This document shows, piece after piece, positions 1-64,000 of a DNA stretch of 64,000 nt (position 1 is its first letter; each line of letters opens with the position of its first letter). The stretch comes from Archangium lipolyticum. GTDB taxonomy: Bacteria > Myxococcota > Myxococcia > Myxococcales > Myxococcaceae. Position numbers and translations under genes: made by a program. Below the pieces are notes generated by a model. The model was not told where the DNA came from. It ran no database searches and saw only the letters and a program-made list of their open reading frames with translations. The DNA is taken from the NCBI RefSeq assembly GCF_024623785.1, contig NZ_JANKBZ010000012.1, forward strand, positions 248,001 through 312,000, given 5' to 3'.

Positions 1-294
1 GTTCAGGTTGCGCGGCTCGGCGACGGTGGGCTGGCTCAGCCCCGCGTATCTGAAGGCAGTGGTCGCACAGGTGGCGTTGTCCCAGGTCTGGAACGCGTTC
101 TTGACGGCCGTCTCCACCAGCGACAGTTGGATGCCCGCCGGCTGCGCGTACCGCGAGTCCACGTAGTACTCGAAGGGGTTGTCCTTCGTGTTGAGCATCC
201 GGAAGTTGGAATAGTTGTAGGCCTGGGCCAGAGCCACCTGGCTCCAGACCAGCACCCCGAGCAGCACCACGCCGCGCAAAAGCCCGTGCCTCAT
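1..294 (-). CDS. Secreted protein, N-terminal part (matrixin-like metalloprotease?)
   Basis: The gene begins at an ATG (292-294, reverse strand) and runs off the left edge, so only 98 N-terminal residues are visible. They start with a clear Sec signal peptide (MRHGLLRGVVLLGVLVWSQ, cleavage likely after ALAQA). The mature start reads NPFEYYVDSRYAQ and later LVETAVKNAFQTWDNATC, ending in FRYAG. A short strand followed by a helix with AF..W is the usual opening of matrixin/astacin-like zinc proteases that myxobacteria secrete. The HExxH zinc motif would lie outside the window, so the protease call is an inference. Secretion is well supported. Confidence 0.6.
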   Translation of the reverse strand, partial: MRHGLLRGVVLLGVLVWSQVALAQAYNYSNFRMLNTKDNPFEYYVDSRYAQPAGIQLSLVETAVKNAFQTWDNATCATTAFRYAGLSQPTVAEPRNLN

Positions 295-376
295 CTTGAG
301 GACTCCTCGGTCCACCCGGAGCGCCAGGGGACGCACGCGTGCTCCCCTCCCCCTCCGGCATTCAGTGGACGGCAGT

Positions 377-1138
377 CTACTCGCGAATCGCCCGGATGGT
401 GGCGTCGACCAGGGCCTCGGGGGTGGGACGCTCGGCCACGGCGGCCACCGGGAGCCCCAGCTGCGTCAGCGCCGCCGCGGTGGTGGGGCCGATGGCCACC
501 AGCCGGGCCGCGCCGATCCGCTCGCGCCCCACCGCCTCCAGGAACGCCTCCGCGGTGCGCGGCGAGGCGAACAGGGCCACGTGCGGGGGCGAGGACTCGA
601 GCAGCTCATGGGCCTCGGGCGGCAGCGGCGCGGCCCTCGAGCGGTACGCCGTCACCCGCGTCACCCTCGCGCCGTGCTCGCGCAGCGCGTCCTCTATCTC
701 CCGCCGCCCCTCCTCCGCGGCCGGTAGCAGCACCTCGTCCTCCGGATCCAGCCCGGGACGCATGACCTCGTAGAGCGCCGCGCCCGTGCCCTCGGGAGAC
801 TCGACGGACACCGTCAGCCCGTAGCCCTCCACGGCGCGCGCGGTCCGCGGACCCACCACGGCGAAGCGCACCCGCGACAGCAGCGCCGTCGTGCCGGCCT
901 CGCGCACCGCCTCCATCAGCGCCTCCACCGCCGAGGCGCTGGCGAACACCACCCACTTGTAGCGCTGGATGGACTCCGCGGCCGCCATCAGCGGGCGCGG
1001 ATCCTCCGGGGGCAGCAGCTCCAACAACGGGACATGCAGCACTTCCGCGCCCTCGTCCTCGAGGAGGAAGCACAGCTCCTCCGAGCGTTCACGGGGGCGC
1101 GTCACCAGGACGCGGATGCCTTCGAGTCGCTTTTGCAC
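377..1138 (-). CDS. hemD: Uroporphyrinogen-III synthase HemD
   Basis: HemD closes hydroxymethylbilane to uroporphyrinogen III, the branch point to heme and corrinoids, in the cytoplasm. The protein opens with RLEGIRVLVTRPRERS, has the central VVFASASAVEAL stretch and the late ALFASPRTAEAFLEAVG and VAIGPTTAAAL stretches typical of the two-domain HemD fold. I chose the GTG at 1138 (253 aa, the usual length). A longer reading frame reaches back to 1282 and would overlap hemC, but its extra 48 residues have no HemD-like sequence. It is the last gene of the hem operon, about 110 bp after hemC. Confidence 0.9.
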   Translation of the reverse strand: MQKRLEGIRVLVTRPRERSEELCFLLEDEGAEVLHVPLLELLPPEDPRPLMAAAESIQRYKWVVFASASAVEALMEAVREAGTTALLSRVRFAVVGPRTARAVEGYGLTVSVESPEGTGAALYEVMRPGLDPEDEVLLPAAEEGRREIEDALREHGARVTRVTAYRSRAAPLPPEAHELLESSPPHVALFASPRTAEAFLEAVGRERIGAARLVAIGPTTAAALTQLGLPVAAVAERPTPEALVDATIRAIRE

Positions 1139-1250
1139 GGGCGCGCACTGTAGGCCATCTGGGCGCGGTCCATAGTTCCTCTTCGCGTCTCGCTTCCGAG
1201 ATGGAGGTAGGACCGCGCGGGGAGACTTCCAGGGTTCTCCCGGTTCCCCG

Positions 1251-2192
1251 TCAGGACTCCGGCACGGGCCTGGCGCGGCCAAAATCGCGGAGGATCTCCG
1301 CCGCGCCCCGCGACAGCAGCTCCTCGGCGAGCGCCTCTCCCACGGCGTGCGCCGCCTCCACCGGGCCGCTGCGGGCGCCCTCCACCACCTTCGAGCCGTC
1401 AGGCCGCCCCACCAGTCCGCGCAGGTGGACGATGCCCCCGTCCACGGTGGCGTGTCCGGCCAGAGGGACGGTGCAGCCGCCCTCCAACCGGGCCATGAGG
1501 GCGCGCTCGGCCGTCACGGCCACGCGCGTGGTGGCGTCCTCCAGCGGCGCCAGCAGGCGGCGCACCTCGGCGTCCTCGGTGCGGCACTGGATGGCGAGCA
1601 CCCCCTGCCCCACCGCCGGCAGGCTCAGGGTGGTGGGCAGCACCTCGGAGATCTCCGTCTCCAGCCCCAGGCGCTTGAGGCCCGCGTAGGCGAGCACCGC
1701 GCCGTGCAGATCCATCTCGCGCATGCGCGCCAGCCGCGTCTGCACGTTGCCGCGCAGGCTGACGATCTCCAGGTCCGGCCGCCGCGATCGCAGGATGCAG
1801 CTGCGCCGCAGCGAGGACGTCCCCACCCTCGCGCCCATGGGCAACGACTCCAGCATGAGCCCACCCGGGCTGCAGAAGGCGTCGCGCGGATCCTCGCGCC
1901 TGGGCACCGCCGCGAGCAGCAGGCCCGCGGGCAGCACGGACGTCATGTCCTTGAGGCTGTGCACGGCCAGGTCCGCGCGGCCATCGAGCAGCGACTGCTC
2001 GATCTCCTTCACGAACAGCCCCTTGCCGCCCACGGTGGACAGGGGCGCGGAGAGGAAGCGGTCCCCGGCGGTGGTCATCTCCACCAGGGAGACCTCGAGC
2101 CCCGGGTGCTGCTGGGTGAGCAACCCCGCCACGTGCCGGGCCTGCCAGAGCGCGAGCGGGCTCTGCCGCGTGGCGATGCGTACTGCCTTCAT
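1251..2192 (-). CDS. hemC: Porphobilinogen deaminase (hydroxymethylbilane synthase) HemC
   Basis: HemC joins four porphobilinogen units into hydroxymethylbilane in the cytoplasm. At 313 aa it has the normal family length. Visible motifs are the start [13 protein letters not shown], the HSLKDM loop around residues 79-84 with the catalytic Asp82, the [13 protein letters not shown] segment, and [12 protein letters not shown] with Cys240, the residue that carries the dipyrromethane cofactor. Its ATG overlaps the hemA stop by 4 bp (ATGA), so translation is probably coupled to hemA. Confidence 0.97.
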
Positions 2193-3502
2193 CCCTTGCC
2201 TCCGTTGGCCACCACGTTGGGGCCGTTCACCTGCCCGCCGGACACGGGCACCTCATCGAGCCCGAAGAGCTCGGCGGCGGCTCCCGCCAGCCGGTTGCCC
2301 TCGTGCTCGGGACCCACCGCCCGCAACCGGGCCGTGGGCTCGTGCAACAGCTTGTTGACGATGGCGCGGGCCATGGCCTCGATGCTCTTGCGTTGCTTGT
2401 CGGAGAGGCCCTCGCCGATGGTGGACAGGGTGCGCTCCACCTCCGCGCGGGCGATGGCCTCGCCCCGCTGGCGCAGCTGGGCGAGCACCGGCACGCCGTT
2501 GCGCACCGCCCGGTCCCGCGCGAAGCGCGCCACCTCCTGGGCCACCAGCACGCCGGCCTTCTGCGCCTCCTCGGCGCGGGCGGCGGCGTTCTCCGCGACG
2601 AACTTCTGGATGTCGTCCACGTCGTAGGCGTGCACCCAGTCCAGCTCCCCCACCTCGGGGGCGATGTCGCGGGGCACCGCCAGGTCCACCATGAAGAGCG
2701 TCCGGTGCTTGCGGGCCCTGGCCACCGCGGCCACGTTCTCCTTGGTGAAGATGGGCACGGGCGAGGCCGTGCTGCACACCACCACGTCCGCCGCGGTGAG
2801 CAGCGAGAACAGCTCCTCGAAGGGACGCGCCGTGGCTCCCACCTCGGCCGCGAGCGCCTCGGCGCGCGCCAGGGTGCGGTTGGCCACGAAGACGCGGGTG
2901 GCGCCCGCCTGCTTCAGGTGCCGCGCGGCCAGCTCCGCCATCTCGCCCGCGCCCACCAGCAGCACCGTCTTGTCTCCCAGCCCGTCGAACACCTTGCTCG
3001 CGAGCGCCACGGCGGCGCTGGCCATGGAGGTGGCGGCCCGGCCGATGGCCGTCTCGGTGCGCACCCGCTTGGCGCAGCCAAAGGCCGCGCCGCACACGCG
3101 TGTCAGCTCGCCGCGCACCGCGCCCGCCCCCTGGCCCCGCTCGAAGGCGTCCTTCACCTGGCCGAGGATCTGCGCCTCTCCCAACACCATGGAGTCCAGG
3201 CTGGCCGCCACCCGGAAGAGGTGGACCAGCGCGGCCTCGCCGCGGTGCTCGTAGAGGTGCTCCAGCGCCTCCGGACCCCCGAGCGACTGCAGCTCGTTCA
3301 AGGCGCTCTCGCGGGCCCGGTTCACATCCGGCGCCGCCAGGTACAGCTCCACCCGGTTGCAGGTGGAGACGAGCAGCGCCTCGTTGGGCGACTGGGCCAG
3401 CCGCTGTAGCAGATCCACCTGCTGGGACTCCGGCAGCGCGAGCCGCTCACGGACGGACAGCGGCGCGGTCCGGTGCGATAGACCGATGCACAGGAAGTCC
3501 AT
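2189..3502 (-). CDS. hemA: Glutamyl-tRNA reductase HemA
   Basis: HemA reduces glutamyl-tRNA to glutamate-1-semialdehyde, the first committed step of the C5 pathway, so this organism makes 5-aminolevulinate from glutamate at least by this route. The 437-aa protein shows [15 protein letters not shown] at the N-terminus, STCNRVELY with catalytic Cys48, a conserved [14 protein letters not shown] segment, and the NADPH-binding [16 protein letters not shown]. The C-terminal dimerisation helices follow. It starts 2 bp after the stop of the upstream hemX-like gene and overlaps hemC by 4 bp. Confidence 0.97.
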
Positions 3503-3504
3503 GG

Positions 3505-4314
3505 CTAGCGCAGACCTCCGCCGACATGGGTGAAGTCATACGACGTGAGGAAGCACACCAGCAGCAAACCGAACCCCGTCATGGTCAACAGCGCGACCCG
3601 CCGGCCCCGCCATCCACCGAAAGAGCGGGCACCCACGAGCGCGGCGAATACTCCCCACGCCACCAGCGTGGCGATCTGCTTGGACTCCCAGGCCCAGAAG
3701 AAGCCCGGCGCCGCGCTGGAGAAGAAGGCTCCGGTGACGAGCGTCACCGACAACGCGATGAACCCTACCACCCCGAGCTGACGGTTGAGGGTGTCGAGGA
3801 ACTCCAGCGACGGCAGGCGCGCGAAGAGCAGGCCGAAGCGCTTGCCCTTCACCTGCCGCTCCATCAGCAGGTACATCGTCGCCACCCCGGCGGCCACCGC
3901 CGAGGCGGCCACGCCCAGCAGGGCGATGGTGATGTGCAGGGGCAACAGGGGCCTGCGGATGTCCGGGCTCAGCGGCTGTCCCCCGTCCAGCAGCAGGCCC
4001 GGCATCAGCACCGCCACCGCCAGGGGGGTGATGAAGGCGCCGATCACCGGCCTGCGGTAGCGCACATCCACCACCAGGAAGATGGCCAGCAGCAGGAAGG
4101 CGAACGTGGAGAAGCCCTGGGCGACGCCCACCGGACGCCCGCCCTGGGCACCGAAGAGCCCGAAGAGGGCCACTCCGTGCAGGGCCAGCCCCGTGCCCAC
4201 CAGCACCCGGCCCGTGGTGGCGAGCGCCCCCATCTGCCGGACGAGGTAGGCGAGGTAGACCAACGCCGCGACGACGTAGGCGTGGCAGGCGAGGGAGACC
4301 AACGCATGGTTCAT
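3505..4314 (-). CDS. CcsA/HemX-family cytochrome c assembly membrane protein
   Basis: This 269-aa protein has about eight hydrophobic segments and belongs to the CcsA/HemX family (cytochrome c assembly protein). Visible family features are HITIALLGVAASAVAAG (a conserved His in a transmembrane helix) and the FWAWESKQIATLVAW motif, the tryptophan-rich heme-handling loop. HemX proteins sit next to hemA in many bacteria and are reported to affect GluTR level; CcsA proteins handle heme for cytochrome c. The position directly upstream of hemA (2-bp gap) favours a HemX-like role, but a role in cytochrome c maturation is equally possible from sequence alone. Confidence 0.85.
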   Translation of the reverse strand: MNHALVSLACHAYVVAALVYLAYLVRQMGALATTGRVLVGTGLALHGVALFGLFGAQGGRPVGVAQGFSTFAFLLLAIFLVVDVRYRRPVIGAFITPLAVAVLMPGLLLDGGQPLSPDIRRPLLPLHITIALLGVAASAVAAGVATMYLLMERQVKGKRFGLLFARLPSLEFLDTLNRQLGVVGFIALSVTLVTGAFFSSAAPGFFWAWESKQIATLVAWGVFAALVGARSFGGWRGRRVALLTMTGFGLLLVCFLTSYDFTHVGGGLR

Positions 4315-4343
4315 GGCGGATACAACCCACTGGACTGAGTGAG

Positions 4344-4721
4344 TCAGCCCATCTTGTTCAGGAGGAAGGCGGCGAGAAGATCGGCTTCGGAACCCGTCTT
4401 CCCCTCCCCCGAGGAGGCATCCGAGGGAGGGACGGGCACTTCGGCCACATAACCCGGAACCACTTCGTATGCCGTATCTCCGAGCAGCACCGAGTCGGCC
4501 ATCTGCTCGGCCCCCAGGCGCTCGAGCTGTTCCTCGGTCTTCACCTTGGACACCAGACCGTTGGCGTCCTCGCCGGTGACGAGTTGCACGATGTGGACCG
4601 CGGGTACCACCGGGTACACCCCTTCCTCACCGGCCACCACCAGTACCCCGTCCTTGACGTCCGCTTTGTCCTCCAGTGCCCACTCCTCGAGCAGGGTCTG
4701 GGGAAGGAAGAGCCTCATCAC
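4344..4721 (-). CDS. Unknown acidic small protein, first gene of hem operon
   Basis: I do not recognise this 125-aa protein. It begins MMRLFLPQTLLEEWALEDK, has a central beta-rich part (VLVVAGEEGVYPVVPAVHIVQLV) and a helical segment EEQLERLGAEQMADSVLLG, and ends in a flexible tail and LLAAFLLNKMG. It has no signal peptide or membrane segment, so it is probably cytoplasmic. It is co-directional with hemX/hemA/hemC/hemD, 29 bp upstream of the hemX-like gene, which suggests co-transcription with tetrapyrrole genes. No function is assigned. Confidence 0.8.
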   Translation of the reverse strand: MMRLFLPQTLLEEWALEDKADVKDGVLVVAGEEGVYPVVPAVHIVQLVTGEDANGLVSKVKTEEQLERLGAEQMADSVLLGDTAYEVVPGYVAEVPVPPSDASSGEGKTGSEADLLAAFLLNKMG

Positions 4722-4911
4722 ACCGCTAGCTTACACCTCCACGCCCCGGGCCGAAGCGCCATCTGACAGGGGAGCGTGAACGGGTTGCGACACTCCCGCC
4801 CCGTCCGCATCTAAGCAGGCAAAGGACCAGGAAGCCGGACCTTGCAGGCCCGACGGGCGCGTACTAGAGCACGCGCCGCCTTGCTTACCTGCACGCCGAC
4901 GAGGAGACACC

Positions 4912-5241
4912 ATGGCAGGCGATGACGTGATGAACATCGGGGACGGGGATTTCGAGAAGGAAGTGCTGAAGTCCGACCAGCCCGTGCTGGTCGACTTCTG
5001 GGCCACGTGGTGCGCCCCGTGCCGCGCCATTGCCCCCGCCGTGGCGGAGCTCGCCACCCAGTACAAGGGGAAGGTGAAGGTCGCCAAGGTCAACATCGAC
5101 GACAACCAGGACACGCCGCAGCAGTACGGCATCCGCTCCATCCCCACCCTGCTCGTCTTCAAGGGCGGCAAGGTGGTGGAGCAGATCGTCGGCGCCGTGC
5201 CCAAGGCCAAGCTCGAGGCCGCGCTGCAGAAGGTCATCTGA
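4912..5241 (+). CDS. trxA: Thioredoxin
   Basis: This is a 109-aa classical thioredoxin that reduces cytoplasmic disulfides. It contains [16 protein letters not shown] with the redox pair Cys34/Cys37, the KVNIDDN strand and the cis-proline motif [12 protein letters not shown], and it ends without extra domains. There is no signal peptide. A good ribosome site (GAGGAG) lies about 6 bp before the ATG. It is transcribed alone, divergent from the hem operon, and followed by a GC-rich hairpin. Confidence 0.97.
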
Positions 5242-5249
5242 GGCCCACC

Positions 5250-5287
5250 GCCCGGCGCGGAGCTCCTCTCCGGGGCTCCGCGCGGGC
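5250..5287 (+). terminator. GC-rich hairpin after trxA
   Basis: The stem pairs GCCCG and CGCGGAGC (5250-5263, one bulged G) with GCTCCGCG and CGGGC (5275-5287). It starts 9 bp after the trxA stop and is followed only by GTT, so the U-tract is poor. It may end trxA transcription or protect the 3' end. Confidence 0.5.
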
Positions 5288-5300
5288 GTTCACCGCCGGC

Positions 5301-6086
5301 TCACTCGCCCCGCCACGTATCGGTGGGGTTGTTGGCCTTGAGCAGCTCCCACGCGGCGAGCGCGTCCACCACCCGCTCCAACTCATTGGGCAGGCCCCGG
5401 GCGCGATTGGAGCGCAGGTACTCCTCGGCGAAGGTGCGCAGCCTCATGTCGAGGAAGAGCCGCGCCAGCGACACCTCCGTCTGTCCGTAGAACTCCTCGA
5501 AGCGGATGCCGAAGCCGGACGGCTCGTCCTCCCGGCGGGGCCGCTGCTCGCGCACGATGCGGGCACGGGCCTCCACGGGGGCCGCGCCCTCCTCCAGCGA
5601 GAAGCGCACCCGTAGCTCGGTGTCCAGGGGCAGGAAGAAGGTGCTCTCCAGGAAGGCCCCACCCACGCTCACGTTGGCCGAGCGCAACGTGGCGGTGAAG
5701 CGCCGGGCGCCCTCCTCGTCGATCCACAGCTCGAAGCTCGTGGCGAGCCGCGCGCGGGGGAAGTGCCGGTGCTCCACCTCCTCCTGGGTGCCCACCTCGA
5801 TGATGGGGGAGTAGAAGCTCTTGGAGCCCGGGGGACGGGGGGGAAGAGCCGGCCGCGTGGCCAGGGGCGCGGGGGCTGGTGGGCGGCGGAACGGATCCAC
5901 CCGGGGAGCGGGCGCCGGGGGAGGCTCCACCCGCCGGGCCGGCTCGGGCCTCGGGGCCGGTGGACGAGGACTCTCCGCTGCCACCGGGGCCGCCTCCTTG
6001 GGAGGGGCCGTGGGAGGAGCCGCCTCCGGGCGCTGGGTGTCCGCTTCCTGGGTGGGAGCCTTCTTCCGGGAGCCCTTCCTGTCCAT
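5301..6086 (-). CDS. PilZ-domain protein with proline-rich N-terminus
   Basis: This 261-aa protein has a long Pro/Ala/Arg-rich low-complexity N-terminal half (about residues 1-95) and a C-terminal PilZ-type domain. The domain starts around EHRHFPRARLATSFELWI, with the RxxxR-like PRARL element, then NVSVGGAFLES (a variant of the D/NxSxxG motif) and a beta-barrel with VRFSLEEG and IVREQRP. PilZ domains bind cyclic di-GMP and act on motility, polysaccharide or gene control. I start at the ATG at 6086 because GGAGGAG sits 4-5 bp upstream; a longer reading adds six residues. A diguanylate cyclase is encoded at 16355-17446. Confidence 0.85.
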   Translation of the reverse strand: MDRKGSRKKAPTQEADTQRPEAAPPTAPPKEAAPVAAESPRPPAPRPEPARRVEPPPAPAPRVDPFRRPPAPAPLATRPALPPRPPGSKSFYSPIIEVGTQEEVEHRHFPRARLATSFELWIDEEGARRFTATLRSANVSVGGAFLESTFFLPLDTELRVRFSLEEGAAPVEARARIVREQRPRREDEPSGFGIRFEEFYGQTEVSLARLFLDMRLRTFAEEYLRSNRARGLPNELERVVDALAAWELLKANNPTDTWRGE

Positions 6087-6182
6087 CTTCTCCTCCGGTG
6101 GCACGGCAGATTGCCGTACCCCAACCGGCGCGTTTCATACACCATGCGCCATGCGCGTGTCCGTCCACGCGCGGAGATCGCA

Positions 6183-7562
6183 ATGCTGGGAAACCTCCTG
6201 AAGCCGGAGTTCGAAGCGCTCATCGCAGCCAAGGACTGGAACGCGCTGCGCGATGCCTTCTCGGGCATGGATCCGACAGACGTGGCCGAGGTCCTCGAGG
6301 ACCTGCCCGCGGATGAGAGCGGCATCCTGTTCCGGCTGCTGCCGCGAGACACGGCGGCGCTCGTCTTCGAGTACCTGCCGCTGCACCAGCAGACGGAGCT
6401 CCTGGAGACGTTGGGGACCGGGCAGCTCAAGAACCTGCTGGACGAGATGGCGCCGGACGATCGCACGCGACTGCTCGAGGAGCTGCCGGCCGAGGTGACG
6501 AAGCGGCTGCTCACCACGCTGTCCCCCGAGCAGCTGAAGGTGGCCCGCAACCTGCTGGGCTACCCGGAGAAGAGCGCCGGCCGGTACATGACGCCGGAGT
6601 ACCTCACGCTGCCGGGCAATCTCACGGCGGGCGAGGCCCTCGCGTACGTGCGCGCCCACGGCCAGGGCCGCGAGACGCTGCACGTGCTCTACATCGTGGA
6701 CGAGAAGGGCCGGCTGCTGGACGACGTGCGGCTGGCCTCGCTGGTGCTGGCGGATCCGGGCACGCGGGTGACGGACATCCACGACCGGCAGCTGGTGAGC
6801 ATCCCGGCCACGGCGGACCGCGAGGAGTTCATCAGCATGTTCGAGAAGTACGACCGGGTGGCGCTGCCGGTGACGGACTCCCAGGGCGTGCTGGTGGGCA
6901 TCATCACCGTGGACGACGTGCTGGACGCGGCCGAGGAGGAGGCCACCGAGGACATCCAGCGCATCGGCGGTATGGAGGCCCTGGAGGCGCCGTACCTGGA
7001 CATCGGCATCACCGGCATGCTGCGCAAGCGCGTGGGGTGGCTCACGGTGCTCTTCGTGGGGCAGATGTTCACCGCCACGGCCATGGCCCACTACCAGGAC
7101 GCCATCGCCCAGGCGGTATTCCTCAGCGCCTTCGTGCCGCTCATCATCTCCTCGGGAGGCAACTCGGGCTCGCAGGCCACCTCGCTCATCATCCGCGCGC
7201 TGGCGGTGCGCGACGTGCACCTGAGCGACTGGTGGCGCGTGGCGGCGCGCGAGGTCGTCAGCGGCGTGGCGCTGGGTATCTTCCTGGGGCTGCTGGGCCT
7301 GCTGCGCATCCTGCTGTGGCCCCAGCACGAGGTCATCTACGGTCCCCACTTCGTCTGGGTGGGCGTGGCGGTGGGGCTGAGCGTGGTGGGAGTGGTGACG
7401 TTCGGCACGCTGTGCGGCTCGATGCTGCCCTTCCTGTTGCGGCGCTTCGGGTTGGATCCCGCCACCGCCTCGGCGCCCTTCGTATCCACGCTGGTGGACG
7501 TCACCGGCGTGGTCATCTACTTCACCGTGGTGACCCTCATGCTCACGGGCCGCGGGCTCTGA
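6183..7562 (+). CDS. mgtE: Magnesium channel/transporter MgtE
   Basis: MgtE is a gated Mg2+ channel of the inner membrane. The 459-aa protein has the N-terminal helical MgtE_N repeat domain (about residues 1-130, with repeated LPADE..LFRLLPRDTAALVFEYLP units), two CBS domains that sense Mg2+ (to about residue 255, including VLVGIITVDDVLD), and five hydrophobic segments in the C-terminal third (PLIISSGGNSGSQATSL is the conserved pore region). I start at ATG 6183; in-frame extension upstream is proline/arginine-rich and not MgtE-like. It converges with the kinase gene and overlaps its end by 20 bp. Confidence 0.95.
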   Translation: MLGNLLKPEFEALIAAKDWNALRDAFSGMDPTDVAEVLEDLPADESGILFRLLPRDTAALVFEYLPLHQQTELLETLGTGQLKNLLDEMAPDDRTRLLEELPAEVTKRLLTTLSPEQLKVARNLLGYPEKSAGRYMTPEYLTLPGNLTAGEALAYVRAHGQGRETLHVLYIVDEKGRLLDDVRLASLVLADPGTRVTDIHDRQLVSIPATADREEFISMFEKYDRVALPVTDSQGVLVGIITVDDVLDAAEEEATEDIQRIGGMEALEAPYLDIGITGMLRKRVGWLTVLFVGQMFTATAMAHYQDAIAQAVFLSAFVPLIISSGGNSGSQATSLIIRALAVRDVHLSDWWRVAAREVVSGVALGIFLGLLGLLRILLWPQHEVIYGPHFVWVGVAVGLSVVGVVTFGTLCGSMLPFLLRRFGLDPATASAPFVSTLVDVTGVVIYFTVVTLMLTGRGL

Positions 7563-9741
7563 CCCGCCGGGGCAGGCGCACGGTGAAACAGGTGCCCTCC
7601 CTGGCGGTGGAGCGCACCTCGATGGTGCCCCCATGCCCGAGGATGATCTGCCGGGTGATGAAGAGGCCCAGTCCGAGACTGCCCCGGCCCGCGCTCCCCT
7701 CCGTGCCGCGCCGGTAGGGCTCGAACAGCAGGGGCAACAGGTCCTCGGGGATGGGCGGGCCTTCGTTGTGCACTTCCAACGTGACGCCCTCCTCCTCTCC
7801 CCGTGTGGACACGCGGACGGGGGTCTGCGGGGGGCCATGCTGGAGGGCATTGCCCACCAGGTTGGTGATGACCTGGGCCAGCCGGCCCTCGTCCCACTCG
7901 CCCCGGCCGTCGCCACTGGCGTGCAGGACGATGTGGCGTCCGGGGTTCGCCAGCCGCACCTCCTCGACCACCCTCCGCACGTTCTCGTGCAGATCCAGGG
8001 CCCTGGGCTGCACGGGGATACCGCCCACCCGCGCCTGGGTGAAGTCGAGCAGCTCCCCGATCATCCGCGTGCCCCGGTCCGCCGCCGCGGAGATGCGGCT
8101 GATCATGCTCAGGGTGCGCGCGTCCACGTCCCCGCGCTGAAGCAGGGAGGTGGCCGCCAGGGAGATGGCACCGAGGGGATTGCGCAGATCATGGCTGACG
8201 ATGGCCACCACGTCCTCACGCACCCGGACGGCCGCCTGGGCCTCCTGGTAGAGCCGGGCGTTGTCGATGGCCACGGCCGCGCGATCGGCCAGACCCCGGG
8301 CCACCTCCAGATCCCTCGCCAGTGACGAGGCCCGGGAGTGGGTCCAGGCGAGATTGATGAGGCCGAGCTTCCGGCCCCGGGCCACCAGCGGCAAGAGGAC
8401 GGTGGACTTCGGAGCGAGCTCCTCCAGGATGGCCCGGTGCTCCGCGTTCCGGGCGGCGGCATCCATCCACGCGGGAGTGATCTCCGGCACGGCCGCGATC
8501 TCCCCACGCTCCAGGATGCGGGTCATGGGACTGCCGCCTCCCATCAGGGGTGGATACGCCATCGACCGGCGGAGGAGCTGCTGCCGCTCCGGATCTCGCG
8601 CCGCCACCTCGAGCCGGTGCAACTGCCCGTCCTCGCCCAGCAGATCCACCATGCAGTAGTCGGCCAGGTGCATCGCGCTCAACGCGGCGAGGCTCTTGAG
8701 AGTGGTGGGCACGTCCAGCGACTGGGACAGCAGCCTGCCCGCCTCGACGAGGAGGGCCTGCGTCCGCTCGAAGTGTTTGCGCTCGGTGACGTCGAGCACC
8801 AGGCTGCCCACGAGGAACACCTGCCCGGCGCGGTTGCGCACGGGGTAGGAGCTGACGAGCCAGTGGCGCACCTCGCCAGGGGTGCCCGGAGTAGCGCCCG
8901 TCATCTCCAGGTCGAACCAGGCCCGCCCCGTCTCGAAGACCTCGCGCAGCACGGGAGCCAGCCGCGGAGCCAGCTCCGGAACGACCTCGTGGAGCGTGTG
9001 GCCCAGGATCTGCCCGATGGAGCGGCCGTTGATGTCCGCCAGCCGTTGGTTGATGCGCGCGTAGCGCAGCTCCCGATCGAAGAAGCACAGACCCACCGGC
9101 ACGGTGGTGAGCAGCATCTCCAGCAGCGCGAGGGCCTCCTCCACCTCCTGACGCGCGCGCTGCTCCCGGATGAGCAGCTCCGCCCGCTCGGCCTCGGCTC
9201 GCTTCTGCTCGGTGATGTCGACCGTCGACCCCGTGATGTGCAGCGGCACACCGGACGCGTCGGTGAAGATCCGCCCCTTCTGGCGCAGCCAGCGCACCGT
9301 GCCATCCGTCCACCAGGTGCCCACGCCCGCGGCGGAGGTGGACTCCCCCAGACGCTCCTCCGCCTCTCGCAGCCGGACGGCCAGCTGGCGCTCGAACGCG
9401 TCCGTGGCCTCGGCGATGCCGGTGGAGAAGAAGGCCGTCAGGGCACGCACCTCGGACAGGGAGACGCGCACGCCCGTCTCCTCCGCCAGGTCGAGGAGGC
9501 ACTCGCGCAGCACGTCGCACTCGTGCATCAGCGCCTTCAGGTCGAAGCCGGTGCGCAAGCGCCACGGGCTCCGCGGCCGGCCCGCCCCGCGCAGCACGGC
9601 CACCACCGCCCCCAGGAGGTCGTCGAAGGACTCCTCCAGCTCGGCCCTCCCGCCCAACCGGCCGCTCCAGCGCTGGCGGAGCTCCTGCCTCCGGGCCTCC
9701 AGCACCTCCGCCAGCGTGAGGGACGGTGTCTCAAGGCCCAT
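7543..9741 (-). CDS. Sensor histidine kinase with RsbRD-like, PAS and GAF domains
   Basis: This 732-aa protein has no transmembrane segment, so it is probably a cytoplasmic sensor. In order: an RsbRD-N-like helical domain (about 8-120), a shortened PAS/PAC remnant (about 137-178), a coiled-coil linker, a full PAS domain (about 205-325, closing with VLDVTERK), a GAF domain (about 345-500), HisKA with VSHDLRNPLGAIS (phospho-acceptor His517), and HATPase with VITNLVGNALQH, the N-box, and GLGLFITRQIILGHGG. Start chosen at 9741 because GGAGGGAGG lies upstream; the frame continues back to 9921 without kinase-like sequence. No receiver domain or response-regulator gene is adjacent, so the partner is unknown. 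Confidence 0.92.
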   Translation of the reverse strand: MGLETPSLTLAEVLEARRQELRQRWSGRLGGRAELEESFDDLLGAVVAVLRGAGRPRSPWRLRTGFDLKALMHECDVLRECLLDLAEETGVRVSLSEVRALTAFFSTGIAEATDAFERQLAVRLREAEERLGESTSAAGVGTWWTDGTVRWLRQKGRIFTDASGVPLHITGSTVDITEQKRAEAERAELLIREQRARQEVEEALALLEMLLTTVPVGLCFFDRELRYARINQRLADINGRSIGQILGHTLHEVVPELAPRLAPVLREVFETGRAWFDLEMTGATPGTPGEVRHWLVSSYPVRNRAGQVFLVGSLVLDVTERKHFERTQALLVEAGRLLSQSLDVPTTLKSLAALSAMHLADYCMVDLLGEDGQLHRLEVAARDPERQQLLRRSMAYPPLMGGGSPMTRILERGEIAAVPEITPAWMDAAARNAEHRAILEELAPKSTVLLPLVARGRKLGLINLAWTHSRASSLARDLEVARGLADRAAVAIDNARLYQEAQAAVRVREDVVAIVSHDLRNPLGAISLAATSLLQRGDVDARTLSMISRISAAADRGTRMIGELLDFTQARVGGIPVQPRALDLHENVRRVVEEVRLANPGRHIVLHASGDGRGEWDEGRLAQVITNLVGNALQHGPPQTPVRVSTRGEEEGVTLEVHNEGPPIPEDLLPLLFEPYRRGTEGSAGRGSLGLGLFITRQIILGHGGTIEVRSTAREGTCFTVRLPRRVRARGP

Positions 9742-9976
9742 GAGCGCCTCCCTCCGCGACCACTCGGGAGCCCCATTGGAAGACAGAGGCCCCACGGACA
9801 GGTGGCGGACGGGTCGGGCACAACGCGGGAGTGGAGGACTTCCACTTCGGCATGGAGGCGGCCACCAGGCTCGCGGAGAAGCCGCGAAACACCTGAAGAG
9901 CCTGCTTACCACGCTCTTCACCGTGCGTCAGGTGGTCTTCACAGGCGGAGTCACCCGCCCCTGTGCGAGGGAGGAC

Positions 9977-11128
9977 TCAGAACATGTGACGGCGCATGCT
10001 GATGTTCACCAGCAGTCCGATGCTGAGCATCACGCTCACCAACGAGGAGCCGCCGTAGCTCAACAGCGGCAGGGTGATGCCCGTCACTGGCAGCAGGCCG
10101 ATGACCATCCCGATGTTCTCGAATACCTGCCAGAAGATCATCGCCACCACGCCCACCGCCACGAAGGCGCCGAACCTGTCCCGGGCGTTGAAGCCCACCC
10201 CCAACCCCAGGGTGAAGATGAGGCCGTAGAGCACCAGCAGCAGCACGCACATGACGTAGCCGTGCTCCTCCGCCCACACGGAGAAGATGAAGTCCGTGTG
10301 CTGCTCGGGGAGGAAGGACAGACCGGTCTGGGTGCCCTCCTTCCAGCCCTTGCCGGAGAGGCCGCCGGAGCCCACGGCGATCTTCGACTGCGCCGCGTGG
10401 TAGCCGCTGCCGCGCAGGTCCGACTCCGGATCCAACCACCCGGAGATGCGCTTGCTCTGGTGCGCCTTCAGCATGTGCCGGACGATGGTGGTGCGCGGCT
10501 CGGGCACGTCCCGCACGTAGTCGTTCCAGATGATGATCGCCCCGGCGAGGATGCCCGCCACCATCACCGCCACCAGGTACCAGCGCACCTTGCCGAACAG
10601 GATGACCGTCAGCGAGGACAGGAAGATCATCAGCGCGGTGCCCAGGTCCGGCTGCACCAGCACCAGCACGAAGGGCACCATGACGATCAGCACCGGCTTG
10701 ATCAGGCGCTTGAGGCCATAGGAGCCATCTCCGGGCTTGAAGTCGTCGTGGTAGATCTTGGCCAGCATCAGCACCACGCCGATCTTCATGAACTCGGCGG
10801 GCTGGATGCGGATGGGGCCCAGCACGAACCAGCTCTCGGCGCCCTTGGCCTTGTGACCGATGACACGCAGCGCGAGCAGCGCCACGATGTTGAGGATGTA
10901 GATGGGCAGCGCCATGCGCTGGATGACGCGGTAGTCCACCAGACACACCGCGAGCCCGATCAGCAGGCTGATGCCCAGGTACGCCGCCTGGCTCGTCCAC
11001 ACGGGCGAGCTCTGGGCGCGCGAGGCCGAGACGAGGTTGAAGAGCCCCAACCCCGACACCGCCAGCACACTGAGAATGAGCCCCCACGGAATGTGGGGCA
11101 CCATCCGTCGCTCAATCCGCAACTGCAT
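9977..11128 (-). CDS. rodA: Rod-shape peptidoglycan polymerase RodA
   Basis: RodA is a SEDS-family glycosyltransferase that polymerises lipid II in the elongasome together with PBP2. The 383-aa protein has about ten membrane spans. It shows the SEDS features AEFMKIGVVLMLAKI, VLVQPDLGTALMIFL (the Asp-containing loop), LPEQHTDFIFSVWAEE and the C-terminal GITLPLLSYGGSSL. I start at ATG 11128, which has GGAG seven bases upstream; this overlaps the end of mrdA by 17 bp, and a longer reading begins at 11170. It is the last gene of the mreC-mreD-mrdA-rodA operon. Confidence 0.95.
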   Translation of the reverse strand: MQLRIERRMVPHIPWGLILSVLAVSGLGLFNLVSASRAQSSPVWTSQAAYLGISLLIGLAVCLVDYRVIQRMALPIYILNIVALLALRVIGHKAKGAESWFVLGPIRIQPAEFMKIGVVLMLAKIYHDDFKPGDGSYGLKRLIKPVLIVMVPFVLVLVQPDLGTALMIFLSSLTVILFGKVRWYLVAVMVAGILAGAIIIWNDYVRDVPEPRTTIVRHMLKAHQSKRISGWLDPESDLRGSGYHAAQSKIAVGSGGLSGKGWKEGTQTGLSFLPEQHTDFIFSVWAEEHGYVMCVLLLVLYGLIFTLGLGVGFNARDRFGAFVAVGVVAMIFWQVFENIGMVIGLLPVTGITLPLLSYGGSSLVSVMLSIGLLVNISMRRHMF

Positions 11129-13109
11129 CGTCGTCTCCAGCGGCCCGGGCACCCCGGGTGAGCGCCACATCGTCCAGGCCCGGCGCGTTCGGCAGCGTCG
11201 AGACGTAGGGCGTGTTCTGACGCGGCGGAGGGTTGGCCGCGTCCTCCTTCTTCAGATCGAAATACTTCTGGATGACCGCCATGCCGGCGGGCGCAGCATC
11301 CACACCACCGTGGCCACCGTGCTCGTTGATCACCACCACGGCGATCTCCGGATCATGCGCGGGCGCGATCGCCGCGAACCACGCGTGGTCACGCTGGAAG
11401 AAGTCCATCTGGTGCGTCTTGAGACGCACCGCGCCGATCGTCGCCACCTGCGCGGTCCCCGTCTTGCCCGCCACCACGATGTCCTTCAGCCGCTGCCTGT
11501 AGGCGGTACCGCCCGGCTCGTTCACCGTGGCGATCAGCCCCTCCATCACCGCCTTGCGGTGCGCCTCGGGGATCTGCACCCTGTTCACCACCTGCGGCTC
11601 GAAGCTCTTCACGACCTCGCCGTCCAGGCCCTCGATGCGCTCCACGAGCTGCGGCTTGAGCAGCGAGCCGCCATTGGCGATGGCCGCGTACACCATGGCC
11701 AGCTGCAACGGCGTGACGTTGTCATCGCCCTGGCCGATGGCGCTGTTGAGCGCCATGCCCTTGGTGTAGCCGCCCGGCGACAGCTTGTTGTGGTACTCGC
11801 TGGACGGCATGATGCCCGGCACCTCGGCGAGCACGCCGATGCCCGTCGGCTGGCCCAGTCCCAGGGCCTTGCCCATCTCGGCGATGGGATCCAGGCCCAG
11901 GGTGTCGGCCACCTTGTAGAACCAGGTGTCACACGAGTACTGCATCGCCGTCTTGCCGTTCACCGGCCCGTGGCCGCTTTCCTTGTGGCAGCGCCAGGTG
12001 CGCGCGCCCAGCCGGTAGCCGCCCGGGCAGTTCACGACCGTCTCGGGCCGGAAGAGACCCGACTTGTAGGCCGCCAGCGCGGTAATCACCTTGAAGGTGG
12101 AGCCCGGGCTGAAGTGGTCCGCGGACAGGCGGTTGATCATCGGCTGGAGCGGATCCTTCGCCAGCGAGGCCATCTGCGCCGGGGTGATGCGGCCGGTGAG
12201 CAGGTTGGGATCGAACCCCGGGCGCGACACCACCGCGCGGATGAAGCCCGTCTTCACGTCCACCACCACCACCGTGCCCGCCGCGCCCGGGAAGGCCCGC
12301 TCGGCCTCCTCCTGCAGACGCATGTCGATGGACAGCACCAGGTTGTTGCCCGGCCGCGACGGCACCACCGAGTCCTTGCCCAGCTTGTCCTGAAGCTCCT
12401 CGATGACCTTGCCGCGCGCGTTCACCACTTCCTTGCGCACGCCGTCCGTCCCGCGCAGCGTCGTCTCGAAGTAGCGCTCCAGGCCGCGCCGGCCGATGTA
12501 GTCCCCCAGCGCGTAGTGACCGCCCTCGGAGTTGAGCTTCTCCAGCTCATCGAGGTTGATCTCGTTCATGTACCCGAGCACGTGGGAGATGACGCTCCCG
12601 GTGCGGTAGTTGCGGTGAGGCACGGGCACCACTTCCACGCCGTCCAGCATGTCGCGGCGGGCGTTGATGCGGTCGTACTCGTCGCGCGTCAGGTCGATGC
12701 GCACCGGCAACGGCTGGAAGGGCGCGGTGCGGCGCGCCTGCTTCACCTGATCCTCCACCCGCTTGCGCGTGGCATCGTCCCAGCCGAGCAGCTCGCCCAG
12801 CCGGGGAAGCACCTCCACGGCGCAGTTGGTGCAGAAGGCCGGAGTGACGAAGGCATCGAAGGAGGGACGGCTGTCCACCAGGATGGTGCCGCGCCGGTCC
12901 TTGATGAGGCCGCGGTCCGCGCGCAGGCGCACCTCCTTCACGAAGTTCGCCACGCTCTTGGCGGCGTACTCCTCGCCCTGGGTGATCTGCAGGCGGTAGA
13001 GCTGCACGGAGAGCGCCACCAGCCCGGCCACCATGGCCAGGCCCACCCACACGAAGCGGCGCTTGAGATCGCGCCCTGGAGTCGTCTCGGCCAGAGTCGG
13101 AGGCGTCAA
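11112..13109 (-). CDS. mrdA: Penicillin-binding protein 2 (MrdA)
   Basis: PBP2 is the class B transpeptidase of the elongasome; it cross-links peptidoglycan made by RodA. The 665-aa protein has an N-terminal membrane anchor (about residues 18-38), a pedestal with RGLIKDRRGTILVD, and a transpeptidase domain with SPGSTFK (Ser337, Lys340), SCD at 392-394 in place of SxN, and KTGT at 549-552. No ATG fits: the likely start is TTG at 13109, which overlaps the mreD stop (TTGA). The frame continues further upstream, but only as antisense-like sequence over mreD. Confidence 0.95.
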   Translation of the reverse strand: MTPPTLAETTPGRDLKRRFVWVGLAMVAGLVALSVQLYRLQITQGEEYAAKSVANFVKEVRLRADRGLIKDRRGTILVDSRPSFDAFVTPAFCTNCAVEVLPRLGELLGWDDATRKRVEDQVKQARRTAPFQPLPVRIDLTRDEYDRINARRDMLDGVEVVPVPHRNYRTGSVISHVLGYMNEINLDELEKLNSEGGHYALGDYIGRRGLERYFETTLRGTDGVRKEVVNARGKVIEELQDKLGKDSVVPSRPGNNLVLSIDMRLQEEAERAFPGAAGTVVVVDVKTGFIRAVVSRPGFDPNLLTGRITPAQMASLAKDPLQPMINRLSADHFSPGSTFKVITALAAYKSGLFRPETVVNCPGGYRLGARTWRCHKESGHGPVNGKTAMQYSCDTWFYKVADTLGLDPIAEMGKALGLGQPTGIGVLAEVPGIMPSSEYHNKLSPGGYTKGMALNSAIGQGDDNVTPLQLAMVYAAIANGGSLLKPQLVERIEGLDGEVVKSFEPQVVNRVQIPEAHRKAVMEGLIATVNEPGGTAYRQRLKDIVVAGKTGTAQVATIGAVRLKTHQMDFFQRDHAWFAAIAPAHDPEIAVVVINEHGGHGGVDAAPAGMAVIQKYFDLKKEDAANPPPRQNTPYVSTLPNAPGLDDVALTRGARAAGDDDAVAD

Positions 13110-13615
13110 CGCAGCAACCCCGCGGAAGAAGAGCGATCCTGCGACGCCTCGAAGCGGCGCAGCAAGGGATAGAGGAACACGGCCGCAAGGCCCGTGAGCG
13201 CCACCTGCAACGGCAGGCCCGGCAGCAGCGCCGCCGACACCGAGCCGTCCTTCGTGGTGAGCCAGGTGAAGAAGTTGGCGAGCACGCCGTGGCCCATGTC
13301 CGCGCCCATGGCGAAGAGGACGAAGGCCGCGCGGCCGCGCACCTCCACCAGGCTCACCACCAGCTTGCCCACCAGGAAGGTGAACACGGCCAGGAAGGTG
13401 AAGAGGCCCGTGGGCTGGCCGCTCATGAGATCCAGCAGGTAGCCCACCGAGAAGGAGGAGATGGCCCCCTCCAGGGTGTTGGCGCGCACCGCCAGGAAGG
13501 CCACCAGCACGACGGTGACGTCGATGCGGGTGATGGCCAGACCAAGCTGCTGCACCAGCACCGACTCCAGGGTGAGCAGCAGCAGCGCCAATCCAATGGT
13601 GACCAGGAACTTCAT
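13106..13615 (-). CDS. mreD: Rod shape-determining protein MreD
   Basis: This 169-aa hydrophobic protein has about five transmembrane helices and sits between mreC and mrdA, the standard MreD position. MreD is an inner-membrane elongasome component thought to modulate the MreC-PBP2-RodA complex. Sequence conservation in MreD is low, so the call rests on length, hydropathy and gene order. Its ATG overlaps the mreC stop (TGATG), suggesting coupled translation. Confidence 0.9.
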   Translation of the reverse strand: MKFLVTIGLALLLLTLESVLVQQLGLAITRIDVTVVLVAFLAVRANTLEGAISSFSVGYLLDLMSGQPTGLFTFLAVFTFLVGKLVVSLVEVRGRAAFVLFAMGADMGHGVLANFFTWLTTKDGSVSAALLPGLPLQVALTGLAAVFLYPLLRRFEASQDRSSSAGLLR

Positions 13616-14478
13616 CAGCGATCACCTCCGCTGGCCGCCGGGGCCTGCGCCACGCTCCCGAAGGGATTGCCGACCACGAGCACCTCCTCCAGCTTGGTGG
13701 TGTCCACCGCCGGTTCCACATCGCCGCCCAGGAACATGCCGTGCTCCGTCTTCTCCAGGTGCGTCACCTTCCCCACCACCAGACCCGGCGGGTACACCCC
13801 GTCCGTGCCGGAGGTGATGATGGAGTCACCCTCCTGGACGTCCTCCGTGCGCAGCATGTTCTCCAGCCGCAGCGGACCCTTGCCCGCTCCCGCCGCGGTA
13901 CCACGTGCCCGCGAGCGCTGCACCCGCACGCCCACCCGGCTCTGCACGTCCGTCACCAGCGCCACGTCCGCCCAACCTCCCGTCGTCCGCACCACCTGGC
14001 CGACGATGCCGTCCGGCGTCACCACGGACATGCCGCGGAACACCCCGTCCGTCTCGCCCCGGTTGATGCGCACCGACAGCAGCTTGGCCACCGGGTTCAC
14101 CCCGATGACACGCGCGGCGATCTCCGGGCCCGCCGCCGCCTCCGCGTAGGAGAGCAGGCCTCGCAGCCGCTCGTTCTCCGCCCGCGCCTCGCCCAGCACC
14201 TGGACGCTCGCCCGCAGTTGCAGGTTCTCCGAGCGCAGCTGCTCGTTCTCCCTCCGCACCTCGCGCAGGTCGATGTAGCCGAACACCACGGCCTTGACCC
14301 CATCGATGAGGCCAATCAGCCCGCGTTGCAGGGGGGCGGTCAAGCCAATGACCGCCCGGTCCACGAAATTGGGCGTCCGCCCCCGCTTTCCCCCGGTCGT
14401 CAGGAACGCCCCGAACGGGTAGAGCAGCAGCAGGCCCACGATGAGCAACGTACGGTAACGCTTGAGAAGCGACAGCAC
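13615..14478 (-). CDS. mreC: Rod shape-determining protein MreC
   Basis: MreC is a periplasmic scaffold of the elongasome. The 287-aa protein has a single N-terminal membrane anchor (YRTLLIVGLLLLYPFGAFL), a coiled coil with VRRENEQLRSENLQLRASVQ (about residues 75-105), and the double beta-barrel core with ARVIGVNPVAKLLSVRINRGETDGV, MSVVTPDGIVGQVV and TSGTDGVYPPGLVVGKV, all classic MreC blocks. It is the first gene of the operon. No mreB gene precedes it; the next gene upstream is divergent. Confidence 0.96.
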   Translation of the reverse strand: MLSLLKRYRTLLIVGLLLLYPFGAFLTTGGKRGRTPNFVDRAVIGLTAPLQRGLIGLIDGVKAVVFGYIDLREVRRENEQLRSENLQLRASVQVLGEARAENERLRGLLSYAEAAAGPEIAARVIGVNPVAKLLSVRINRGETDGVFRGMSVVTPDGIVGQVVRTTGGWADVALVTDVQSRVGVRVQRSRARGTAAGAGKGPLRLENMLRTEDVQEGDSIITSGTDGVYPPGLVVGKVTHLEKTEHGMFLGGDVEPAVDTTKLEEVLVVGNPFGSVAQAPAASGGDR

Positions 14479-14719
14479 TTCGTGAAGGTCCGTGTGGGAG
14501 AGAGGGAGCGGCAGGAACGACGGGGGGCTCGCTAACTACTCTGAATCGCTTGCATTTTCCGGGGTGTTGCTCTAGGCAGTCAAGGTCTTCACGGTGGTGG
14601 GCGTCTCATCGTCCACCATCCGACCGGGCACCCAACACACACGCGCCGAGAATCCTTCCGCGAGGGGGGAAACACCGGATGCGTTTCACGGCAGCTAAAA
14701 GAAACACGGGCACGGCAAC
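14479..14719. other. Divergent intergenic region mreC / PpiD-like gene
   Basis: This 241-bp gap should hold the promoters for both divergent transcription units. I see TTGCAT (14549-14554) and other partial -35-like hexamers but no convincing -10 partner, and no palindromic operator. No gene or RNA structure was recognised here. Confidence 0.5.
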
Positions 14720-16288
14720 ATGGACAGTCTCGAGCCGCGGAAGGTCCTCTCGCTTCTCTTCATCATCGCGATCGCGGTGGTGTTCACCCTGCAGTTCGGT
14801 CCGGGCAGCAACGGGTTCGCCACGGGACAGCCGGGCGTCGAGGCTCCCTCGGCCGCCGCCGTGGTCAACGGCCGGGAGATCCCCGTGCAGCAGTTCCTCC
14901 GGGAATACTCCGGGCAGATCCAGTACCTGCGCCAGCAGGGCAGCCCGGTGACCGAGGCGGTCGCCCGGCAGTTCGGTCTGCCGCAGCAGGTGCTGGAGCG
15001 GATGGTGAACACGGAGCTGCTCGCCCAGGCGGCCGAGCGGCATGGGCTGCGCGCCTCGGACGAGGAGCTGCTGAGGATCCTCCAGCGCAGCCCCGAGTTC
15101 CAGAAGGACGGCCAGTTCGACTACGCCACGTACCAGGCGGTGCTGCGCGACTACTTCCGCCAGACGCCCGCGGACTACGAGGAGGACCTGCGCAAGCGCC
15201 TGACGGCCCAGAAGATGCTGGAGATGGTGCAGAGTGGCGCGGTGGTGTCGGATGACGAGGTGCGGACCCGCTTCGAGAAGGAGGGCAACCAGGCGCGCAT
15301 CGTGTTCGCCCGCTTCCTGCCCACCATGTACGCCGACAAGGTGCCGGCCCCCACCGCCGCGGACCTGAACACCTTCAAGCAGGCCCACGAGAAGGAGATC
15401 CAGGAGTACTACGAGGCCAACCGCTTCGTGTACCAGCAGCCCGAGCGCATCCGCGCGCGGCAGATCCTCCTGAAGGTGCCGGCCAACGCCACGCCGGAGC
15501 AGAAGGCGCAGGTGCTGACGCGCGCGCAGGGTCTGGCCAAGGAGATCGAGGGCGGCAAGGACTTCGCCGAGGTGGCCCGGGCCAGCAGCGAGGACGCGGG
15601 CAGCAAGGCGAACGGTGGGGACCTGGGCTGGGTGGAGCGCGGCAACTGGGAGCCGGAGCTGGCCAACGCGGCCTTCGCGCTCGAGGCCGGCAAGGTGACG
15701 CAGCCCATCGAGACGAAGTACGGCATCCACCTGGTGAAGGTGGAGGAGAAGAAGCCGGCGCAGGACAAGAAGCTGGACGAGGTGCGGGACGAGATCGCCA
15801 CCTCGCTCTACAAGCGGGAGAAGGCCAAGGAGCTGGCCCAGGCCGAGGCGCAGAAGGCGCTGGCCGAGGTGAAGGCCGGCAAGGCGCTGACGGCCATGTT
15901 CCCGCCGGAGAAGGAGGGCCAGCCGGCCCTGCTGCGCTTCGAGACGGAGACGCGTCCGGAGGCGGTGCAGACGGACGTCTTCAACGCCGCCAGCACCAAC
16001 GTGCCGCACCTGGGCCCGGCGCCGGATCTGCTCACCGCCATCTTCGCGACCAAGGGTCCCGCGCCGCTGGACCAGGCGTACCCGGTGGGCGAGGGCTTCG
16101 TGGTGGCGCAGGTGACCGAGCGCCAGCTGCCGGACGACGCGAACTTCGCGGCGAAGAAGGAGGAGCTGCGCAAGCAGGCCGTGCAGGCCAAGCAGTACGA
16201 GGTGGCCGACTCCTTCCTCAAGCAGCTGAAGAAGAGCGGCAAGGTGGAGACCAACGCCGCCGCCATCGACCAGGTCGCGGGCGGGTAA
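14720..16288 (+). CDS. PpiD/SurA-type parvulin chaperone (peptidyl-prolyl isomerase)
   Basis: This 522-aa protein is a membrane-anchored periplasmic folding factor. It has a short cytoplasmic start, one transmembrane helix (VLSLLFIIAIAVVFTLQF), a SurA_N/PpiD-like helical chaperone domain (NGREIPVQQFLREYSGQIQ onward), a PPIC rotamase domain around residues 245-355 (RIRARQILLKV, GGDLGWVERG, VTQPIETKYGIHLVKV), and a helical C-terminal part. The anchor and length resemble PpiD more than SurA. It stands alone between mreC (divergent) and a convergent cyclase gene, with a strong terminator behind it. Confidence 0.9.
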   Translation: MDSLEPRKVLSLLFIIAIAVVFTLQFGPGSNGFATGQPGVEAPSAAAVVNGREIPVQQFLREYSGQIQYLRQQGSPVTEAVARQFGLPQQVLERMVNTELLAQAAERHGLRASDEELLRILQRSPEFQKDGQFDYATYQAVLRDYFRQTPADYEEDLRKRLTAQKMLEMVQSGAVVSDDEVRTRFEKEGNQARIVFARFLPTMYADKVPAPTAADLNTFKQAHEKEIQEYYEANRFVYQQPERIRARQILLKVPANATPEQKAQVLTRAQGLAKEIEGGKDFAEVARASSEDAGSKANGGDLGWVERGNWEPELANAAFALEAGKVTQPIETKYGIHLVKVEEKKPAQDKKLDEVRDEIATSLYKREKAKELAQAEAQKALAEVKAGKALTAMFPPEKEGQPALLRFETETRPEAVQTDVFNAASTNVPHLGPAPDLLTAIFATKGPAPLDQAYPVGEGFVVAQVTERQLPDDANFAAKKEELRKQAVQAKQYEVADSFLKQLKKSGKVETNAAAIDQVAGG

Positions 16289-16319
16289 CCGCCGCGAGAG
16301 AGGCCCGTGCCTCTCGACC

Positions 16320-16356
16320 AGGGGGCGTCACCCTTCGGGGCGGCGCCCCCTTCTTC
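16320..16356 (+). terminator. Intrinsic terminator after PpiD-like gene
   Basis: The stem GGGGGCG (16321-16327) pairs with CGCCCCC (16344-16350), with an inner CCC-TTCG-GGG hairpin and a TTCTTC tail. A second small hairpin (GAGAGGC..GCCTCTC) precedes it. It lies between convergent genes and may work for both. Confidence 0.75.
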
Positions 16357-17446
16357 ATTTCCTGCCGGGCTTCGGCGTCAAGGAAACGGGCATGTCCGCG
16401 TGGGGCACGGCGAGGCAGACGTCGTCGCGGCCCCGGGCCTTGGCGGCGTACATCGCGAAGTCCGCCGCGCGCACCAGGTCCACCGCCGATAGGGCATGTT
16501 CCGGGTAGGTGGCCACTCCCAGGCTCGCCGTCACCTGCAGTTCCAGCCCCTGCGACTGCTGGAAGCGCCGGCCACGGAAGGCGTCGCGAATCCGGGTGGC
16601 GCTCGTCATCGCCCCGTCCGTGCCCGTCTCCACCAGCAGCAGGGCGAACTCGTCCCCGCCGTAGCGGAAGACGTAGTCCAGCTGCCGGCAGCAGGAGACG
16701 AGCAGCTCGCCCACCTCCTTCAACACCGCGCTGCCCACCAGGTGCCCGTGCGCATCGTTGATGGACTTGAAGCGGTCCAGGTCCAGGAAGACGAGCGACA
16801 CCGGGTGGTGGAAGCGCTGCGAGCGCCTCACCTCGTGCTCCAGCTGCGCGCGCAGGTGCCGGGCGTTGTACACCCCCGTGTGCTCGTCGGTGATCGTGAG
16901 CTCCTGCACCCGCCGGAAGTTTCGCGCGTTCTCGATGGCGATGGCCGCGAAGTCCGCGATCGCCGTCAGCGCCATCAGGTCCTCCTGGGTGAAGGGCCGG
17001 TCCGTGATGCCGTTCACCAGCTCGATGACGCCCAGCACCCTCCCCCGGGCAATCATCGGCACGGCCACGATGGAACGGGTACGGAACGCCGAGGCGGCGT
17101 CGAACCGGGCCGCGAAGGCCGGGTCATGTGACACGTCCTCCACCAGCCGGGCCGTCCCCGTGGAGAAGACGGTGCCGGCAATGCCCTCTCCCGGGGCCAG
17201 CTGTAGCCCCTTGAGCACGTCCGCCCCCTCCCCCACGGCGACCTCGAAGTACAGCTTCCCCGTGCGCTCGTCCTGAAGGAGGAGCGACCAGTTGCGGGGC
17301 CGTAGCAGGCTACGCACCTTCTCCATCACCAGGTTCAACACCTCGTGCAGCTCCAGCGTCGAGGTGAGCGCCTTGGCGATGTCGTTGTAGGCGGCCAGCT
17401 GCTCCACCGTGCGCGTCATGGCCGCGAGCAGGTCCGCAGGATTCAT
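16355..17446 (-). CDS. GAF-GGDEF diguanylate cyclase
   Basis: This 363-aa cytoplasmic protein has a GAF domain (about residues 15-180) and a GGDEF domain. The active-site motif RYGGDEF is intact, and RQLD sits exactly five residues before GGDEF, matching the RxxD inhibitory site for product feedback. The protein should make cyclic di-GMP from GTP in response to whatever GAF binds. [13 protein letters not shown]-type sequence (here [13 protein letters not shown]) supports the fold. The start at 17446 leaves 46 bp to the divergent maf start; a longer frame would overlap maf. Likely targets include PilZ proteins such as the one at 5301-6086. Confidence 0.93.
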
Positions 17447-17492
17447 CCAGAGTCCACTCCAGGGCGCAGTTCTGCTAGAGGCGAGCCGTAAC

Positions 17493-18092
17493 ATGCACAC
17501 ACCAGTGGGTCAAACAAGGCTCGTCCTCGCGTCCGCCTCGCCGCGTCGGCGCGAGCTGCTTGGTCAGCTCGGATTGAGCTTCGAGGTGTCCGCGGCGGAT
17601 ATCGACGAGACCCCCCGGCAGGGTGAACCGGCCACGGCCTACGTGCTGCGTCTGGCCCAGGAGAAGGCCCGAGCGGTGATGGCCCGCCACCCCGGGGCCT
17701 GGGTGCTGGCGGCGGACACCACCGTCGCGCTCGGGGATGAGCTGCTCGGCAAGCCCCAGGACGCGGCGGAGGCCCGGGGGATGCTCGGCCGTCTGTCCGG
17801 TAGGACACACGAGGTCCACACCGGGGTCGCCCTGGCCGGGCCGGGCGGCGAGCACTCCACCGTGGTTCGCACCCGTGTCGTCTTCCGATCACTCACCCTG
17901 GGGGAGATCGACTGGTACGTGGGCACCGGCGAGCCCCTGGACAAGGCGGGCAGCTACGCCGTCCAGGGCAAGGGTGGCTTCCTCGTGGCGGCGGTGGAGG
18001 GCAGCCCCACCAACGTCATCGGGTTGCCCCTGGGCGAGACGCTCGAGCTGCTCGCCCGGGCCGGCGTCCCCCTCCCCTGGAGGGCCCCATGA
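17493..18092 (+). CDS. maf: Maf-family nucleotide pyrophosphatase
   Basis: Maf proteins hydrolyse non-canonical or methylated nucleoside triphosphates and have been linked to septum formation control. The 199-aa protein starts [19 protein letters not shown], which holds the SxSPRR substrate loop, and contains [18 protein letters not shown] (catalytic Asp) and [13 protein letters not shown] with [11 protein letters not shown] near the end. I use the ATG at 17493; an in-frame extension to 17409 would overlap the divergent cyclase gene. Its end overlaps yggS by 4 bp. Confidence 0.95.
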
Positions 18093-18754
18093 GCACCGTC
18101 GCCGAGCGGCTGGCGGAGATCCAGGCCCGGGTGGCCGCGGCGTGCGCCCGCTCGGGACGGGCCCCCGGGTCCGTCACCCTGGTGGCCGTCTCCAAGCTGA
18201 AGCCGGCGGCCCTCATCCGGGAGGCGTACGCGGCGGGACAGCGGGACTTCGGGGAGAACTACGCGCAGGAGCTCCGGGACAAGGCCGCGGAGCTGGCGGA
18301 CCTGGAGGGGCTGCGCTGGCACGCCATCGGGCCGCTGCAGACGAACAAGGTGAAGTACGTGGCCAAGGCCGCGCACGCCTTCCACGCGCTGGACAGGCTG
18401 GAGGTGGCCCAGGAGCTGTCCCGCCGCCGGCAGGACGCCCCCATCCCCTGCTACGTGGAGGTGAACGTGGGCGGTGAGGCCTCCAAGAGCGGGCTGGCCC
18501 CGGAGGCGCTCGGGCCCTTCCTGGAGTCCGCGCGGGCGCTGCCCGGGCTGCGCCTGGAGGGCCTCATGTCGCTGCCCCCGCCCACCGAGGACGAACAGGT
18601 GGCGCGTGGCTACTTCCGCACCCTGCGGGAGCTGGCCCGCCAGCACGGACTGACGGGCCTGTCCATGGGCACCACCCACGACTTCGAGCTGGCCATCGAG
18701 GAAGGCGCCACCCTGGTGCGGGTGGGCACCGCCATCTTCGGCGAGCGGACCTGA
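18089..18754 (+). CDS. yggS: Pyridoxal-phosphate homeostasis protein YggS (PLPBP)
   Basis: YggS/PLPBP binds pyridoxal 5'-phosphate and keeps vitamin B6 pools balanced; it has an alanine racemase-like TIM-barrel fold without known catalysis. The 221-aa protein has [19 protein letters not shown] with the PLP lysine, [28 protein letters not shown], and [22 protein letters not shown], all diagnostic. The ATG overlaps the maf stop (ATGA), so maf and yggS form a two-gene unit. Confidence 0.96.
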
Positions 18755-18760
18755 GCCGAG

Positions 18761-18781
18761 GAGGCCCCCGCCCGGGGCCTC
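18761..18781. terminator. Hairpin between convergent yggS and zinc-ribbon gene
   Basis: GAGGCCCC (18761-18768) pairs perfectly with GGGGCCTC (18774-18781) around a 5-nt loop. It overlaps the stop codon of the minus-strand gene and follows the yggS stop by 6 bp. No U-tract follows on either strand, so termination strength is uncertain. Confidence 0.5.
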
Positions 18782-18986
18782 ACAGCGTCTTGAACTTGAA
18801 GCGGCCGTCGTCCGAGCCCTTCACCAGGAACTCGCTGCCGCAGTAGTTGCAGAGCAGCTCCTGCCCGTCCGCGAGCGCATCCTCGAGCGGGTTGTTGGCG
18901 TTGCACTCAGGACAGTCGAAGTCCTTGCGAGCGCTCTTCGAGCCCGAGTCCTTCTCGTCCTCGTCCTCGTAGTGGTTCAACGGCAT
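18780..18986 (-). CDS. Small zinc-ribbon protein
   Basis: This 68-aa protein has an acidic N-terminus, then FDCPECNANNPL and LLCNYCGSEFLV, two CxxC pairs that form a zinc ribbon, and a basic tail. Such small zinc ribbons occur alone in many myxobacteria; some bind nucleic acid or act as adaptors, but no role is known here. A strong ribosome site (GGGAGGAG) precedes the ATG. It converges on yggS. Confidence 0.85.
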   Translation of the reverse strand: MPLNHYEDEDEKDSGSKSARKDFDCPECNANNPLEDALADGQELLCNYCGSEFLVKGSDDGRFKFKTL

Positions 18987-19279
18987 CGCGTGTCTCCTCC
19001 CGGCGCTGGGGGGCCGGCTGGTAGGCCCCAGGCTACCAGCGCCTCCGGAACTTCTTCCAGGCCCGGTCGGATGCTGGACGACCAGCCCCTACCCGCTGTC
19101 CGGCCGGACGGGCATGAACGGCGGAATCCACGGTTGAATGGTGCCTTCGACCATCCGTCCATGGGCATGCAACCGGGACAGTCGGAACAGGCGGTGGAGT
19201 TGGCGCGCCAGGATGGGGCTGCCTACCTTCCCCGCCTGCCAACTGGCCAGGTCGCGGGGTACCCAGCCAGGAGCCATTG
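18987..19279. other. Intergenic region upstream of DUF3108 operon
   Basis: These 293 bp separate the zinc-ribbon gene from the DUF3108 operon and are slightly less GC-rich than the genes. Short open frames on both strands lack ribosome sites and family features. I see no clear promoter, operator or RNA fold, though the promoters of both flanking genes must be here. Confidence 0.4.
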
Positions 19280-20086
19280 ATGCGTAAGCAGTTCAGGGGA
19301 GTGTCCACCGGTTTGCTGTTCGGCCTCGCGCTGTCGGGGACGGCCCTGGCCCAGGGACAGACGGCCTTTGGTCCCGGTGAGCAGGCGCGCTACCGCGTCC
19401 ACTACCTCGGGATGACGGCGGGCACGGCCCAGGTGACGGTGGGCGCCCCCATGAAGCAGTGGGGCAAGGAAGTGTGGCCCATCGTGGCGGTGGCGAAGAC
19501 GGACTCGGTGGCCGGGGTGTGGCCCATCAAGGACAAGTTCGTCTCCTATTGGGACTTCGGCGCGCAGCGGGTGCTGGGCTCGGACATGCACGAGGACGAG
19601 AACAACCGGCGCCGCCGCGTGCGCGTGAAGCTGAGCGAGGACGGCAGGTCCGCGCACGTGGTGAAGCAGAAGGAGGGCGAGACGCCCCGCGAGTACGACC
19701 ACGAGCTGGCCGAGGGCACCCTCGACGTCGCCGGGGCCACCTTCGCGCTGCGCAACCGCGCGCTGGAGGTGGGCAAGGAGTACAGCTACCCCGTCTTCAC
19801 CGGCTCGAAGAGCTTCCAGATGAAGGCGAAGGTGGAGTCCAAGGAGACGCTCTCCACGAGGCTGGGGAAGCAGGAGGTGTACCGGATGCGCGTGTACACC
19901 GAGTTCTCCGGCAACCTGGCCTCCAAGCGCGACATGGTGGTGTGGATGACGGCGGACGCGCGGCACCTGCCGGTGCGCATCGAGGCGGACCTGGCCCTGG
20001 GTTCGCTCGTCGCCGAGTTGACGGGGTACGAGCAGGGCAAGGTCATCGCGCCAGCTCCGGCGGTGGCCTCCGGGAACGGAACCTAG
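19280..20086 (+). CDS. Secreted DUF3108 protein, first of trio
   Basis: This 268-aa protein has a Sec signal peptide (MRKQFRGVSTGLLFGLALS, cleaved near ALAQ) and a DUF3108-type beta-rich domain starting FGPGEQARYRVHYLGMTAGTAQV, the family's opening. It shares with the third gene of the cluster the blocks YDHELAEGTLDVAG and the late DMVVWMTADARHLPVRIEADL. DUF3108 proteins are periplasmic and of unknown function. The start is the ATG at 19280, after AGGAG; a TTG three bases upstream is in frame. It lies 36 bp before the DUF4091 gene. Confidence 0.88.
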   Translation: MRKQFRGVSTGLLFGLALSGTALAQGQTAFGPGEQARYRVHYLGMTAGTAQVTVGAPMKQWGKEVWPIVAVAKTDSVAGVWPIKDKFVSYWDFGAQRVLGSDMHEDENNRRRRVRVKLSEDGRSAHVVKQKEGETPREYDHELAEGTLDVAGATFALRNRALEVGKEYSYPVFTGSKSFQMKAKVESKETLSTRLGKQEVYRMRVYTEFSGNLASKRDMVVWMTADARHLPVRIEADLALGSLVAELTGYEQGKVIAPAPAVASGNGT

Positions 20087-20122
20087 ACGCGCGGCCCCGG
20101 ATGGCCGTGACAGGGGGGACAC

Positions 20123-21805
20123 ATGGGGGCGGGTTGGTTGGCGGAGGGGTTGCTCGCTGGACTGTTGGCCGCGGCACCCGAGCCGCGAGTGGTGTCCGCG
20201 CTGGAGAAGGTCCGGCCGGGAGTGGAGCTGAAGGGCGAGAAGGAGGCCCGGCTGAGCCTCGCGCGCGGTGAGTGCGAGGCCGCCCAGGTGGTGCTCCCCC
20301 CGGGCACCTCGAGTGTCCGGGTGAAGCCGCTCTCCCTGCGCGGGCCGGGCAAGGGGGAGCTGAAAGCCTCGGTGTGGCGCGAGGCCTTCCTGGACGTGAA
20401 GACGCCCTCCAACTCCCAGGGAAGCACGGGCCCGTGGCCGGATCCGCTGGTCCCCGTGGAGGCCCCGCCAGGGCCGAAGGGTGTGCCCACCGTCCTCTAT
20501 GTGGAGCTGTGCGCGCCGGAGTCCCAGGCGCCAGGCACGTACCAGGGCGCGCTGCGCGTGGAGGCGGAGGGCAAGGCCCTGGCCTCCGTTCCCTTCACCG
20601 CGGAGGTGCAGCCCTTCGTCCTGCCTGCCACCTCCTCACTGCCGAACAGCTTCGGCGTCTCGCTCTACAGCATCGCCCGGAGACACGGGTTGAAGCCCGA
20701 GTCCCCCGAGGCCCGCGAGCTGCTGCGGGCCTACGCGGGCGAGCTGCTGGCCCACCGAATCAGCGCCCACGGCATGAGCATGGAGCCGCCACCGGTGCGC
20801 TTCGAGGGCGGCAAGGCGGTGGTGGACTTCCGCGCGTACGACGCGGAGATGTCGCCCTTCCTGGAGGGGACGGCGCTGGCCTCGGGGGCCCGCTTCACCA
20901 CCGCCGAGGTGCGGGACAACCCCACGGCCCGCACCGACAAGGAGAAGGCCGCGTACTACCGCGCCTTCGCCGAGCACTTCCGGCAGAAGGGCTGGCGCGC
21001 GCAGCTGTTCTTCTACGCCAAGGACGAACCGAAGCCCGAGGACGTGGCGCTCGTGCGCACCCAGGCGCTGCGGGTGCGCGCGGCCGGCAAGGACGTGCCG
21101 GTGCTCGTCACGGCTCCGCTGGATGACGCACTGCGTGGCTCGGCGGACATCCTCGCCCCCACCCTCAACTGCTTCTTCCCGCGCCCCGGGCCGCAGACGT
21201 GCCGCAACGTCGTCTCCGCCCAGGCGCTCCGGGGCAAGCTCGACCCCCACGTGAAGGTGTGGTGGTACCAGAGCTGCAACTCGCACGGCTGCACCGGCGG
21301 CCCCGCCGAGGACCCCGCGGTGGAGAAGGTCTACGGCAGCTGGGCCTCCTACATGGTGGACCACCCCGCCCCGCTCAACCGGGCCATGGGGCCGCTGGCC
21401 TTCCTCTCCGGGGTGGACGGCGAGCTCTATTTCGACACCGTCTACGCCTACAACACGAAGGACCCCTGGCAGGACATCTTCGAGTTCGGCGGCAACGGGG
21501 ACGGCACCCTCTTCTACCCGGGCACCCCGGAGCGGCCCGGCTTCACCCGCCACCAGCCCGTGGTGTCCCTGCGCCTCAAGCACATCCGCGACGGGCTCGA
21601 GGACTACGAGTACCTCCGGCTGCTGGAGGAGCTGGGTGATCCGGCCTTCGCCCGGGAGGCCGCGCGGAAGCTCGCCCGCTCGGGGTATGACATCGAAACG
21701 GACACCCGGCAGTGGGAGCAGGTGCGCCGGGAGGTGACCACCCGGCTGAGGAAGCGCTGGGAAGCGTCCGAATACGTGAAGCGTTCGGGCGTCCGTTCGA
21801 AGTGA
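20123..21805 (+). CDS. DUF4091 glycoside-hydrolase-like protein
   Basis: This 560-aa protein has a short hydrophobic start (LLAGLLAAAPEP) that probably exports it. An N-terminal beta domain (ARGECEAAQVVLPPG) is followed by a TIM-barrel-like region with SLPNSFGVSLYSIARRHG, FFYAKDEPKPEDVALV and KVWWYQSCNSHGC, and it closes with LRLKHIRDGLEDYEYLRLLEEL, the hallmark of DUF4091. DUF4091 is related to glycoside hydrolase families such as GH123. The D-E pair in KDEPKPED is a candidate acid catalyst, but the substrate is unknown. It sits between two DUF3108 genes. Confidence 0.85.
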   Translation: MGAGWLAEGLLAGLLAAAPEPRVVSALEKVRPGVELKGEKEARLSLARGECEAAQVVLPPGTSSVRVKPLSLRGPGKGELKASVWREAFLDVKTPSNSQGSTGPWPDPLVPVEAPPGPKGVPTVLYVELCAPESQAPGTYQGALRVEAEGKALASVPFTAEVQPFVLPATSSLPNSFGVSLYSIARRHGLKPESPEARELLRAYAGELLAHRISAHGMSMEPPPVRFEGGKAVVDFRAYDAEMSPFLEGTALASGARFTTAEVRDNPTARTDKEKAAYYRAFAEHFRQKGWRAQLFFYAKDEPKPEDVALVRTQALRVRAAGKDVPVLVTAPLDDALRGSADILAPTLNCFFPRPGPQTCRNVVSAQALRGKLDPHVKVWWYQSCNSHGCTGGPAEDPAVEKVYGSWASYMVDHPAPLNRAMGPLAFLSGVDGELYFDTVYAYNTKDPWQDIFEFGGNGDGTLFYPGTPERPGFTRHQPVVSLRLKHIRDGLEDYEYLRLLEELGDPAFAREAARKLARSGYDIETDTRQWEQVRREVTTRLRKRWEASEYVKRSGVRSK

Positions 21806-21819
21806 CCCGGAGACTCTTC

Positions 21820-22725
21820 ATGGAATCATCGCCGATGATGACCGTCATGCGCCCTACCCTCGCGGCCCTCCTCGTCTGCATCTCCTCCGCTGCCTGGGCC
21901 CAGTTGCCGGATTCGGAGTCTCCCGCCGAGGAGAACAAGGCGCAGAAGCCGGCCCCGGCTCCGGCCAGGGTCGCCCCCTGCGGGCAGCGCCTGCCCGTCC
22001 TCCGCAACCCGCTGGCCTTCGCCCCGGGCGAGCTGCTCGAGTTCGACCTCGACGCTATGGGCGCCACCGCCGGGAAGATGACCATGCAGGTGCAGAAGAA
22101 GCAGGACGGCTCCCTGCCCGTGCAGATCAAGGTCCAGACCAACTCCTTCTTCTCCAAGGTGCGCAAGGTGGACGCCACCGCGGTGAGCTACCTGCACCCC
22201 AAGACGCTCCGGCCCTCGCGCTACACCGAGGACGCCACGGAGAACGAGGTGCGCCGCACCGTGGACGTGGCCTTCAACTCCAAGGACCGCAGCGTCCGCG
22301 TGAACTACACCCAGAAGGGCAAGCCGGGCACCAACAACTACTCCTACGACCACGAGGGCCTGGACGTCGCCGGCACCATCTACATGATGCGCCAGCTCCC
22401 CCTGAAGGAGGGCCTGCCCGTGTGCTTCGACGTCTACGGCGTGCGCCGCATGTGGCGCATGACCGGCACCGTGGTGAAGCGCGAGCACGTGTCGATGCCG
22501 CTCGGCGAGTTCGAGGCCTGGCACCTGTCGGGCACCGCAGTGCGCCTGGACAAGCCCTCCATGTCGCGCGAGGTGCACGTGTGGATCACCGACGACGAGC
22601 GCCGGCTGCCGCTCGCGGCCGTGGGCAGCATCGACCTCGGGGCGGTGCGCGCCACCCTCACCTCGTACTCCCGCCCGGGAGAGAAGGCGAAGCAGGCCCA
22701 GGGCAAGGAGCAGCTCAAGTGGTAG
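21820..22725 (+). CDS. Secreted DUF3108 protein, third of trio
   Basis: This 301-aa protein has a signal peptide (PTLAALLVCISSAAWAQ), a Pro/Ala linker, and a DUF3108 domain from FAPGELLEFDLDAMGATAGKM. The block YDHEGLDVAGTIYMMRQLP and the late MSREVHVWITDDERRLPLA parallel the first gene of the trio, so the two are paralogues with different lengths. ATG at 21820 follows GGAG; the frame is open further upstream inside the previous gene. It begins 14 bp after the DUF4091 stop, consistent with one transcript. Confidence 0.88.
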   Translation: MESSPMMTVMRPTLAALLVCISSAAWAQLPDSESPAEENKAQKPAPAPARVAPCGQRLPVLRNPLAFAPGELLEFDLDAMGATAGKMTMQVQKKQDGSLPVQIKVQTNSFFSKVRKVDATAVSYLHPKTLRPSRYTEDATENEVRRTVDVAFNSKDRSVRVNYTQKGKPGTNNYSYDHEGLDVAGTIYMMRQLPLKEGLPVCFDVYGVRRMWRMTGTVVKREHVSMPLGEFEAWHLSGTAVRLDKPSMSREVHVWITDDERRLPLAAVGSIDLGAVRATLTSYSRPGEKAKQAQGKEQLKW

Positions 22726-23083
22726 ACGTCTGACGCATCAACCCCGCCGCCTGCGACAGTCGGCGGCGGACCCGCGTCACCACGTCCATCAGCACGTCCA
22801 GCCGCTGCAGCACGAGGTAGTCGTCCCCCGCGTCGACCAGCGACATGGGCGAGAGCGACCCCGGCTGGAGCGCATCGAGCACATCGGTGAAGTGCGCCTC
22901 GACGTCACCGAGCGCATCGAGTCCCTCGCGGAGATCATCCTCCAGGAAGTCCAGCAGCACGGTGGCGTCGGCACGCTCGGGTAGCGCGTGGCCGAGGTGC
23001 TCCATCGTCTGACGGAGCGGATCGGCCCCCGCGCGGCGCAGCGTCGCGGGGGCGGCAACGAGGGCGGCAGCGGGTGTTGTCAT
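22715..23083 (-). CDS. Small helical protein of unknown function
   Basis: I do not recognise this 122-aa protein. After a short Ala/Pro start (MTTPAAALVAAPATL) it is almost wholly helical, with an acidic core (TVLLDFLEDDLREGLDALGDVEAHFTDVLDAL) and a C-terminal helix LVLQRLDVLMDVVTRVRRRL. It has no signal or membrane segment. The start is uncertain: ATG 23083 has no clear ribosome site, and an in-frame GTG lies at 23128. Its end overlaps the convergent DUF3108 gene by 11 bp. Confidence 0.65.
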   Translation of the reverse strand: MTTPAAALVAAPATLRRAGADPLRQTMEHLGHALPERADATVLLDFLEDDLREGLDALGDVEAHFTDVLDALQPGSLSPMSLVDAGDDYLVLQRLDVLMDVVTRVRRRLSQAAGLMRQTSTT

Positions 23084-23143
23084 GTGCGACAAGCTACAGG
23101 CCGGTAGCAGGGGGTCAATTTTTCGCACCGGCCGCCCCGGATA

Positions 23144-23176
23144 CCCTCACCCCTGCCCTCTCCCAGAGGGAGAGGG
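23144..23176. repeat. REP-like palindrome, copy 1
   Basis: Core CCCTCACCCC, then CCCTCTCCC (23156-23164), loop AGA and GGGAGAGGG (23168-23176). It lies 11 bp after the stop of the secreted repeat protein (minus strand). Three near-identical copies occur at 31599, 34657 and 34711. Confidence 0.9.
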
Positions 23177-23187
23177 AGCTGACACGG

Positions 23188-24918
23188 TCAGGGCGCGGGA
23201 GCAGCGCCACCCGGAGCCGCTCCCGTGGTGCCAGTCACCGAGGGCACCAGGCCCGGAGTCGTCACCGGCGTCGTCGCGCCCGGAATGGCCGTGGCCGCCG
23301 ATGCCGGAGAACCGGGGAGCGTGCCCGTGATGGGTTGCGTGTTGAGCGGCGGCGGACTGGCGATGAGCGGTGCCGCGGGCTGCGCGTTGATGGGCTGCGG
23401 CGTGGAGACGAGCGGCACCGGCTGCTGCGCGTTGATGGGCTGCGGCGTGGAGACGAGCGGCACCGCGACCGTCCGGGACTGCGCGGTCCCCGGCGTCTGA
23501 ATCACCCCGGCCGCTATCCGGGGACCACCGAAGGCGAAGCCCGACCCCGTGGGCACTCCGGGAACCGACGACACCACGGAGAACGAGCCACTGGTGGTCA
23601 GCTGGGTGGGCTGCTGCGTCGACGCCTGGGGCACGAAGCCGCTCACCGTGGTGGGGGGCAGCTGGCTGGAGGTCGTCTGACGCTCGGGGTTGAGGAAGTT
23701 GCCCGGGAGGGGGTTCGTCTGCACCCCGGGGAACTGCGCGTCGAAGTCACCGGGCGAGGCGGGCGAGCCCACGCTGATCGCCACCCGTCCCGTGTTGTCC
23801 GGCGACACGAAGTTGGGAGGGATCGTCGCCGGCCGCGTTCCGTCCGGCAGCGCATCGGGCTGGTCGGCGCGAGGACGCGTGGTCGCCACGCGGCCCGGGT
23901 TGTCGAAGGTCACCGCCGTGTCATCCAGGGACCGTGCGACCCCCGGCAGGGTGATGTCGGTCTCCGGTGTTCCCTGCTGCGTCCCCGCCTGGGCCGGCAA
24001 GCCGGTCCCCAGCGTGGCCCCCGACTGCGTGCCCGCCACGGCCCCCGTGCCCGTCTGTCCGGTGCCCGCCAGTCCGGAGCCCCCGACACCCTGCTGCTGC
24101 TGCTGTTGCTGCGACGAGGTGGTGGGAACGGACGCGGGCGAGGACCCGCCCGGCACCGGCGTGCTCGGCGGCGGCACCCCGGCGAACAGGCCCGCCGCGG
24201 GCATCGCCGCGACCGAGGGCACCGAGGCCCCATCAACCGTAATGGCCACGTCGTCGAAGCCGAGCTGGATGAAGCCACGCGGCTCGGACGCGGGCGGCAG
24301 GTTCCAGACCAGCACCTCCACCTCGGTGTCTCCCTGCCGGGCCACCGGCAGCACGCGGAAGGTGTCGTCGTCCGCGTGCGCCCCATGGCTCAGCGCCGAG
24401 GCATAGATGAGGGCCGTGTCCGAGAGCAGCGCCCCGTTGCGCCACACGCGGCCCACGCCCCACACCGCCGCCACCGCGTGCACCTGCGTCGTGGTGGAGA
24501 AGCCGAGCCCCGACATGCCGTGCAGGGACTGGTTCAGCACCACCCCGCCCCCGATGGGCTGGGCCGGCGGTGGGGGCAACGCGCCCGTCACGGTCCCGGA
24601 CAGGGCCTGGGCAGGCGGGAAGCCCGCCCGGTCCAGCTCCACCCGATACGACTCACCCGCGATGACGAAGGTGGCGACAAGGCTCCCGGAGTCACCGTAG
24701 GTGGCCCGGGGATCGCCAATACGGTCCCTCACGGTCAACTCGACCGAGCCGGTACCCCGCTCGAAGAGGTCCGTGAAGGGAACGTTGCCTTGTGTGAAGA
24801 AACCGACGTTCCCCACCGAGCGAGCGGTGACCTCGGGACCGTCGAAGCTGAAGCCGTCCGGGCCGGCCGTGAGCAGCCCGGCGAGCATGACACTGGAGAG
24901 GATTCCCGCCATCGACAC
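23188..24918 (-). CDS. Secreted protein with repetitive Pro/Thr/Gln-rich C-terminus
   Basis: This 576-aa protein has a short signal peptide (MSMAGILSSVMLAGLLTAGP) and an N-terminal globular part of about 230 residues (FSFDGPEVTARSVGNVGFF, SVELTVRDRIGDPRATYGDSGSLVATF), probably a beta sandwich. The remaining 340 residues are low complexity, rich in Gly, Pro, Thr, Ser and Gln, with a run of seven Gln and 15-residue tandem units (VPLVSTPQPINAQ). It looks like a surface or periplasmic adhesin-like or spacer protein. No enzyme motif is visible and I do not recognise the family. Confidence 0.8.
   Translation of the reverse strand: MSMAGILSSVMLAGLLTAGPDGFSFDGPEVTARSVGNVGFFTQGNVPFTDLFERGTGSVELTVRDRIGDPRATYGDSGSLVATFVIAGESYRVELDRAGFPPAQALSGTVTGALPPPPAQPIGGGVVLNQSLHGMSGLGFSTTTQVHAVAAVWGVGRVWRNGALLSDTALIYASALSHGAHADDDTFRVLPVARQGDTEVEVLVWNLPPASEPRGFIQLGFDDVAITVDGASVPSVAAMPAAGLFAGVPPPSTPVPGGSSPASVPTTSSQQQQQQQGVGGSGLAGTGQTGTGAVAGTQSGATLGTGLPAQAGTQQGTPETDITLPGVARSLDDTAVTFDNPGRVATTRPRADQPDALPDGTRPATIPPNFVSPDNTGRVAISVGSPASPGDFDAQFPGVQTNPLPGNFLNPERQTTSSQLPPTTVSGFVPQASTQQPTQLTTSGSFSVVSSVPGVPTGSGFAFGGPRIAAGVIQTPGTAQSRTVAVPLVSTPQPINAQQPVPLVSTPQPINAQPAAPLIASPPPLNTQPITGTLPGSPASAATAIPGATTPVTTPGLVPSVTGTTGAAPGGAAPAP
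23381..23464 (-). repeat. Tandem 45-bp repeat inside secreted protein
   Basis: A 39-bp identical block occurs at 23381-23419 and 23426-23464, giving a 45-bp period (15 codons). It encodes VPLVSTPQPINAQ twice; a third degenerate unit (PLIASPPPLNTQ) follows at the protein level. Confidence 0.9.
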
Positions 24919-25006
24919 TGCCTCCTCCAGGGAGGGTAGGCAGCGAAGGCGGGGGTTGCCGCCCTGAGCGGCCGAGCGGGCCAGCGCCCGCCCGTCCGGC
25001 TGGTGC

Positions 25007-25525
25007 CTAGATGAGGCCCCGAGCGCGGCGGATCTGCTCCACCGTCTTGTTGTACTCGATGTCGAAGGCGCTGGTGCCCTCCTGCAGGTGCTTCAGGCGG
25101 GAGCGGGCCTCCTTGTCGATCTCCTCGTCCACGTCCAGGTGCTTCTTCATCACCACGTGGATCTTCTGCCGGAGGATGTTGTCGGCGGCGTACACCTCCT
25201 CGACGTTCCGGCTGATGAGGAGGAATTCGATCATCTGGTTGATGACGTATTCGATGCCCTCGTCGCCCATCTTGAAGCCGCGAACGTCGGCCATCTCACG
25301 TTTGACCTGGTTGAACTTGGAGTAGTCGTACCCGCGACGCTCCAGGGCCTCGCGCGTGGCCTGGTTCACGCGCTCCTCGTTGGCCAGGTACTCGCGCATG
25401 ATGGCGGACAGGTCCATCTCGGCGTCAGCCACGCGCATCGGCTCCACCTCGATATCCCCGTCCTGCATCAACCTTTGGACGACCTCCCGGGAGATGATCG
25501 GGATCACCTTTGGATAGAGCCTCAT
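25007..25525 (-). CDS. DUF507 family protein
   Basis: This 172-aa protein belongs to the DUF507 family: it opens MRLYPKVIPIISREVVQRLM, has LANEERVNQATREALERRGYDYSKFNQVKREMADVRGF in the middle and repeats a related half ending RQKIHVVMKKHLDVDEEIDKEARSRLKHLQEGT. It is soluble and highly charged; the function is unknown. ATG 25525 was chosen for GAGGGA five bases upstream. A promoter-like pair lies about 45 bp upstream. It follows uvrC on the same strand. Confidence 0.9.
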   Translation of the reverse strand: MRLYPKVIPIISREVVQRLMQDGDIEVEPMRVADAEMDLSAIMREYLANEERVNQATREALERRGYDYSKFNQVKREMADVRGFKMGDEGIEYVINQMIEFLLISRNVEEVYAADNILRQKIHVVMKKHLDVDEEIDKEARSRLKHLQEGTSAFDIEYNKTVEQIRRARGLI

Positions 25526-25568
25526 GTCGGTCCCTCGTCCTCTGAACACATATCGACTGGACCCGTTC

Positions 25569-25598
25569 GCTATAAATCAGCGTGAAGCCCAGTCGCAA
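25569..25598 (-). promoter_or_regulatory. Candidate sigma-70 promoter for DUF507 gene
   Basis: On the minus strand TTGCGA (25593-25598) and TATAGC (25569-25574) are 18 bp apart. The implied start near 25562 gives a leader of about 37 nt. The site lies in one of the few AT-rich stretches of the region. Confidence 0.5.
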
Positions 25599-25641
25599 TG
25601 AAAAACCCCAGGAACATCGCGGATTCAGCGGCCTTATGCCG

Positions 25642-25659
25642 TTCCGCTTTCGAGCGGAA
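25642..25659 (-). terminator. Hairpin after uvrC
   Basis: TTCCGCT (25642-25648) pairs with AGCGGAA (25653-25659) around a 4-nt loop, starting five bases after the uvrC stop on the minus strand. No U-tract follows, so it may be a terminator or an RNA 3'-end stabiliser. Confidence 0.5.
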
Positions 25660-25664
25660 ATTAA

Positions 25665-27602
25665 TCACGGCGAGCCGGGTGGCGACCCTTCTTCTGACTT
25701 TTCGTCCACCAGGGCACCCGCATCCGCCAGGGAGGCTTCGCGGATGGGATCCTCCGAATCCTCCTCGGGGTGGCCATGGAGCGCCGCGTGGACCCGCTCG
25801 GCCACCGTGGGCCCGAGCACCTCGGCCAGCTCCTCGATGGTGGCCTCGCGAACACGCTTGAGCGAGCCGAAGTGGCGCAGGAGCAGCTTCTTGCGCACCT
25901 CCCCCACCCCGGGGATGTCCTCCAGGACGGAGTGGAAGTTGCCCTTGCGCATGCTCTTCTGCTGGAAGGTGATGGCGAAGCGGTGGGCCTCGTCGCGCAG
26001 GCGGGCGAGCAGATAGAGCTCCGCCGAGTTCTGCCGCAGGACGATGGGATCCTTCCGGTGGGGGATGAACACGCGTTCCGGGCTACGGGCGCTCTCCTCG
26101 TCCCGGTCGTGCACCTCCTGGTCCCGGCTCTTGGCCAGGGAGATGATGTCCACGCCCTCGACGCCCAGGTCCTTCGCGGCGGCGAGCGCGCTGGCGAGCT
26201 GTCCCTTGCCTCCGTCGATGACCAGCAGATCGGGCAGGTCCCCCTCCTCCTGGCCGCGTTGGAGCCGCCGGGTGATGACCTCGTGCATGCTGGCGAAGTC
26301 GTCCTGCTTCTCCAACGTCTTGATGCGGTAGCGGCGGTAGCGGGACTTGTCGATCTCCCCATCGGTGGCGGCCACCTGGGAGGCGACGATGCTGGCGCCC
26401 TGGAAGTGAGAGATGTCGAAGCACTCCATGCGGCGCGGCAGGTTGCGCAGGTGGAGCCGCTCCTGGAGCCGGCGCAGCACCACCTCCGTCTCGTCCTTGG
26501 TGCGGCGGCGCTCGATCGTGGCCTGCTCGGCGTTCTTCTGCGCCATTTCCACCAGGTCGCGCTTCTCGCCGCGCTTGGGCACCATCACGCGCACCCGCTC
26601 GCCCTTGCGCTCGGTGAGCAGCGCCTCCAGGCCCTCGCGCTCCTCGATGTCGAGCGGGAGCAACACCTCCTCGGGGACGAAGTTGCCCTGGTCGTAATAG
26701 AGGTTGACGAAGGAGGGCAGCAGCTCCTCGTCGGGGAACTCCTGGCTGCCGAGTGGGAAGGCCATGCCGCCGTTGAGCCGGCCCTGGCGCACGTAGAGGA
26801 CGTAGACGAGCAGCCGATCCCCCTCGCGGTGGGCGGCGAAGACGTCCTGGTCCTTGAAGTCGGTGGTGGCCACCTTCTGGCGCTCGAGGCTGCGCTCGAT
26901 GGCGAGCAGCTGGTCGCGGATGCGCGCGGCCTCCTCGAACTTGAGCTCGCTGGAGGCCTGCTTCATGCGCGCGCGCAGCCCGTCCACCAGCTCGCCCGCC
27001 TTGCCCTCCAGGAAGAGGATCACCTCGTCCACGCTCTTGCGGTACTCCTCCACGGAGACGGGGTAGACGCAAGGCGCGGGACAGCGGCCGATTTGGTGCA
27101 ACAGACAGGGCCGCTTGCGGTTGGCGAGCACGTGGTCCGTGCACGTGCGCAGGTGGAAGAAGCGGTTGATGATGCGCAGGGTCTCGCGGATGGCGCTCGC
27201 GCTGGAGTACGGGCCGAAGTAGCGCGCGCCGTCCTTCTGGTACTTCCGCACCACTTCCAGCCGCGGGTAGTCCTGGGAGCGGTCGAGCCGCAGCGAGATG
27301 TACTGTTTGTCGTCCTTGAGCAGGACGTTGAAGCGCGGCTTGTGCTTCTTGATGAGCTCGTTCTCGAGGAGGAGGGCTTCCTTCTCGTTGTGGACGAGCA
27401 CCGTCTCGAGGTCGCCGAGGAACCGGTCCAGCAGCGACACGAAGGCGCGCGTGTCCCCGGTGCGGGTGAAGTACGAGCGCACGCGGTTGCGCAGGTTGAC
27501 CGCCTTGCCCACGTAGATGATCTCACCCTGGCGGTCCTTCATCAGGTACACGCCGGGCTCGGTGGGCAGGGCGTCCAGCTTGGCCTGGAGCTTCGCGTCC
27601 AT
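25665..27602 (-). CDS. uvrC: Excinuclease ABC subunit UvrC
   Basis: UvrC makes both incisions in nucleotide excision repair. The 645-aa protein has the GIY-YIG nuclease domain at the N-terminus ([19 protein letters not shown]), a cysteine cluster with [13 protein letters not shown], a UVR motif ([19 protein letters not shown]) that contacts UvrB, the RNase H-like second nuclease domain with [17 protein letters not shown] and [12 protein letters not shown], and helix-hairpin-helix DNA binding ([21 protein letters not shown]). It starts 6 bp after the uvrB stop, so uvrB and uvrC are one operon. Confidence 0.98.
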
Positions 27603-27608
27603 AAGGGG

Positions 27609-29771
<2,163 letters not shown>

Positions 29772-29849
29772 GGCCCGAGGTTTAACACCCGGAGTGAGGG
29801 GATGCCGGGTGCAAAACGTCCATCCGCGAGAGGGTGAACGAAGCGAGCG

Positions 29850-31526
29850 CTACCTCGCCTCCTGGGATTTCAGGTCTTCGAGCGCCTGAAGGCGCGGGGC
29901 CTCGAACTCGTCCCCCTTGTTCCAGCGGGGCAGCTCCCTCGTCCGGGCCACGTTCGCCCCCAGGAGGAAGAAGAGCCGCACGTCCTCCACCGCGCCGGAG
30001 AAGTCCCAGTCCGGAGTCAGCTCGTCCGAGGGCTGGTGGTAGTGCTGGGCCTCCCATTTCTCCCGGCGCTCCTTGCCCCACCCCGGCGGCCGGCCGATGA
30101 AGTCCATGCCGCTGCTGAAGTAGGCGGCGGGAATGCCCAGCCGGGCGAAGTTGAACTGGTCCGAGCGGTAGAAGAACCCCCGGTCCGGCAACTGGTCCGC
30201 CTTCACGACGCGCCCCTGCGCCCGGACCAGCGCCGTCAGCAGGGGGTCCAGCGAGGACTTGCCCAGTCCGATGACCGTCACGTCCCGCGTGCGCCCGTGG
30301 ATGTTGAGCCCGTCGATGTTGATGTTGGCCGCCACGCGCCCCGGTGGCACCGGCAGGTGCTCGGCGAGGTACTGCGAGCCCAGCAGCCCCTGCTCCTCCG
30401 CCGCCACCGCCGCGAAGAGGATGGAGCGCGGCGGCGCCTTCGGCAGTTGGGAGAAGGCCCTGGCCACCTCGAGCAGCGCCGCCACACCGGACGCGTTGTC
30501 CACCGCCCCGTTGTAGATGGCATCCTCGCCCGGCTTCGCGTCCTCCTTGATGCCCAGATGGTCATGGTGCGCCGTGTAGAGCACCACCTCCCGGGACAGC
30601 TTCGGGTCGCTCCCCTGCAAGAGGCCCAGCACGTTCGCCGTGGGCCGGCGCCGCACCTGGTTGGCGAAGCGCGTGGACACCGTCCCCCCCAGTGGCACCG
30701 GCTGGAAGTCGCGCTTCTGCGCCGCCGCTCGCAACACGTCCAGATCCTTCCCTCCCAACTCCACCACCCGCCGCGCCGCCGCCTCCGTCATCCACCCCTT
30801 CACCTGCAGGCGCGGCTTCTCCCCCAGGGCCGGCAGCTCGAACTGCTCGCCCGACCAGGACGTCTGCACCACCTGCCACGAGTACCCCGCGCTCGGCGTC
30901 GTGTGGATGATCAGCGCCCCCGCCGCCCCCGTCTTCGCCGCCTGCTCGTACTTGTAGTCCCACCGGCCATACCTCAGCCGCGCCTTGCCCCCGAACAGCT
31001 CCGGGTCGTCCTCCGGATCATTGTTCAGGATGACCAGCGTCTTGCCCCTCAGATCCTTCCCCTTGAAGTCGTCCCACCCGAACTCGGGCGCCTGGATGCC
31101 GTAGCCCACGAACACCAGCTCCGACTCCCGCAGCGCCACCTCCGCCGTCTGCGCTCCCGACGTCGCGATGAAGTCCTCGTGGTACTGGAGCTCCGTACGA
31201 CTCGCGCCGCTCGTGATGCTCAGCGTCTTCGGGTGGCCCGTCATGCCCACCAGCTCGAGCGGTTGGAGGTAGCTCCCGTTCGTCCCGGCGGGCTTCAGGC
31301 CCAACAGCTGGAACTGCGTCGCGATGTACTGCTGCGCCAGCGCGTCACCCCGTGTCCCCGGGCCTCGGCCCTCGAGCAGATCCGAGGCCAGGAAGCTCAC
31401 GTGCGCCTGGAGATCCTCGGCCCGGATGGTCCGGGACGCGGATTTTTCGGACGGAGTGGTGAGCTGCGCGTTCGCGGCCAGCGGGAGGAGGCACAGGGCG
31501 GTGAGGAGCACCAGCATTCGCTTCAT
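29850..31526 (-). CDS. Secreted M28 family aminopeptidase
   Basis: This 558-aa zinc peptidase has a signal peptide (MKRMLVLLTALCLLPLAAN) and the M28 layout: a protease-associated-like insert (LVFVGYGIQAPEFGWDDF, VILNNDPEDDPELFGG) and the catalytic domain with VLYTAHHDHLG (first zinc His), NGAVDNASGVAALLEVAR (bridging Asp), and VAAEEQGLLGSQYL (catalytic Glu and zinc Glu). It should release N-terminal residues from peptides in the periplasm or outside the cell, fitting a predatory lifestyle. It precedes uvrB on the same strand by 78 bp. Confidence 0.93.
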   Translation of the reverse strand: MKRMLVLLTALCLLPLAANAQLTTPSEKSASRTIRAEDLQAHVSFLASDLLEGRGPGTRGDALAQQYIATQFQLLGLKPAGTNGSYLQPLELVGMTGHPKTLSITSGASRTELQYHEDFIATSGAQTAEVALRESELVFVGYGIQAPEFGWDDFKGKDLRGKTLVILNNDPEDDPELFGGKARLRYGRWDYKYEQAAKTGAAGALIIHTTPSAGYSWQVVQTSWSGEQFELPALGEKPRLQVKGWMTEAAARRVVELGGKDLDVLRAAAQKRDFQPVPLGGTVSTRFANQVRRRPTANVLGLLQGSDPKLSREVVLYTAHHDHLGIKEDAKPGEDAIYNGAVDNASGVAALLEVARAFSQLPKAPPRSILFAAVAAEEQGLLGSQYLAEHLPVPPGRVAANINIDGLNIHGRTRDVTVIGLGKSSLDPLLTALVRAQGRVVKADQLPDRGFFYRSDQFNFARLGIPAAYFSSGMDFIGRPPGWGKERREKWEAQHYHQPSDELTPDWDFSGAVEDVRLFFLLGANVARTRELPRWNKGDEFEAPRLQALEDLKSQEAR

Positions 31527-31598
31527 GGCTCGTGTGCCCCTAACACGACCTGTAGGGTGCCGCAGGCGGTTTCGTCACTCGGATGGTTGGACGGTAGA

Positions 31599-31631
31599 CC
31601 CTCACCCCAGCCCTCTCCCAGAGGGAGAGGG
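31599..31631. repeat. REP-like palindrome, copy 2
   Basis: CCCTCACCCC, stem CCCTCTCCC (31611-31619), loop AGA and GGGAGAGGG (31623-31631). It lies 9 bp after the cysS stop (minus strand) and shares the flank CGGTAGA with copy 3. Confidence 0.9.
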
Positions 31632-31640
31632 GGTTGTTTC

Positions 31641-33128
31641 TCAGGCGCTCGGTTGCTCGGGTGCCGCTGGCGCGGCCACCTTCCACACCGTGCCTCCCGC
31701 CGTGTCCATGCTCTCGACGCCCAGTGCCTTGAGCTCTTCGCGCAGCCGGTCCGCCTCCGCGAAGTTCTTGGCCTTGCGCGCATCCGCACGCGCCTGGAGC
31801 AACTGCTCCACCTTCGCCACGTCGATGCCCCGCTCCTTCACCGCCCGATCGCGCCGCCGCAGCAGCCACTGCGCGGGCTCGTCCTCGAACAGGCCCAACA
31901 CCCCCGACACCTTCCGCACGCTCTCGCGCAGCGCCTGCAGCGTCCGCCCCACCTGCGCCTTGTCCTTCACCGGCGGTTTGTCCGTCAGCTCGTTCATCTG
32001 CGCGAACAGTCCCGACAGCACCCCGAGCGCCCCCGCCGTGTTGAAGTCGTCGTCCATCTGCGACTCGAACTCCGTCAGGAACCGCGCCGGCTCGCCGTAC
32101 AGCGCCCCCTTGCCGAAGTCCTTCCCGCTCACGCGCTCGTCCACCTTGCGCAGCGTCTCGTAGAAGTACTCCATGCGCTGCTCCGCGTCCGCCAGGCCCT
32201 TGTCCGCGAAGCCCAGCGGGTGCCGGTAGTGCGTCGACAGGAAGAAGAAGCGCAGCGCCTCCGGATCCACCTTCCCCAGCGCGTCCCTCAGCCTCACCAC
32301 GTTCCCGAGCGACTTGGACATCTTCGCCCCCTCGAGATCCAGGAAGCCGCAGTGCATCCAGTAGCGCGCGAACGTCTTCCCGCTCGCCGCCTCGCTCTGC
32401 GCGATCTCGTTCTCGTGGTGGGGGAAGATCAGATCCAACGCCCCTCCGTGGATGTCGAACGTCTCCCCGAGGTACCTCGCGCTCATCGCCGAGCACTCGA
32501 TGTGCCAGCCCGGCCGCCCCTTGCCCCAGGGGCTGTCCCACGCGGGCTCCCCCGGCTTCGCCGCCTTCCACAGCGCGAAGTCCAGCGGCTCGTGCTTCTG
32601 CTCGCCCGGCTGCACCCGCTCGCCCGCGCACAGGTCGTCCACGTTCCGCTTCGACAGCTTCGCGTACTCCGGGTACTTCCTCACCGAGAAGTACACGTCC
32701 CCCCGCGACTCGTACGCCACCCCCCGCGCCACCAGCTTCTCGATGATGCCGATGATCTCCGGCAGGTGGTCGCTCACCTTCGGCGACACGTCCGGCTCCA
32801 GCAGGTGCAGCGCCCGGGCATCCTCCCGGAACGCCTCCACGAACCGCGCCGCCAGCTCCACCGCCTGCTCGCCCGTCTCATGGGCCGCCTTGATGATCTT
32901 GTCGTCTACATCCGTGTAGTTGCGCACGTACTTCACGTCGAAGCCGCGATAGCGCAGGTAGCGCACCACCACGTCGAACGAGGTGAACGTCCTCGCGTTG
33001 CCGATGTGGATGTAGCTGTAGACCGTCGGGCCGCAGACGTAGACCCCCAGCTTGCCCGGCACCGCCGGCTCCAGGGTCTCCTTCTGCATCGTCATCGTGT
33101 TGAAGAGGCGAATCGATGCTGCGGCCAC
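31641..33128 (-). CDS. cysS: Cysteinyl-tRNA synthetase
   Basis: CysS charges tRNA-Cys with cysteine. The 495-aa class I enzyme has VYVCGPTVYSYIHIGNART (HIGH-type site and a zinc Cys), CSAMSARYLGETFDIHGGALDLIFPHHENE (zinc ligands and active site), KMSKSLGN and a C-terminal helical tRNA-binding part (ARKAKNFAEADRLREEL). I start at GTG 33128, which has GGAGG nine bases upstream and matches the usual CysS start (IRLFNTMT); an ATG at 33095 is a shorter option. The frame is open far upstream over the FHA gene but without synthetase sequence. Confidence 0.97.
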   Translation of the reverse strand: MAAASIRLFNTMTMQKETLEPAVPGKLGVYVCGPTVYSYIHIGNARTFTSFDVVVRYLRYRGFDVKYVRNYTDVDDKIIKAAHETGEQAVELAARFVEAFREDARALHLLEPDVSPKVSDHLPEIIGIIEKLVARGVAYESRGDVYFSVRKYPEYAKLSKRNVDDLCAGERVQPGEQKHEPLDFALWKAAKPGEPAWDSPWGKGRPGWHIECSAMSARYLGETFDIHGGALDLIFPHHENEIAQSEAASGKTFARYWMHCGFLDLEGAKMSKSLGNVVRLRDALGKVDPEALRFFFLSTHYRHPLGFADKGLADAEQRMEYFYETLRKVDERVSGKDFGKGALYGEPARFLTEFESQMDDDFNTAGALGVLSGLFAQMNELTDKPPVKDKAQVGRTLQALRESVRKVSGVLGLFEDEPAQWLLRRRDRAVKERGIDVAKVEQLLQARADARKAKNFAEADRLREELKALGVESMDTAGGTVWKVAAPAAPEQPSA

Positions 33129-33338
33129 GTTCTCGAACCTCCGCGAATCCGTCCGGGGTGGAACGCCGGACTCTAGGACTTCCCCACGGCCTCGACCACA
33201 AGTGCCTGACAGAACGGTAAAAGGACGGTGAACACTGCCTCCCCCTGAGCACTCCAGGCAGCCGAAAAAGGACGATCCTCCGCCTTTCTGGTGGCTCCCT
33301 ATCTCCGTCTGCCGCCAAATCTGGGAGAATGCCCCCCG

Positions 33339-34655
33339 ATGACCCCTCCCAATCCCAAGCGCCCGCCCCGCTCGCCCGGCTCCCCTGGGGATTCGGCGTC
33401 GCGCCAGGATGCGGAGGTGGAGCTCCCCTTCGACGACGATGAGGTAGCCCCACTCCAGGCGGACGACCCCCGCCCCCAGCGCGTCCCCCAGTACCCCGCC
33501 GGAGCCCGCCCCCGCCGCCGCCGCCCCGGGAGCCCCTCGCGCGAGGCCCGCGACCGGGAGATGCCCGCCCGCTTCGACTCCGGCGAGTACGAGGACCCCG
33601 GCCACGCTCCCGCCTTCCTCTACGTCGAGCGCGGTCCCGGTGCCGGTCAGCTCCTCCCCGTGAAGCAGGGCGTGCTCGTGCTCGGCCGCGCCTCCACGTC
33701 CGACCTGCGTCTCCAGCACCCCTCCATCAGCCGCCGCCACGCCCAGCTCACCCGCCGCGGGGATCTGCTCACCCTCAAGGACCTCGGCAGCCAGAACGGC
33801 ACCTACGTCAACCGCGACCGTCTCTCCACCGAGGTCGTGCTCCACCCCGGCGATGAGATCGCCCTCGGCAACGCGCTCCTGCGGCTGCGAGGACCCGGCC
33901 CCACCCCCGAGCGGTCCCGGGCCTCCTTCAGCAGCCCCACCTCGTCGCTCCGCGTCGGCATGAGCTCCCGCCGCCTGGTGCTGCTCGCCGCCGCCACCGG
34001 CTCCCTCGTGGCCGTGTTCCTCACGCTCGCCGCGGTGCGGCTCGTGCGCTCCCGCGGAGAGGTGGCTGGCCCCGAGGAGCTGGTGGAGCCCGTGTACCCG
34101 GCCGAGGCCTCCCTGGCCGTGACTCCCGAGGAGTCCTACGAGGCTTCGAGGACCGACCTGGTCGAGCCGCTCCAGGCCGAGCCGGCTCTCCTTACCGAGC
34201 GGTCGGGTGGGAAGACGCGAGGAGCGGTCGGGACGCGGGCACTCAGTGCGCAGGCCCTCGTGGAGACCTCGAAGGGCTCCGGCTCGAAGCAGCGGAAGGT
34301 CGTCTCGAAGCCCCCGCCTGCCGAGTCTCGTTCCGCCGCCCAGGACTCCGCTGACGAGGCCGAAGCCGAGGCCCGCTCCCGATATGAGGCCGGCAATGTC
34401 GAAGCCGCCCTCGCACTCGCCCGGAGCGCCCACCTCGAGGCCCTGGCCTCCACGCTCTCCCGCTTCCAGGCCGAGTGGATTGCCGGCAACGCCGCGCTCG
34501 CCGCTCGCGATTCCGCTTCCGCGCTTCAGCACCTGTCCAACGCCCGTGAGCTCGATCAGGAGCTCGCGAATGGTTGGGGCACCTATGCGCCCTTGATTCG
34601 CAAGGCGCTCGCGCAGGCACAGATGCAGGAGAATAGGCAGGGGAACGAGCGGTAG
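33339..34655 (+). CDS. FHA-domain membrane protein
   Basis: This 438-aa protein has a Pro/Arg-rich start, an FHA domain at about residues 90-185 (VLVLGRASTSDLRL, SISRRHAQLTRRG, SQNGTYVNRDRL), one transmembrane helix (LVLLAAATGSLVAVFLTLAAV, about 210-230), and a tail with helical TPR-like pairs (SRYEAGNVEAALALARSAHLEALA). FHA domains bind phosphothreonine, so a role beside Ser/Thr kinases is likely. The ATG at 33339 is preferred; an upstream GTG is in frame. The TAG stop lies at the edge of REP copy 3. Confidence 0.88.
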   Translation: MTPPNPKRPPRSPGSPGDSASRQDAEVELPFDDDEVAPLQADDPRPQRVPQYPAGARPRRRRPGSPSREARDREMPARFDSGEYEDPGHAPAFLYVERGPGAGQLLPVKQGVLVLGRASTSDLRLQHPSISRRHAQLTRRGDLLTLKDLGSQNGTYVNRDRLSTEVVLHPGDEIALGNALLRLRGPGPTPERSRASFSSPTSSLRVGMSSRRLVLLAAATGSLVAVFLTLAAVRLVRSRGEVAGPEELVEPVYPAEASLAVTPEESYEASRTDLVEPLQAEPALLTERSGGKTRGAVGTRALSAQALVETSKGSGSKQRKVVSKPPPAESRSAAQDSADEAEAEARSRYEAGNVEAALALARSAHLEALASTLSRFQAEWIAGNAALAARDSASALQHLSNARELDQELANGWGTYAPLIRKALAQAQMQENRQGNER

Positions 34656-34656
34656 A

Positions 34657-34689
34657 CCCTCACCCCGTCCCTCTCCCAGGGGGAGAGGG
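34657..34689. repeat. REP-like palindrome, copy 3
   Basis: CCCTCACCCC, stem CCCTCTCCC (34669-34677), short loop and GGGAGAGGG (34681-34689). The preceding CGGTAGA, also found before copy 2, contains the stop codon of the FHA gene. Confidence 0.9.
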
Positions 34690-34710
34690 CTGAACCCGGG
34701 GACCCCGAGA

Positions 34711-34743
34711 CCCTCACCCCGTCCCTCTCCCGGAGGGAGAGGG
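34711..34743. repeat. REP-like palindrome, copy 4
   Basis: CCCTCACCCC, stem CCCTCTCCC (34723-34731), loop GGA and GGGAGAGGG (34735-34743), 54 bp from copy 3. It overlaps the 3' end of the minus-strand membrane protein gene and encodes its last residues. Confidence 0.9.
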
Positions 34744-35385
34744 GTGGAAGCGCTTTTGGAGGCCTCGGATCAGCAGTGCGCCGTTGGCCACGATGAACGT
34801 CACCAGGACCAGCGCGATGAAGGGCACCCCTTTGTCCCCTCCGGGTCGTTCACCCTCCACCACCAGCCACAGCTTTCCGTCCTTCGGCTGCACCTCCCCC
34901 CACTCCCTCAACAGCTTGAAGCCTTCCTGGTATCGTCTCGCGTCTTCCTCCGACAGCAGCCGCCCTCTCACCCCAAAGGGTCTCTGGTCCGGCTGTCTCG
35001 GCACCCGCCCCGGAGCCCACTCCTCCCCAGGCAGCGCATGCCGGCGCACCAGGAACGGCGACTCGCGCAGGCCCACCACCACGTACACGTCCTCACCGTC
35101 TCTCCCGTAGGCCCCTCGGGCCGTGGGGATTCCGTGCACCTGCACGTAGCGGTTGGATTCCAGCACGTCGTACCGGTACGCCCCCTCCGCTCCCAGCGTC
35201 AGCGGCGTCCTCGGTGAGAAGAAGTACGTCAGATCCTTCCACAGCAGTCCCAGCAGCACGCCCCCCACCACCATCGCGAACACCGCCACCGGCGCCCGCA
35301 CCCCCACCCCACGCCGGCGGATCCGCGCCTCCAGCTCCGCGATGCGCTCGTCCCGCTCTTCCCGCAGCTCCGACTCGTTCGACAT
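34714..35385 (-). CDS. Two-span membrane protein of unknown function
   Basis: This 223-aa protein has a charged coiled-coil start (SELREERDERIAELEARIRR), a transmembrane helix (VAVFAMVVGGVLLGLLW), an extracytoplasmic domain of about 130 residues, and a second helix near the end (FIALVLVTFIVANGALLI). I do not recognise the family. Two features are odd: the last ten residues (HPSPSGRGTG) come from REP copy 4, and a strong terminator of the upstream cdnL gene ends directly before its ATG. Expression may therefore depend on read-through. Confidence 0.8.
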   Translation of the reverse strand: MSNESELREERDERIAELEARIRRRGVGVRAPVAVFAMVVGGVLLGLLWKDLTYFFSPRTPLTLGAEGAYRYDVLESNRYVQVHGIPTARGAYGRDGEDVYVVVGLRESPFLVRRHALPGEEWAPGRVPRQPDQRPFGVRGRLLSEEDARRYQEGFKLLREWGEVQPKDGKLWLVVEGERPGGDKGVPFIALVLVTFIVANGALLIRGLQKRFHPSPSGRGTG

Positions 35386-35425
35386 GAAAAAACCCCGGTC
35401 CCCACCTTCGGGGAACCGGGGCTTT
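35386..35425 (-). terminator. Intrinsic terminator of cdnL
   Basis: On the minus strand CCCCGG (complement of 35416-35421), then further CCCC pairing, folds over a short GAAGG loop to GGGG and CCGGGG (35393-35398), followed by a run of six T (35387-35392). It is a textbook rho-independent terminator. The U-run stops one base before the start codon of the next minus-strand gene. Confidence 0.85.
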
Positions 35426-35445
35426 CTAACTCCGCCTCAGGACGG

Positions 35446-35940
35446 CTAGGCGATGTTGAAGATCTTCTTCAGATCCGTCTCGATCTCTTCCTCGGAGCAA
35501 TCCTTGGCCAGCGACAGCTCCTTGATGAGCAGCGAGCGCGCCGTGTCCAGCATCTTGCGCTCACCGAACGACAGGTCCTTGTCTCCCTTGAGGAGGTACA
35601 GGTCGCGAAGTACCTCGGCGATTTCGAACACCGAGCCCGTCTTGATCTTCTCCATGTACTCCCGGTAGCGACGGTTCCACGTCGTGGAGTCGACCGAGAT
35701 GTCCTTCTCCTTCAGGATGGAGTAGACCTGCTTGACATCCTCTTCGCTGATGATCTCCCGGAGGCCGACCGATCCCACCTTGTTGATTGGGATCATGATC
35801 CGCATCCCGTTCTCCAGGATGCGCAGCACATAGAAGGATTGGCGCTGCCCGGCTACTTCGGTGTGCTCGATACCCATCACCTCGCCGACACCCTGCCCCG
35901 GGTAAACCGCCTTATCGCCGGTCTTGAAGCTCGTCTGCAC
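35446..35940 (-). CDS. cdnL: CdnL, CarD-family RNA polymerase-binding regulator
   Basis: CdnL binds the RNA polymerase beta subunit and stabilises open complexes at rRNA and other sigma-A promoters; it is essential in Myxococcus xanthus. The 164-aa protein has the N-terminal CarD/TRCF interaction domain (FKTGDKAVYPGQGVGEVMGIEH) and the helical C-terminal DNA-contact domain (VDSTTWNRRYREYMEKIKTGSVFEIAEVLRDL). It lacks the HMGA-like tail of CarD, which fixes it as CdnL. The start is GTG at 35940 with GGAGG about ten bases upstream. A strong terminator follows. Confidence 0.96.
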   Translation of the reverse strand: MQTSFKTGDKAVYPGQGVGEVMGIEHTEVAGQRQSFYVLRILENGMRIMIPINKVGSVGLREIISEEDVKQVYSILKEKDISVDSTTWNRRYREYMEKIKTGSVFEIAEVLRDLYLLKGDKDLSFGERKMLDTARSLLIKELSLAKDCSEEEIETDLKKIFNIA

Positions 35941-36036
35941 TCGTTACCGCCTCCTTACGATGGCTTGGCTTGACACCCGGCCTCAGAAAGCAGAGCACGA
36001 GTACCACAATCGACCCCTTCCAGCAACATTGAAGCC

Positions 36037-36066
36037 TTGACCCGCCCGGATTTTCCCGACTAGCCT
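36037..36066 (+). promoter_or_regulatory. Candidate promoter for comEC
   Basis: TTGACC (36037-36042) and TAGCCT (36061-36066) are 18 bp apart, about 80 bp before the comEC ATG. The -10 match is weak, so this is tentative. Confidence 0.3.
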
Positions 36067-36144
36067 GGGGACCTTTGTGTGTATGCGCTCGCTCGGTAGG
36101 GCGGTGCACCACGACGGGATGGATCGGGTGGGTGGTGGGGGTGG

Positions 36145-38616
36145 ATGGTGGGCCGGTACTCGTGGCGCGATCTGACCGCGCGTCCTCTTTTCTTTCCCGC
36201 TGTGAGCCTCATGCTCGGCGCGGGTCTGGCCTTGAGAACGCATGTCATTGGTGGATTATTCCAACTAATGGCTGCCTCGGCCCTCGGGATTCTCTCCCTG
36301 TGGCTCGCTCGCCTGCCTGGCGCCCATCTGGGCGTGCTCCTGTGTCTGGGCTTCACCGGTGCGGGTCTGGCCACCCTGGAGGCCGGAGCCGATGTGCCTC
36401 ATGCCCTCGAAGCAGGAGGCACCACGGTGCTGGAGGGCGAGGTGGAGCGCGTGGACCGCTTCGAGGACTCCACGCGCCTCCTGCTCGCGGTGGCCCGTGT
36501 GGGCCAGGGCGCCGGGAGCCCCGCGCGCTTCCACGCGAGCCTCTATGTCCATGGAGAACCGCCCCCGCTCCTGCCCGGACAGCGCCTGCGCGCGGAGGCG
36601 AAGCTCAAGCCGCTCGAGCCCGCTTCGAACCCTGGAGAAAAGGATTTGTCCGCGACCCGGCGGCGGCAGGGGCTCGCCTTCTCCGGCAGCATCCAGGGCT
36701 CGCGGTTGCTCGTGCTGTCCCCTCCTTCCGGCTGGCGCCAGTACCTGGTGCGCACGCAGGAAGGGCTCTCCCAGGCGGTGCGCGCCGTGGCCCCCTCGCC
36801 CGACGCCGCGGCCCTCTTCCTCACCCTGGCCGCCGGACAGCGCGCCGCGCTCGATGACTCCCTGGAGGAGGACTTCTCCCGGAGTGGACTCGCGCACGTA
36901 CTCAGCGTGAGTGGGCTGCACGTGGCTGCGCTCGCGCTGATGACGCTGGCGCTGCTGCGCCAGGTGTTCGTCCGGGCCGGGGCGCGGCTGAGGAGCCTGC
37001 GCCGGGTGGATGCCCGCCGGCTGGCGGCCCCCGCCTCCGTGCCCTTCGTCTGGGCCTATGTCGTCTTCACCGGCAACCAGCCACCCGCGGTGCGCTCGGC
37101 GGTGATGGCCACCGTGGTGCTGTTGGGGCTCGCGCTCTGGCGGCGGGCCGATGGGCTCAACAGCCTGGCCACCGCCGCCGCGGTGCTCGTCGCCTGGGCG
37201 CCCTCCAGCGTCGTCGACCTGTCGCTGCAGCTCTCCTTCCTCGCCGTCTTCAGCCTGTTGCTGCTCACCCCCGCCCTGCGCGAGGCCATTCCCCTCCCGC
37301 CTCCGGACCCCAAGGAGTCCCACCGGGTGAAGCGCCTGCTCGCGAGCACCCGGGAGACGGTGCTGGAGACGTTCTGCGCGAGCGCCGCGGTGACGGTGGC
37401 CAGCATGCCCCTGGTGGCGGGCACCTTCGGCCGCGCGAGCCTCGCCGGCCTCGTCTCCAACATCGTCTGCATGCCCCTGTGCGGCCTGCTCACCGGCTTC
37501 GCGGCGGGCGGCGCGGCCCTCTACGTGGTGGCGCCCGTGCTGGCCACTCCACTGCTGTGGGGCGGGGCCTGGGTCTCGGAGCTGCTCCTCTGGCTCACCC
37601 GCTTCTTCGCGCACGTGCCGCTGGCCACGATGGACCTGCCCTCCTTCGGCGTCACGGCTTCCCTGCTCTACGCCGCGGGGCTCGCATGCTGGGCCCTCGG
37701 TGAGCGGCGCTGGCGTCTCGGTGGGCTCCTCGCCCCCTTGGGGGTGGTGCTCGTCATCCTCCTGCCTCGCCTCGCTCCCGAGCCCGGTCTGCGCATCACC
37801 TTCCTGTCCGTGGGCCAGGGGGACTCGATGGTGCTCAGCTCTCGCGGGCACCATGTGCTCCTCGACGGAGGCGGCGTGCCCGGGGGCGCGGACCCGGGGC
37901 AGCGGGTCATCGTCCCCTTCCTGAAGGCCTCGCGCATCGACAAGCTGGACCTGACCGTCCTCTCCCATCCCCACCCGGACCATGCGCTCGGGCTCGTCTC
38001 CACCCTGGCGCAGGTGCCCACCGAGCGACTCTGGCTCTCCGCTGGCAGCGCGGACGGGCCCCTGTCGAAGCAGCTCATCGCCGCGGCCAGGGAGGCCCAG
38101 GTGGAGGAAGTACAGCTCGGACACCCCACCTACGCGCTGGGAGAGGCCACCCTGGAGGTGCTCGGCCCTCCCGAGGACCGGGAGTTGATGGAGGGCGTGA
38201 ACGACAGGAGCGTGGTGCTCCTGGTGCGCCACGGCGACGTCACCGTGCTGCTCCCCGGCGACGTGGAGGAAGAAGGCGAGGCCGCGCTCCTGGCGACCGG
38301 GAAGCTCGGACGGGTGACGGTGCTCAAGGCCGCCCACCATGGCTCGCGCACGTCGTCCACGGAGGAGCTCCTCGAGCGGGTGCGCCCCCGGTATGTCGTC
38401 TTCTGCGTGGGCCGCCGCAACCGCTTCGGCTTCCCCCATCCGGAGGTGGAGGAGCGTTACCGTTCCCAGGGCACCGAGTGCCTTCGTACGGATGTGCACG
38501 GTGCCATCACCCTGGAGAGCGATGGGAAGGACGTCCGCCTGAGTGCCTTCCTGCCGCCCGCGGCCCCGGCTCCCGAGTCCCAGGTTGCCCCGGTGGCCTC
38601 GCGTCCCCAACCTTGA
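36145..38616 (+). CDS. comEC: DNA uptake channel ComEC/Rec2
   Basis: ComEC moves transforming single-stranded DNA through the inner membrane. The 823-aa protein has an N-terminal membrane and OB-like part (about 1-200), the Competence domain with many helices (about 225-520, including SGLAHVLSVSGLHVAALAL and NQPPAVRSAVMATVVL), and a C-terminal metallo-beta-lactamase domain (about 550-800) with SVGQGDSMVLS, HPHPDHALGL, LLPGDVEEEGE and KAAHHGSRTSS, so the nuclease-like site looks intact. It is not next to other competence genes here. A small co-directional gene follows by 4 bp. Confidence 0.95.
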   Translation: MVGRYSWRDLTARPLFFPAVSLMLGAGLALRTHVIGGLFQLMAASALGILSLWLARLPGAHLGVLLCLGFTGAGLATLEAGADVPHALEAGGTTVLEGEVERVDRFEDSTRLLLAVARVGQGAGSPARFHASLYVHGEPPPLLPGQRLRAEAKLKPLEPASNPGEKDLSATRRRQGLAFSGSIQGSRLLVLSPPSGWRQYLVRTQEGLSQAVRAVAPSPDAAALFLTLAAGQRAALDDSLEEDFSRSGLAHVLSVSGLHVAALALMTLALLRQVFVRAGARLRSLRRVDARRLAAPASVPFVWAYVVFTGNQPPAVRSAVMATVVLLGLALWRRADGLNSLATAAAVLVAWAPSSVVDLSLQLSFLAVFSLLLLTPALREAIPLPPPDPKESHRVKRLLASTRETVLETFCASAAVTVASMPLVAGTFGRASLAGLVSNIVCMPLCGLLTGFAAGGAALYVVAPVLATPLLWGGAWVSELLLWLTRFFAHVPLATMDLPSFGVTASLLYAAGLACWALGERRWRLGGLLAPLGVVLVILLPRLAPEPGLRITFLSVGQGDSMVLSSRGHHVLLDGGGVPGGADPGQRVIVPFLKASRIDKLDLTVLSHPHPDHALGLVSTLAQVPTERLWLSAGSADGPLSKQLIAAAREAQVEEVQLGHPTYALGEATLEVLGPPEDRELMEGVNDRSVVLLVRHGDVTVLLPGDVEEEGEAALLATGKLGRVTVLKAAHHGSRTSSTEELLERVRPRYVVFCVGRRNRFGFPHPEVEERYRSQGTECLRTDVHGAITLESDGKDVRLSAFLPPAAPAPESQVAPVASRPQP

Positions 38617-38620
38617 GGCG

Positions 38621-38875
38621 ATGATCTCCGAAGACCTCGATCTGCGGCAGCTCACCGCCGACCTGAAGAACCGTCTCGCCCCGGGCGAGCCCGTGGGTTA
38701 CCTGCGTGGCAAGTCGCTCATGCGCGACATGCTCGTCGACATGAAGGGTTTCTCCGAATACGAAGCCGAGGAGCTCATCGACACCCTCGAGCTGCGCGGC
38801 TTCCTCCGCTTCCTGGGGGACCCCACCGAGCGCTCCATCGCGGACGCCCACTGGGAGATCTCCCCGCACTCGTAG
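38621..38875 (+). CDS. Small unknown protein downstream of comEC
   Basis: I do not recognise this 84-aa soluble protein. It is a compact helical domain: DLRQLTADLKNRLAPGEPV, then MRDMLVDMKGFSEYEAEELIDTLELRGFLRFLGD, ending DAHWEISPHS. The middle part has the helix-turn-helix-like spacing of small winged-helix proteins, but no signature is clear. The ATG at 38621 follows GAGGCG and sits 4 bp after the comEC stop, so the two are probably co-transcribed. It converges with the lipoprotein gene. Confidence 0.75.
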   Translation: MISEDLDLRQLTADLKNRLAPGEPVGYLRGKSLMRDMLVDMKGFSEYEAEELIDTLELRGFLRFLGDPTERSIADAHWEISPHS

Positions 38876-38878
38876 CGG

Positions 38879-40078
38879 CTACTCGAAGACGAGCAACCCG
38901 AAGCGCGGCAGCGCATGGAAATCCCCCACGAAGAGGGGGGAGAAGGCCTGGCCTTCCACCTGCCGCCGCTCCAGGTGCTCCAACCGGTAGAGGTTGAAGC
39001 GCCAGCGGTCGCCCTTGGCCGGGGGCAGGTGAGGCACCTCGGCCAGCCGGGCGAAGGGGATGCGCATCTCCACCCGCCAGCCCTCGTCGCGGTCCGACGG
39101 CTCGTCCAACGTGCCGCGCACCTTCACCGCCGTCGTCATCCCCGAGTCCCAGCCCAGGTCCATTCCCTGCCGGCGCGCGGGGAAGTAGGCGTCGAACGTG
39201 ACGTTGTGCGGAGACACCTGCATCTCGTTGTAGGTGCGCCCGTCCGCGTTGGCGTCGAGGAAGATCTCCACCACCTCCTGCTCGTAGATGGGCTCGTCCC
39301 GCTTGCGCAACGTGCCCCAGACGTCCGGATCCTCCACGTCGAAGGCGACGTAGAGGTGCTGGTCGTCGTAGGCCAGCCGAGCCTCGGTGCGCAGCGAGGC
39401 CGGGCGGCCATCGAAGCTGCCGCGGAGCACCACCGGGGCAGCGTCCTTCCACACCGCGTCGTCGAGCACCCCATCGATGGCCGGGGCCTTCGCCGCACGG
39501 CGGACGCTGTACTCGGGCAGCGAGGGGGCGGCCCCACCCAGCTGCGGGCCGAAGATGCGGTTGTCGCCCATGTGCGCGCTCGGGTCATCCACCGGGAGGC
39601 GCGCATCCCCCTGCCAGAAGCCGAGCACCACCCGGCCGGGTGACGGAGGCATGGGCACCGTGTGGACGTCCTCCACCACCTTGCCCACGGGCCAGGAGCC
39701 CAGCGGCGCCGCGCCCGCGGCGAAACCGTGGTCCGCGTTGACCATCATCTGCCCGGTGGAAGGGTCCACCACGTGCACGAAGAACTCCCAGCCCTGGGGC
39801 ATGGGGCGCAGGGCCTCGAAGTAGTGCGAGAGCTGCACCGGCTGGCCGGGCACCGCCACCGGCGGGGAGACGCGCGTGCCGAGGTAGCGCACCCCGCCGC
39901 CCGCGAACGTGGCCCCGCTGCGCCAGGTGAGGTCCGCCGGCGCGGCGTCCAGCACGCGGGCCTGGGCGGGGGGCGGCAGGGCCTTGGCGCGGGGCTTCGG
40001 ACCGGCCTGCTCGTCGCGGCAACCGGTGGCGAGCAGCGTGAGCGACAACAACGTCAGGAGGCGGAAGGGGGGGCGCAT
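38879..40078 (-). CDS. Lipoprotein with CBM9-like domain
   Basis: This 399-aa protein has a lipoprotein signal (LLSLTLLATGC, lipobox Cys20) and so is membrane-anchored. A beta-rich N-terminal domain of about 170 residues (LSHYFEALRPMPQGWEFFVHVVDP) is followed by a carbohydrate-binding family 9-like domain: APAIDGVLDDAVWKDAAPV, ARLAYDDQHLYVAFDVEDPDVW, EIFLDANADGRTYNEMQVSP and WRVEMRIPFARL are its standard blocks. CBM9-like domains bind sugars or act in outer-membrane-linked enzymes; no catalytic domain is present. The ligand is unknown. Confidence 0.87.
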   Translation of the reverse strand: MRPPFRLLTLLSLTLLATGCRDEQAGPKPRAKALPPPAQARVLDAAPADLTWRSGATFAGGGVRYLGTRVSPPVAVPGQPVQLSHYFEALRPMPQGWEFFVHVVDPSTGQMMVNADHGFAAGAAPLGSWPVGKVVEDVHTVPMPPSPGRVVLGFWQGDARLPVDDPSAHMGDNRIFGPQLGGAAPSLPEYSVRRAAKAPAIDGVLDDAVWKDAAPVVLRGSFDGRPASLRTEARLAYDDQHLYVAFDVEDPDVWGTLRKRDEPIYEQEVVEIFLDANADGRTYNEMQVSPHNVTFDAYFPARRQGMDLGWDSGMTTAVKVRGTLDEPSDRDEGWRVEMRIPFARLAEVPHLPPAKGDRWRFNLYRLEHLERRQVEGQAFSPLFVGDFHALPRFGLLVFE

Positions 40079-40246
40079 CGAGGCCGGGAATCCTAGGGCT
40101 CCCCCTGGCGGATGTCTCGGAGAAGGGACCCGAAGCCCGTCCGCCCAGGTGGATGGGAGACCGGAGACGAGACGGCCAGGAGGCGGCAACTCCCCGCAAT
40201 CCGGCCCGCCCGGAGCGGCACCCGGATTGCTGCGCCGCCCGGAGCC

Positions 40247-41113
40247 ATGCACTTCGAATTCGAGCACATGAATACCGCCACCCCCTTCGAGCTGCCCGAG
40301 GGCGTCCACCTGCTGGGCGGAGGCGCCGAGGACCACGTCCGGCTCGAGGGGCTCCCGGACCGCCTGCTGACGCTGCGCATCGAAGCCGACCGCCTGATGG
40401 TCGAGGCCACCCGGACCTTCACCGTGGCCGGGGTGATGGTGCCGCCGGGTGTCTCGCGCCTCGTGCTTCCGGGAGAGGTGGTGGGACTGCCCGAGACGAT
40501 GAGCCTGAAGGTGTTGGCTCCCGCCGGAGACACCGAGCGGCAGGTGGGCACCATGGCCGTGCTCAAACACCTCCTCACGGACATGGAGGAACCGCCCCCC
40601 TCGCGGGCCGCCACCCTCACCTGCCTCATCGGAGCGGACGTGGGCCGGACCTTCGCCCTCGCCGAGGCGAGCACCGAGCTCGGCCGGGGCAAGGAGGCCG
40701 CGGTGCGCCTGCGGGACATCGCCGTGTCCCGCCGCCACGCGCGCATCCGGCACCAGGAGGGCTCCTTCCTCCTGGAGGACCTGGACAGCCCCAATGGCGT
40801 CTACCTCAACGGCCAGCGGGTGCGGGTGGAGACGGCCTCCACGCTGAAGGAGGGCGACGTCATCGAGCTGGGCCGGACGCTGCTGCGCTTCCAGGCCCCC
40901 ATGGCCGAGCCCCCTCCGCCCCAGAAGGAGGAGGCTCCCACCGAGCCGGAAATAGCCCCCGCCGGGGAACCCGCCTCGGACGCCCCTCCCGCGGTGGCCT
41001 CCCGGGAACAGACACCGGAGCGCTCGCGGCCGCGGGGTGAGTGGTGGCTCATCGGACTCGGGGCGATGCTGGCCCTGGTGGGCCTGCTCGCCACCTACGC
41101 CCTGATGGGCTGA
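40247..41113 (+). CDS. FHA-domain protein with C-terminal membrane anchor
   Basis: This 288-aa protein has an N-terminal domain of about 120 residues with a beta-rich pattern (LPEGVHLLGGGAEDHVRLEG), possibly a degenerate FHA-like fold, then a clear FHA domain (STELGRGKEAAVRL, AVSRRHARIRHQ, SPNGVYLNGQRV), a Pro/Glu linker, and one C-terminal transmembrane helix (WWLIGLGAMLALVGLLATYAL). It is a tail-anchored phosphothreonine reader. Start ATG 40247 has GGAG very close; ATG 40268 is an alternative. It is convergent with the next gene, 3 bp apart. Confidence 0.87.
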   Translation: MHFEFEHMNTATPFELPEGVHLLGGGAEDHVRLEGLPDRLLTLRIEADRLMVEATRTFTVAGVMVPPGVSRLVLPGEVVGLPETMSLKVLAPAGDTERQVGTMAVLKHLLTDMEEPPPSRAATLTCLIGADVGRTFALAEASTELGRGKEAAVRLRDIAVSRRHARIRHQEGSFLLEDLDSPNGVYLNGQRVRVETASTLKEGDVIELGRTLLRFQAPMAEPPPPQKEEAPTEPEIAPAGEPASDAPPAVASREQTPERSRPRGEWWLIGLGAMLALVGLLATYALMG

Positions 41114-41116
41114 ACC

Positions 41117-41545
41117 TCAGGCGCGCATCGGCGAGAGACCGGAGCGCTCGATGAGGAGCCGCGCCAGGTGGCGGTGCTGCGAGAAGAGGCTGGTGAAGTG
41201 CACGAAGCCCCGGCTTCCTCGCACGGCGTACACCGTCACCGGGCCGGGCATCACATCCACCTTGCGGATGTCCGCGAAGGAGAAGCGCCGCGTGCGCACC
41301 AGGCCCCGGTACGTCATGCCTCCCGAGTCCACCACGATGCGGGTGCGCCCGTAGTACGTCACGGACACCCCGAAGAAGAGGACGAAGAAGAGCGCGGAGA
41401 GGAACGTCTGGACCGGAACCCCGTCGAAACGGAGCAAGTACACCAACACGCCCAACCAGAGCAGTGTCGCGGCGCCCATGACGGCCGCGAGCACAGCGTG
41501 TGGACGGAACACCTGCTTGCCTGCCTTCGCATCGCGCCTGTCCAT
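41117..41545 (-). CDS. Small bacterial PH-domain membrane protein
   Basis: This 142-aa protein has two transmembrane helices (AVLAAVMGAATLLWLGVLVYLL and FLSALFFVLFFGVSVTYY) and then a bacterial pleckstrin-homology-like domain (TRIVVDSGGMTYRGLVRTRRFSFADIRKVDVM, VYAVRGSRGFVHFTS). Such proteins are membrane-bound and of unknown function. It is about 120 bp downstream of purA on the same strand but may have its own promoter. Confidence 0.78.
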   Translation of the reverse strand: MDRRDAKAGKQVFRPHAVLAAVMGAATLLWLGVLVYLLRFDGVPVQTFLSALFFVLFFGVSVTYYGRTRIVVDSGGMTYRGLVRTRRFSFADIRKVDVMPGPVTVYAVRGSRGFVHFTSLFSQHRHLARLLIERSGLSPMRA

Positions 41546-41667
41546 ACACGTGAAACTAAGGTCACGGTCTGACGTGCGCCACCGACTCCCCTGCCGGGCA
41601 GGCAGGGAAGTCCAGGGGTTGACTTCCGGGGAACTCCGATTGTTCGGAGCTTCTCAACCCGGAGCCG

Positions 41668-42990
<1,323 letters not shown>

Positions 42991-45900
42991 TTAGCACGCA
43001 CGAGGGCCCGCGTGACAGTGTTCCGCGAAGCCACACCCCAGTGATTCACAAGTCGACCGCTCCCTGCCCGGCCACCTGCCTCCCACATCCGCCTCCACCA
43101 CCCCCCGTGCCGCCTCCCGGAGACGCTCGGCGATGGAACCCGTGTCCCTGGGCAGCGAGGGGAACTCCGGCTCTGGCACGTCCTCGCCCAGGAAGGCCAC
43201 GCCCACCTCCACGGGGACTCCCTCACGCACCAGCCGACGAGAGGCCAGTAACAGGGCCGACAGGGACTCGGCATGGGCGGCCACGCCCCTCGGGGAGCGC
43301 TTGCCGGGCTTGAAGGCCACCACCCGGGCCTCGCCCGAGGGTGTCTGCCAGAGGAGGTCCACCTCGCCCTCGAGGGCAGCCGAGCCGTCGCCCGGCAACG
43401 GCAGCACGAAGGGCAGTGCGCGGTGCACGTCCGCCGAGGGCGCTTCCGCCACCCGCCGGGCGAAGGCGGTGCCCAGGAAGCGCTCCACGGTGGCGAGCGC
43501 CTCCTCGACTCCGTCATCCGCCAGGTCCCAGCCCACCTCGCGCACGAGCGCCTCCAGGCGGGCGTGCCGCTCGGAGGCCTCCGTCCGGGCGAGGCGGAAG
43601 TCCACCCCCCGCAGGAGGGTCATCACCCGTCCCGAGGGACTCGGAGCGGCTCCGCCCCAGGCATCCAGCTCGAGGTAGGACGGGGACTCGCGAGGCGTCT
43701 CCCAGGGCACGCCCTCCGCGCGCAGCCCGAGCCGGTGCACATAATGGTAGCGGCGCGGGCAGGTGATGAAGTCCTGCACGGCCTCGGTCCCCACCACCGC
43801 CACCTCGGGCGAGACCGCGGCCATGCCCTCGTATACCCGCTGTACCGCCGCCTCGACGCGGGCCTCCTGCTCCGACGGGTCCACGTCCTCCGGCTCGAGG
43901 GCTTCCGCGGGCGGGGGGAGCGTCTCCACGTCCACGTCCTCGACGAGCCCGCGCAGCCGTGCGTTGTCCTTCAATTGCTCGTCGAGCAGGCACCACCACG
44001 AGTCGGACGCACCGCGCTCCGCGCCTCCAGAGAGGATGAGCCTGTCCCTGGCGCGGGTGAGCGCGACGTACAGCAGGCGCCGGTACTCGGCCGTCTCGCG
44101 CCGCTTCAGCTCGTCCTTCACCTGGTCGAAACGGGGAGAGCGGAACTTGTCGAGGCTGTCCGGCAACCAGGGCCGCAAGCACAGGCCATGACCGCGCTCG
44201 AAGAGGGCCCGGCCGCTGGAGAAGCGCCGCAGGCTGCCGAGCGAAGGCACCACCACCACCGGCCACTCCAGGCCCTTGGCCCGGTGGATGGTGAGCAGTT
44301 GCACCGCGCGAGGATCTCCCGCCTCCAGCAGGTCCGCCTGGGACTCGGTGGGCTCCTCGTTGGCCAGCCGCTGCAGCTCGCGGGCGAAGGTCACGCAGCC
44401 CCCGGAGCCGCGCTCGTCGCGCCGGCCCGCTAGCGAGAGCAACTTCTCCACGTTGGCGCTCGCCTGCTCCGCGTACGGAGTGCCCGCGAGCGCCTCCCGG
44501 TAGCCCGTCACGTCCATCGCGGCCCGCAGCAGGGCCCGCACGCCGAGCCGGTCCCGCTCGCGCCGCAGCTCCGGCAGTGCCGTGAGGAAGCGCTCCAGGC
44601 GGACGCGCTCGCCCTCGGGCAGCGCCTCCAGTGCGGAGGACCCCAGGCGCTCCACGACGGGCAGCGACAGGCCCTCGGGCCCGGCGAGCCGGAAGAGCGA
44701 GGCATCGGACAGGCCCACCAGCGGCGAGCGCAGCACCGCCGCGAAGGCGAGCGCGTCCTCGGGGTCCGCCAGCAGCGACAGCAGCGAGGCCAGGTCCAGC
44801 ACCTCCTGCGCTCCATAGAAGCCGCGCCCGCGCAGCACCCGGTGGGGAATCCCGTGGCGGATGAGCGCCTGCCGGTACACCTCCAGGTGCGAGAAGGTCC
44901 GGAAGAGCATGGCCACGTCGCCACCCCGCGCCGGGCGCAGGCCCTCGCCGTCCTCGCGCGCCACGCAGGGCTCCGCGTCCGGGGCCAGCATCACCTTCAG
45001 CCGCTTCGCCACCGCATCGGCGTCCGCCAGGCGCAGCTCGCCCGTGGACAGCTCGTCGTCCAGCTGGAGCCGCTCCACCACCGCGTCCGGCACGGGCGTC
45101 TCGCGCACCGCCGCGAGGTCGTCCTCCTTGGGGACGTACACCACCTCGTAGGGGCGCGCTCCGCCCTCCCCCGCCACCAGCACGCCCGCGAAGGCCTCGT
45201 TGAAGAAGTCGAGCAGCGGCTTCACCGAGCGCCGGTTCTGCTGGAGGAAGCCGCGCGCTCCGCCCTCATCCTCGATCTTCTTCGCCAGCACCTGGAAGAC
45301 GGACACGTCGGCGCCGCGGAACTCGTAGATGGACTGCTTGCGGTCTCCCACCGCGCACAGGAAGGCGGGCTCCAACGGGAGCGAGGCCACCAGGTCCTCG
45401 TCCGGACCCAGCGGGCGCGGGCCTCCGTCGCGCTTCTCGGCGAGCAGCAGCACCAGCTCCAACTGCAACCGGTTGGTGTCCTGGAACTCGTCCACCAGCA
45501 GCGCGCCCAGGCGCTCCTGCGTCTGGCGGCGGAAGTCCGGGAGGTCTCTCAGCAGATCCCGCGTCTTCACCAGCAGCGCGGTGAAGTCCAGCGCGTTGCG
45601 CCGGGAGAGCTCCTCCTCGTGGCGCGCCGCCACCTGCGTGAGCAGCGAGCGGAAGGAGGCCTCGAAAGGCGCGGTACGCCACCCGGCATACGCGTCCTCC
45701 AGGCGCATCACCGAGCCGTCGCTCTTCCCGAAGAAGGCCCAGTACAGCTCCTTCATCGAGTTGCCCGGCTCCTTCTTCAGCCGGCGCACGTCGCGGCCGT
45801 CCTCGAGGAAGGCCGCCTTGAGCGAGGGCAACCGCTCGGGCTCGAAGCAGTTCTCCGGCGTGAGGCCATTCAACGCGGCCTCGAGCTGCTCGCGGAGCTC

Positions 45901-46638
45901 ACTCCACTCGCCCTTGACGTCCAGCTCACGCACGGTGGCGCACAGGTGACGGCACCGCTCGACGAGCTTCTCGAACGCGGCCCGGGCCTCGCCCACGTCG
46001 GAGATGCGGGCGTCCGCGGCGCGCAGGCCCTCCTCGCGCAACTTGCCGTAGGTGGCGGCCAGCGAGGACACCAGGCCCTCGGTGAAGTCGGAGCCGGAGA
46101 AGGTCAGCTCCTGGCACAGCTCGCGCACCCCGGCGTCACCGGATTCCAGCGCGTCCAGCACCACGCGCTCGCACACGTCCAGCACGAGCGAGCGGGCCTC
46201 CAGATCGTCGAGCACCTCGTAGGACGGGTCCACGCCCGAGCCCGGAGGCGCGCGGCGCAGCAACTGGCCGCACAGCGAGTGGAAGGTGCCCACCGAGGCG
46301 GAGCTCAGCTCCTCGCGCAGGGCCCGCCATGCGTCCCGGGTGGGAAAGGGCTTGTCCAGCCGCTCGAGCGAGGCCCGCAGCTCCGGCTCCAGCACCGCCT
46401 TCGGCTCGGCCTGGACGAGCGCATCCAGACGCGTCCGGACGCGAGCGCGCATCTCCGCGGCGGCCTTGTCGGTGAACGTCACCATGCACAGCCGCGAGGG
46501 ACGCAGGGGCTTCAGGCCCTCGCGCGCACCGGCCAGCAGGTGCAGCGTCATCGTCACCAGGCTGTACGTCTTGCCCGCGCCGGCACCCGCCATCAAGGCG
46601 AGGTTCTTCTCCAGCGCCAGGAGCGAGGCCTCACTCAT
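42991..46638 (-). CDS. addA: AddA-type UvrD-family helicase of a recombination complex
   Basis: AddA is the helicase subunit of AddAB, which resects double-strand breaks to start recombination. The 1215-aa protein has Walker A GAGAGKT (about 17-23), LVDEFQDTN, VGDRKQSIYEFRGAD, LLTIHRAKGLEWPVV and RRLLYVALTRARDRLIL: a full superfamily 1A set. The C-terminal nuclease-like domain reads EGEVDLLWQ and VVAFKPGK; the usual second acidic residue (D in DYK) is replaced by Ala, so this nuclease may be inactive. The tail has three cysteines (CESLGCGFAEHC). It overlaps addB by 8 bp. Confidence 0.93.
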   Translation of the reverse strand: MSEASLLALEKNLALMAGAGAGKTYSLVTMTLHLLAGAREGLKPLRPSRLCMVTFTDKAAAEMRARVRTRLDALVQAEPKAVLEPELRASLERLDKPFPTRDAWRALREELSSASVGTFHSLCGQLLRRAPPGSGVDPSYEVLDDLEARSLVLDVCERVVLDALESGDAGVRELCQELTFSGSDFTEGLVSSLAATYGKLREEGLRAADARISDVGEARAAFEKLVERCRHLCATVRELDVKGEWSELREQLEAALNGLTPENCFEPERLPSLKAAFLEDGRDVRRLKKEPGNSMKELYWAFFGKSDGSVMRLEDAYAGWRTAPFEASFRSLLTQVAARHEEELSRRNALDFTALLVKTRDLLRDLPDFRRQTQERLGALLVDEFQDTNRLQLELVLLLAEKRDGGPRPLGPDEDLVASLPLEPAFLCAVGDRKQSIYEFRGADVSVFQVLAKKIEDEGGARGFLQQNRRSVKPLLDFFNEAFAGVLVAGEGGARPYEVVYVPKEDDLAAVRETPVPDAVVERLQLDDELSTGELRLADADAVAKRLKVMLAPDAEPCVAREDGEGLRPARGGDVAMLFRTFSHLEVYRQALIRHGIPHRVLRGRGFYGAQEVLDLASLLSLLADPEDALAFAAVLRSPLVGLSDASLFRLAGPEGLSLPVVERLGSSALEALPEGERVRLERFLTALPELRRERDRLGVRALLRAAMDVTGYREALAGTPYAEQASANVEKLLSLAGRRDERGSGGCVTFARELQRLANEEPTESQADLLEAGDPRAVQLLTIHRAKGLEWPVVVVPSLGSLRRFSSGRALFERGHGLCLRPWLPDSLDKFRSPRFDQVKDELKRRETAEYRRLLYVALTRARDRLILSGGAERGASDSWWCLLDEQLKDNARLRGLVEDVDVETLPPPAEALEPEDVDPSEQEARVEAAVQRVYEGMAAVSPEVAVVGTEAVQDFITCPRRYHYVHRLGLRAEGVPWETPRESPSYLELDAWGGAAPSPSGRVMTLLRGVDFRLARTEASERHARLEALVREVGWDLADDGVEEALATVERFLGTAFARRVAEAPSADVHRALPFVLPLPGDGSAALEGEVDLLWQTPSGEARVVAFKPGKRSPRGVAAHAESLSALLLASRRLVREGVPVEVGVAFLGEDVPEPEFPSLPRDTGSIAERLREAARGVVEADVGGRWPGRERSTCESLGCGFAEHCHAGPRAC

Positions 46639-49600
46639 ACGAGCCCTCCTCCTCCACGAGCCGCCGCTCGGTGATGCGGCACACGGGGCGGTAGCCGCAG
46701 CTCCCGCAGTCCTTGGGCCTCATGGCGAACTGCCCCGCCCTCACGGTGCGGATCAGGGCCTCCACGGCGTTGGCCAGGTTGGGCTTCGCCTCGGCGGCCA
46801 GCCGCTCCCGCACCTTGGGCTCGGTGGACAACAGCTCGTCCATCTCCACCGCGTCCTTCTCCAGCACCTCCGACAGGTGGATGACCTCGCCCGTCCTCAG
46901 CGAGAACCATGCCGCCTGGCGCGTCTGGAGGTGGCCGCTCGCCCGTGCCGCGTACAGGTACAGCGGGAGCTGGAAGTCCGAGTCGAGCAGCTTCTTCTTC
47001 AGCTCCGACCGGGAGAGCTTGCCGGACTTGTAGTCGATGACGCCCACCTCGCCGCCCGCCATGTCCAGCCGGTCGATGGTGCCCTCGAAGTGGATGACGT
47101 CCTCGTCCACCTGGAGCGTCACCTCGTTCCACCCCTCGGCGGGGTTGCGAGGCCCGAAGCGCAGCTCGAACTCCTTCGGCTCGAAGCGCTCGAAGGGCAG
47201 ACCCCGCCGCTCGTCCATGAGGATGCGGCGCACCATGTTCTTCGCCCGCTCGCGCGCCAGGCGCCACAGCGCGGGGTGTCCCACGTAGTGCCGCTCCTCG
47301 AAGTGCGCCCGCACCTCGTCGAGCACCGTGTCCAACAGCGCCTCCGGTATCTCGTCGAGCCCCCGGCCCAGCAGCTTGCGCTCCTTGAGCCGCTTGAAGA
47401 ACTCCTCCAGCACGCGGTGCCAGAAGACACCCTGCCCCCTGCGGTCGAACTCCTCGCCCGGCTGCTCCGGCTCGGGCACCTTCAGCCCGTAGGACAGGAA
47501 CCCCTGGAAGCCGCAGTTGCCGAAGCGCGCGAGCGCCGAGGCTGACAGCGGACGCTCGGGGCCGAAGCGGAACGCGTCCCGGACCGCCTCGCCCAGGGCC
47601 GGGTCATCCACCGCGCCGGTGTAGCGGCCGGCGCCCTTGCGCGTGTCACCGAAGAAGTGCAGGCGTTCGATCTCCACCTGCACCATCTCCTTCGACGAGG
47701 CGAGCCAGGGCGCGTCCGTGAAACGGCTCCTGAGCACGTTCCGGGCGGGATCCGGCGCGGAGACGCGCAGCTTCTCGAGCGCGAGCGACTCCAGCACCAC
47801 CCGCTGGCGCAGCTCCGGCTCCGTGAGCACCTCATCGAGCGGCACGATGGCCGGCAGCGAGCGCGCCTCCCACGTCGTCCCCGTCAGCCGCCGCACCTCC
47901 TCCAGAAAGGCCGAGGGCGCCTGCTCCTGGCCACCCGGGCCCTCCACGGAGAAGGACAGGCTCACCGTCTCCTCGGCGGCGGCCAGGACGCTGGCGAACA
48001 GGAGCCGGTCCTCGGTGAGGCGCCACGGCGCGCGGTCCTCGAACTCGCCGCCCGTGAGGCGGAAGACGTCCCGGCCCAGGTGCTTGTTGAGGGCGATGCG
48101 CTCGGCGTCACCCAGCAGCGGGTTGGGTGGCTCGCTCCCGGGGAAGCGGCCCTCGGCCATGCCTCCGAGGAAGACGTGGCCGAAGGAGCGCCCCTCCAGC
48201 TCGCGCACGTCCAGCACCTCCACGGCGGCCGTCGAGGGCCCGCGCGCGGGCAGATGCACGTCGCGCATCATGTCCTGCAACCAGCGGCCGAAGGTGCGCC
48301 GCCGCAACCGGGGGCCACCGCCCACCGCCGCGAGCGTCCGCTCCAGCTCTCGTACCCGCGCCACCAGCGCCAACCGGGCCGCGTCGTCCCGAGCCCTCGC
48401 GTCCAGCGCGAGCGCTCCCAGTCCCTCGTCCGCGGGCGCGTCCAGCGCGCCCTCCGAGTCCAGCAGCCCCAACCGGCCCACCACCTGCCACCAGGCGGCG
48501 AGCAGCTCCGAGGCCTTCCCCTGCTCCGGAATGCGGCGGCAGGACTCGAGCAGGAAGAGGCACCGCTCGCGCAGCACCCGGGCCTCGTGGGCGCGCCGCT
48601 GCTCCCTGGGGCGCACCTGGTTGGGCAGCGGCTCCAACCGCTTCGCCAGGGCCTCCAGGCGCAGGTCATACGCGCCCTTCCCGCGCGCCGCGCCCAGCCG
48701 GTCATCCCGGACGGCCGCGAGCGTGAGGAGCGTCGCCGGAGCCTCCGGGGCCCCCCGCGAGAGGATGGGCGCGTAGCGGCTGGACACCAGCTCCGCCACG
48801 CGCTCGGCGGGGAAACCGTCCTCCACCAGCAGCGGCAGGTCCAACGCCAGCCGCACCGGGCCGGCCAGGGCGAGCGGCTCGCCCCAGGGCAGGCGCACGG
48901 GCACGCCCAGCTCGGAGAAGGCATCCGCCACCCAGCGGGCCTCGGCCCCCAGGTCACGCCATGCCACGACGATGTTCCCGGGAGACACGCCCTCCGACAC
49001 CAGACGGCGCACGTCCCGGGCGATGAGCCGGGCCTCGTCCCGCGCCGTCCCCGCGCTCCACATGCGCAGGCCCTCCACCTCGCCCTGGAGCACGTCCTTG
49101 GGCGCCCGGGGGGAGAAGAGGTGCCGGCCGAGCTCCGCCATCGGGCGGGCCTCGAAGGTGACGTCCGCCTTGAAGAGGTCCACGTGCGGGAGCGCCTCGC
49201 CGCGGTTCTCGAAGGCGCGGAAGAGGGCCGCCAGGGCCGCGTCCGCCACCGGCGAGCCACCCACCGGAGTCTCCACGCGCAGGGTCACCCGCCGCGCGTC
49301 GCAGGCCGCCGCCAGGGCCATCAGCAGCTCCAGCTTCGAGGGCCGGACGTCGTAGATGCCGTGCAGCACCAGGGTGCCCACGTCGTCCCAGGCGGCGGGC
49401 CAGTCGTTGCGCTCCAGGGCCTCGCGAGCCCCGCGCACCACGTGCTCGCGGTCGGCCAGGGCCAGCTCGGCCATCTTCTGCTCGTAGGCGTGGTGCAGGA
49501 GGGCGAGCGTCCGGACGCGGTTGCGCCGCTCGGGAGGGAGCACCTCCAGGGCATCCTGCAGCTCGCGCGGGGAGAGCCGGCCGGCCTCAAGGTCCAGCAG

Positions 49601-49882
49601 CACCTCCAGGGCGGCGCGGGCGAAGGCGGGCTCGTGGACGAAGTCGCCAAAGGGGGTGGAGCCCAGTCCCTGGGCGAGCGAGGCCACCACGGTGCGAGCG
49701 GCGACGGGCGAGCACGGGCGCCGGCCCAGCTCGCGCGCTCCACCCAGTGCCTCCAGGAAGCCGTCCCAGGTGAGGAAGGCATCCCCCCGGACGATGCCGG
49801 AGGAGCCCCGAGCCGCGCGCAAGGCGGCCTGCCGGCGGCCGGCATCGGGGAAGACCTGAAGGGTACGACGAGGAGAGGACAT
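46631..49882 (-). CDS. addB: AddB-type nuclease of a recombination complex
   Basis: This 1083-aa partner of AddA has a large helicase-like but ATPase-dead N-terminal part (no Walker A is visible near FPDAGRRQAALRAARG) and a C-terminal PD-(D/E)XK nuclease domain. The nuclease motifs are intact: FEGTIDRLD, VIDYKSGK and QLPLYLYAAR. A [4Fe-4S]-type set is present: one cysteine before the domain (FGNCGFQGF) and CGSCGYRPVC at the end. The role is processing of DNA ends together with AddA. Upstream is a divergent PAP2 gene, 40 bp away. Confidence 0.9.
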   Translation of the reverse strand: MSSPRRTLQVFPDAGRRQAALRAARGSSGIVRGDAFLTWDGFLEALGGARELGRRPCSPVAARTVVASLAQGLGSTPFGDFVHEPAFARAALEVLLDLEAGRLSPRELQDALEVLPPERRNRVRTLALLHHAYEQKMAELALADREHVVRGAREALERNDWPAAWDDVGTLVLHGIYDVRPSKLELLMALAAACDARRVTLRVETPVGGSPVADAALAALFRAFENRGEALPHVDLFKADVTFEARPMAELGRHLFSPRAPKDVLQGEVEGLRMWSAGTARDEARLIARDVRRLVSEGVSPGNIVVAWRDLGAEARWVADAFSELGVPVRLPWGEPLALAGPVRLALDLPLLVEDGFPAERVAELVSSRYAPILSRGAPEAPATLLTLAAVRDDRLGAARGKGAYDLRLEALAKRLEPLPNQVRPREQRRAHEARVLRERCLFLLESCRRIPEQGKASELLAAWWQVVGRLGLLDSEGALDAPADEGLGALALDARARDDAARLALVARVRELERTLAAVGGGPRLRRRTFGRWLQDMMRDVHLPARGPSTAAVEVLDVRELEGRSFGHVFLGGMAEGRFPGSEPPNPLLGDAERIALNKHLGRDVFRLTGGEFEDRAPWRLTEDRLLFASVLAAAEETVSLSFSVEGPGGQEQAPSAFLEEVRRLTGTTWEARSLPAIVPLDEVLTEPELRQRVVLESLALEKLRVSAPDPARNVLRSRFTDAPWLASSKEMVQVEIERLHFFGDTRKGAGRYTGAVDDPALGEAVRDAFRFGPERPLSASALARFGNCGFQGFLSYGLKVPEPEQPGEEFDRRGQGVFWHRVLEEFFKRLKERKLLGRGLDEIPEALLDTVLDEVRAHFEERHYVGHPALWRLARERAKNMVRRILMDERRGLPFERFEPKEFELRFGPRNPAEGWNEVTLQVDEDVIHFEGTIDRLDMAGGEVGVIDYKSGKLSRSELKKKLLDSDFQLPLYLYAARASGHLQTRQAAWFSLRTGEVIHLSEVLEKDAVEMDELLSTEPKVRERLAAEAKPNLANAVEALIRTVRAGQFAMRPKDCGSCGYRPVCRITERRLVEEEGSYE

Positions 49883-49922
49883 ACGGAGTGGGGGATTCTA
49901 GAACGGAGCGAGGGGCGCATTT

Positions 49923-50834
49923 ATGCTCGCCTCCGTGCCAACTTCCCTCTGTTTTCTAGCGCTTGCTTCCCTGGTTGCTTCCACCCCCGTCCCGGCCGGA
50001 GCCCTGCCTGGCGCCCAGCAGGCCGCGGATGCCCCGACGATTCACGCGCTCGAGTTCAACTGGACGCGTGAGGCGCTCATCACCGGAGTCGGAGGGGCGC
50101 TGTGGATCGGCAGTGAGGCCATCCTCAAGAAGCAGATCGACCTGAGCCGGTGCAGCTGGTGCGACCGCTCGGCGGACGGCACGGACACCCTCAACGCGGT
50201 GGACCGGTGGGGCCGGGGAATCGGGGCGAAGACCGCCGAGGGCCGCGCGCTCTGGGATGACGTGAGCGACGTCGCGGACTTCGGCGTGCTGCCCGTGGGA
50301 GTGCTCGGGGCGCAGTACCTGCTGGGCCGGGGCAGCGGGGCGCCCACGCGTTACTTCGCGGAGGACGCCACCATCATCGTGGAGACGGCGGTGGTGGCCG
50401 CGGTCGTGAACCAGGCGGTGAAGTTCTCGGTGCGCCGCGAGCGCCCCTTCGTGCACGTGCTGCCCGAGGAGGAAAAAGGGAAGACCGAGCACCCCACCGA
50501 CAACAACCTCTCCTTCTACAGCGGGCATACCAGCATGGCCTTCTCGCTCGTGACGGCGGCGGGCACGGTGTCCGAGCTGCGGGGCTACAAGAACCGCTGG
50601 CTCATCTGGGCGGTGGGCCTGCCGGCGGCGGCCTCGGTGGGGCTGCTGCGCATGGGCGCGGACAAGCACTACCTCACGGACGTGCTGGTGGGAGCGGCGG
50701 CGGGCTCGCTCTTCGGCGTGGGCGTGCCCCTGCTGCTGCACGGGCGCAAGGAGCAGACACAGTCGAAGGCCACGGACCTGTCGATGAACGTGTCGGGCAA
50801 CCTCGGCGGCGTGATGCTGTCCGGGCGGTTCTGA
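49923..50834 (+). CDS. PAP2-superfamily phosphatase
   Basis: This 303-aa exported or membrane protein has an N-terminal signal-like segment and the PAP2 acid phosphatase signature in three parts: KFSVRRERPF, FYSGHTSMAFS (catalytic His) and GADKHYLTDVLVGAAAG. PAP2 enzymes dephosphorylate lipids such as phosphatidate or undecaprenyl pyrophosphate; the substrate cannot be told from sequence. The pair of cysteines in CSWCD near residue 75 may form a disulfide. It stands alone, divergent from addB. Confidence 0.9.
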   Translation: MLASVPTSLCFLALASLVASTPVPAGALPGAQQAADAPTIHALEFNWTREALITGVGGALWIGSEAILKKQIDLSRCSWCDRSADGTDTLNAVDRWGRGIGAKTAEGRALWDDVSDVADFGVLPVGVLGAQYLLGRGSGAPTRYFAEDATIIVETAVVAAVVNQAVKFSVRRERPFVHVLPEEEKGKTEHPTDNNLSFYSGHTSMAFSLVTAAGTVSELRGYKNRWLIWAVGLPAAASVGLLRMGADKHYLTDVLVGAAAGSLFGVGVPLLLHGRKEQTQSKATDLSMNVSGNLGGVMLSGRF

Positions 50835-50848
50835 GGCCGAAGGGTGAT

Positions 50849-52180
50849 TCATGTCGTGGGCGGCCGTCCTCGAGCGTCCATGAAGCGCTCGATGACCTGC
50901 GCCGCCCCCGTCTTCTCCTCGGCCTCGAGGAAGCGCACGCGCATGGCCTCCGTGGCCGCTTTGTAGCCCGGCGTCCCCAGCACCGTGTCCACCAGATGGG
51001 CGAGCCGTGAGGGCGTCACGCGTCGCGGCTCCAGGCGCACACCGAGCCCGTGGTGGACGACCCGCGAGGAGATGCCGGGCTGATCATGCTGGAGCGGCAA
51101 CACCACCATGGGCACCCCCGCGTGGATGCACTCCTTGACGCTGTTGAAGCCGCCATGGGTGACCATCACCGAAGCGCGGCGCAGCAGGCGGAGTTGGGGG
51201 GCGTGAGGCACGGCGATCACGTTGGCGGGCAGCGGGCCGAGCTCCTCCGGAGTGAGCGCGCCGCCCAACGAGAGCACCAGTTGCCAGCCGGGGCGCTGGG
51301 CGGCGGCGGCCACGGCGGCGCGCAGCAGGGGGGCCGCCTTCCTCGTCGTGCTGGCGAGGGTCCCCAGGGAGAAGAAGACGAGCGGCCGGGAGGCCTCGAG
51401 CCGCTCCCAGGGGAAGTCCGGCTCCTGGCGCTCGTAGTCGATGCAGGGCTCCACGTACAGGTACTCACCGCGGGTGCGGGGGACGGCCAGCTCGGCGAAT
51501 TCCTGGGGGCAGAGCACCAACTCTGGCAGCCGCGCGCAGATGTTCTCTCCGCTGAAGTCCAGCGCCTCGAGCGGGTAGCCGTGCTTGCGGGCCAGCGTGT
51601 GGAGGTAGCGGACCTTGGGCACTTCCAGCCACCGCTCCAGGGGCGTGAACCCGCCGACGCGCAGCCAGGTGAGCGCGATGCGGGCCCGGCTCACGGCTCC
51701 GCCATCCGGGAGAAGCGGCGAGGAGAGCGGCGGCAATCCCGGCTCACGCCGAAGGGGCAGCGTGGTGTTCAGCAGCAGTGTCGGGATGTGATGACCCCAG
51801 GCCACCAGCGGGGGCTCCTGCATCAGCACGTCGCAGATGAGCAGATCGGCGCGTGCCCGCGCGAAGGGCCGGTCGAACTCGCCCTCCAGGATGCATTTCT
51901 GGGCCGCTTCGTACCGGCGGTCCAGCGAGTGCTCTTCCCGCCGGCGCCCCCACCCCCTCAGCCGGGAAAGCCGTGCGCGCATCTCGTCGCGGAACCCCAC
52001 CGGAAAGAGCTCCTCGAAGATGGGGGCGAATTCGAACCCTTCGCGACGGACGAGCTCTCCAATATCCGGGATGCCGCAGTAGAGGACGCGATGCCCCCGG
52101 ACCTGCAGGGTGCGGGCGATTCTCAGACTCGGGTTGATGTGCCCGCGTTCGGGTCTGACGGTGAAGAGGATGGTGGCCAT
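50849..52180 (-). CDS. MGT-type glycosyltransferase (GT1)
   Basis: This 443-aa GT-B enzyme belongs to the UDP-glycosyltransferase/MGT family. It starts MATILFTVRPERGHINPSLRIA with the acceptor-site His and shows the donor-binding signature VPHAPQLRLLRRASVMVTHGGFNSVKECIHAGVPMVVLP with the closing DQ. Family members attach sugars to small hydrophobic molecules such as macrolides, carotenoids or lipids. It is divergent from a second glycosyltransferase-like gene (107-bp gap), which suggests a shared glycosylation task. No acceptor gene cluster is visible here. Confidence 0.9.
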   Translation of the reverse strand: MATILFTVRPERGHINPSLRIARTLQVRGHRVLYCGIPDIGELVRREGFEFAPIFEELFPVGFRDEMRARLSRLRGWGRRREEHSLDRRYEAAQKCILEGEFDRPFARARADLLICDVLMQEPPLVAWGHHIPTLLLNTTLPLRREPGLPPLSSPLLPDGGAVSRARIALTWLRVGGFTPLERWLEVPKVRYLHTLARKHGYPLEALDFSGENICARLPELVLCPQEFAELAVPRTRGEYLYVEPCIDYERQEPDFPWERLEASRPLVFFSLGTLASTTRKAAPLLRAAVAAAAQRPGWQLVLSLGGALTPEELGPLPANVIAVPHAPQLRLLRRASVMVTHGGFNSVKECIHAGVPMVVLPLQHDQPGISSRVVHHGLGVRLEPRRVTPSRLAHLVDTVLGTPGYKAATEAMRVRFLEAEEKTGAAQVIERFMDARGRPPTT

Positions 52181-52286
52181 GGGACGCGGGCCGCGCGGAG
52201 GAGGTCACCCTGGCGAGTCTGTTCTTTTCCCGGGGCCAACTGTGTCACTCTAGGAGTCAGGACGCCGTACCGCAAATGAGTTCTCC

Positions 52287-53708
52287 ATGCCCGCACATGC
52301 CCAGCTTTTCTTCGAGGCGGAACCCTATGCAGGGGCCTCCGGTGCCATCAACGCGTGCCTGGCCGAGGCGCTGTCCTCCTTCGGTTATGAGCTCTCCGCG
52401 CAATACCGCTCCCGCCTGGGACGCAACGACGAAGACACTCCGCTGGCCACCGCGGAGCGCTTGAACCGGCTGCTGGTGGAGCCCACCGCGGATCTCGCCA
52501 TCTTCTGTGACCAGGGCCTCTCCATCCGTCGGCCGAGCCGGCAGCTCGCGCGCAAGACGCTCGTGCTCTTCCATGGCCTCCATGGCTCACCGTCCACCTG
52601 GTTGGCCAACCCGGAGATCGACGGCTACTGCGCGCTGTCCCCGTACATCCGCGACGTGCTCCGCTCGCTGCTGACGCTGCCAGACTGGAGCCAGCGCCGG
52701 TGCATGGATCCGGGGGCCTTCCACCGGGTGGACTACCTCGTTCCACCGCTGCCCTGTGTGGAATGTCCCGACGGCCATCCGCTCATCGGGGGAGAGGATC
52801 TGCCGGCCCACGTGCTGCGGGCGATGGAGGCGGGAGATGTGATTGGCCACGCCATCCAGCGGGGGAAGGCGGACTGGGAAGCCGTCTTCCACATCATCCT
52901 CCAACTGCAAATGCTGGCGCGCGAGTCAGGAGATCGCCGACCTTGGCGCCTGGTGATTCACGAGCAGGACTTCGCCCACCTCGAGTACTCGTTCCTGCGG
53001 GGCTTCCCCATGGACGTGTCGGCCGCGAAGGCCGCGCTCGATGCGCTGGAGCTGCGGCTCGAGGACGTGCTGCTGCCCGTGCCGCAGCTCAAGCAGCGGG
53101 AGCTCTTCAAGCTGTTCCGGGCCGCGCGCTTTGGCCTCTCCTACAACGTGGTGCCGGAGCCCTTCGGGTTCTACGTGCTCGAGTCTGTATTCAATGGCTG
53201 CCCGGTCTACACCAATGGGGTGGGCAACAACCGCCGCAACCTGCCACCGGGTCACGGAATCTTCGTCCAGGAGAGCGCCGAGATGTTGTCCGACGCGGCG
53301 GCTGGCTACGCGCCAGTGGCTCGCCGCATCTTCGAGGATGTTCAACGGCCCGTGAGGGTGAAGGAGGCCTGCCAGCAAGGGCGGGAGTACATCCTCCGGA
53401 CGTTCCGCCGGGAGGCCTTCGCCGAAAGCCTTCGTCAGACGCTGAAGCGGGTGGAGTCAGCGCCGCCGCCGCCCCCGGCCTGGGAGTCCCTGCGCTTCCA
53501 GATGGGGCCGCTGGTGCGCGGATTGGACAAGGAGACAGGGCAGGTGCTCTCGGATTTCGCCCACACGAAGCTGGGCGCTTCCGAGCTCGGGTTGGTGACG
53601 CAGGTGGTCGGCCGCGTGGTAGGCGAGGTGGAGCCGGGGCTGCGGGGCCAGGAGGACACGCTTCAGGCCCTGTTCTCCCGAGGCATCCTGACGTTGCATG
53701 ACGTCTAG
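52287..53708 (+). CDS. GT4-like glycosyltransferase with C-terminal extension
   Basis: This 473-aa protein resembles GT-B glycosyltransferases. The N-terminal half has EAEPYAGASGAINACLAEAL and LVLFHGLHGSPSTWL; the C-terminal half has the EPFGFYVLESVFNGCPVYT motif (E-x7-E type) of family 4. The last about 75 residues after a Pro-rich linker (PPPPPAW) form an extra small helical domain (RGLDKETGQVLSDF ... QEDTLQALFSRGILTLHD) whose spacing recalls PqqD-like or winged-helix modules; this is only an impression. Substrate unknown. It ends in a 4-bp overlap with the convergent TetR gene. Confidence 0.72.
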   Translation: MPAHAQLFFEAEPYAGASGAINACLAEALSSFGYELSAQYRSRLGRNDEDTPLATAERLNRLLVEPTADLAIFCDQGLSIRRPSRQLARKTLVLFHGLHGSPSTWLANPEIDGYCALSPYIRDVLRSLLTLPDWSQRRCMDPGAFHRVDYLVPPLPCVECPDGHPLIGGEDLPAHVLRAMEAGDVIGHAIQRGKADWEAVFHIILQLQMLARESGDRRPWRLVIHEQDFAHLEYSFLRGFPMDVSAAKAALDALELRLEDVLLPVPQLKQRELFKLFRAARFGLSYNVVPEPFGFYVLESVFNGCPVYTNGVGNNRRNLPPGHGIFVQESAEMLSDAAAGYAPVARRIFEDVQRPVRVKEACQQGREYILRTFRREAFAESLRQTLKRVESAPPPPPAWESLRFQMGPLVRGLDKETGQVLSDFAHTKLGASELGLVTQVVGRVVGEVEPGLRGQEDTLQALFSRGILTLHDV

Positions 53709-54478
53709 CGCTGGCCCCGGGTGCGTGCCTGGATGAACACCTCGAGCCCATCCAGGACGCGCTGCAAACCGAACTCGAAGGCGTGTGCGGGGTGGGTCGC
53801 GGCCCCGTACTCCGCCCCCGCCGCCGACCCCACCCGGGCCGCGGTGGGGTAGCGCTGGGGATCCAGGACCTTCTCCAACAGCGGAGCGTGCGCCGCCCAC
53901 CACTGCTCGTCGCTCATGCCGGTGTGCCGCTCGGCCTGCGCGGCCTCCACCGAGCGGCGCGCCGCCCCCTCGACGTGCCCCGCCACCAGGCTCACCACCG
54001 AGTCCATCTCCACGTCGGTGAGGCCAATCCCGTCCACCGCGCGCAGCTCGTGGTCATACCGGGCGATGAGGTTCGGCCCCATCACCGGCCGGCTCTTCGC
54101 GATGTGCAGCATCCACGGATGCCGGTGGTAGAGCGCCCAGTTCTCCCGGGCGATCCGCTCCAGCCGCGCCCGCCAGCCCCCGGACACGTCCTCGCTCCGG
54201 GGTAGCTCGCCGTAGGCCCGGTCCAGCATGACGTCGATCAGCTCCGCCTTGCTCGGCACGTAGGTGTACAGCGACATGGGAGCCACCTTCAGCGCGTCCG
54301 CCACCCGCCGCATGGACAGCGCCCCCAGCCCCTCCGCGTCCGCCAGCGCGATCGCCTCCTGGACGATCCGTTCCACCGTCAACCGGGGCTTGGGCCCCCG
54401 CTTCCCACGCTCCTGGAGCCCCCACAGCAACTCGATGCTCCGCTGGGGGTCCCCACTGCCGCTGTACTCGGTCGTCAC
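53705..54478 (-). CDS. TetR-family repressor 1
   Basis: This 257-aa regulator has a TetR helix-turn-helix near the N-terminus (IVQEAIALADAEGLGALSMRRVADALKVAPMSLYTYVPSKAEL) and a TetR_C-like ligand domain with WALYHRHPWMLHIAKSRPVMGPN and FGLQRVLDGLEVFI. GTG at 54478 is the probable start; a longer frame begins at 54514 inside operator site 1. It faces the epoxide hydrolase gene, and two 15-bp palindromes lie between them, so it very likely represses both. Ligand unknown, perhaps an epoxide or related toxin. Confidence 0.9.
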   Translation of the reverse strand: MTTEYSGSGDPQRSIELLWGLQERGKRGPKPRLTVERIVQEAIALADAEGLGALSMRRVADALKVAPMSLYTYVPSKAELIDVMLDRAYGELPRSEDVSGGWRARLERIARENWALYHRHPWMLHIAKSRPVMGPNLIARYDHELRAVDGIGLTDVEMDSVVSLVAGHVEGAARRSVEAAQAERHTGMSDEQWWAAHAPLLEKVLDPQRYPTAARVGSAAGAEYGAATHPAHAFEFGLQRVLDGLEVFIQARTRGQR

Positions 54479-54506
54479 CCCGTCATTCTTCCCACAAGCG
54501 GAAATA

Positions 54507-54521
54507 CTGTACACCGTACGG
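54507..54521. promoter_or_regulatory. TetR operator site 1a
   Basis: The 15-bp site CTGTACACCGTACGG is an imperfect palindrome that matches site 1b in 13 of 15 positions. It lies close to the TetR 1 start. Confidence 0.75.
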
Positions 54522-54539
54522 CATTATGAGATAGAGAGT

Positions 54540-54554
54540 CCGTACACTGTACGG
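54540..54554. promoter_or_regulatory. TetR operator site 1b
   Basis: CCGTACACTGTACGG is a perfect palindrome (7 + 1 + 7). Its centre is 33 bp from site 1a, about three helical turns. It ends just before the ribosome site (GGAGGAG) of the epoxide hydrolase gene. Overlapping CATTAT/CATAAT -10-like boxes for both strands lie between the two sites. Confidence 0.8.
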
Positions 54555-54568
54555 AGTGGAGGAGCCGC

Positions 54569-55753
54569 ATGCGTTCGACCCTGGAAGAGAGCCGTGAGAT
54601 CCGCCCCTTTCGCATCGACATTCCCCAAGCGGAGCTGGACGAGCTGCGCGAGCGGCTGGGCCGCACCCGCTGGCCGGACGAACTGCCCGGGGCCGGTTGG
54701 CGCCATGGCGCGTCCCTGGGCTACCTGAAGGAGCTGGCCGCGTACTGGCGCACCACCTACGACTGGCGAGCCCACGAGGCCACACTCAACAGTCACCCTC
54801 AGTTCATCACCCGCATCGAGGGGCAGGACATCCACTTCCTGCACGTGCGCTCGCCCGAGCCCCACGCGCTGCCGCTGATCCTCACCCACGGCTGGCCCAG
54901 CTCGATCGTGGAGTACCTCGACGTCATCGGCCCGCTCACGAACCCCCGTGCCCACGGTGGAGACCCCGCCGACGCCTTCCACCTGGTCATCCCCTCGCTT
55001 CCGGGCTACGGGTTCTCCGGACCCACGCACGAGGCGGGCTGGGGCTCGCGTCGCATCGCCCGGGCCTGGGCCGAGCTGATGCAGCGGCTCGGCTACACAC
55101 GCTACGGCGCCCAGGGCGGCGACTGGGGCACGTGGATCTCCCGCGAGCTCGGCCTGCTCGTGCCCGACCGGGTCGTGGGCGTGCACACCAATGGACTCAT
55201 CACCTTCCCGGTGGGAGCGCCCGGCGAGATGGAGGGTCTGAGCGACGCCGATCAGGCCCGCCTAGCCTTCGCGGACCACTACCAACGTGAGTTGTATGGC
55301 TACAAGAAGATCCAATCCACGAGGCCCCAGACCCTGGCCTACGGTCTGACGGACTCCCCCGTGGGCCAGCTGGCATGGATCATCGGGGTGTTCAAGGAAT
55401 GGACCGACTGCACCCACTCACCCGAGGACGCCATCAGCCGGGACCGCCTGCTCACCAACGTCATGGTGTATTGGCTCACCCAGACGGCCCCCTCCTCGTC
55501 CCGTTCCTTCGTCGAGACCCCGGACACCCCCGAGGATGCGGATCTCGCGGAGGACGTGAAGCCGACGCCGGTGCCCACCGGCGTGGCGCTCTTCCCCCGT
55601 GACGTCTTGCGGCCCATCCGCCGCTTCGCGGACCGCGACCATACGAACATCATTCATTGGAAGGAGTTCGACCGCGGCGGCACCTTCGCCGCCCTGGAGG
55701 AGCCCGACCTCTTCATCGGCGACGTGCGGGAGTTCTTCCGTCGCGTGCGCTGA
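54569..55753 (+). CDS. Epoxide hydrolase (EHN-type alpha/beta hydrolase)
   Basis: This 394-aa enzyme opens epoxides to diols. It has the N-terminal EHN domain ([28 protein letters not shown]), typical of microsomal/juvenile-hormone-type epoxide hydrolases, then the alpha/beta hydrolase core with the oxyanion HGWPSS, the nucleophile in [11 protein letters not shown] (Asp), and a late [19 protein letters not shown] that holds the catalytic His region (NIIHW nearby). No signal peptide. Transcription is divergent from TetR 1, whose operators cover its promoter. Natural substrate unknown; detoxification or secondary metabolism is possible. Confidence 0.93.
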
Positions 55754-55853
55754 CTCGTGACACGGCTCACGACAGCCTCATGACCGTGCAACGCATCTCC
55801 TCCCCTCGACTTCGCGGATGGACGGTATGCCACGACGCCCCTATGTTGGGTGC

Positions 55854-56447
55854 ATGGCAAGAATAGAGCTCAACAAGTTGGAGCTGGCGCATCTCCTCGC
55901 CGCGCTGAAAATGTACGAGGAGCGGTGTGAGGCCGGGGACGGCGACGCCACGGACAAAGTGCATGTCATACAGCCGCTCAGGAATCACCTACAGACAATC
56001 CATGACGAGGGCACTCCCGAGGAGCTCATCTCGGCCCCCCTCACGCGGCATCTGCACGTGATCGCGAAGCAGATGATCGACGACATGGATGAAGCCAACC
56101 GTCTCTACGAATCAGGGCAGGAGGAGGGAAATGACTGGGTCGATCCCAATGATTACTTCATCTGGCAGGGATTCATTCTCAGCGTTCTCGAAGAGAACCT
56201 GGACAGCGGATTCCAACGGGACGAGATGCTCGACAAGGGATACGGATTCCTCATGGGCTGCATCCCCGCCTACCTGAAGCAGGAGCAAGAGCTCGAGACG
56301 TCTCTCCGCGGAGGGCTCATGCGGTTGTACGTCCATTGGACGCTGGAATGGGTAATGAACCATGCCAGTTTTCTGAGCGATGCCAACTGGCCGGCCAATC
56401 TTCCATCCGTGCAGCAGCACCTCCGGCGAGTTCTGGAGCTGGCCTGA
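55854..56447 (+). CDS. Unknown acidic helical protein
   Basis: I do not recognise this 197-aa protein. It is acidic and largely helical (ELNKLELAHLLAALKMYEERCEAGDGD, HLHVIAKQMIDDMDEANRLYESGQEEGNDW, LMRLYVHWTLEWVMNHASFL) without signal peptide or membrane span. Its DNA is visibly less GC-rich than the neighbours and uses codons rare in the rest of the window (ATA, CTA, AAT), so it may be a recent arrival. The start at ATG 55854 was chosen because the upstream in-frame residues look random. It lies between the two TetR modules. Confidence 0.75.
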   Translation: MARIELNKLELAHLLAALKMYEERCEAGDGDATDKVHVIQPLRNHLQTIHDEGTPEELISAPLTRHLHVIAKQMIDDMDEANRLYESGQEEGNDWVDPNDYFIWQGFILSVLEENLDSGFQRDEMLDKGYGFLMGCIPAYLKQEQELETSLRGGLMRLYVHWTLEWVMNHASFLSDANWPANLPSVQQHLRRVLELA

Positions 56448-56477
56448 GGTGGCGACACCCAACCCGGGTTGCTGAAG

Positions 56478-57137
56478 TCAGGCTTTCGTCCTCAACCTCT
56501 CCAGTCCGTCGAGGATCAGCTCCAGCCCGAACTCGAACTGCTGCACACCATTGTGGGCGCCGTCGGCCACCAGCGCGGTGAGCTCCCGCATGTAGGGATA
56601 CTGCTCGGCGGGAAGCATGGGGAGGAAACCCCGCGCCGCACTCTCATACTCCGCGCGCTCCAGGGGGAAGTTCAGCTCCTGGAGCGTGAAGCCGTAGATG
56701 TGGCTGTCGATCGCGTTCCAGGCGCGATCGGCGAGCTGATACGAGAAGCCGGCTTCGCGCAGGCAGCCGAGCGTGGCGTTCACATAGCGCAACATCGCCG
56801 GCCCGATGTTGAGACGGGAGACGATCAGCATCGAGGCCCAGGGGTGGCGCAGCAACACCTCATGGGCGGAGTGGGCGCGCTTTCGTATCTCCGTCTTCCA
56901 ATCGCCGCCAATCGCGGGCAGCTCGATCTGGGCCACCACCAGGTCGGAGATACCGTCGAGCACGTCGTCCTTGTTGGCGACATGGTTGTAGAGCGACATC
57001 GCCTCCACCCCCAGCTCCTGGGCGAGCTTGCGCATCGACACCGCCTCGAGGCCCCCCTTGTCGGCGAGGCGGATGGCGGTTTGCAGGACCCGCTCCCGGG
57101 TCAAGGGCGTTCGTGCTCTGGCGGGTCGACTTGACAC
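56478..57137 (-). CDS. TetR-family repressor 2
   Basis: This 219-aa regulator has a TetR helix-turn-helix (VLQTAIRLADKGGLEAVSMRKLAQELGVEAMSLYNHVANKDDVL) and a C-terminal ligand domain with LLRHPWASMLIVSRLNIGPAM and FEFGLELILDGLERL, similar in layout to TetR 1. The start is GTG 57137, one base after operator 2a; the predicted promoter puts the transcript start at about the same place, so the mRNA may be leaderless. It faces the MDR oxidoreductase gene and should repress both. Confidence 0.9.
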   Translation of the reverse strand: MSSRPARARTPLTRERVLQTAIRLADKGGLEAVSMRKLAQELGVEAMSLYNHVANKDDVLDGISDLVVAQIELPAIGGDWKTEIRKRAHSAHEVLLRHPWASMLIVSRLNIGPAMLRYVNATLGCLREAGFSYQLADRAWNAIDSHIYGFTLQELNFPLERAEYESAARGFLPMLPAEQYPYMRELTALVADGAHNGVQQFEFGLELILDGLERLRTKA

Positions 57138-57138
57138 G

Positions 57139-57153
57139 GCTTACACCGTAAGC
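57139..57153. promoter_or_regulatory. TetR operator site 2a
   Basis: GCTTACACCGTAAGC is a 6-3-6 perfect inverted repeat. It overlaps the -10 of the predicted TetR 2 promoter. Confidence 0.8.
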
Positions 57154-57173
57154 ATAGCTTTGGAGCGAGTCAA
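57145..57173 (-). promoter_or_regulatory. Candidate promoter of TetR 2
   Basis: On the minus strand TTGACT (57168-57173) and TACGGT (57145-57150) are 17 bp apart. The -10 lies inside operator 2a and the -35 touches operator 2b. The predicted transcription start (about 57138) coincides with the GTG start codon at 57137. Confidence 0.45.
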
Positions 57174-57187
57174 CTTACACCGTAAGT
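57173..57187. promoter_or_regulatory. TetR operator site 2b
   Basis: ACTTACACCGTAAGT is a 6-3-6 perfect inverted repeat, identical to site 2a in its 13 central bases; centres are 34 bp apart. It lies 2 bp before the ribosome site (AGGAG) of the oxidoreductase gene. Confidence 0.8.
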
Positions 57188-57199
57188 CAGGAGAACCCG

Positions 57200-58180
57200 A
57201 TGGAGACCATGAACGCGATCGTCCAACCCGCCTACGGCTCGACCGCGGTGCTCCGGTTCGAGCAGGTGGAGCGGCCGGCACTGGGAGATGGCGAGGTGCT
57301 GGTCCGGGTGCATGCGGCCTCGGTGAACAAGGGCGACGTGCACCTGCTCACCGGCACGCCGTACCTGGTGCGCCTGGCGTTCGGCCTGCGCCGGCCCAAG
57401 TACCGCATCGCGGGACAGGACATGGCCGGGACGGTGGAGGCGGTGGGCCCCAACGTCACCGCGTTCAAACCCGGAGACGAGGTCTACGGCCAGATGCCGG
57501 GGGGCGCCTTCGCCGAGTACGTGTGCGCGCCCGCGGACATGCTCGCGCCCAAGCCGGCCAACCTGACGTTCGAGCAGGCGGCGGCGGTGCCCATTTCGGG
57601 AATGACCGCGCTGCAGGGGCTGCGCGACGCCGGGCAGCTCAAACCGGGACAGAAGGTCCTGATCAACGGCGCCTCGGGAGGCGTGGGCACCTTCGCGGTG
57701 CAGATCGCCAAGGCATTGGGCGCGGAGGTGACCGCGGTCTGCAGCACGCGCCACGTCGACAAGGTCCGCTCGCTCGGAGCCGACCGGGTGATCGACTACA
57801 CCCGCGAAGACTTCGCGCGGGGCCCGGAGCGCTACGACGTGATGCTCGATCTGGTGGGCAACCGTTCCCTCGCCGACTGCCGGGCGGTGCTCCAGCCAGG
57901 GGGCGTGTTCGTCTCCTCCGCCGGCTCGCCGGGCGGAAACTGGATCGGACCCATCGTCTGGATGCTCAAGGTGATGCTGGCGGGAATGTCCGGCAGCCAG
58001 AAGGTGACCATGCTGATGAGCAAGCCGCGGCGGGAAGATCTGCTCTTCCTCCGGTCGCTGATCGAAGCCGGAAAGGTGACTCCAGTGATCGAGCGGCAGT
58101 ACGCCCTGCGCGAGACGGCCACGGCAATGGGTCACGTGGCCGACGGGCACGCCCAGGGAAAGACGGTGATCTCCGTCTGA
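57200..58180 (+). CDS. MDR-family NAD(P)H oxidoreductase (quinone reductase-like)
   Basis: This 326-aa enzyme is a medium-chain dehydrogenase/reductase. It has the N-terminal GroES-like domain (VRVHAASVNKGDVHLLTG, IAGQDMAGTVEAVGPNVTAFKPGDEVYG), the NAD(P)H loop LINGASGGVGTFAVQIAKALGAEV, and DRVIDYTREDF. The zinc ligands of alcohol dehydrogenases are absent, as in quinone oxidoreductases. It probably reduces quinones or reactive enones. Two operator palindromes lie just upstream, so it is controlled by TetR 2, and AGGAG precedes the ATG. Confidence 0.93.
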   Translation: METMNAIVQPAYGSTAVLRFEQVERPALGDGEVLVRVHAASVNKGDVHLLTGTPYLVRLAFGLRRPKYRIAGQDMAGTVEAVGPNVTAFKPGDEVYGQMPGGAFAEYVCAPADMLAPKPANLTFEQAAAVPISGMTALQGLRDAGQLKPGQKVLINGASGGVGTFAVQIAKALGAEVTAVCSTRHVDKVRSLGADRVIDYTREDFARGPERYDVMLDLVGNRSLADCRAVLQPGGVFVSSAGSPGGNWIGPIVWMLKVMLAGMSGSQKVTMLMSKPRREDLLFLRSLIEAGKVTPVIERQYALRETATAMGHVADGHAQGKTVISV

Positions 58181-58189
58181 ACGCTGGCG

Positions 58190-58954
58190 CTACCGTTCCG
58201 CACCCTGGACGATGTGGATACCGAGCTCGACGAAGGGCCGGAGCAGCTCCTCGGGGACGCCCGGCTCGGTCGCCAGATGCGTCAGCCCGGTGGCCGGCCC
58301 GATGGCGAAGGGCGCCGCGGTGCCGAGCTTCTCGCGAGAGGCCAGGCCGACGATGCGATCCGCGCAGCCGAGCAGCACGCGGCGGACCTCCACTTCCTCG
58401 TAGTAGGGCCCGCTGATGCCACTGGTGGCATTGAGACTCCAGATGCCCAGGAAGCATACGTCGGCGGTGATGCGCCGGTAGGTCTCGATGACGTTGGCTC
58501 CGACCGCCACCATGGCCCGCCGGTCCAACGTGCCCCCCACCAGGACGACCTCGATGCCCGGGAAGCGGGCCAGCGCCGTGGCCACCGCCGGACAGTGGGT
58601 GATGAACGTCCCGGTGTGATCCGGCGGAATGGCATCCACCAGGTGCAAGGCCGTCGTCCCGCCGTCGAGGATGACGACCTGTCCTGGCGCGAGCAGCGTC
58701 GCGGCGGCGCGCGCCGTGGCGATCTTCCCCGGCACGCCCTGCTGCTGTCGCTCCTCGTACGTGGGCGCCACTGGAGAGCGCGCGACCGCCCCACCATGGA
58801 CCCGGCGCAGAAGATGGGCCTCGGCGAGCTCGTCCAGATCCCTGCGGATGGTGAAACCCGACACCCCGAGCAGCTCGCTCAGCTCCCCGGCGACGACACG
58901 TCCCTCGGAGCCCAGAATCTCGAGGATCCGGCGATGGCGCTCCTCCTTCAGCAT
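58190..58954 (-). CDS. DeoR-family transcriptional repressor
   Basis: This 254-aa regulator has the DeoR helix-turn-helix (RHRRILEILGSEGRVVAGELSELLGVSGFTIRRDLDELAEAHLLRRVHGGAV) and the C-terminal sugar-phosphate sensor domain (VVILDGGTTALHLVDAI, VVLVGGTLDRRAMVAVG, FLGIWSLNATSGISGPYYEEVEVRR). DeoR proteins usually respond to a phosphorylated sugar or nucleoside. Its start at 58954 overlaps the stop of the Nudix fusion gene by 7 bp, so both are co-expressed and the repressor probably controls that operon through the phased repeats upstream. Confidence 0.93.
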   Translation of the reverse strand: MLKEERHRRILEILGSEGRVVAGELSELLGVSGFTIRRDLDELAEAHLLRRVHGGAVARSPVAPTYEERQQQGVPGKIATARAAATLLAPGQVVILDGGTTALHLVDAIPPDHTGTFITHCPAVATALARFPGIEVVLVGGTLDRRAMVAVGANVIETYRRITADVCFLGIWSLNATSGISGPYYEEVEVRRVLLGCADRIVGLASREKLGTAAPFAIGPATGLTHLATEPGVPEELLRPFVELGIHIVQGAER

Positions 58955-59979
58955 CGCGAGCCGCCCATGACTCCGTTCCGCTCGGCCCACTGCAACAACA
59001 GGATCGTCTTCGCGTCGACGATCTCTCCGGTGTCGATCATCCGCAGGGCCTCGGTGAGCGGAAGCTCGAGGACCTCGATGTCCTCGCCTTCGGACGCGAG
59101 CCCTCCGCCGGTCGAGGAGCGAGCGTCACGGGTGTAGGGCGCGGCGAAGAAGTGCAGGCGCTCGGTGACCGAGCCCGGGCTCATGAAGACATCGAAGACG
59201 GGCCGCACCTCGCCGATGCGCACTCCCGTCTCCTCCTCGACCTCCCGCCGGATCGCCGCTTCGGGGTGCTCGCCATCGAGCAGCCCCGCGGGGGCCTCGA
59301 TGAGCATCCCGTCGGGGTGCCCGTTCACGTAGGCCGGCAACCGGAACTGGCGGGTGAGCAGCACCGTTCCCCGCGAGGCGTCATGGAGCAGGACGGTCGC
59401 CCCGTTGCCGCGGTCGTAGGCCTCCCGGCTCTGCTGGCTCCAGGTGCCATCCGAGCGCCGGTAGTCGAACGTCACCTTGCGCAGGACGTACCAGTTGGAG
59501 GAGAGGACCTGCACGCCGGTGATGCGCACGGCGTCGTTGCGCGAGGGCCCGTCCGAAGGGTCCCGGAAGCCTCCCGGCTCGCGCACCTGCCGCGGCGGCG
59601 TCTGTCCTCCTCCCCGTGGCAGCGCGTCGACTCCGAAGTACACCGCCCTGCCCCGAGCCCGGGCCAGGCTGACCATCTCGTCCGCCCCCGCCGAGGGGCC
59701 TCCGATGCGGAGCACGGCGTCGCAGCGCTCGATCAGCCGGCGGGCGATGGGATGGAAGATCTCGTCGAAGACGCGATCCCCGATGGCCCGGCTCCCGGCC
59801 AGTTCGATCAACGGAAGGGCCATCGCCTCGCCCGTCACCGGCAGGTGTCCCGCTCGGAAGACGTCGAGCGCGACCTCGTTCATCGCCCGCACGTTCGCGG
59901 CGATCTTCGCGGGATCATCCCCCGTTCCCGACCGATAGGGGCCGGCAACGAGCACCATCAGCGGCGCATGCTCTGTCAT
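58948..59979 (-). CDS. Fusion: nucleoside deoxyribosyltransferase-like domain + NudK-like Nudix hydrolase
   Basis: This 343-aa protein joins two domains. Residues 8-120 resemble nucleoside 2-deoxyribosyltransferase/DUF4406 proteins: VLVAGPYRSGTG, then ANVRAMNEVALDVFRAGH, and GGPSAGADEMVSLARARG with a candidate catalytic Glu101. Residues 160-335 are a NudK-type Nudix hydrolase: SREAYDRGNGATVLL, TRQFRLPAYVNGHPDGMLIE, the Nudix box AGLLDGE...REVEEETGV (about 231-253) and FMSPGSVTERLHFF. NudK enzymes cleave GDP-mannose and similar nucleotide sugars. The start is ATG 59979; a longer frame to 60084 adds 35 unlikely residues. The product may break down a nucleotide or nucleotide sugar in two steps. 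Confidence 0.87.
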   Translation of the reverse strand: MTEHAPLMVLVAGPYRSGTGDDPAKIAANVRAMNEVALDVFRAGHLPVTGEAMALPLIELAGSRAIGDRVFDEIFHPIARRLIERCDAVLRIGGPSAGADEMVSLARARGRAVYFGVDALPRGGGQTPPRQVREPGGFRDPSDGPSRNDAVRITGVQVLSSNWYVLRKVTFDYRRSDGTWSQQSREAYDRGNGATVLLHDASRGTVLLTRQFRLPAYVNGHPDGMLIEAPAGLLDGEHPEAAIRREVEEETGVRIGEVRPVFDVFMSPGSVTERLHFFAAPYTRDARSSTGGGLASEGEDIEVLELPLTEALRMIDTGEIVDAKTILLLQWAERNGVMGGSRC

Positions 59980-60010
59980 GGCTCGACAAAGTAGCAAGAA
60001 CACAGGCAGC

Positions 60011-60050
60011 TTCGCAACAAAAAGCACGGATATGCACAAGTTCGCACAAC
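60011..60050 (-). promoter_or_regulatory. Four 10-bp phased repeats, candidate DeoR operator
   Basis: On the plus strand the decamers TTCGCAACAA, AAAGCACGGA, TATGCACAAG and TTCGCACAAC follow each other without gaps (60011-60050). All share GCA at positions 4-6; the outer two match in 8 of 10 positions. They lie 32-71 bp before the fusion gene start, a normal repressor position. Confidence 0.5.
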
Positions 60051-60272
60051 ACCCCTGCCCCGTACGACCCTGAAGATCTGACAAATGGCGGAGGAGTGGC
60101 TCCAGACGAAGGCACTGTTCGCGGCCCTCGTCTGGATCTCTCGCTTCAAATCCAGCACCGCGGGGCGCGCTACCAGGCGGGTAAGGTGGCCTGATTGCAT
60201 CTGAAACGAGATGGCGGAGGGTGGAGGGTGGCTTCGCTCACAAACTCCAGTCGACCCTTTAGAGTCACTCGG

Positions 60273-61088
60273 ATGACGACACGTGAACGCACAGTGAGAA
60301 AGGGACCCTTCCCTATCAGGGTCCGCATCCTCGAAGTCCTGCGGACGGCTCGCCTCGCTCCGAACATGGTGCGAGTGACGCTCGGCGGAAAGGACCTGGA
60401 CGGCTTCCGGAGCGAGGGCGCGGATGACCATGTGCGGTTGTTCTTCCCTGCCCCGGGAGAAAGGATGCCAGTCGTTCCGACGGGGATGGGGCCGAGGGGA
60501 TTGGAGTTTCCACCGGACAAACCGCGTCCGGCGCTTCGCGACTACACGCCCCGGCGCCATGACCCTGTCGCGGGAGAGTTGGACATCGATTTCGTGATCC
60601 ACGGCTCGGGCCCTGGCTCCACGTGGGCCGCGCAGGCGAAGCCGGGCGACATGCTGGGCGTGGCCGGTCCACGCGGCTCGCTGGTGGTCACCTACGATTT
60701 CGACTGGTACCTCTTCTTCGGCGACGAGACCGCGCTTCCGGCACTTGCCCGCAGGCTCGAGGAGTTGCCCGCGGGCGCACGGGCCATCGCGTTCGTCGAA
60801 GTCGCCGACGCCTCCGCGAGGGTGCCGCTCCAGAGTCAGGCCAATCTGGAGCTGACCTGGCTGTACAGGGAGGGCGCGCGGCCCGGCACCACGAACCAGC
60901 TGGAGAAGGCCGTGCGAGACCTGGCGTTCCCTCCGGGGGACTACTTCGCGTGGGGCGCGGGCGAATCCACTGTCATGCGGACGCTGCGTCTACACCTGAC
61001 CAACGAGCGCGGCATCAACAAGGCCTGGATGAGCGTCACCGGCTATTGGAAGCGGGGCGTGTCGGACCACGACCACGACGAGGAGTGA
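60273..61088 (+). CDS. Siderophore-interacting protein (FAD-dependent ferric reductase)
   Basis: This 271-aa protein belongs to the SIP/ViuB family, which reduces ferric siderophores or heme-bound iron in the cytoplasm with FAD and NAD(P)H. It has the FAD-binding part (MVRVTLGGKDLDGF, RPALRDYTPRRHDPVAGELDIDFVIHG with the R-x-Y-T motif, GDMLGVAGPRGSL) and the C-terminal part (WYLFFGDETALPALARRLEEL, FAWGAGESTVMRTLRLHL, SVTGYWKRG). I start at ATG 60273; an in-frame TTG at 60195 is an alternative. It converges on hmuV, 33 bp away, and fits an iron-supply block. Confidence 0.92.
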   Translation: MTTRERTVRKGPFPIRVRILEVLRTARLAPNMVRVTLGGKDLDGFRSEGADDHVRLFFPAPGERMPVVPTGMGPRGLEFPPDKPRPALRDYTPRRHDPVAGELDIDFVIHGSGPGSTWAAQAKPGDMLGVAGPRGSLVVTYDFDWYLFFGDETALPALARRLEELPAGARAIAFVEVADASARVPLQSQANLELTWLYREGARPGTTNQLEKAVRDLAFPPGDYFAWGAGESTVMRTLRLHLTNERGINKAWMSVTGYWKRGVSDHDHDEE

Positions 61089-61121
61089 ATCGAAGTGGCC
61101 CTCGCGGGCCACGGGGATTCA

Positions 61122-61940
61122 TCAGCCCTGTTTCAGGAGGGCGCCGGACGAACGCTCTCCTGAAACGATGATCGGGCAATCCAGCCAGGGATGGGGAAGC
61201 GTGGTCATCGGGTAGTCGAAAGCCCGGCTGAGGATGTCCGTCGTCATGACGGAGCGAGGCTCCCCGAATGCAATGGCTTTCCGCTCGGCGAGCACCAGGA
61301 CCTTGTCAGCGTATTGGGCGACAAGATTCAGGTCATGGAGGATGAGGAGCGCCGCGACACCTTCCCGGGTCGACTCCTTCACGAGCTGCAAGGCCTTGTG
61401 CTGATGGGCGATGTCCAGACTGCTCGTGGGCTCATCCATCAGGAGCAACCGGTTTCCAGCGGTGTCATGAATCTGGGCGAGCGCACGCGCGAGGTGGACA
61501 CGCTGCTGCTCTCCCCCCGAGAGCGTCAGGTAGTTGCGCGCCTCGTACCCCGCGAGCCCGACCCGCGCCAGGCAGGCGCGAGCGATCCGCACGTCCTCCC
61601 GCGACTCCGGGCGGTGCTGCTGGTGGGGGATCCTCCCCAGCATCACGACCTCCAGGGCCTCATAGGCGAACTGGAGGTTCGTGGTCTGGGGCAACACGGC
61701 CCGTTTCCGGGCGAGCTCCGTCCGCGAGCTGCTGCCCAGGGGGGAGCCGAAGGCGAGCACCTCACCACTCTGGCTGCGCAGCTCTCCCGTCAGGTGTTTG
61801 AAGAGCGTGCTCTTTCCCGCCCCATTGCGTCCGATGACCACCAGCAGCTCGCCGGGCTCCAGGGTCAGGTGGATGCCGGACAGGAGCCGCGTCCCGCCGA
61901 GCTGGCAATGGAGGTCGCGGACTTCGAGTACCGGGTTCAT
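61122..61940 (-). CDS. hmuV: Heme ABC transporter ATP-binding protein HmuV
   Basis: HmuV powers heme import through HmuU. The 272-aa protein has Walker A GRNGAGKST, the Q-loop region LPQTTNLQFAYEALEVVMLGR, the signature LSGGEQQRVHLARALAQI, Walker B LLLMDEPTSSLD and the switch His in LILHDLNLVAQYAD. The insertion (AGNRLLLMDEP) before Walker B is typical of HmuV. Its ATG overlaps the hmuU stop (ATGA). It is the last gene of hmuTUV. Confidence 0.95.
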   Translation of the reverse strand: MNPVLEVRDLHCQLGGTRLLSGIHLTLEPGELLVVIGRNGAGKSTLFKHLTGELRSQSGEVLAFGSPLGSSSRTELARKRAVLPQTTNLQFAYEALEVVMLGRIPHQQHRPESREDVRIARACLARVGLAGYEARNYLTLSGGEQQRVHLARALAQIHDTAGNRLLLMDEPTSSLDIAHQHKALQLVKESTREGVAALLILHDLNLVAQYADKVLVLAERKAIAFGEPRSVMTTDILSRAFDYPMTTLPHPWLDCPIIVSGERSSGALLKQG

Positions 61941-63016
61941 AGGACGTGGGTCCTTCGCTGCCGCAAGAGCAGGTACAGGAAGAAGGGCGCACCGGCGAGC
62001 GCTGTCACGATGCCAATGGGCAACTCGGAAGGAACCACGACGGTGCGGGCGATCAGATCCGCGAGGACCAGGAGCGCGGCGCCCAGGAGCGCCGAGAGGG
62101 GCAACAGGACGCGGTGGTTGGGACCGAGCCACAGCCGGATGAGATGGGGAACCACGAGCCCGATGAAACTGATCATCCCCGAGACGGCCACTGCCGCCCC
62201 CACGCCCAGGGCCACGAACGCCACGATCTTCCACTTGGTGCGCTCCACCGAGATGCCCAGGTGATGCGCGTTCGCCTCGCCCAGGAGGAGGGCATTGAGT
62301 GGGTTCGCGAGAAACAGCATGCCCACGGCGCAGATCAGCACCAGGGGCGTGATGGTGGAGACCAGGGGCCACGTCGCTCCCGTGAGCGAGCCAAGCTGCC
62401 AGAAGGTGAGGGTCCGCAGCTGATCGTCGGTCGAGAGATAGGTGAAGAGGCCCGTTCCGGACACGCAGAGCGCGTTGATGGCGACTCCGCACAAGAGCAT
62501 CATCGCGACGTTGGTCTTCCCGTTCTCCTGGGCCAGTGAAGCGATGAGGAGGATGGCCACGAGGCTTCCGGCGAACGCCGCTACCGGAAGGGTGTAGAAG
62601 CCGAGGAGCTGGAGCTTGAGGACCGTGACGGCTGACACGGCCAACGAGGCTCCGCCCGATACCCCGAGGAGCCCGGGGTCGGCGAGCGGATTGCGGAAGA
62701 GGCCCTGGAGGGCCACGCCCGCCACGGAGAGCGCGGCCCCGACCAGGACCCCCAGCAGGACGCGCGGCAGGCGGATGGCGTAGAGGACCGCCGCCTGCTG
62801 CTCCGTGAACTCGGTCAATGGAGGCAGACCGACCTGCTCGAGAAGGATGGAGAGCACCTGGGCGGGGGTGATGGGGACGGCCCCGATCCCCAGGGAGGCC
62901 ACGACGCAGAGCAGCAGGAGCGGTCCGAGGACGAGCAGCCCCTTCGTCCTCTTGCCGAGGGCCGTCGTCACGTACTCGCCGGGCTGCGAGATGCGTTCAC
63001 TGCTGAGGCTTGGCAT
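61937..63016 (-). CDS. hmuU: Heme ABC transporter permease HmuU
   Basis: This 359-aa FecCD-family permease has about ten membrane spans. Family motifs are LPRVLLGVLVGAALSVAGVALQGLFRNPLADPGLLGVSGGASL near the N-terminus and GLVVPHLIRLWLGPNHRVLLPLSALLGA and ELPIGIVTALAGAPFFLYLL near the end. It forms the channel for heme moved by HmuT and HmuV. The start overlaps the hmuT end by 20 bp. A heme permease is favoured over a ferric-siderophore one by gene order and the HmuT-like binding protein. Confidence 0.93.
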   Translation of the reverse strand: MPSLSSERISQPGEYVTTALGKRTKGLLVLGPLLLLCVVASLGIGAVPITPAQVLSILLEQVGLPPLTEFTEQQAAVLYAIRLPRVLLGVLVGAALSVAGVALQGLFRNPLADPGLLGVSGGASLAVSAVTVLKLQLLGFYTLPVAAFAGSLVAILLIASLAQENGKTNVAMMLLCGVAINALCVSGTGLFTYLSTDDQLRTLTFWQLGSLTGATWPLVSTITPLVLICAVGMLFLANPLNALLLGEANAHHLGISVERTKWKIVAFVALGVGAAVAVSGMISFIGLVVPHLIRLWLGPNHRVLLPLSALLGAALLVLADLIARTVVVPSELPIGIVTALAGAPFFLYLLLRQRRTHVL

Positions 63017-63893
63017 GGATGGCCGTGAAGATCGCGTCAGCGAATTGGGGGAAGCGGGGACCGACCCAGCGGATGCTGTTGTCCACGGCCAGGATCTTCT
63101 TGTTCCGGCCCGCTGGGGTCAGGGCCACGCCCGGGAGCTTCAGGGCGCCGTCGACTCCGCCCACCGCTTCGAGACCCCGGTTCAACATGATGATCGCATC
63201 GGGGGACGCGAGCACCATCCCCTCCGCCGTCAGCGCCTTGGTTCCCGTGGTGAAGTCCGCGGCGTTCTGACCTCCCGCCAGCTCGATGAGCACGTGGACG
63301 CCCGTGTCCTTCCCGTAGACGAAGGCTTCTCCAGGACCATGGGCGTAGAGGAAGAGGATCCGCGGCTTCTTCTTCAACGCGGCGCTCTTCCTTCCCAGCT
63401 CCGCGCGCTGCCTGTCGAGCTCCTGGGTCATCCGCTTCCCGGCCTCCTGGACGTTGAAGAGCCGCGCGACGACCTCGATGCGCCTCTTCAAGCCGTCGAT
63501 CCCATCCTTGGCGGAGTTCTCGAGGATCAAGACGGGAATCCTGGCGCTCCGCAGCTGCGAGGCGGTGGCGGGCGTCAGGTTCTCCTCCGTCGCGAGAACG
63601 AGGTCCGGCTTCAGGCTGACGATGCCCTCGACGCTGGGATGGTAGGGGTGACCGACCTTGGCGATCTTCTCCTGCTCGGGAGGGTAGGTGCCGCCCACGT
63701 CGGTTCCGACGATGGCGTCCCCCTTGCCGAGTCCGAACAGGATCTCCACCAGCGAGGAGTTGACCGCGACCACCCGCTTCGGCGGGCCCATCTCCACCGT
63801 CTGTCCGTCGACTCCCTTGAACTGCTCCGCATGGACGAGGGAGCTCACGAGAACGGAACTCATGAGCAACAACGAGAAGGCTCGACTCCTCAT
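62997..63893 (-). CDS. hmuT: Heme-binding periplasmic protein HmuT
   Basis: This 298-aa protein has a Sec signal peptide (SLLLMSSVLVSSLVHA) and the class III binding-protein fold: KRVVAVNSSLVEILFGLGKGDAIVG, KVGHPYHPSVEGIVSLKPDLVLATEE and ILFLYAHGPGEAFVYGKDTG are HmuT/ChuT-type stretches. It carries heme from the outer-membrane receptor to HmuUV. The start at 63893 has GGAG upstream; an in-frame frame continues to 63983 through the promoter. It is the first gene of the operon, with a Fur-box-like site 55 bp upstream. The TonB receptor gene is not in the window. Confidence 0.93.
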   Translation of the reverse strand: MRSRAFSLLLMSSVLVSSLVHAEQFKGVDGQTVEMGPPKRVVAVNSSLVEILFGLGKGDAIVGTDVGGTYPPEQEKIAKVGHPYHPSVEGIVSLKPDLVLATEENLTPATASQLRSARIPVLILENSAKDGIDGLKRRIEVVARLFNVQEAGKRMTQELDRQRAELGRKSAALKKKPRILFLYAHGPGEAFVYGKDTGVHVLIELAGGQNAADFTTGTKALTAEGMVLASPDAIIMLNRGLEAVGGVDGALKLPGVALTPAGRNKKILAVDNSIRWVGPRFPQFADAIFTAIHAKPQQ

Positions 63894-63947
63894 GACAACT
63901 CCACTCCATCCCAAGAGGCCACCGGAATTCTCTTTTACTGAGGTCTT

Positions 63948-63966
63948 GAGTTTGAGAATCAAAATC
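63948..63966 (-). promoter_or_regulatory. Fur-box-like operator of hmuTUV
   Basis: On the minus strand the 19-mer GATTTTGATTCTCAAACTC agrees with the Fur consensus in 12 of 19 positions and contains the inverted repeat TTTGA-N3-TCAAA. It lies in a short AT-rich stretch 55-73 bp upstream of the hmuT start. Repression by Fur with iron is the expected role. Confidence 0.65.
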
Positions 63967-64000
63967 AAAAACCACAGAGACATCCCACTGTCGCGAGGCA

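Follow-up and report, generated by a model that had tools for sequence, protein, structure and literature searches.

A fused NDT-fold and NudK-type Nudix protein of Archangium lipolyticum with an adjoining DeoR-family regulator and a putative decamer operator

The window, a 64,000-nucleotide stretch of an Archangium lipolyticum contig, encodes a protein in which a domain with the fold of nucleoside 2-deoxyribosyltransferases (NDTs) is joined to a NudK-type Nudix hydrolase. A gene for a DeoR-family regulator overlaps its end, and an array of phased decamers precedes it. The parts are ordinary but their combination is unusual and recurrent: NudK, apparently an intact enzyme, goes with an NDT-fold partner that lacks the catalytic pair of NDTs, and a dedicated DeoR protein with a putative operator accompanies both. 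We consider it probable, at roughly 60%, that together they form a dedicated, self-regulated unit for nucleotide-sugar breakdown, in which NudK works with a non-canonical NDT-fold partner and expression is released by a sugar phosphate acting on DeoR. We found no description of this gene set in the open-licence literature, a coverage outside which most subscription papers fall.

An intact NudK half and an NDT-fold half without the catalytic pair

The fusion gene (58948-59979, minus strand, 343 residues) joins an NDT-fold, DUF4406/DUF1937-like domain to a NudK-type Nudix domain. All six orthologues are compatible with its ATG at 59979. An alternative TTG start at 60084, which would give 378 residues, is unnecessary because the ATG is common to the orthologues, and it was rejected on that ground and on the position of the decamer array between the two starts. 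The NDT-fold domain comprises residues 1-125 (59605-59979), as supported by a structure model (pLDDT 91), structural matches and alignment columns. A linker predicted with low confidence (residues 126-148, 59536-59604) leads to the Nudix domain (residues 149-338, 58966-59535). The original prediction that two such domains share one protein was borne out by matches to NudK profiles and by the NDT-fold model; structure prediction, suggested as a check, gave an NDT fold for the N-terminal half and a NudK-like fold for the Nudix half.

The Nudix half matches the NudK profile NF011585 with E=1e-63. The score of the fusion protein, 214.4 bits, is below the NudK equivalog cut-off of 234, and the broader profile TIGR00052 is reached at 139.4 bits, above its cut-off of 79.55. 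Taken from the model of the whole protein, this half resembles E. coli GDP-mannose hydrolase (Z 26.5, 50% identity) and ADP-ribose pyrophosphatases (Z about 22; 29% identity to ADP-ribose diphosphatase). Its Nudix box, GX4EX7REX2EEXGU (residues 232-253, 59221-59286), is read directly from the sequence and is as short as that of E. coli NudK (PMC5389931). An alignment of 92 sequences gave no sign that catalytic residues had been lost: E246, E249 and E250 are invariant across the 92 NudK rows, D300, the equivalent of D152, is present in 84 of them, and all catalytic columns of E. coli NudK, including the equivalents of E100 and D152, are retained. Judged by its residues, the NudK half appears to be an intact enzyme, the substrate specificity of which cannot be read from the sequence. 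E. coli NudK (YffH), a GDP-mannose pyrophosphatase, thus shares the fold, the shortened box and the E100 and D152 positions with the window protein, but has neither the NDT-fold fusion nor a dedicated adjacent DeoR gene, and the window protein stays under the equivalog cut-off.

The N-terminal half reached no Pfam family at cut-off. The gathering scores of DUF4406 and DUF1937 were not attained, the best being a DUF1937 match of 20.4 bits, in a relative, against 23; NCBI names the plasmid relatives of the domain DUF4406. Modelled alone, the domain was predicted with a pLDDT of 91, and the model matched 1t1j (Z 13.2), NDTs (Z 10-11), and DNPH1 and MilB (Z 9-10), with rmsd values of 2.2-3.0 over about 105 residues for several NDTs. 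A profile of the family found one weak match among PDB sequences, again 1t1j (E=0.23), and alignment of the family with the NDT protein of locus L172 by hhalign was not significant. The domain shares with the NDT, DNPH1 and MilB superfamily, DUF1937 (1t1j) and DUF4406 its fold, a GP loop after strand 1 and an S-x-G motif before the last helix.

Differences from this superfamily lie at the active site, where the original prediction had proposed a deoxyribosyltransferase-like domain with Glu101 as its candidate catalytic residue. Codons D100-E101-M102 occupy 59674-59682 and codon A79 occupies 59743-59745, both on the minus strand. In an alignment of 47 NDT-fold relatives, position 101 is taken by E, R, L, Q, N, D or M, with Glu in 14, and this variability rules out Glu101 as the nucleophile. 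The canonical catalytic Glu falls on column 102, which holds M in 34 relatives, D in 12 and E in one, and the canonical Asp on column 79, which holds A in 44 and D in three canonical members; the window protein has Met102 and Ala79. For this half, the absence of catalytic residues that had been named beforehand as refuting is therefore observed, and a canonical deoxyribosyltransferase is not supported. These two columns were assigned from gap-free profile alignments with two canonical-Glu proteins (from L180 and L170) and from a joint alignment. Eight residues, R16, T19, H45, E51, R91, S96, G98 and D100, are strictly invariant in all 47 relatives, and five of them (R16, T19, H45, E51 and D100) are specific to the family of the window domain. 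Given these invariant residues and the missing pair, the pocket appears to be under strong constraint, with the NDT mechanism not available as such.

The regulator and the decamer array

The DeoR-family gene (58190-58954, minus strand, 254 residues) matches PF00455 (E=1e-30) and PF08220 (E=3e-16), with HTH_DeoR and DeoRC both above the Pfam cut-off. As had been predicted, it adjoins the fusion gene with a 7-bp overlap (58948-58954, ATGCTGA). In a midpoint-rooted tree with long deep branches, three deep DeoR lineages accompany NDT-fold/NudK enzymes: one unites the window group with divergently oriented actinobacterial and proteobacterial genes, and the others are a Streptomyces same-strand group and a Hymenobacter group. 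This repeated pairing suggests that the inducer would be a sugar phosphate, as is typical of DeoR ligands.

Two genomes that carry the fusion (G033 and G032) have their DeoR gene elsewhere, and the orphan protein is 96% identical to the window DeoR. In G033 (L148, around 6757-6850) a fragment of the decamer array, continuous with the final bases of the fusion gene, stands before the orphan gene; in G032 (L149, around 5940-6000) a smaller remnant lies upstream. These sequences indicate that the orphan is a decayed second copy and the G033 junction a deletion scar. Separately, a DeoR paralogue (47% identical) in L157, upstream of 6819 on the minus strand, also has upstream GCAC decamers, and its neighbours are a HAD-type phosphatase-like gene and an MFS-like gene.

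Four decamers had been pointed out as a natural operator candidate. They are present at 60013-60052 (plus strand), with GCA in phase at 60014, 60024, 60034 and 60044; their distance from the fusion gene needed correction, as they lie 34-73 bp before the ATG rather than 32-71. A fifth in-phase GCA stands at 59994. Five in-phase TGC within 90 bp were reached in none of 2,000 dinucleotide shuffles, and the version of the test that admits any trimer gave 0 of 500. All seven fusion loci have in common an upstream block (59983-60049, minus strand) amid otherwise unalignable DNA, and the decamer island is the sole conserved DNA of the seven aligned upstream regions. A sequence model of the array found one strong site in each genome carrying the fusion, always before the fusion. 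It gave no second strong site in the same genomes that would point to a wider regulon, the best extra match (E=0.07) being the DeoR remnant in G033, and no strong site in three genomes of the same genus without fusion and DeoR.

Divergent DeoR genes of Pantoea, Duffyella, Phyllobacterium and Actinomycetota are preceded by decamers that follow the same rule, as in Duffyella, where the units read TGCACGATAT TGCTTGTGTT TGCACGATTA TGCGCACT. GCA pairs spaced by 10, 20 or 30 bp number 28 in 16 regions (shuffle mean 2.5, maximum 11 in 1,000), a count from regions that include relatives, so that they are not 16 independent tests, and for a motif picked after the window had been seen. The stronger test is the transfer of the motif: a decamer matrix trained on non-myxobacterial regions only, its seed picked by eye among non-myxobacterial sites, gave its top rank among 127,942 window positions to the window array, and in each of the six other fusion loci it likewise placed the array first. 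Conservation and motif transfer bear out the array as a putative operator; it is likely that of the DeoR protein, and the decamers are, on sequence grounds, the best-supported part of the gene unit.

Direct repeats of 10-11 bp have been predicted for four groups of the DeoR-family RhaR regulators (PMC3870299). The window DeoR shares with these local sugar repressors HTH_DeoR, DeoRC and, in its putative operator, direct repeats of about 10 bp. Unlike them, it sits with a NudK/NDT-fold pair and not in a sugar uptake or catabolism operon, and its decamers number four or more. At Streptomyces-type same-strand DeoR genes (L049, L059, L062, L069 and L126) another conserved site lies upstream, in which TGTTCATTCGAACA comes before GTGTTAGAAA.

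Distribution of the gene set

The full fusion was found in 7 of 96 genomes of the family Myxococcaceae, one of which matches a Hyalangium versicolor contig. The NDT-fold domain occurs in 12 of 195 Myxococcota genomes, all in the window's family, seven times fused and five times alone; no DeoR or NudK gene adjoins the five lone genes. In a tree of the domain the fused clade is sister to Streptomyces-type genes (99/92), and the unfused genes of myxobacteria are placed elsewhere.

A search of genome neighbourhoods, proposed together with the view that repeats and gene pair should be conserved in relatives, found both conserved and the gene set recurring across phyla, mostly as unfused neighbours. 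NDT-fold and NudK genes lie beside DeoR in Streptomyces, Kitasatospora, Micromonospora, Pantoea, Duffyella and Hymenobacter, in varying gene orders and strands, so that the unfused set spans Actinomycetota, Gammaproteobacteria and Bacteroidota. In Actinomycetota the two enzymes are encoded by neighbouring but distinct genes, which lie in different frames and overlap at their ends in several loci; DeoR is mostly in front or divergent. The fusion may have arisen by the joining of two such overlapping genes. In locus L123 of Streptomyces sp. t39 (between 5740 and 6025), all that is left of an NDT-fold gene between DeoR and NudK is a short piece of its start.

Plasmids of Pantoea At-9b, Duffyella and two Hymenobacter carry a divergent DeoR gene followed by NudK and the NDT-fold gene; two Phyllobacterium plasmids and that of Pantoea SOD02 pair DeoR with the NDT-fold gene alone, and a Niallia plasmid has NUDIX and NDT-fold genes with a MerR regulator. 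By annotation or homology search, DeoR is adjacent in 10 of 13 inspected plasmid loci, the exceptions being Niallia, Paenibacillus and Gemmatirosa. Streptomyces plasmid triplets annotated DeoR / DUF4406 / NUDIX are these same three genes, unfused; they differ in the DeoR protein, which groups with another of the deep lineages, and in the site upstream of its gene (TGTTCATTCGAACA). The NDT-fold partner is not obligatory, as many actinobacterial NudK genes have an adjacent DeoR gene and no NDT-fold gene. Clustering of the genes around the loci revealed no larger pathway cluster and nothing else conserved, and phage records held no match that would indicate a phage origin. In the window itself, the neighbouring divergent gene codes for a siderophore-interacting protein, and past it genes resembling iron-siderophore ABC uptake were seen by eye on the opposite strand (60274-63983).

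The proposed breakdown unit and its alternatives

As the same gene set recurs unfused in distant bacteria, we regard it as a real small pathway, and this recurrent linkage makes it more likely that the two enzymes act jointly, as we infer. DeoR would bind the phased decamers of TGCAC type immediately upstream of the operon and keep the operon down until a sugar phosphate, probably one produced in this pathway, occupies its DeoRC domain; synthesis of the fusion protein, and of DeoR along with it, would follow. The NudK half would cleave the pyrophosphate of a nucleotide sugar of the GDP-mannose or ADP-ribose type to a nucleoside monophosphate and a sugar phosphate, and the NDT-fold half would act on, or hold, the same substrate or the nucleotide product by a route other than the canonical Glu/Asp mechanism.

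For the enzymes, three other readings have to be weighed. It is possible, although we favour it less, that the NDT-fold half is a non-catalytic domain which binds a nucleotide and senses or channels the ligand to tune NudK. Such a role would suit a domain that has lost the catalytic pair while keeping eight other residues strictly conserved, and inactive versions of the TIR-DrHyd-SLOG class bind nucleotides as sensors (review, PMC9503650), but in Phyllobacterium and Pantoea SOD02 the gene stands by itself next to DeoR, with no NudK gene, an arrangement that fits an enzyme better than an allosteric subunit. We think it unlikely that the half is active as an NDT or a DNPH1-type N-glycosidase and, by means of an acidic residue near 101, cleaves the nucleotide released by NudK: the predicted NDT, DNPH1 and MilB fold, the D or E at column 102 in 13 of the 47 family members and the invariant D100 next to the canonical position speak for it, whereas the window clade places Met and Ala in the Glu and Asp columns of a gap-free alignment, and Glu at 101 is a minority state. 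It is equally unlikely that the unit as a whole serves NAD/ADP-ribose turnover, the Nudix half being an ADP-ribose pyrophosphatase and its partner handling ADP-ribose derivatives. DrHyd-class domains do work in NAD/ADPr networks (PMC9503650) and ADP-ribose pyrophosphatases are among the structural matches of the Nudix half, yet its identity to the GDP-mannose hydrolase is higher, and no further gene family recurs nearby.

The repeats, for their part, might be a mere promoter or bent-DNA element and not a DeoR site, since they stand where a promoter is expected and their A-rich spacers alternate with GCA. This reading is improbable: the decamer rule also precedes related DeoR genes in other phyla, and the full array lies solely at the fusion in the genomes searched. 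Beyond the breakdown unit that we favour, we raise tentatively that the NDT-fold partner acts on nucleotides or nucleotide sugars as an enzyme of a new class, with R16, T19, H45, E51 and D100 as its active site instead of the Glu/Asp pair, working with NudK in a breakdown pathway of several phyla for which DeoR regulators were recruited at least three times.

Proteins of this family labelled deoxyribosyltransferase-like or DUF4406 should be read with caution, as the catalytic pair is missing. The same applies to relatives called NUDIX hydrolase for which an NDT-fold match alone was found, such as the Pantoea proteins at L182 (4004-4363) and L183 (4022-4381). The gene set offers a testable combination of regulator, operator and enzyme for a branch of Nudix hydrolases with an unclear physiological role, and the ligand of DeoR would point to the substrate.
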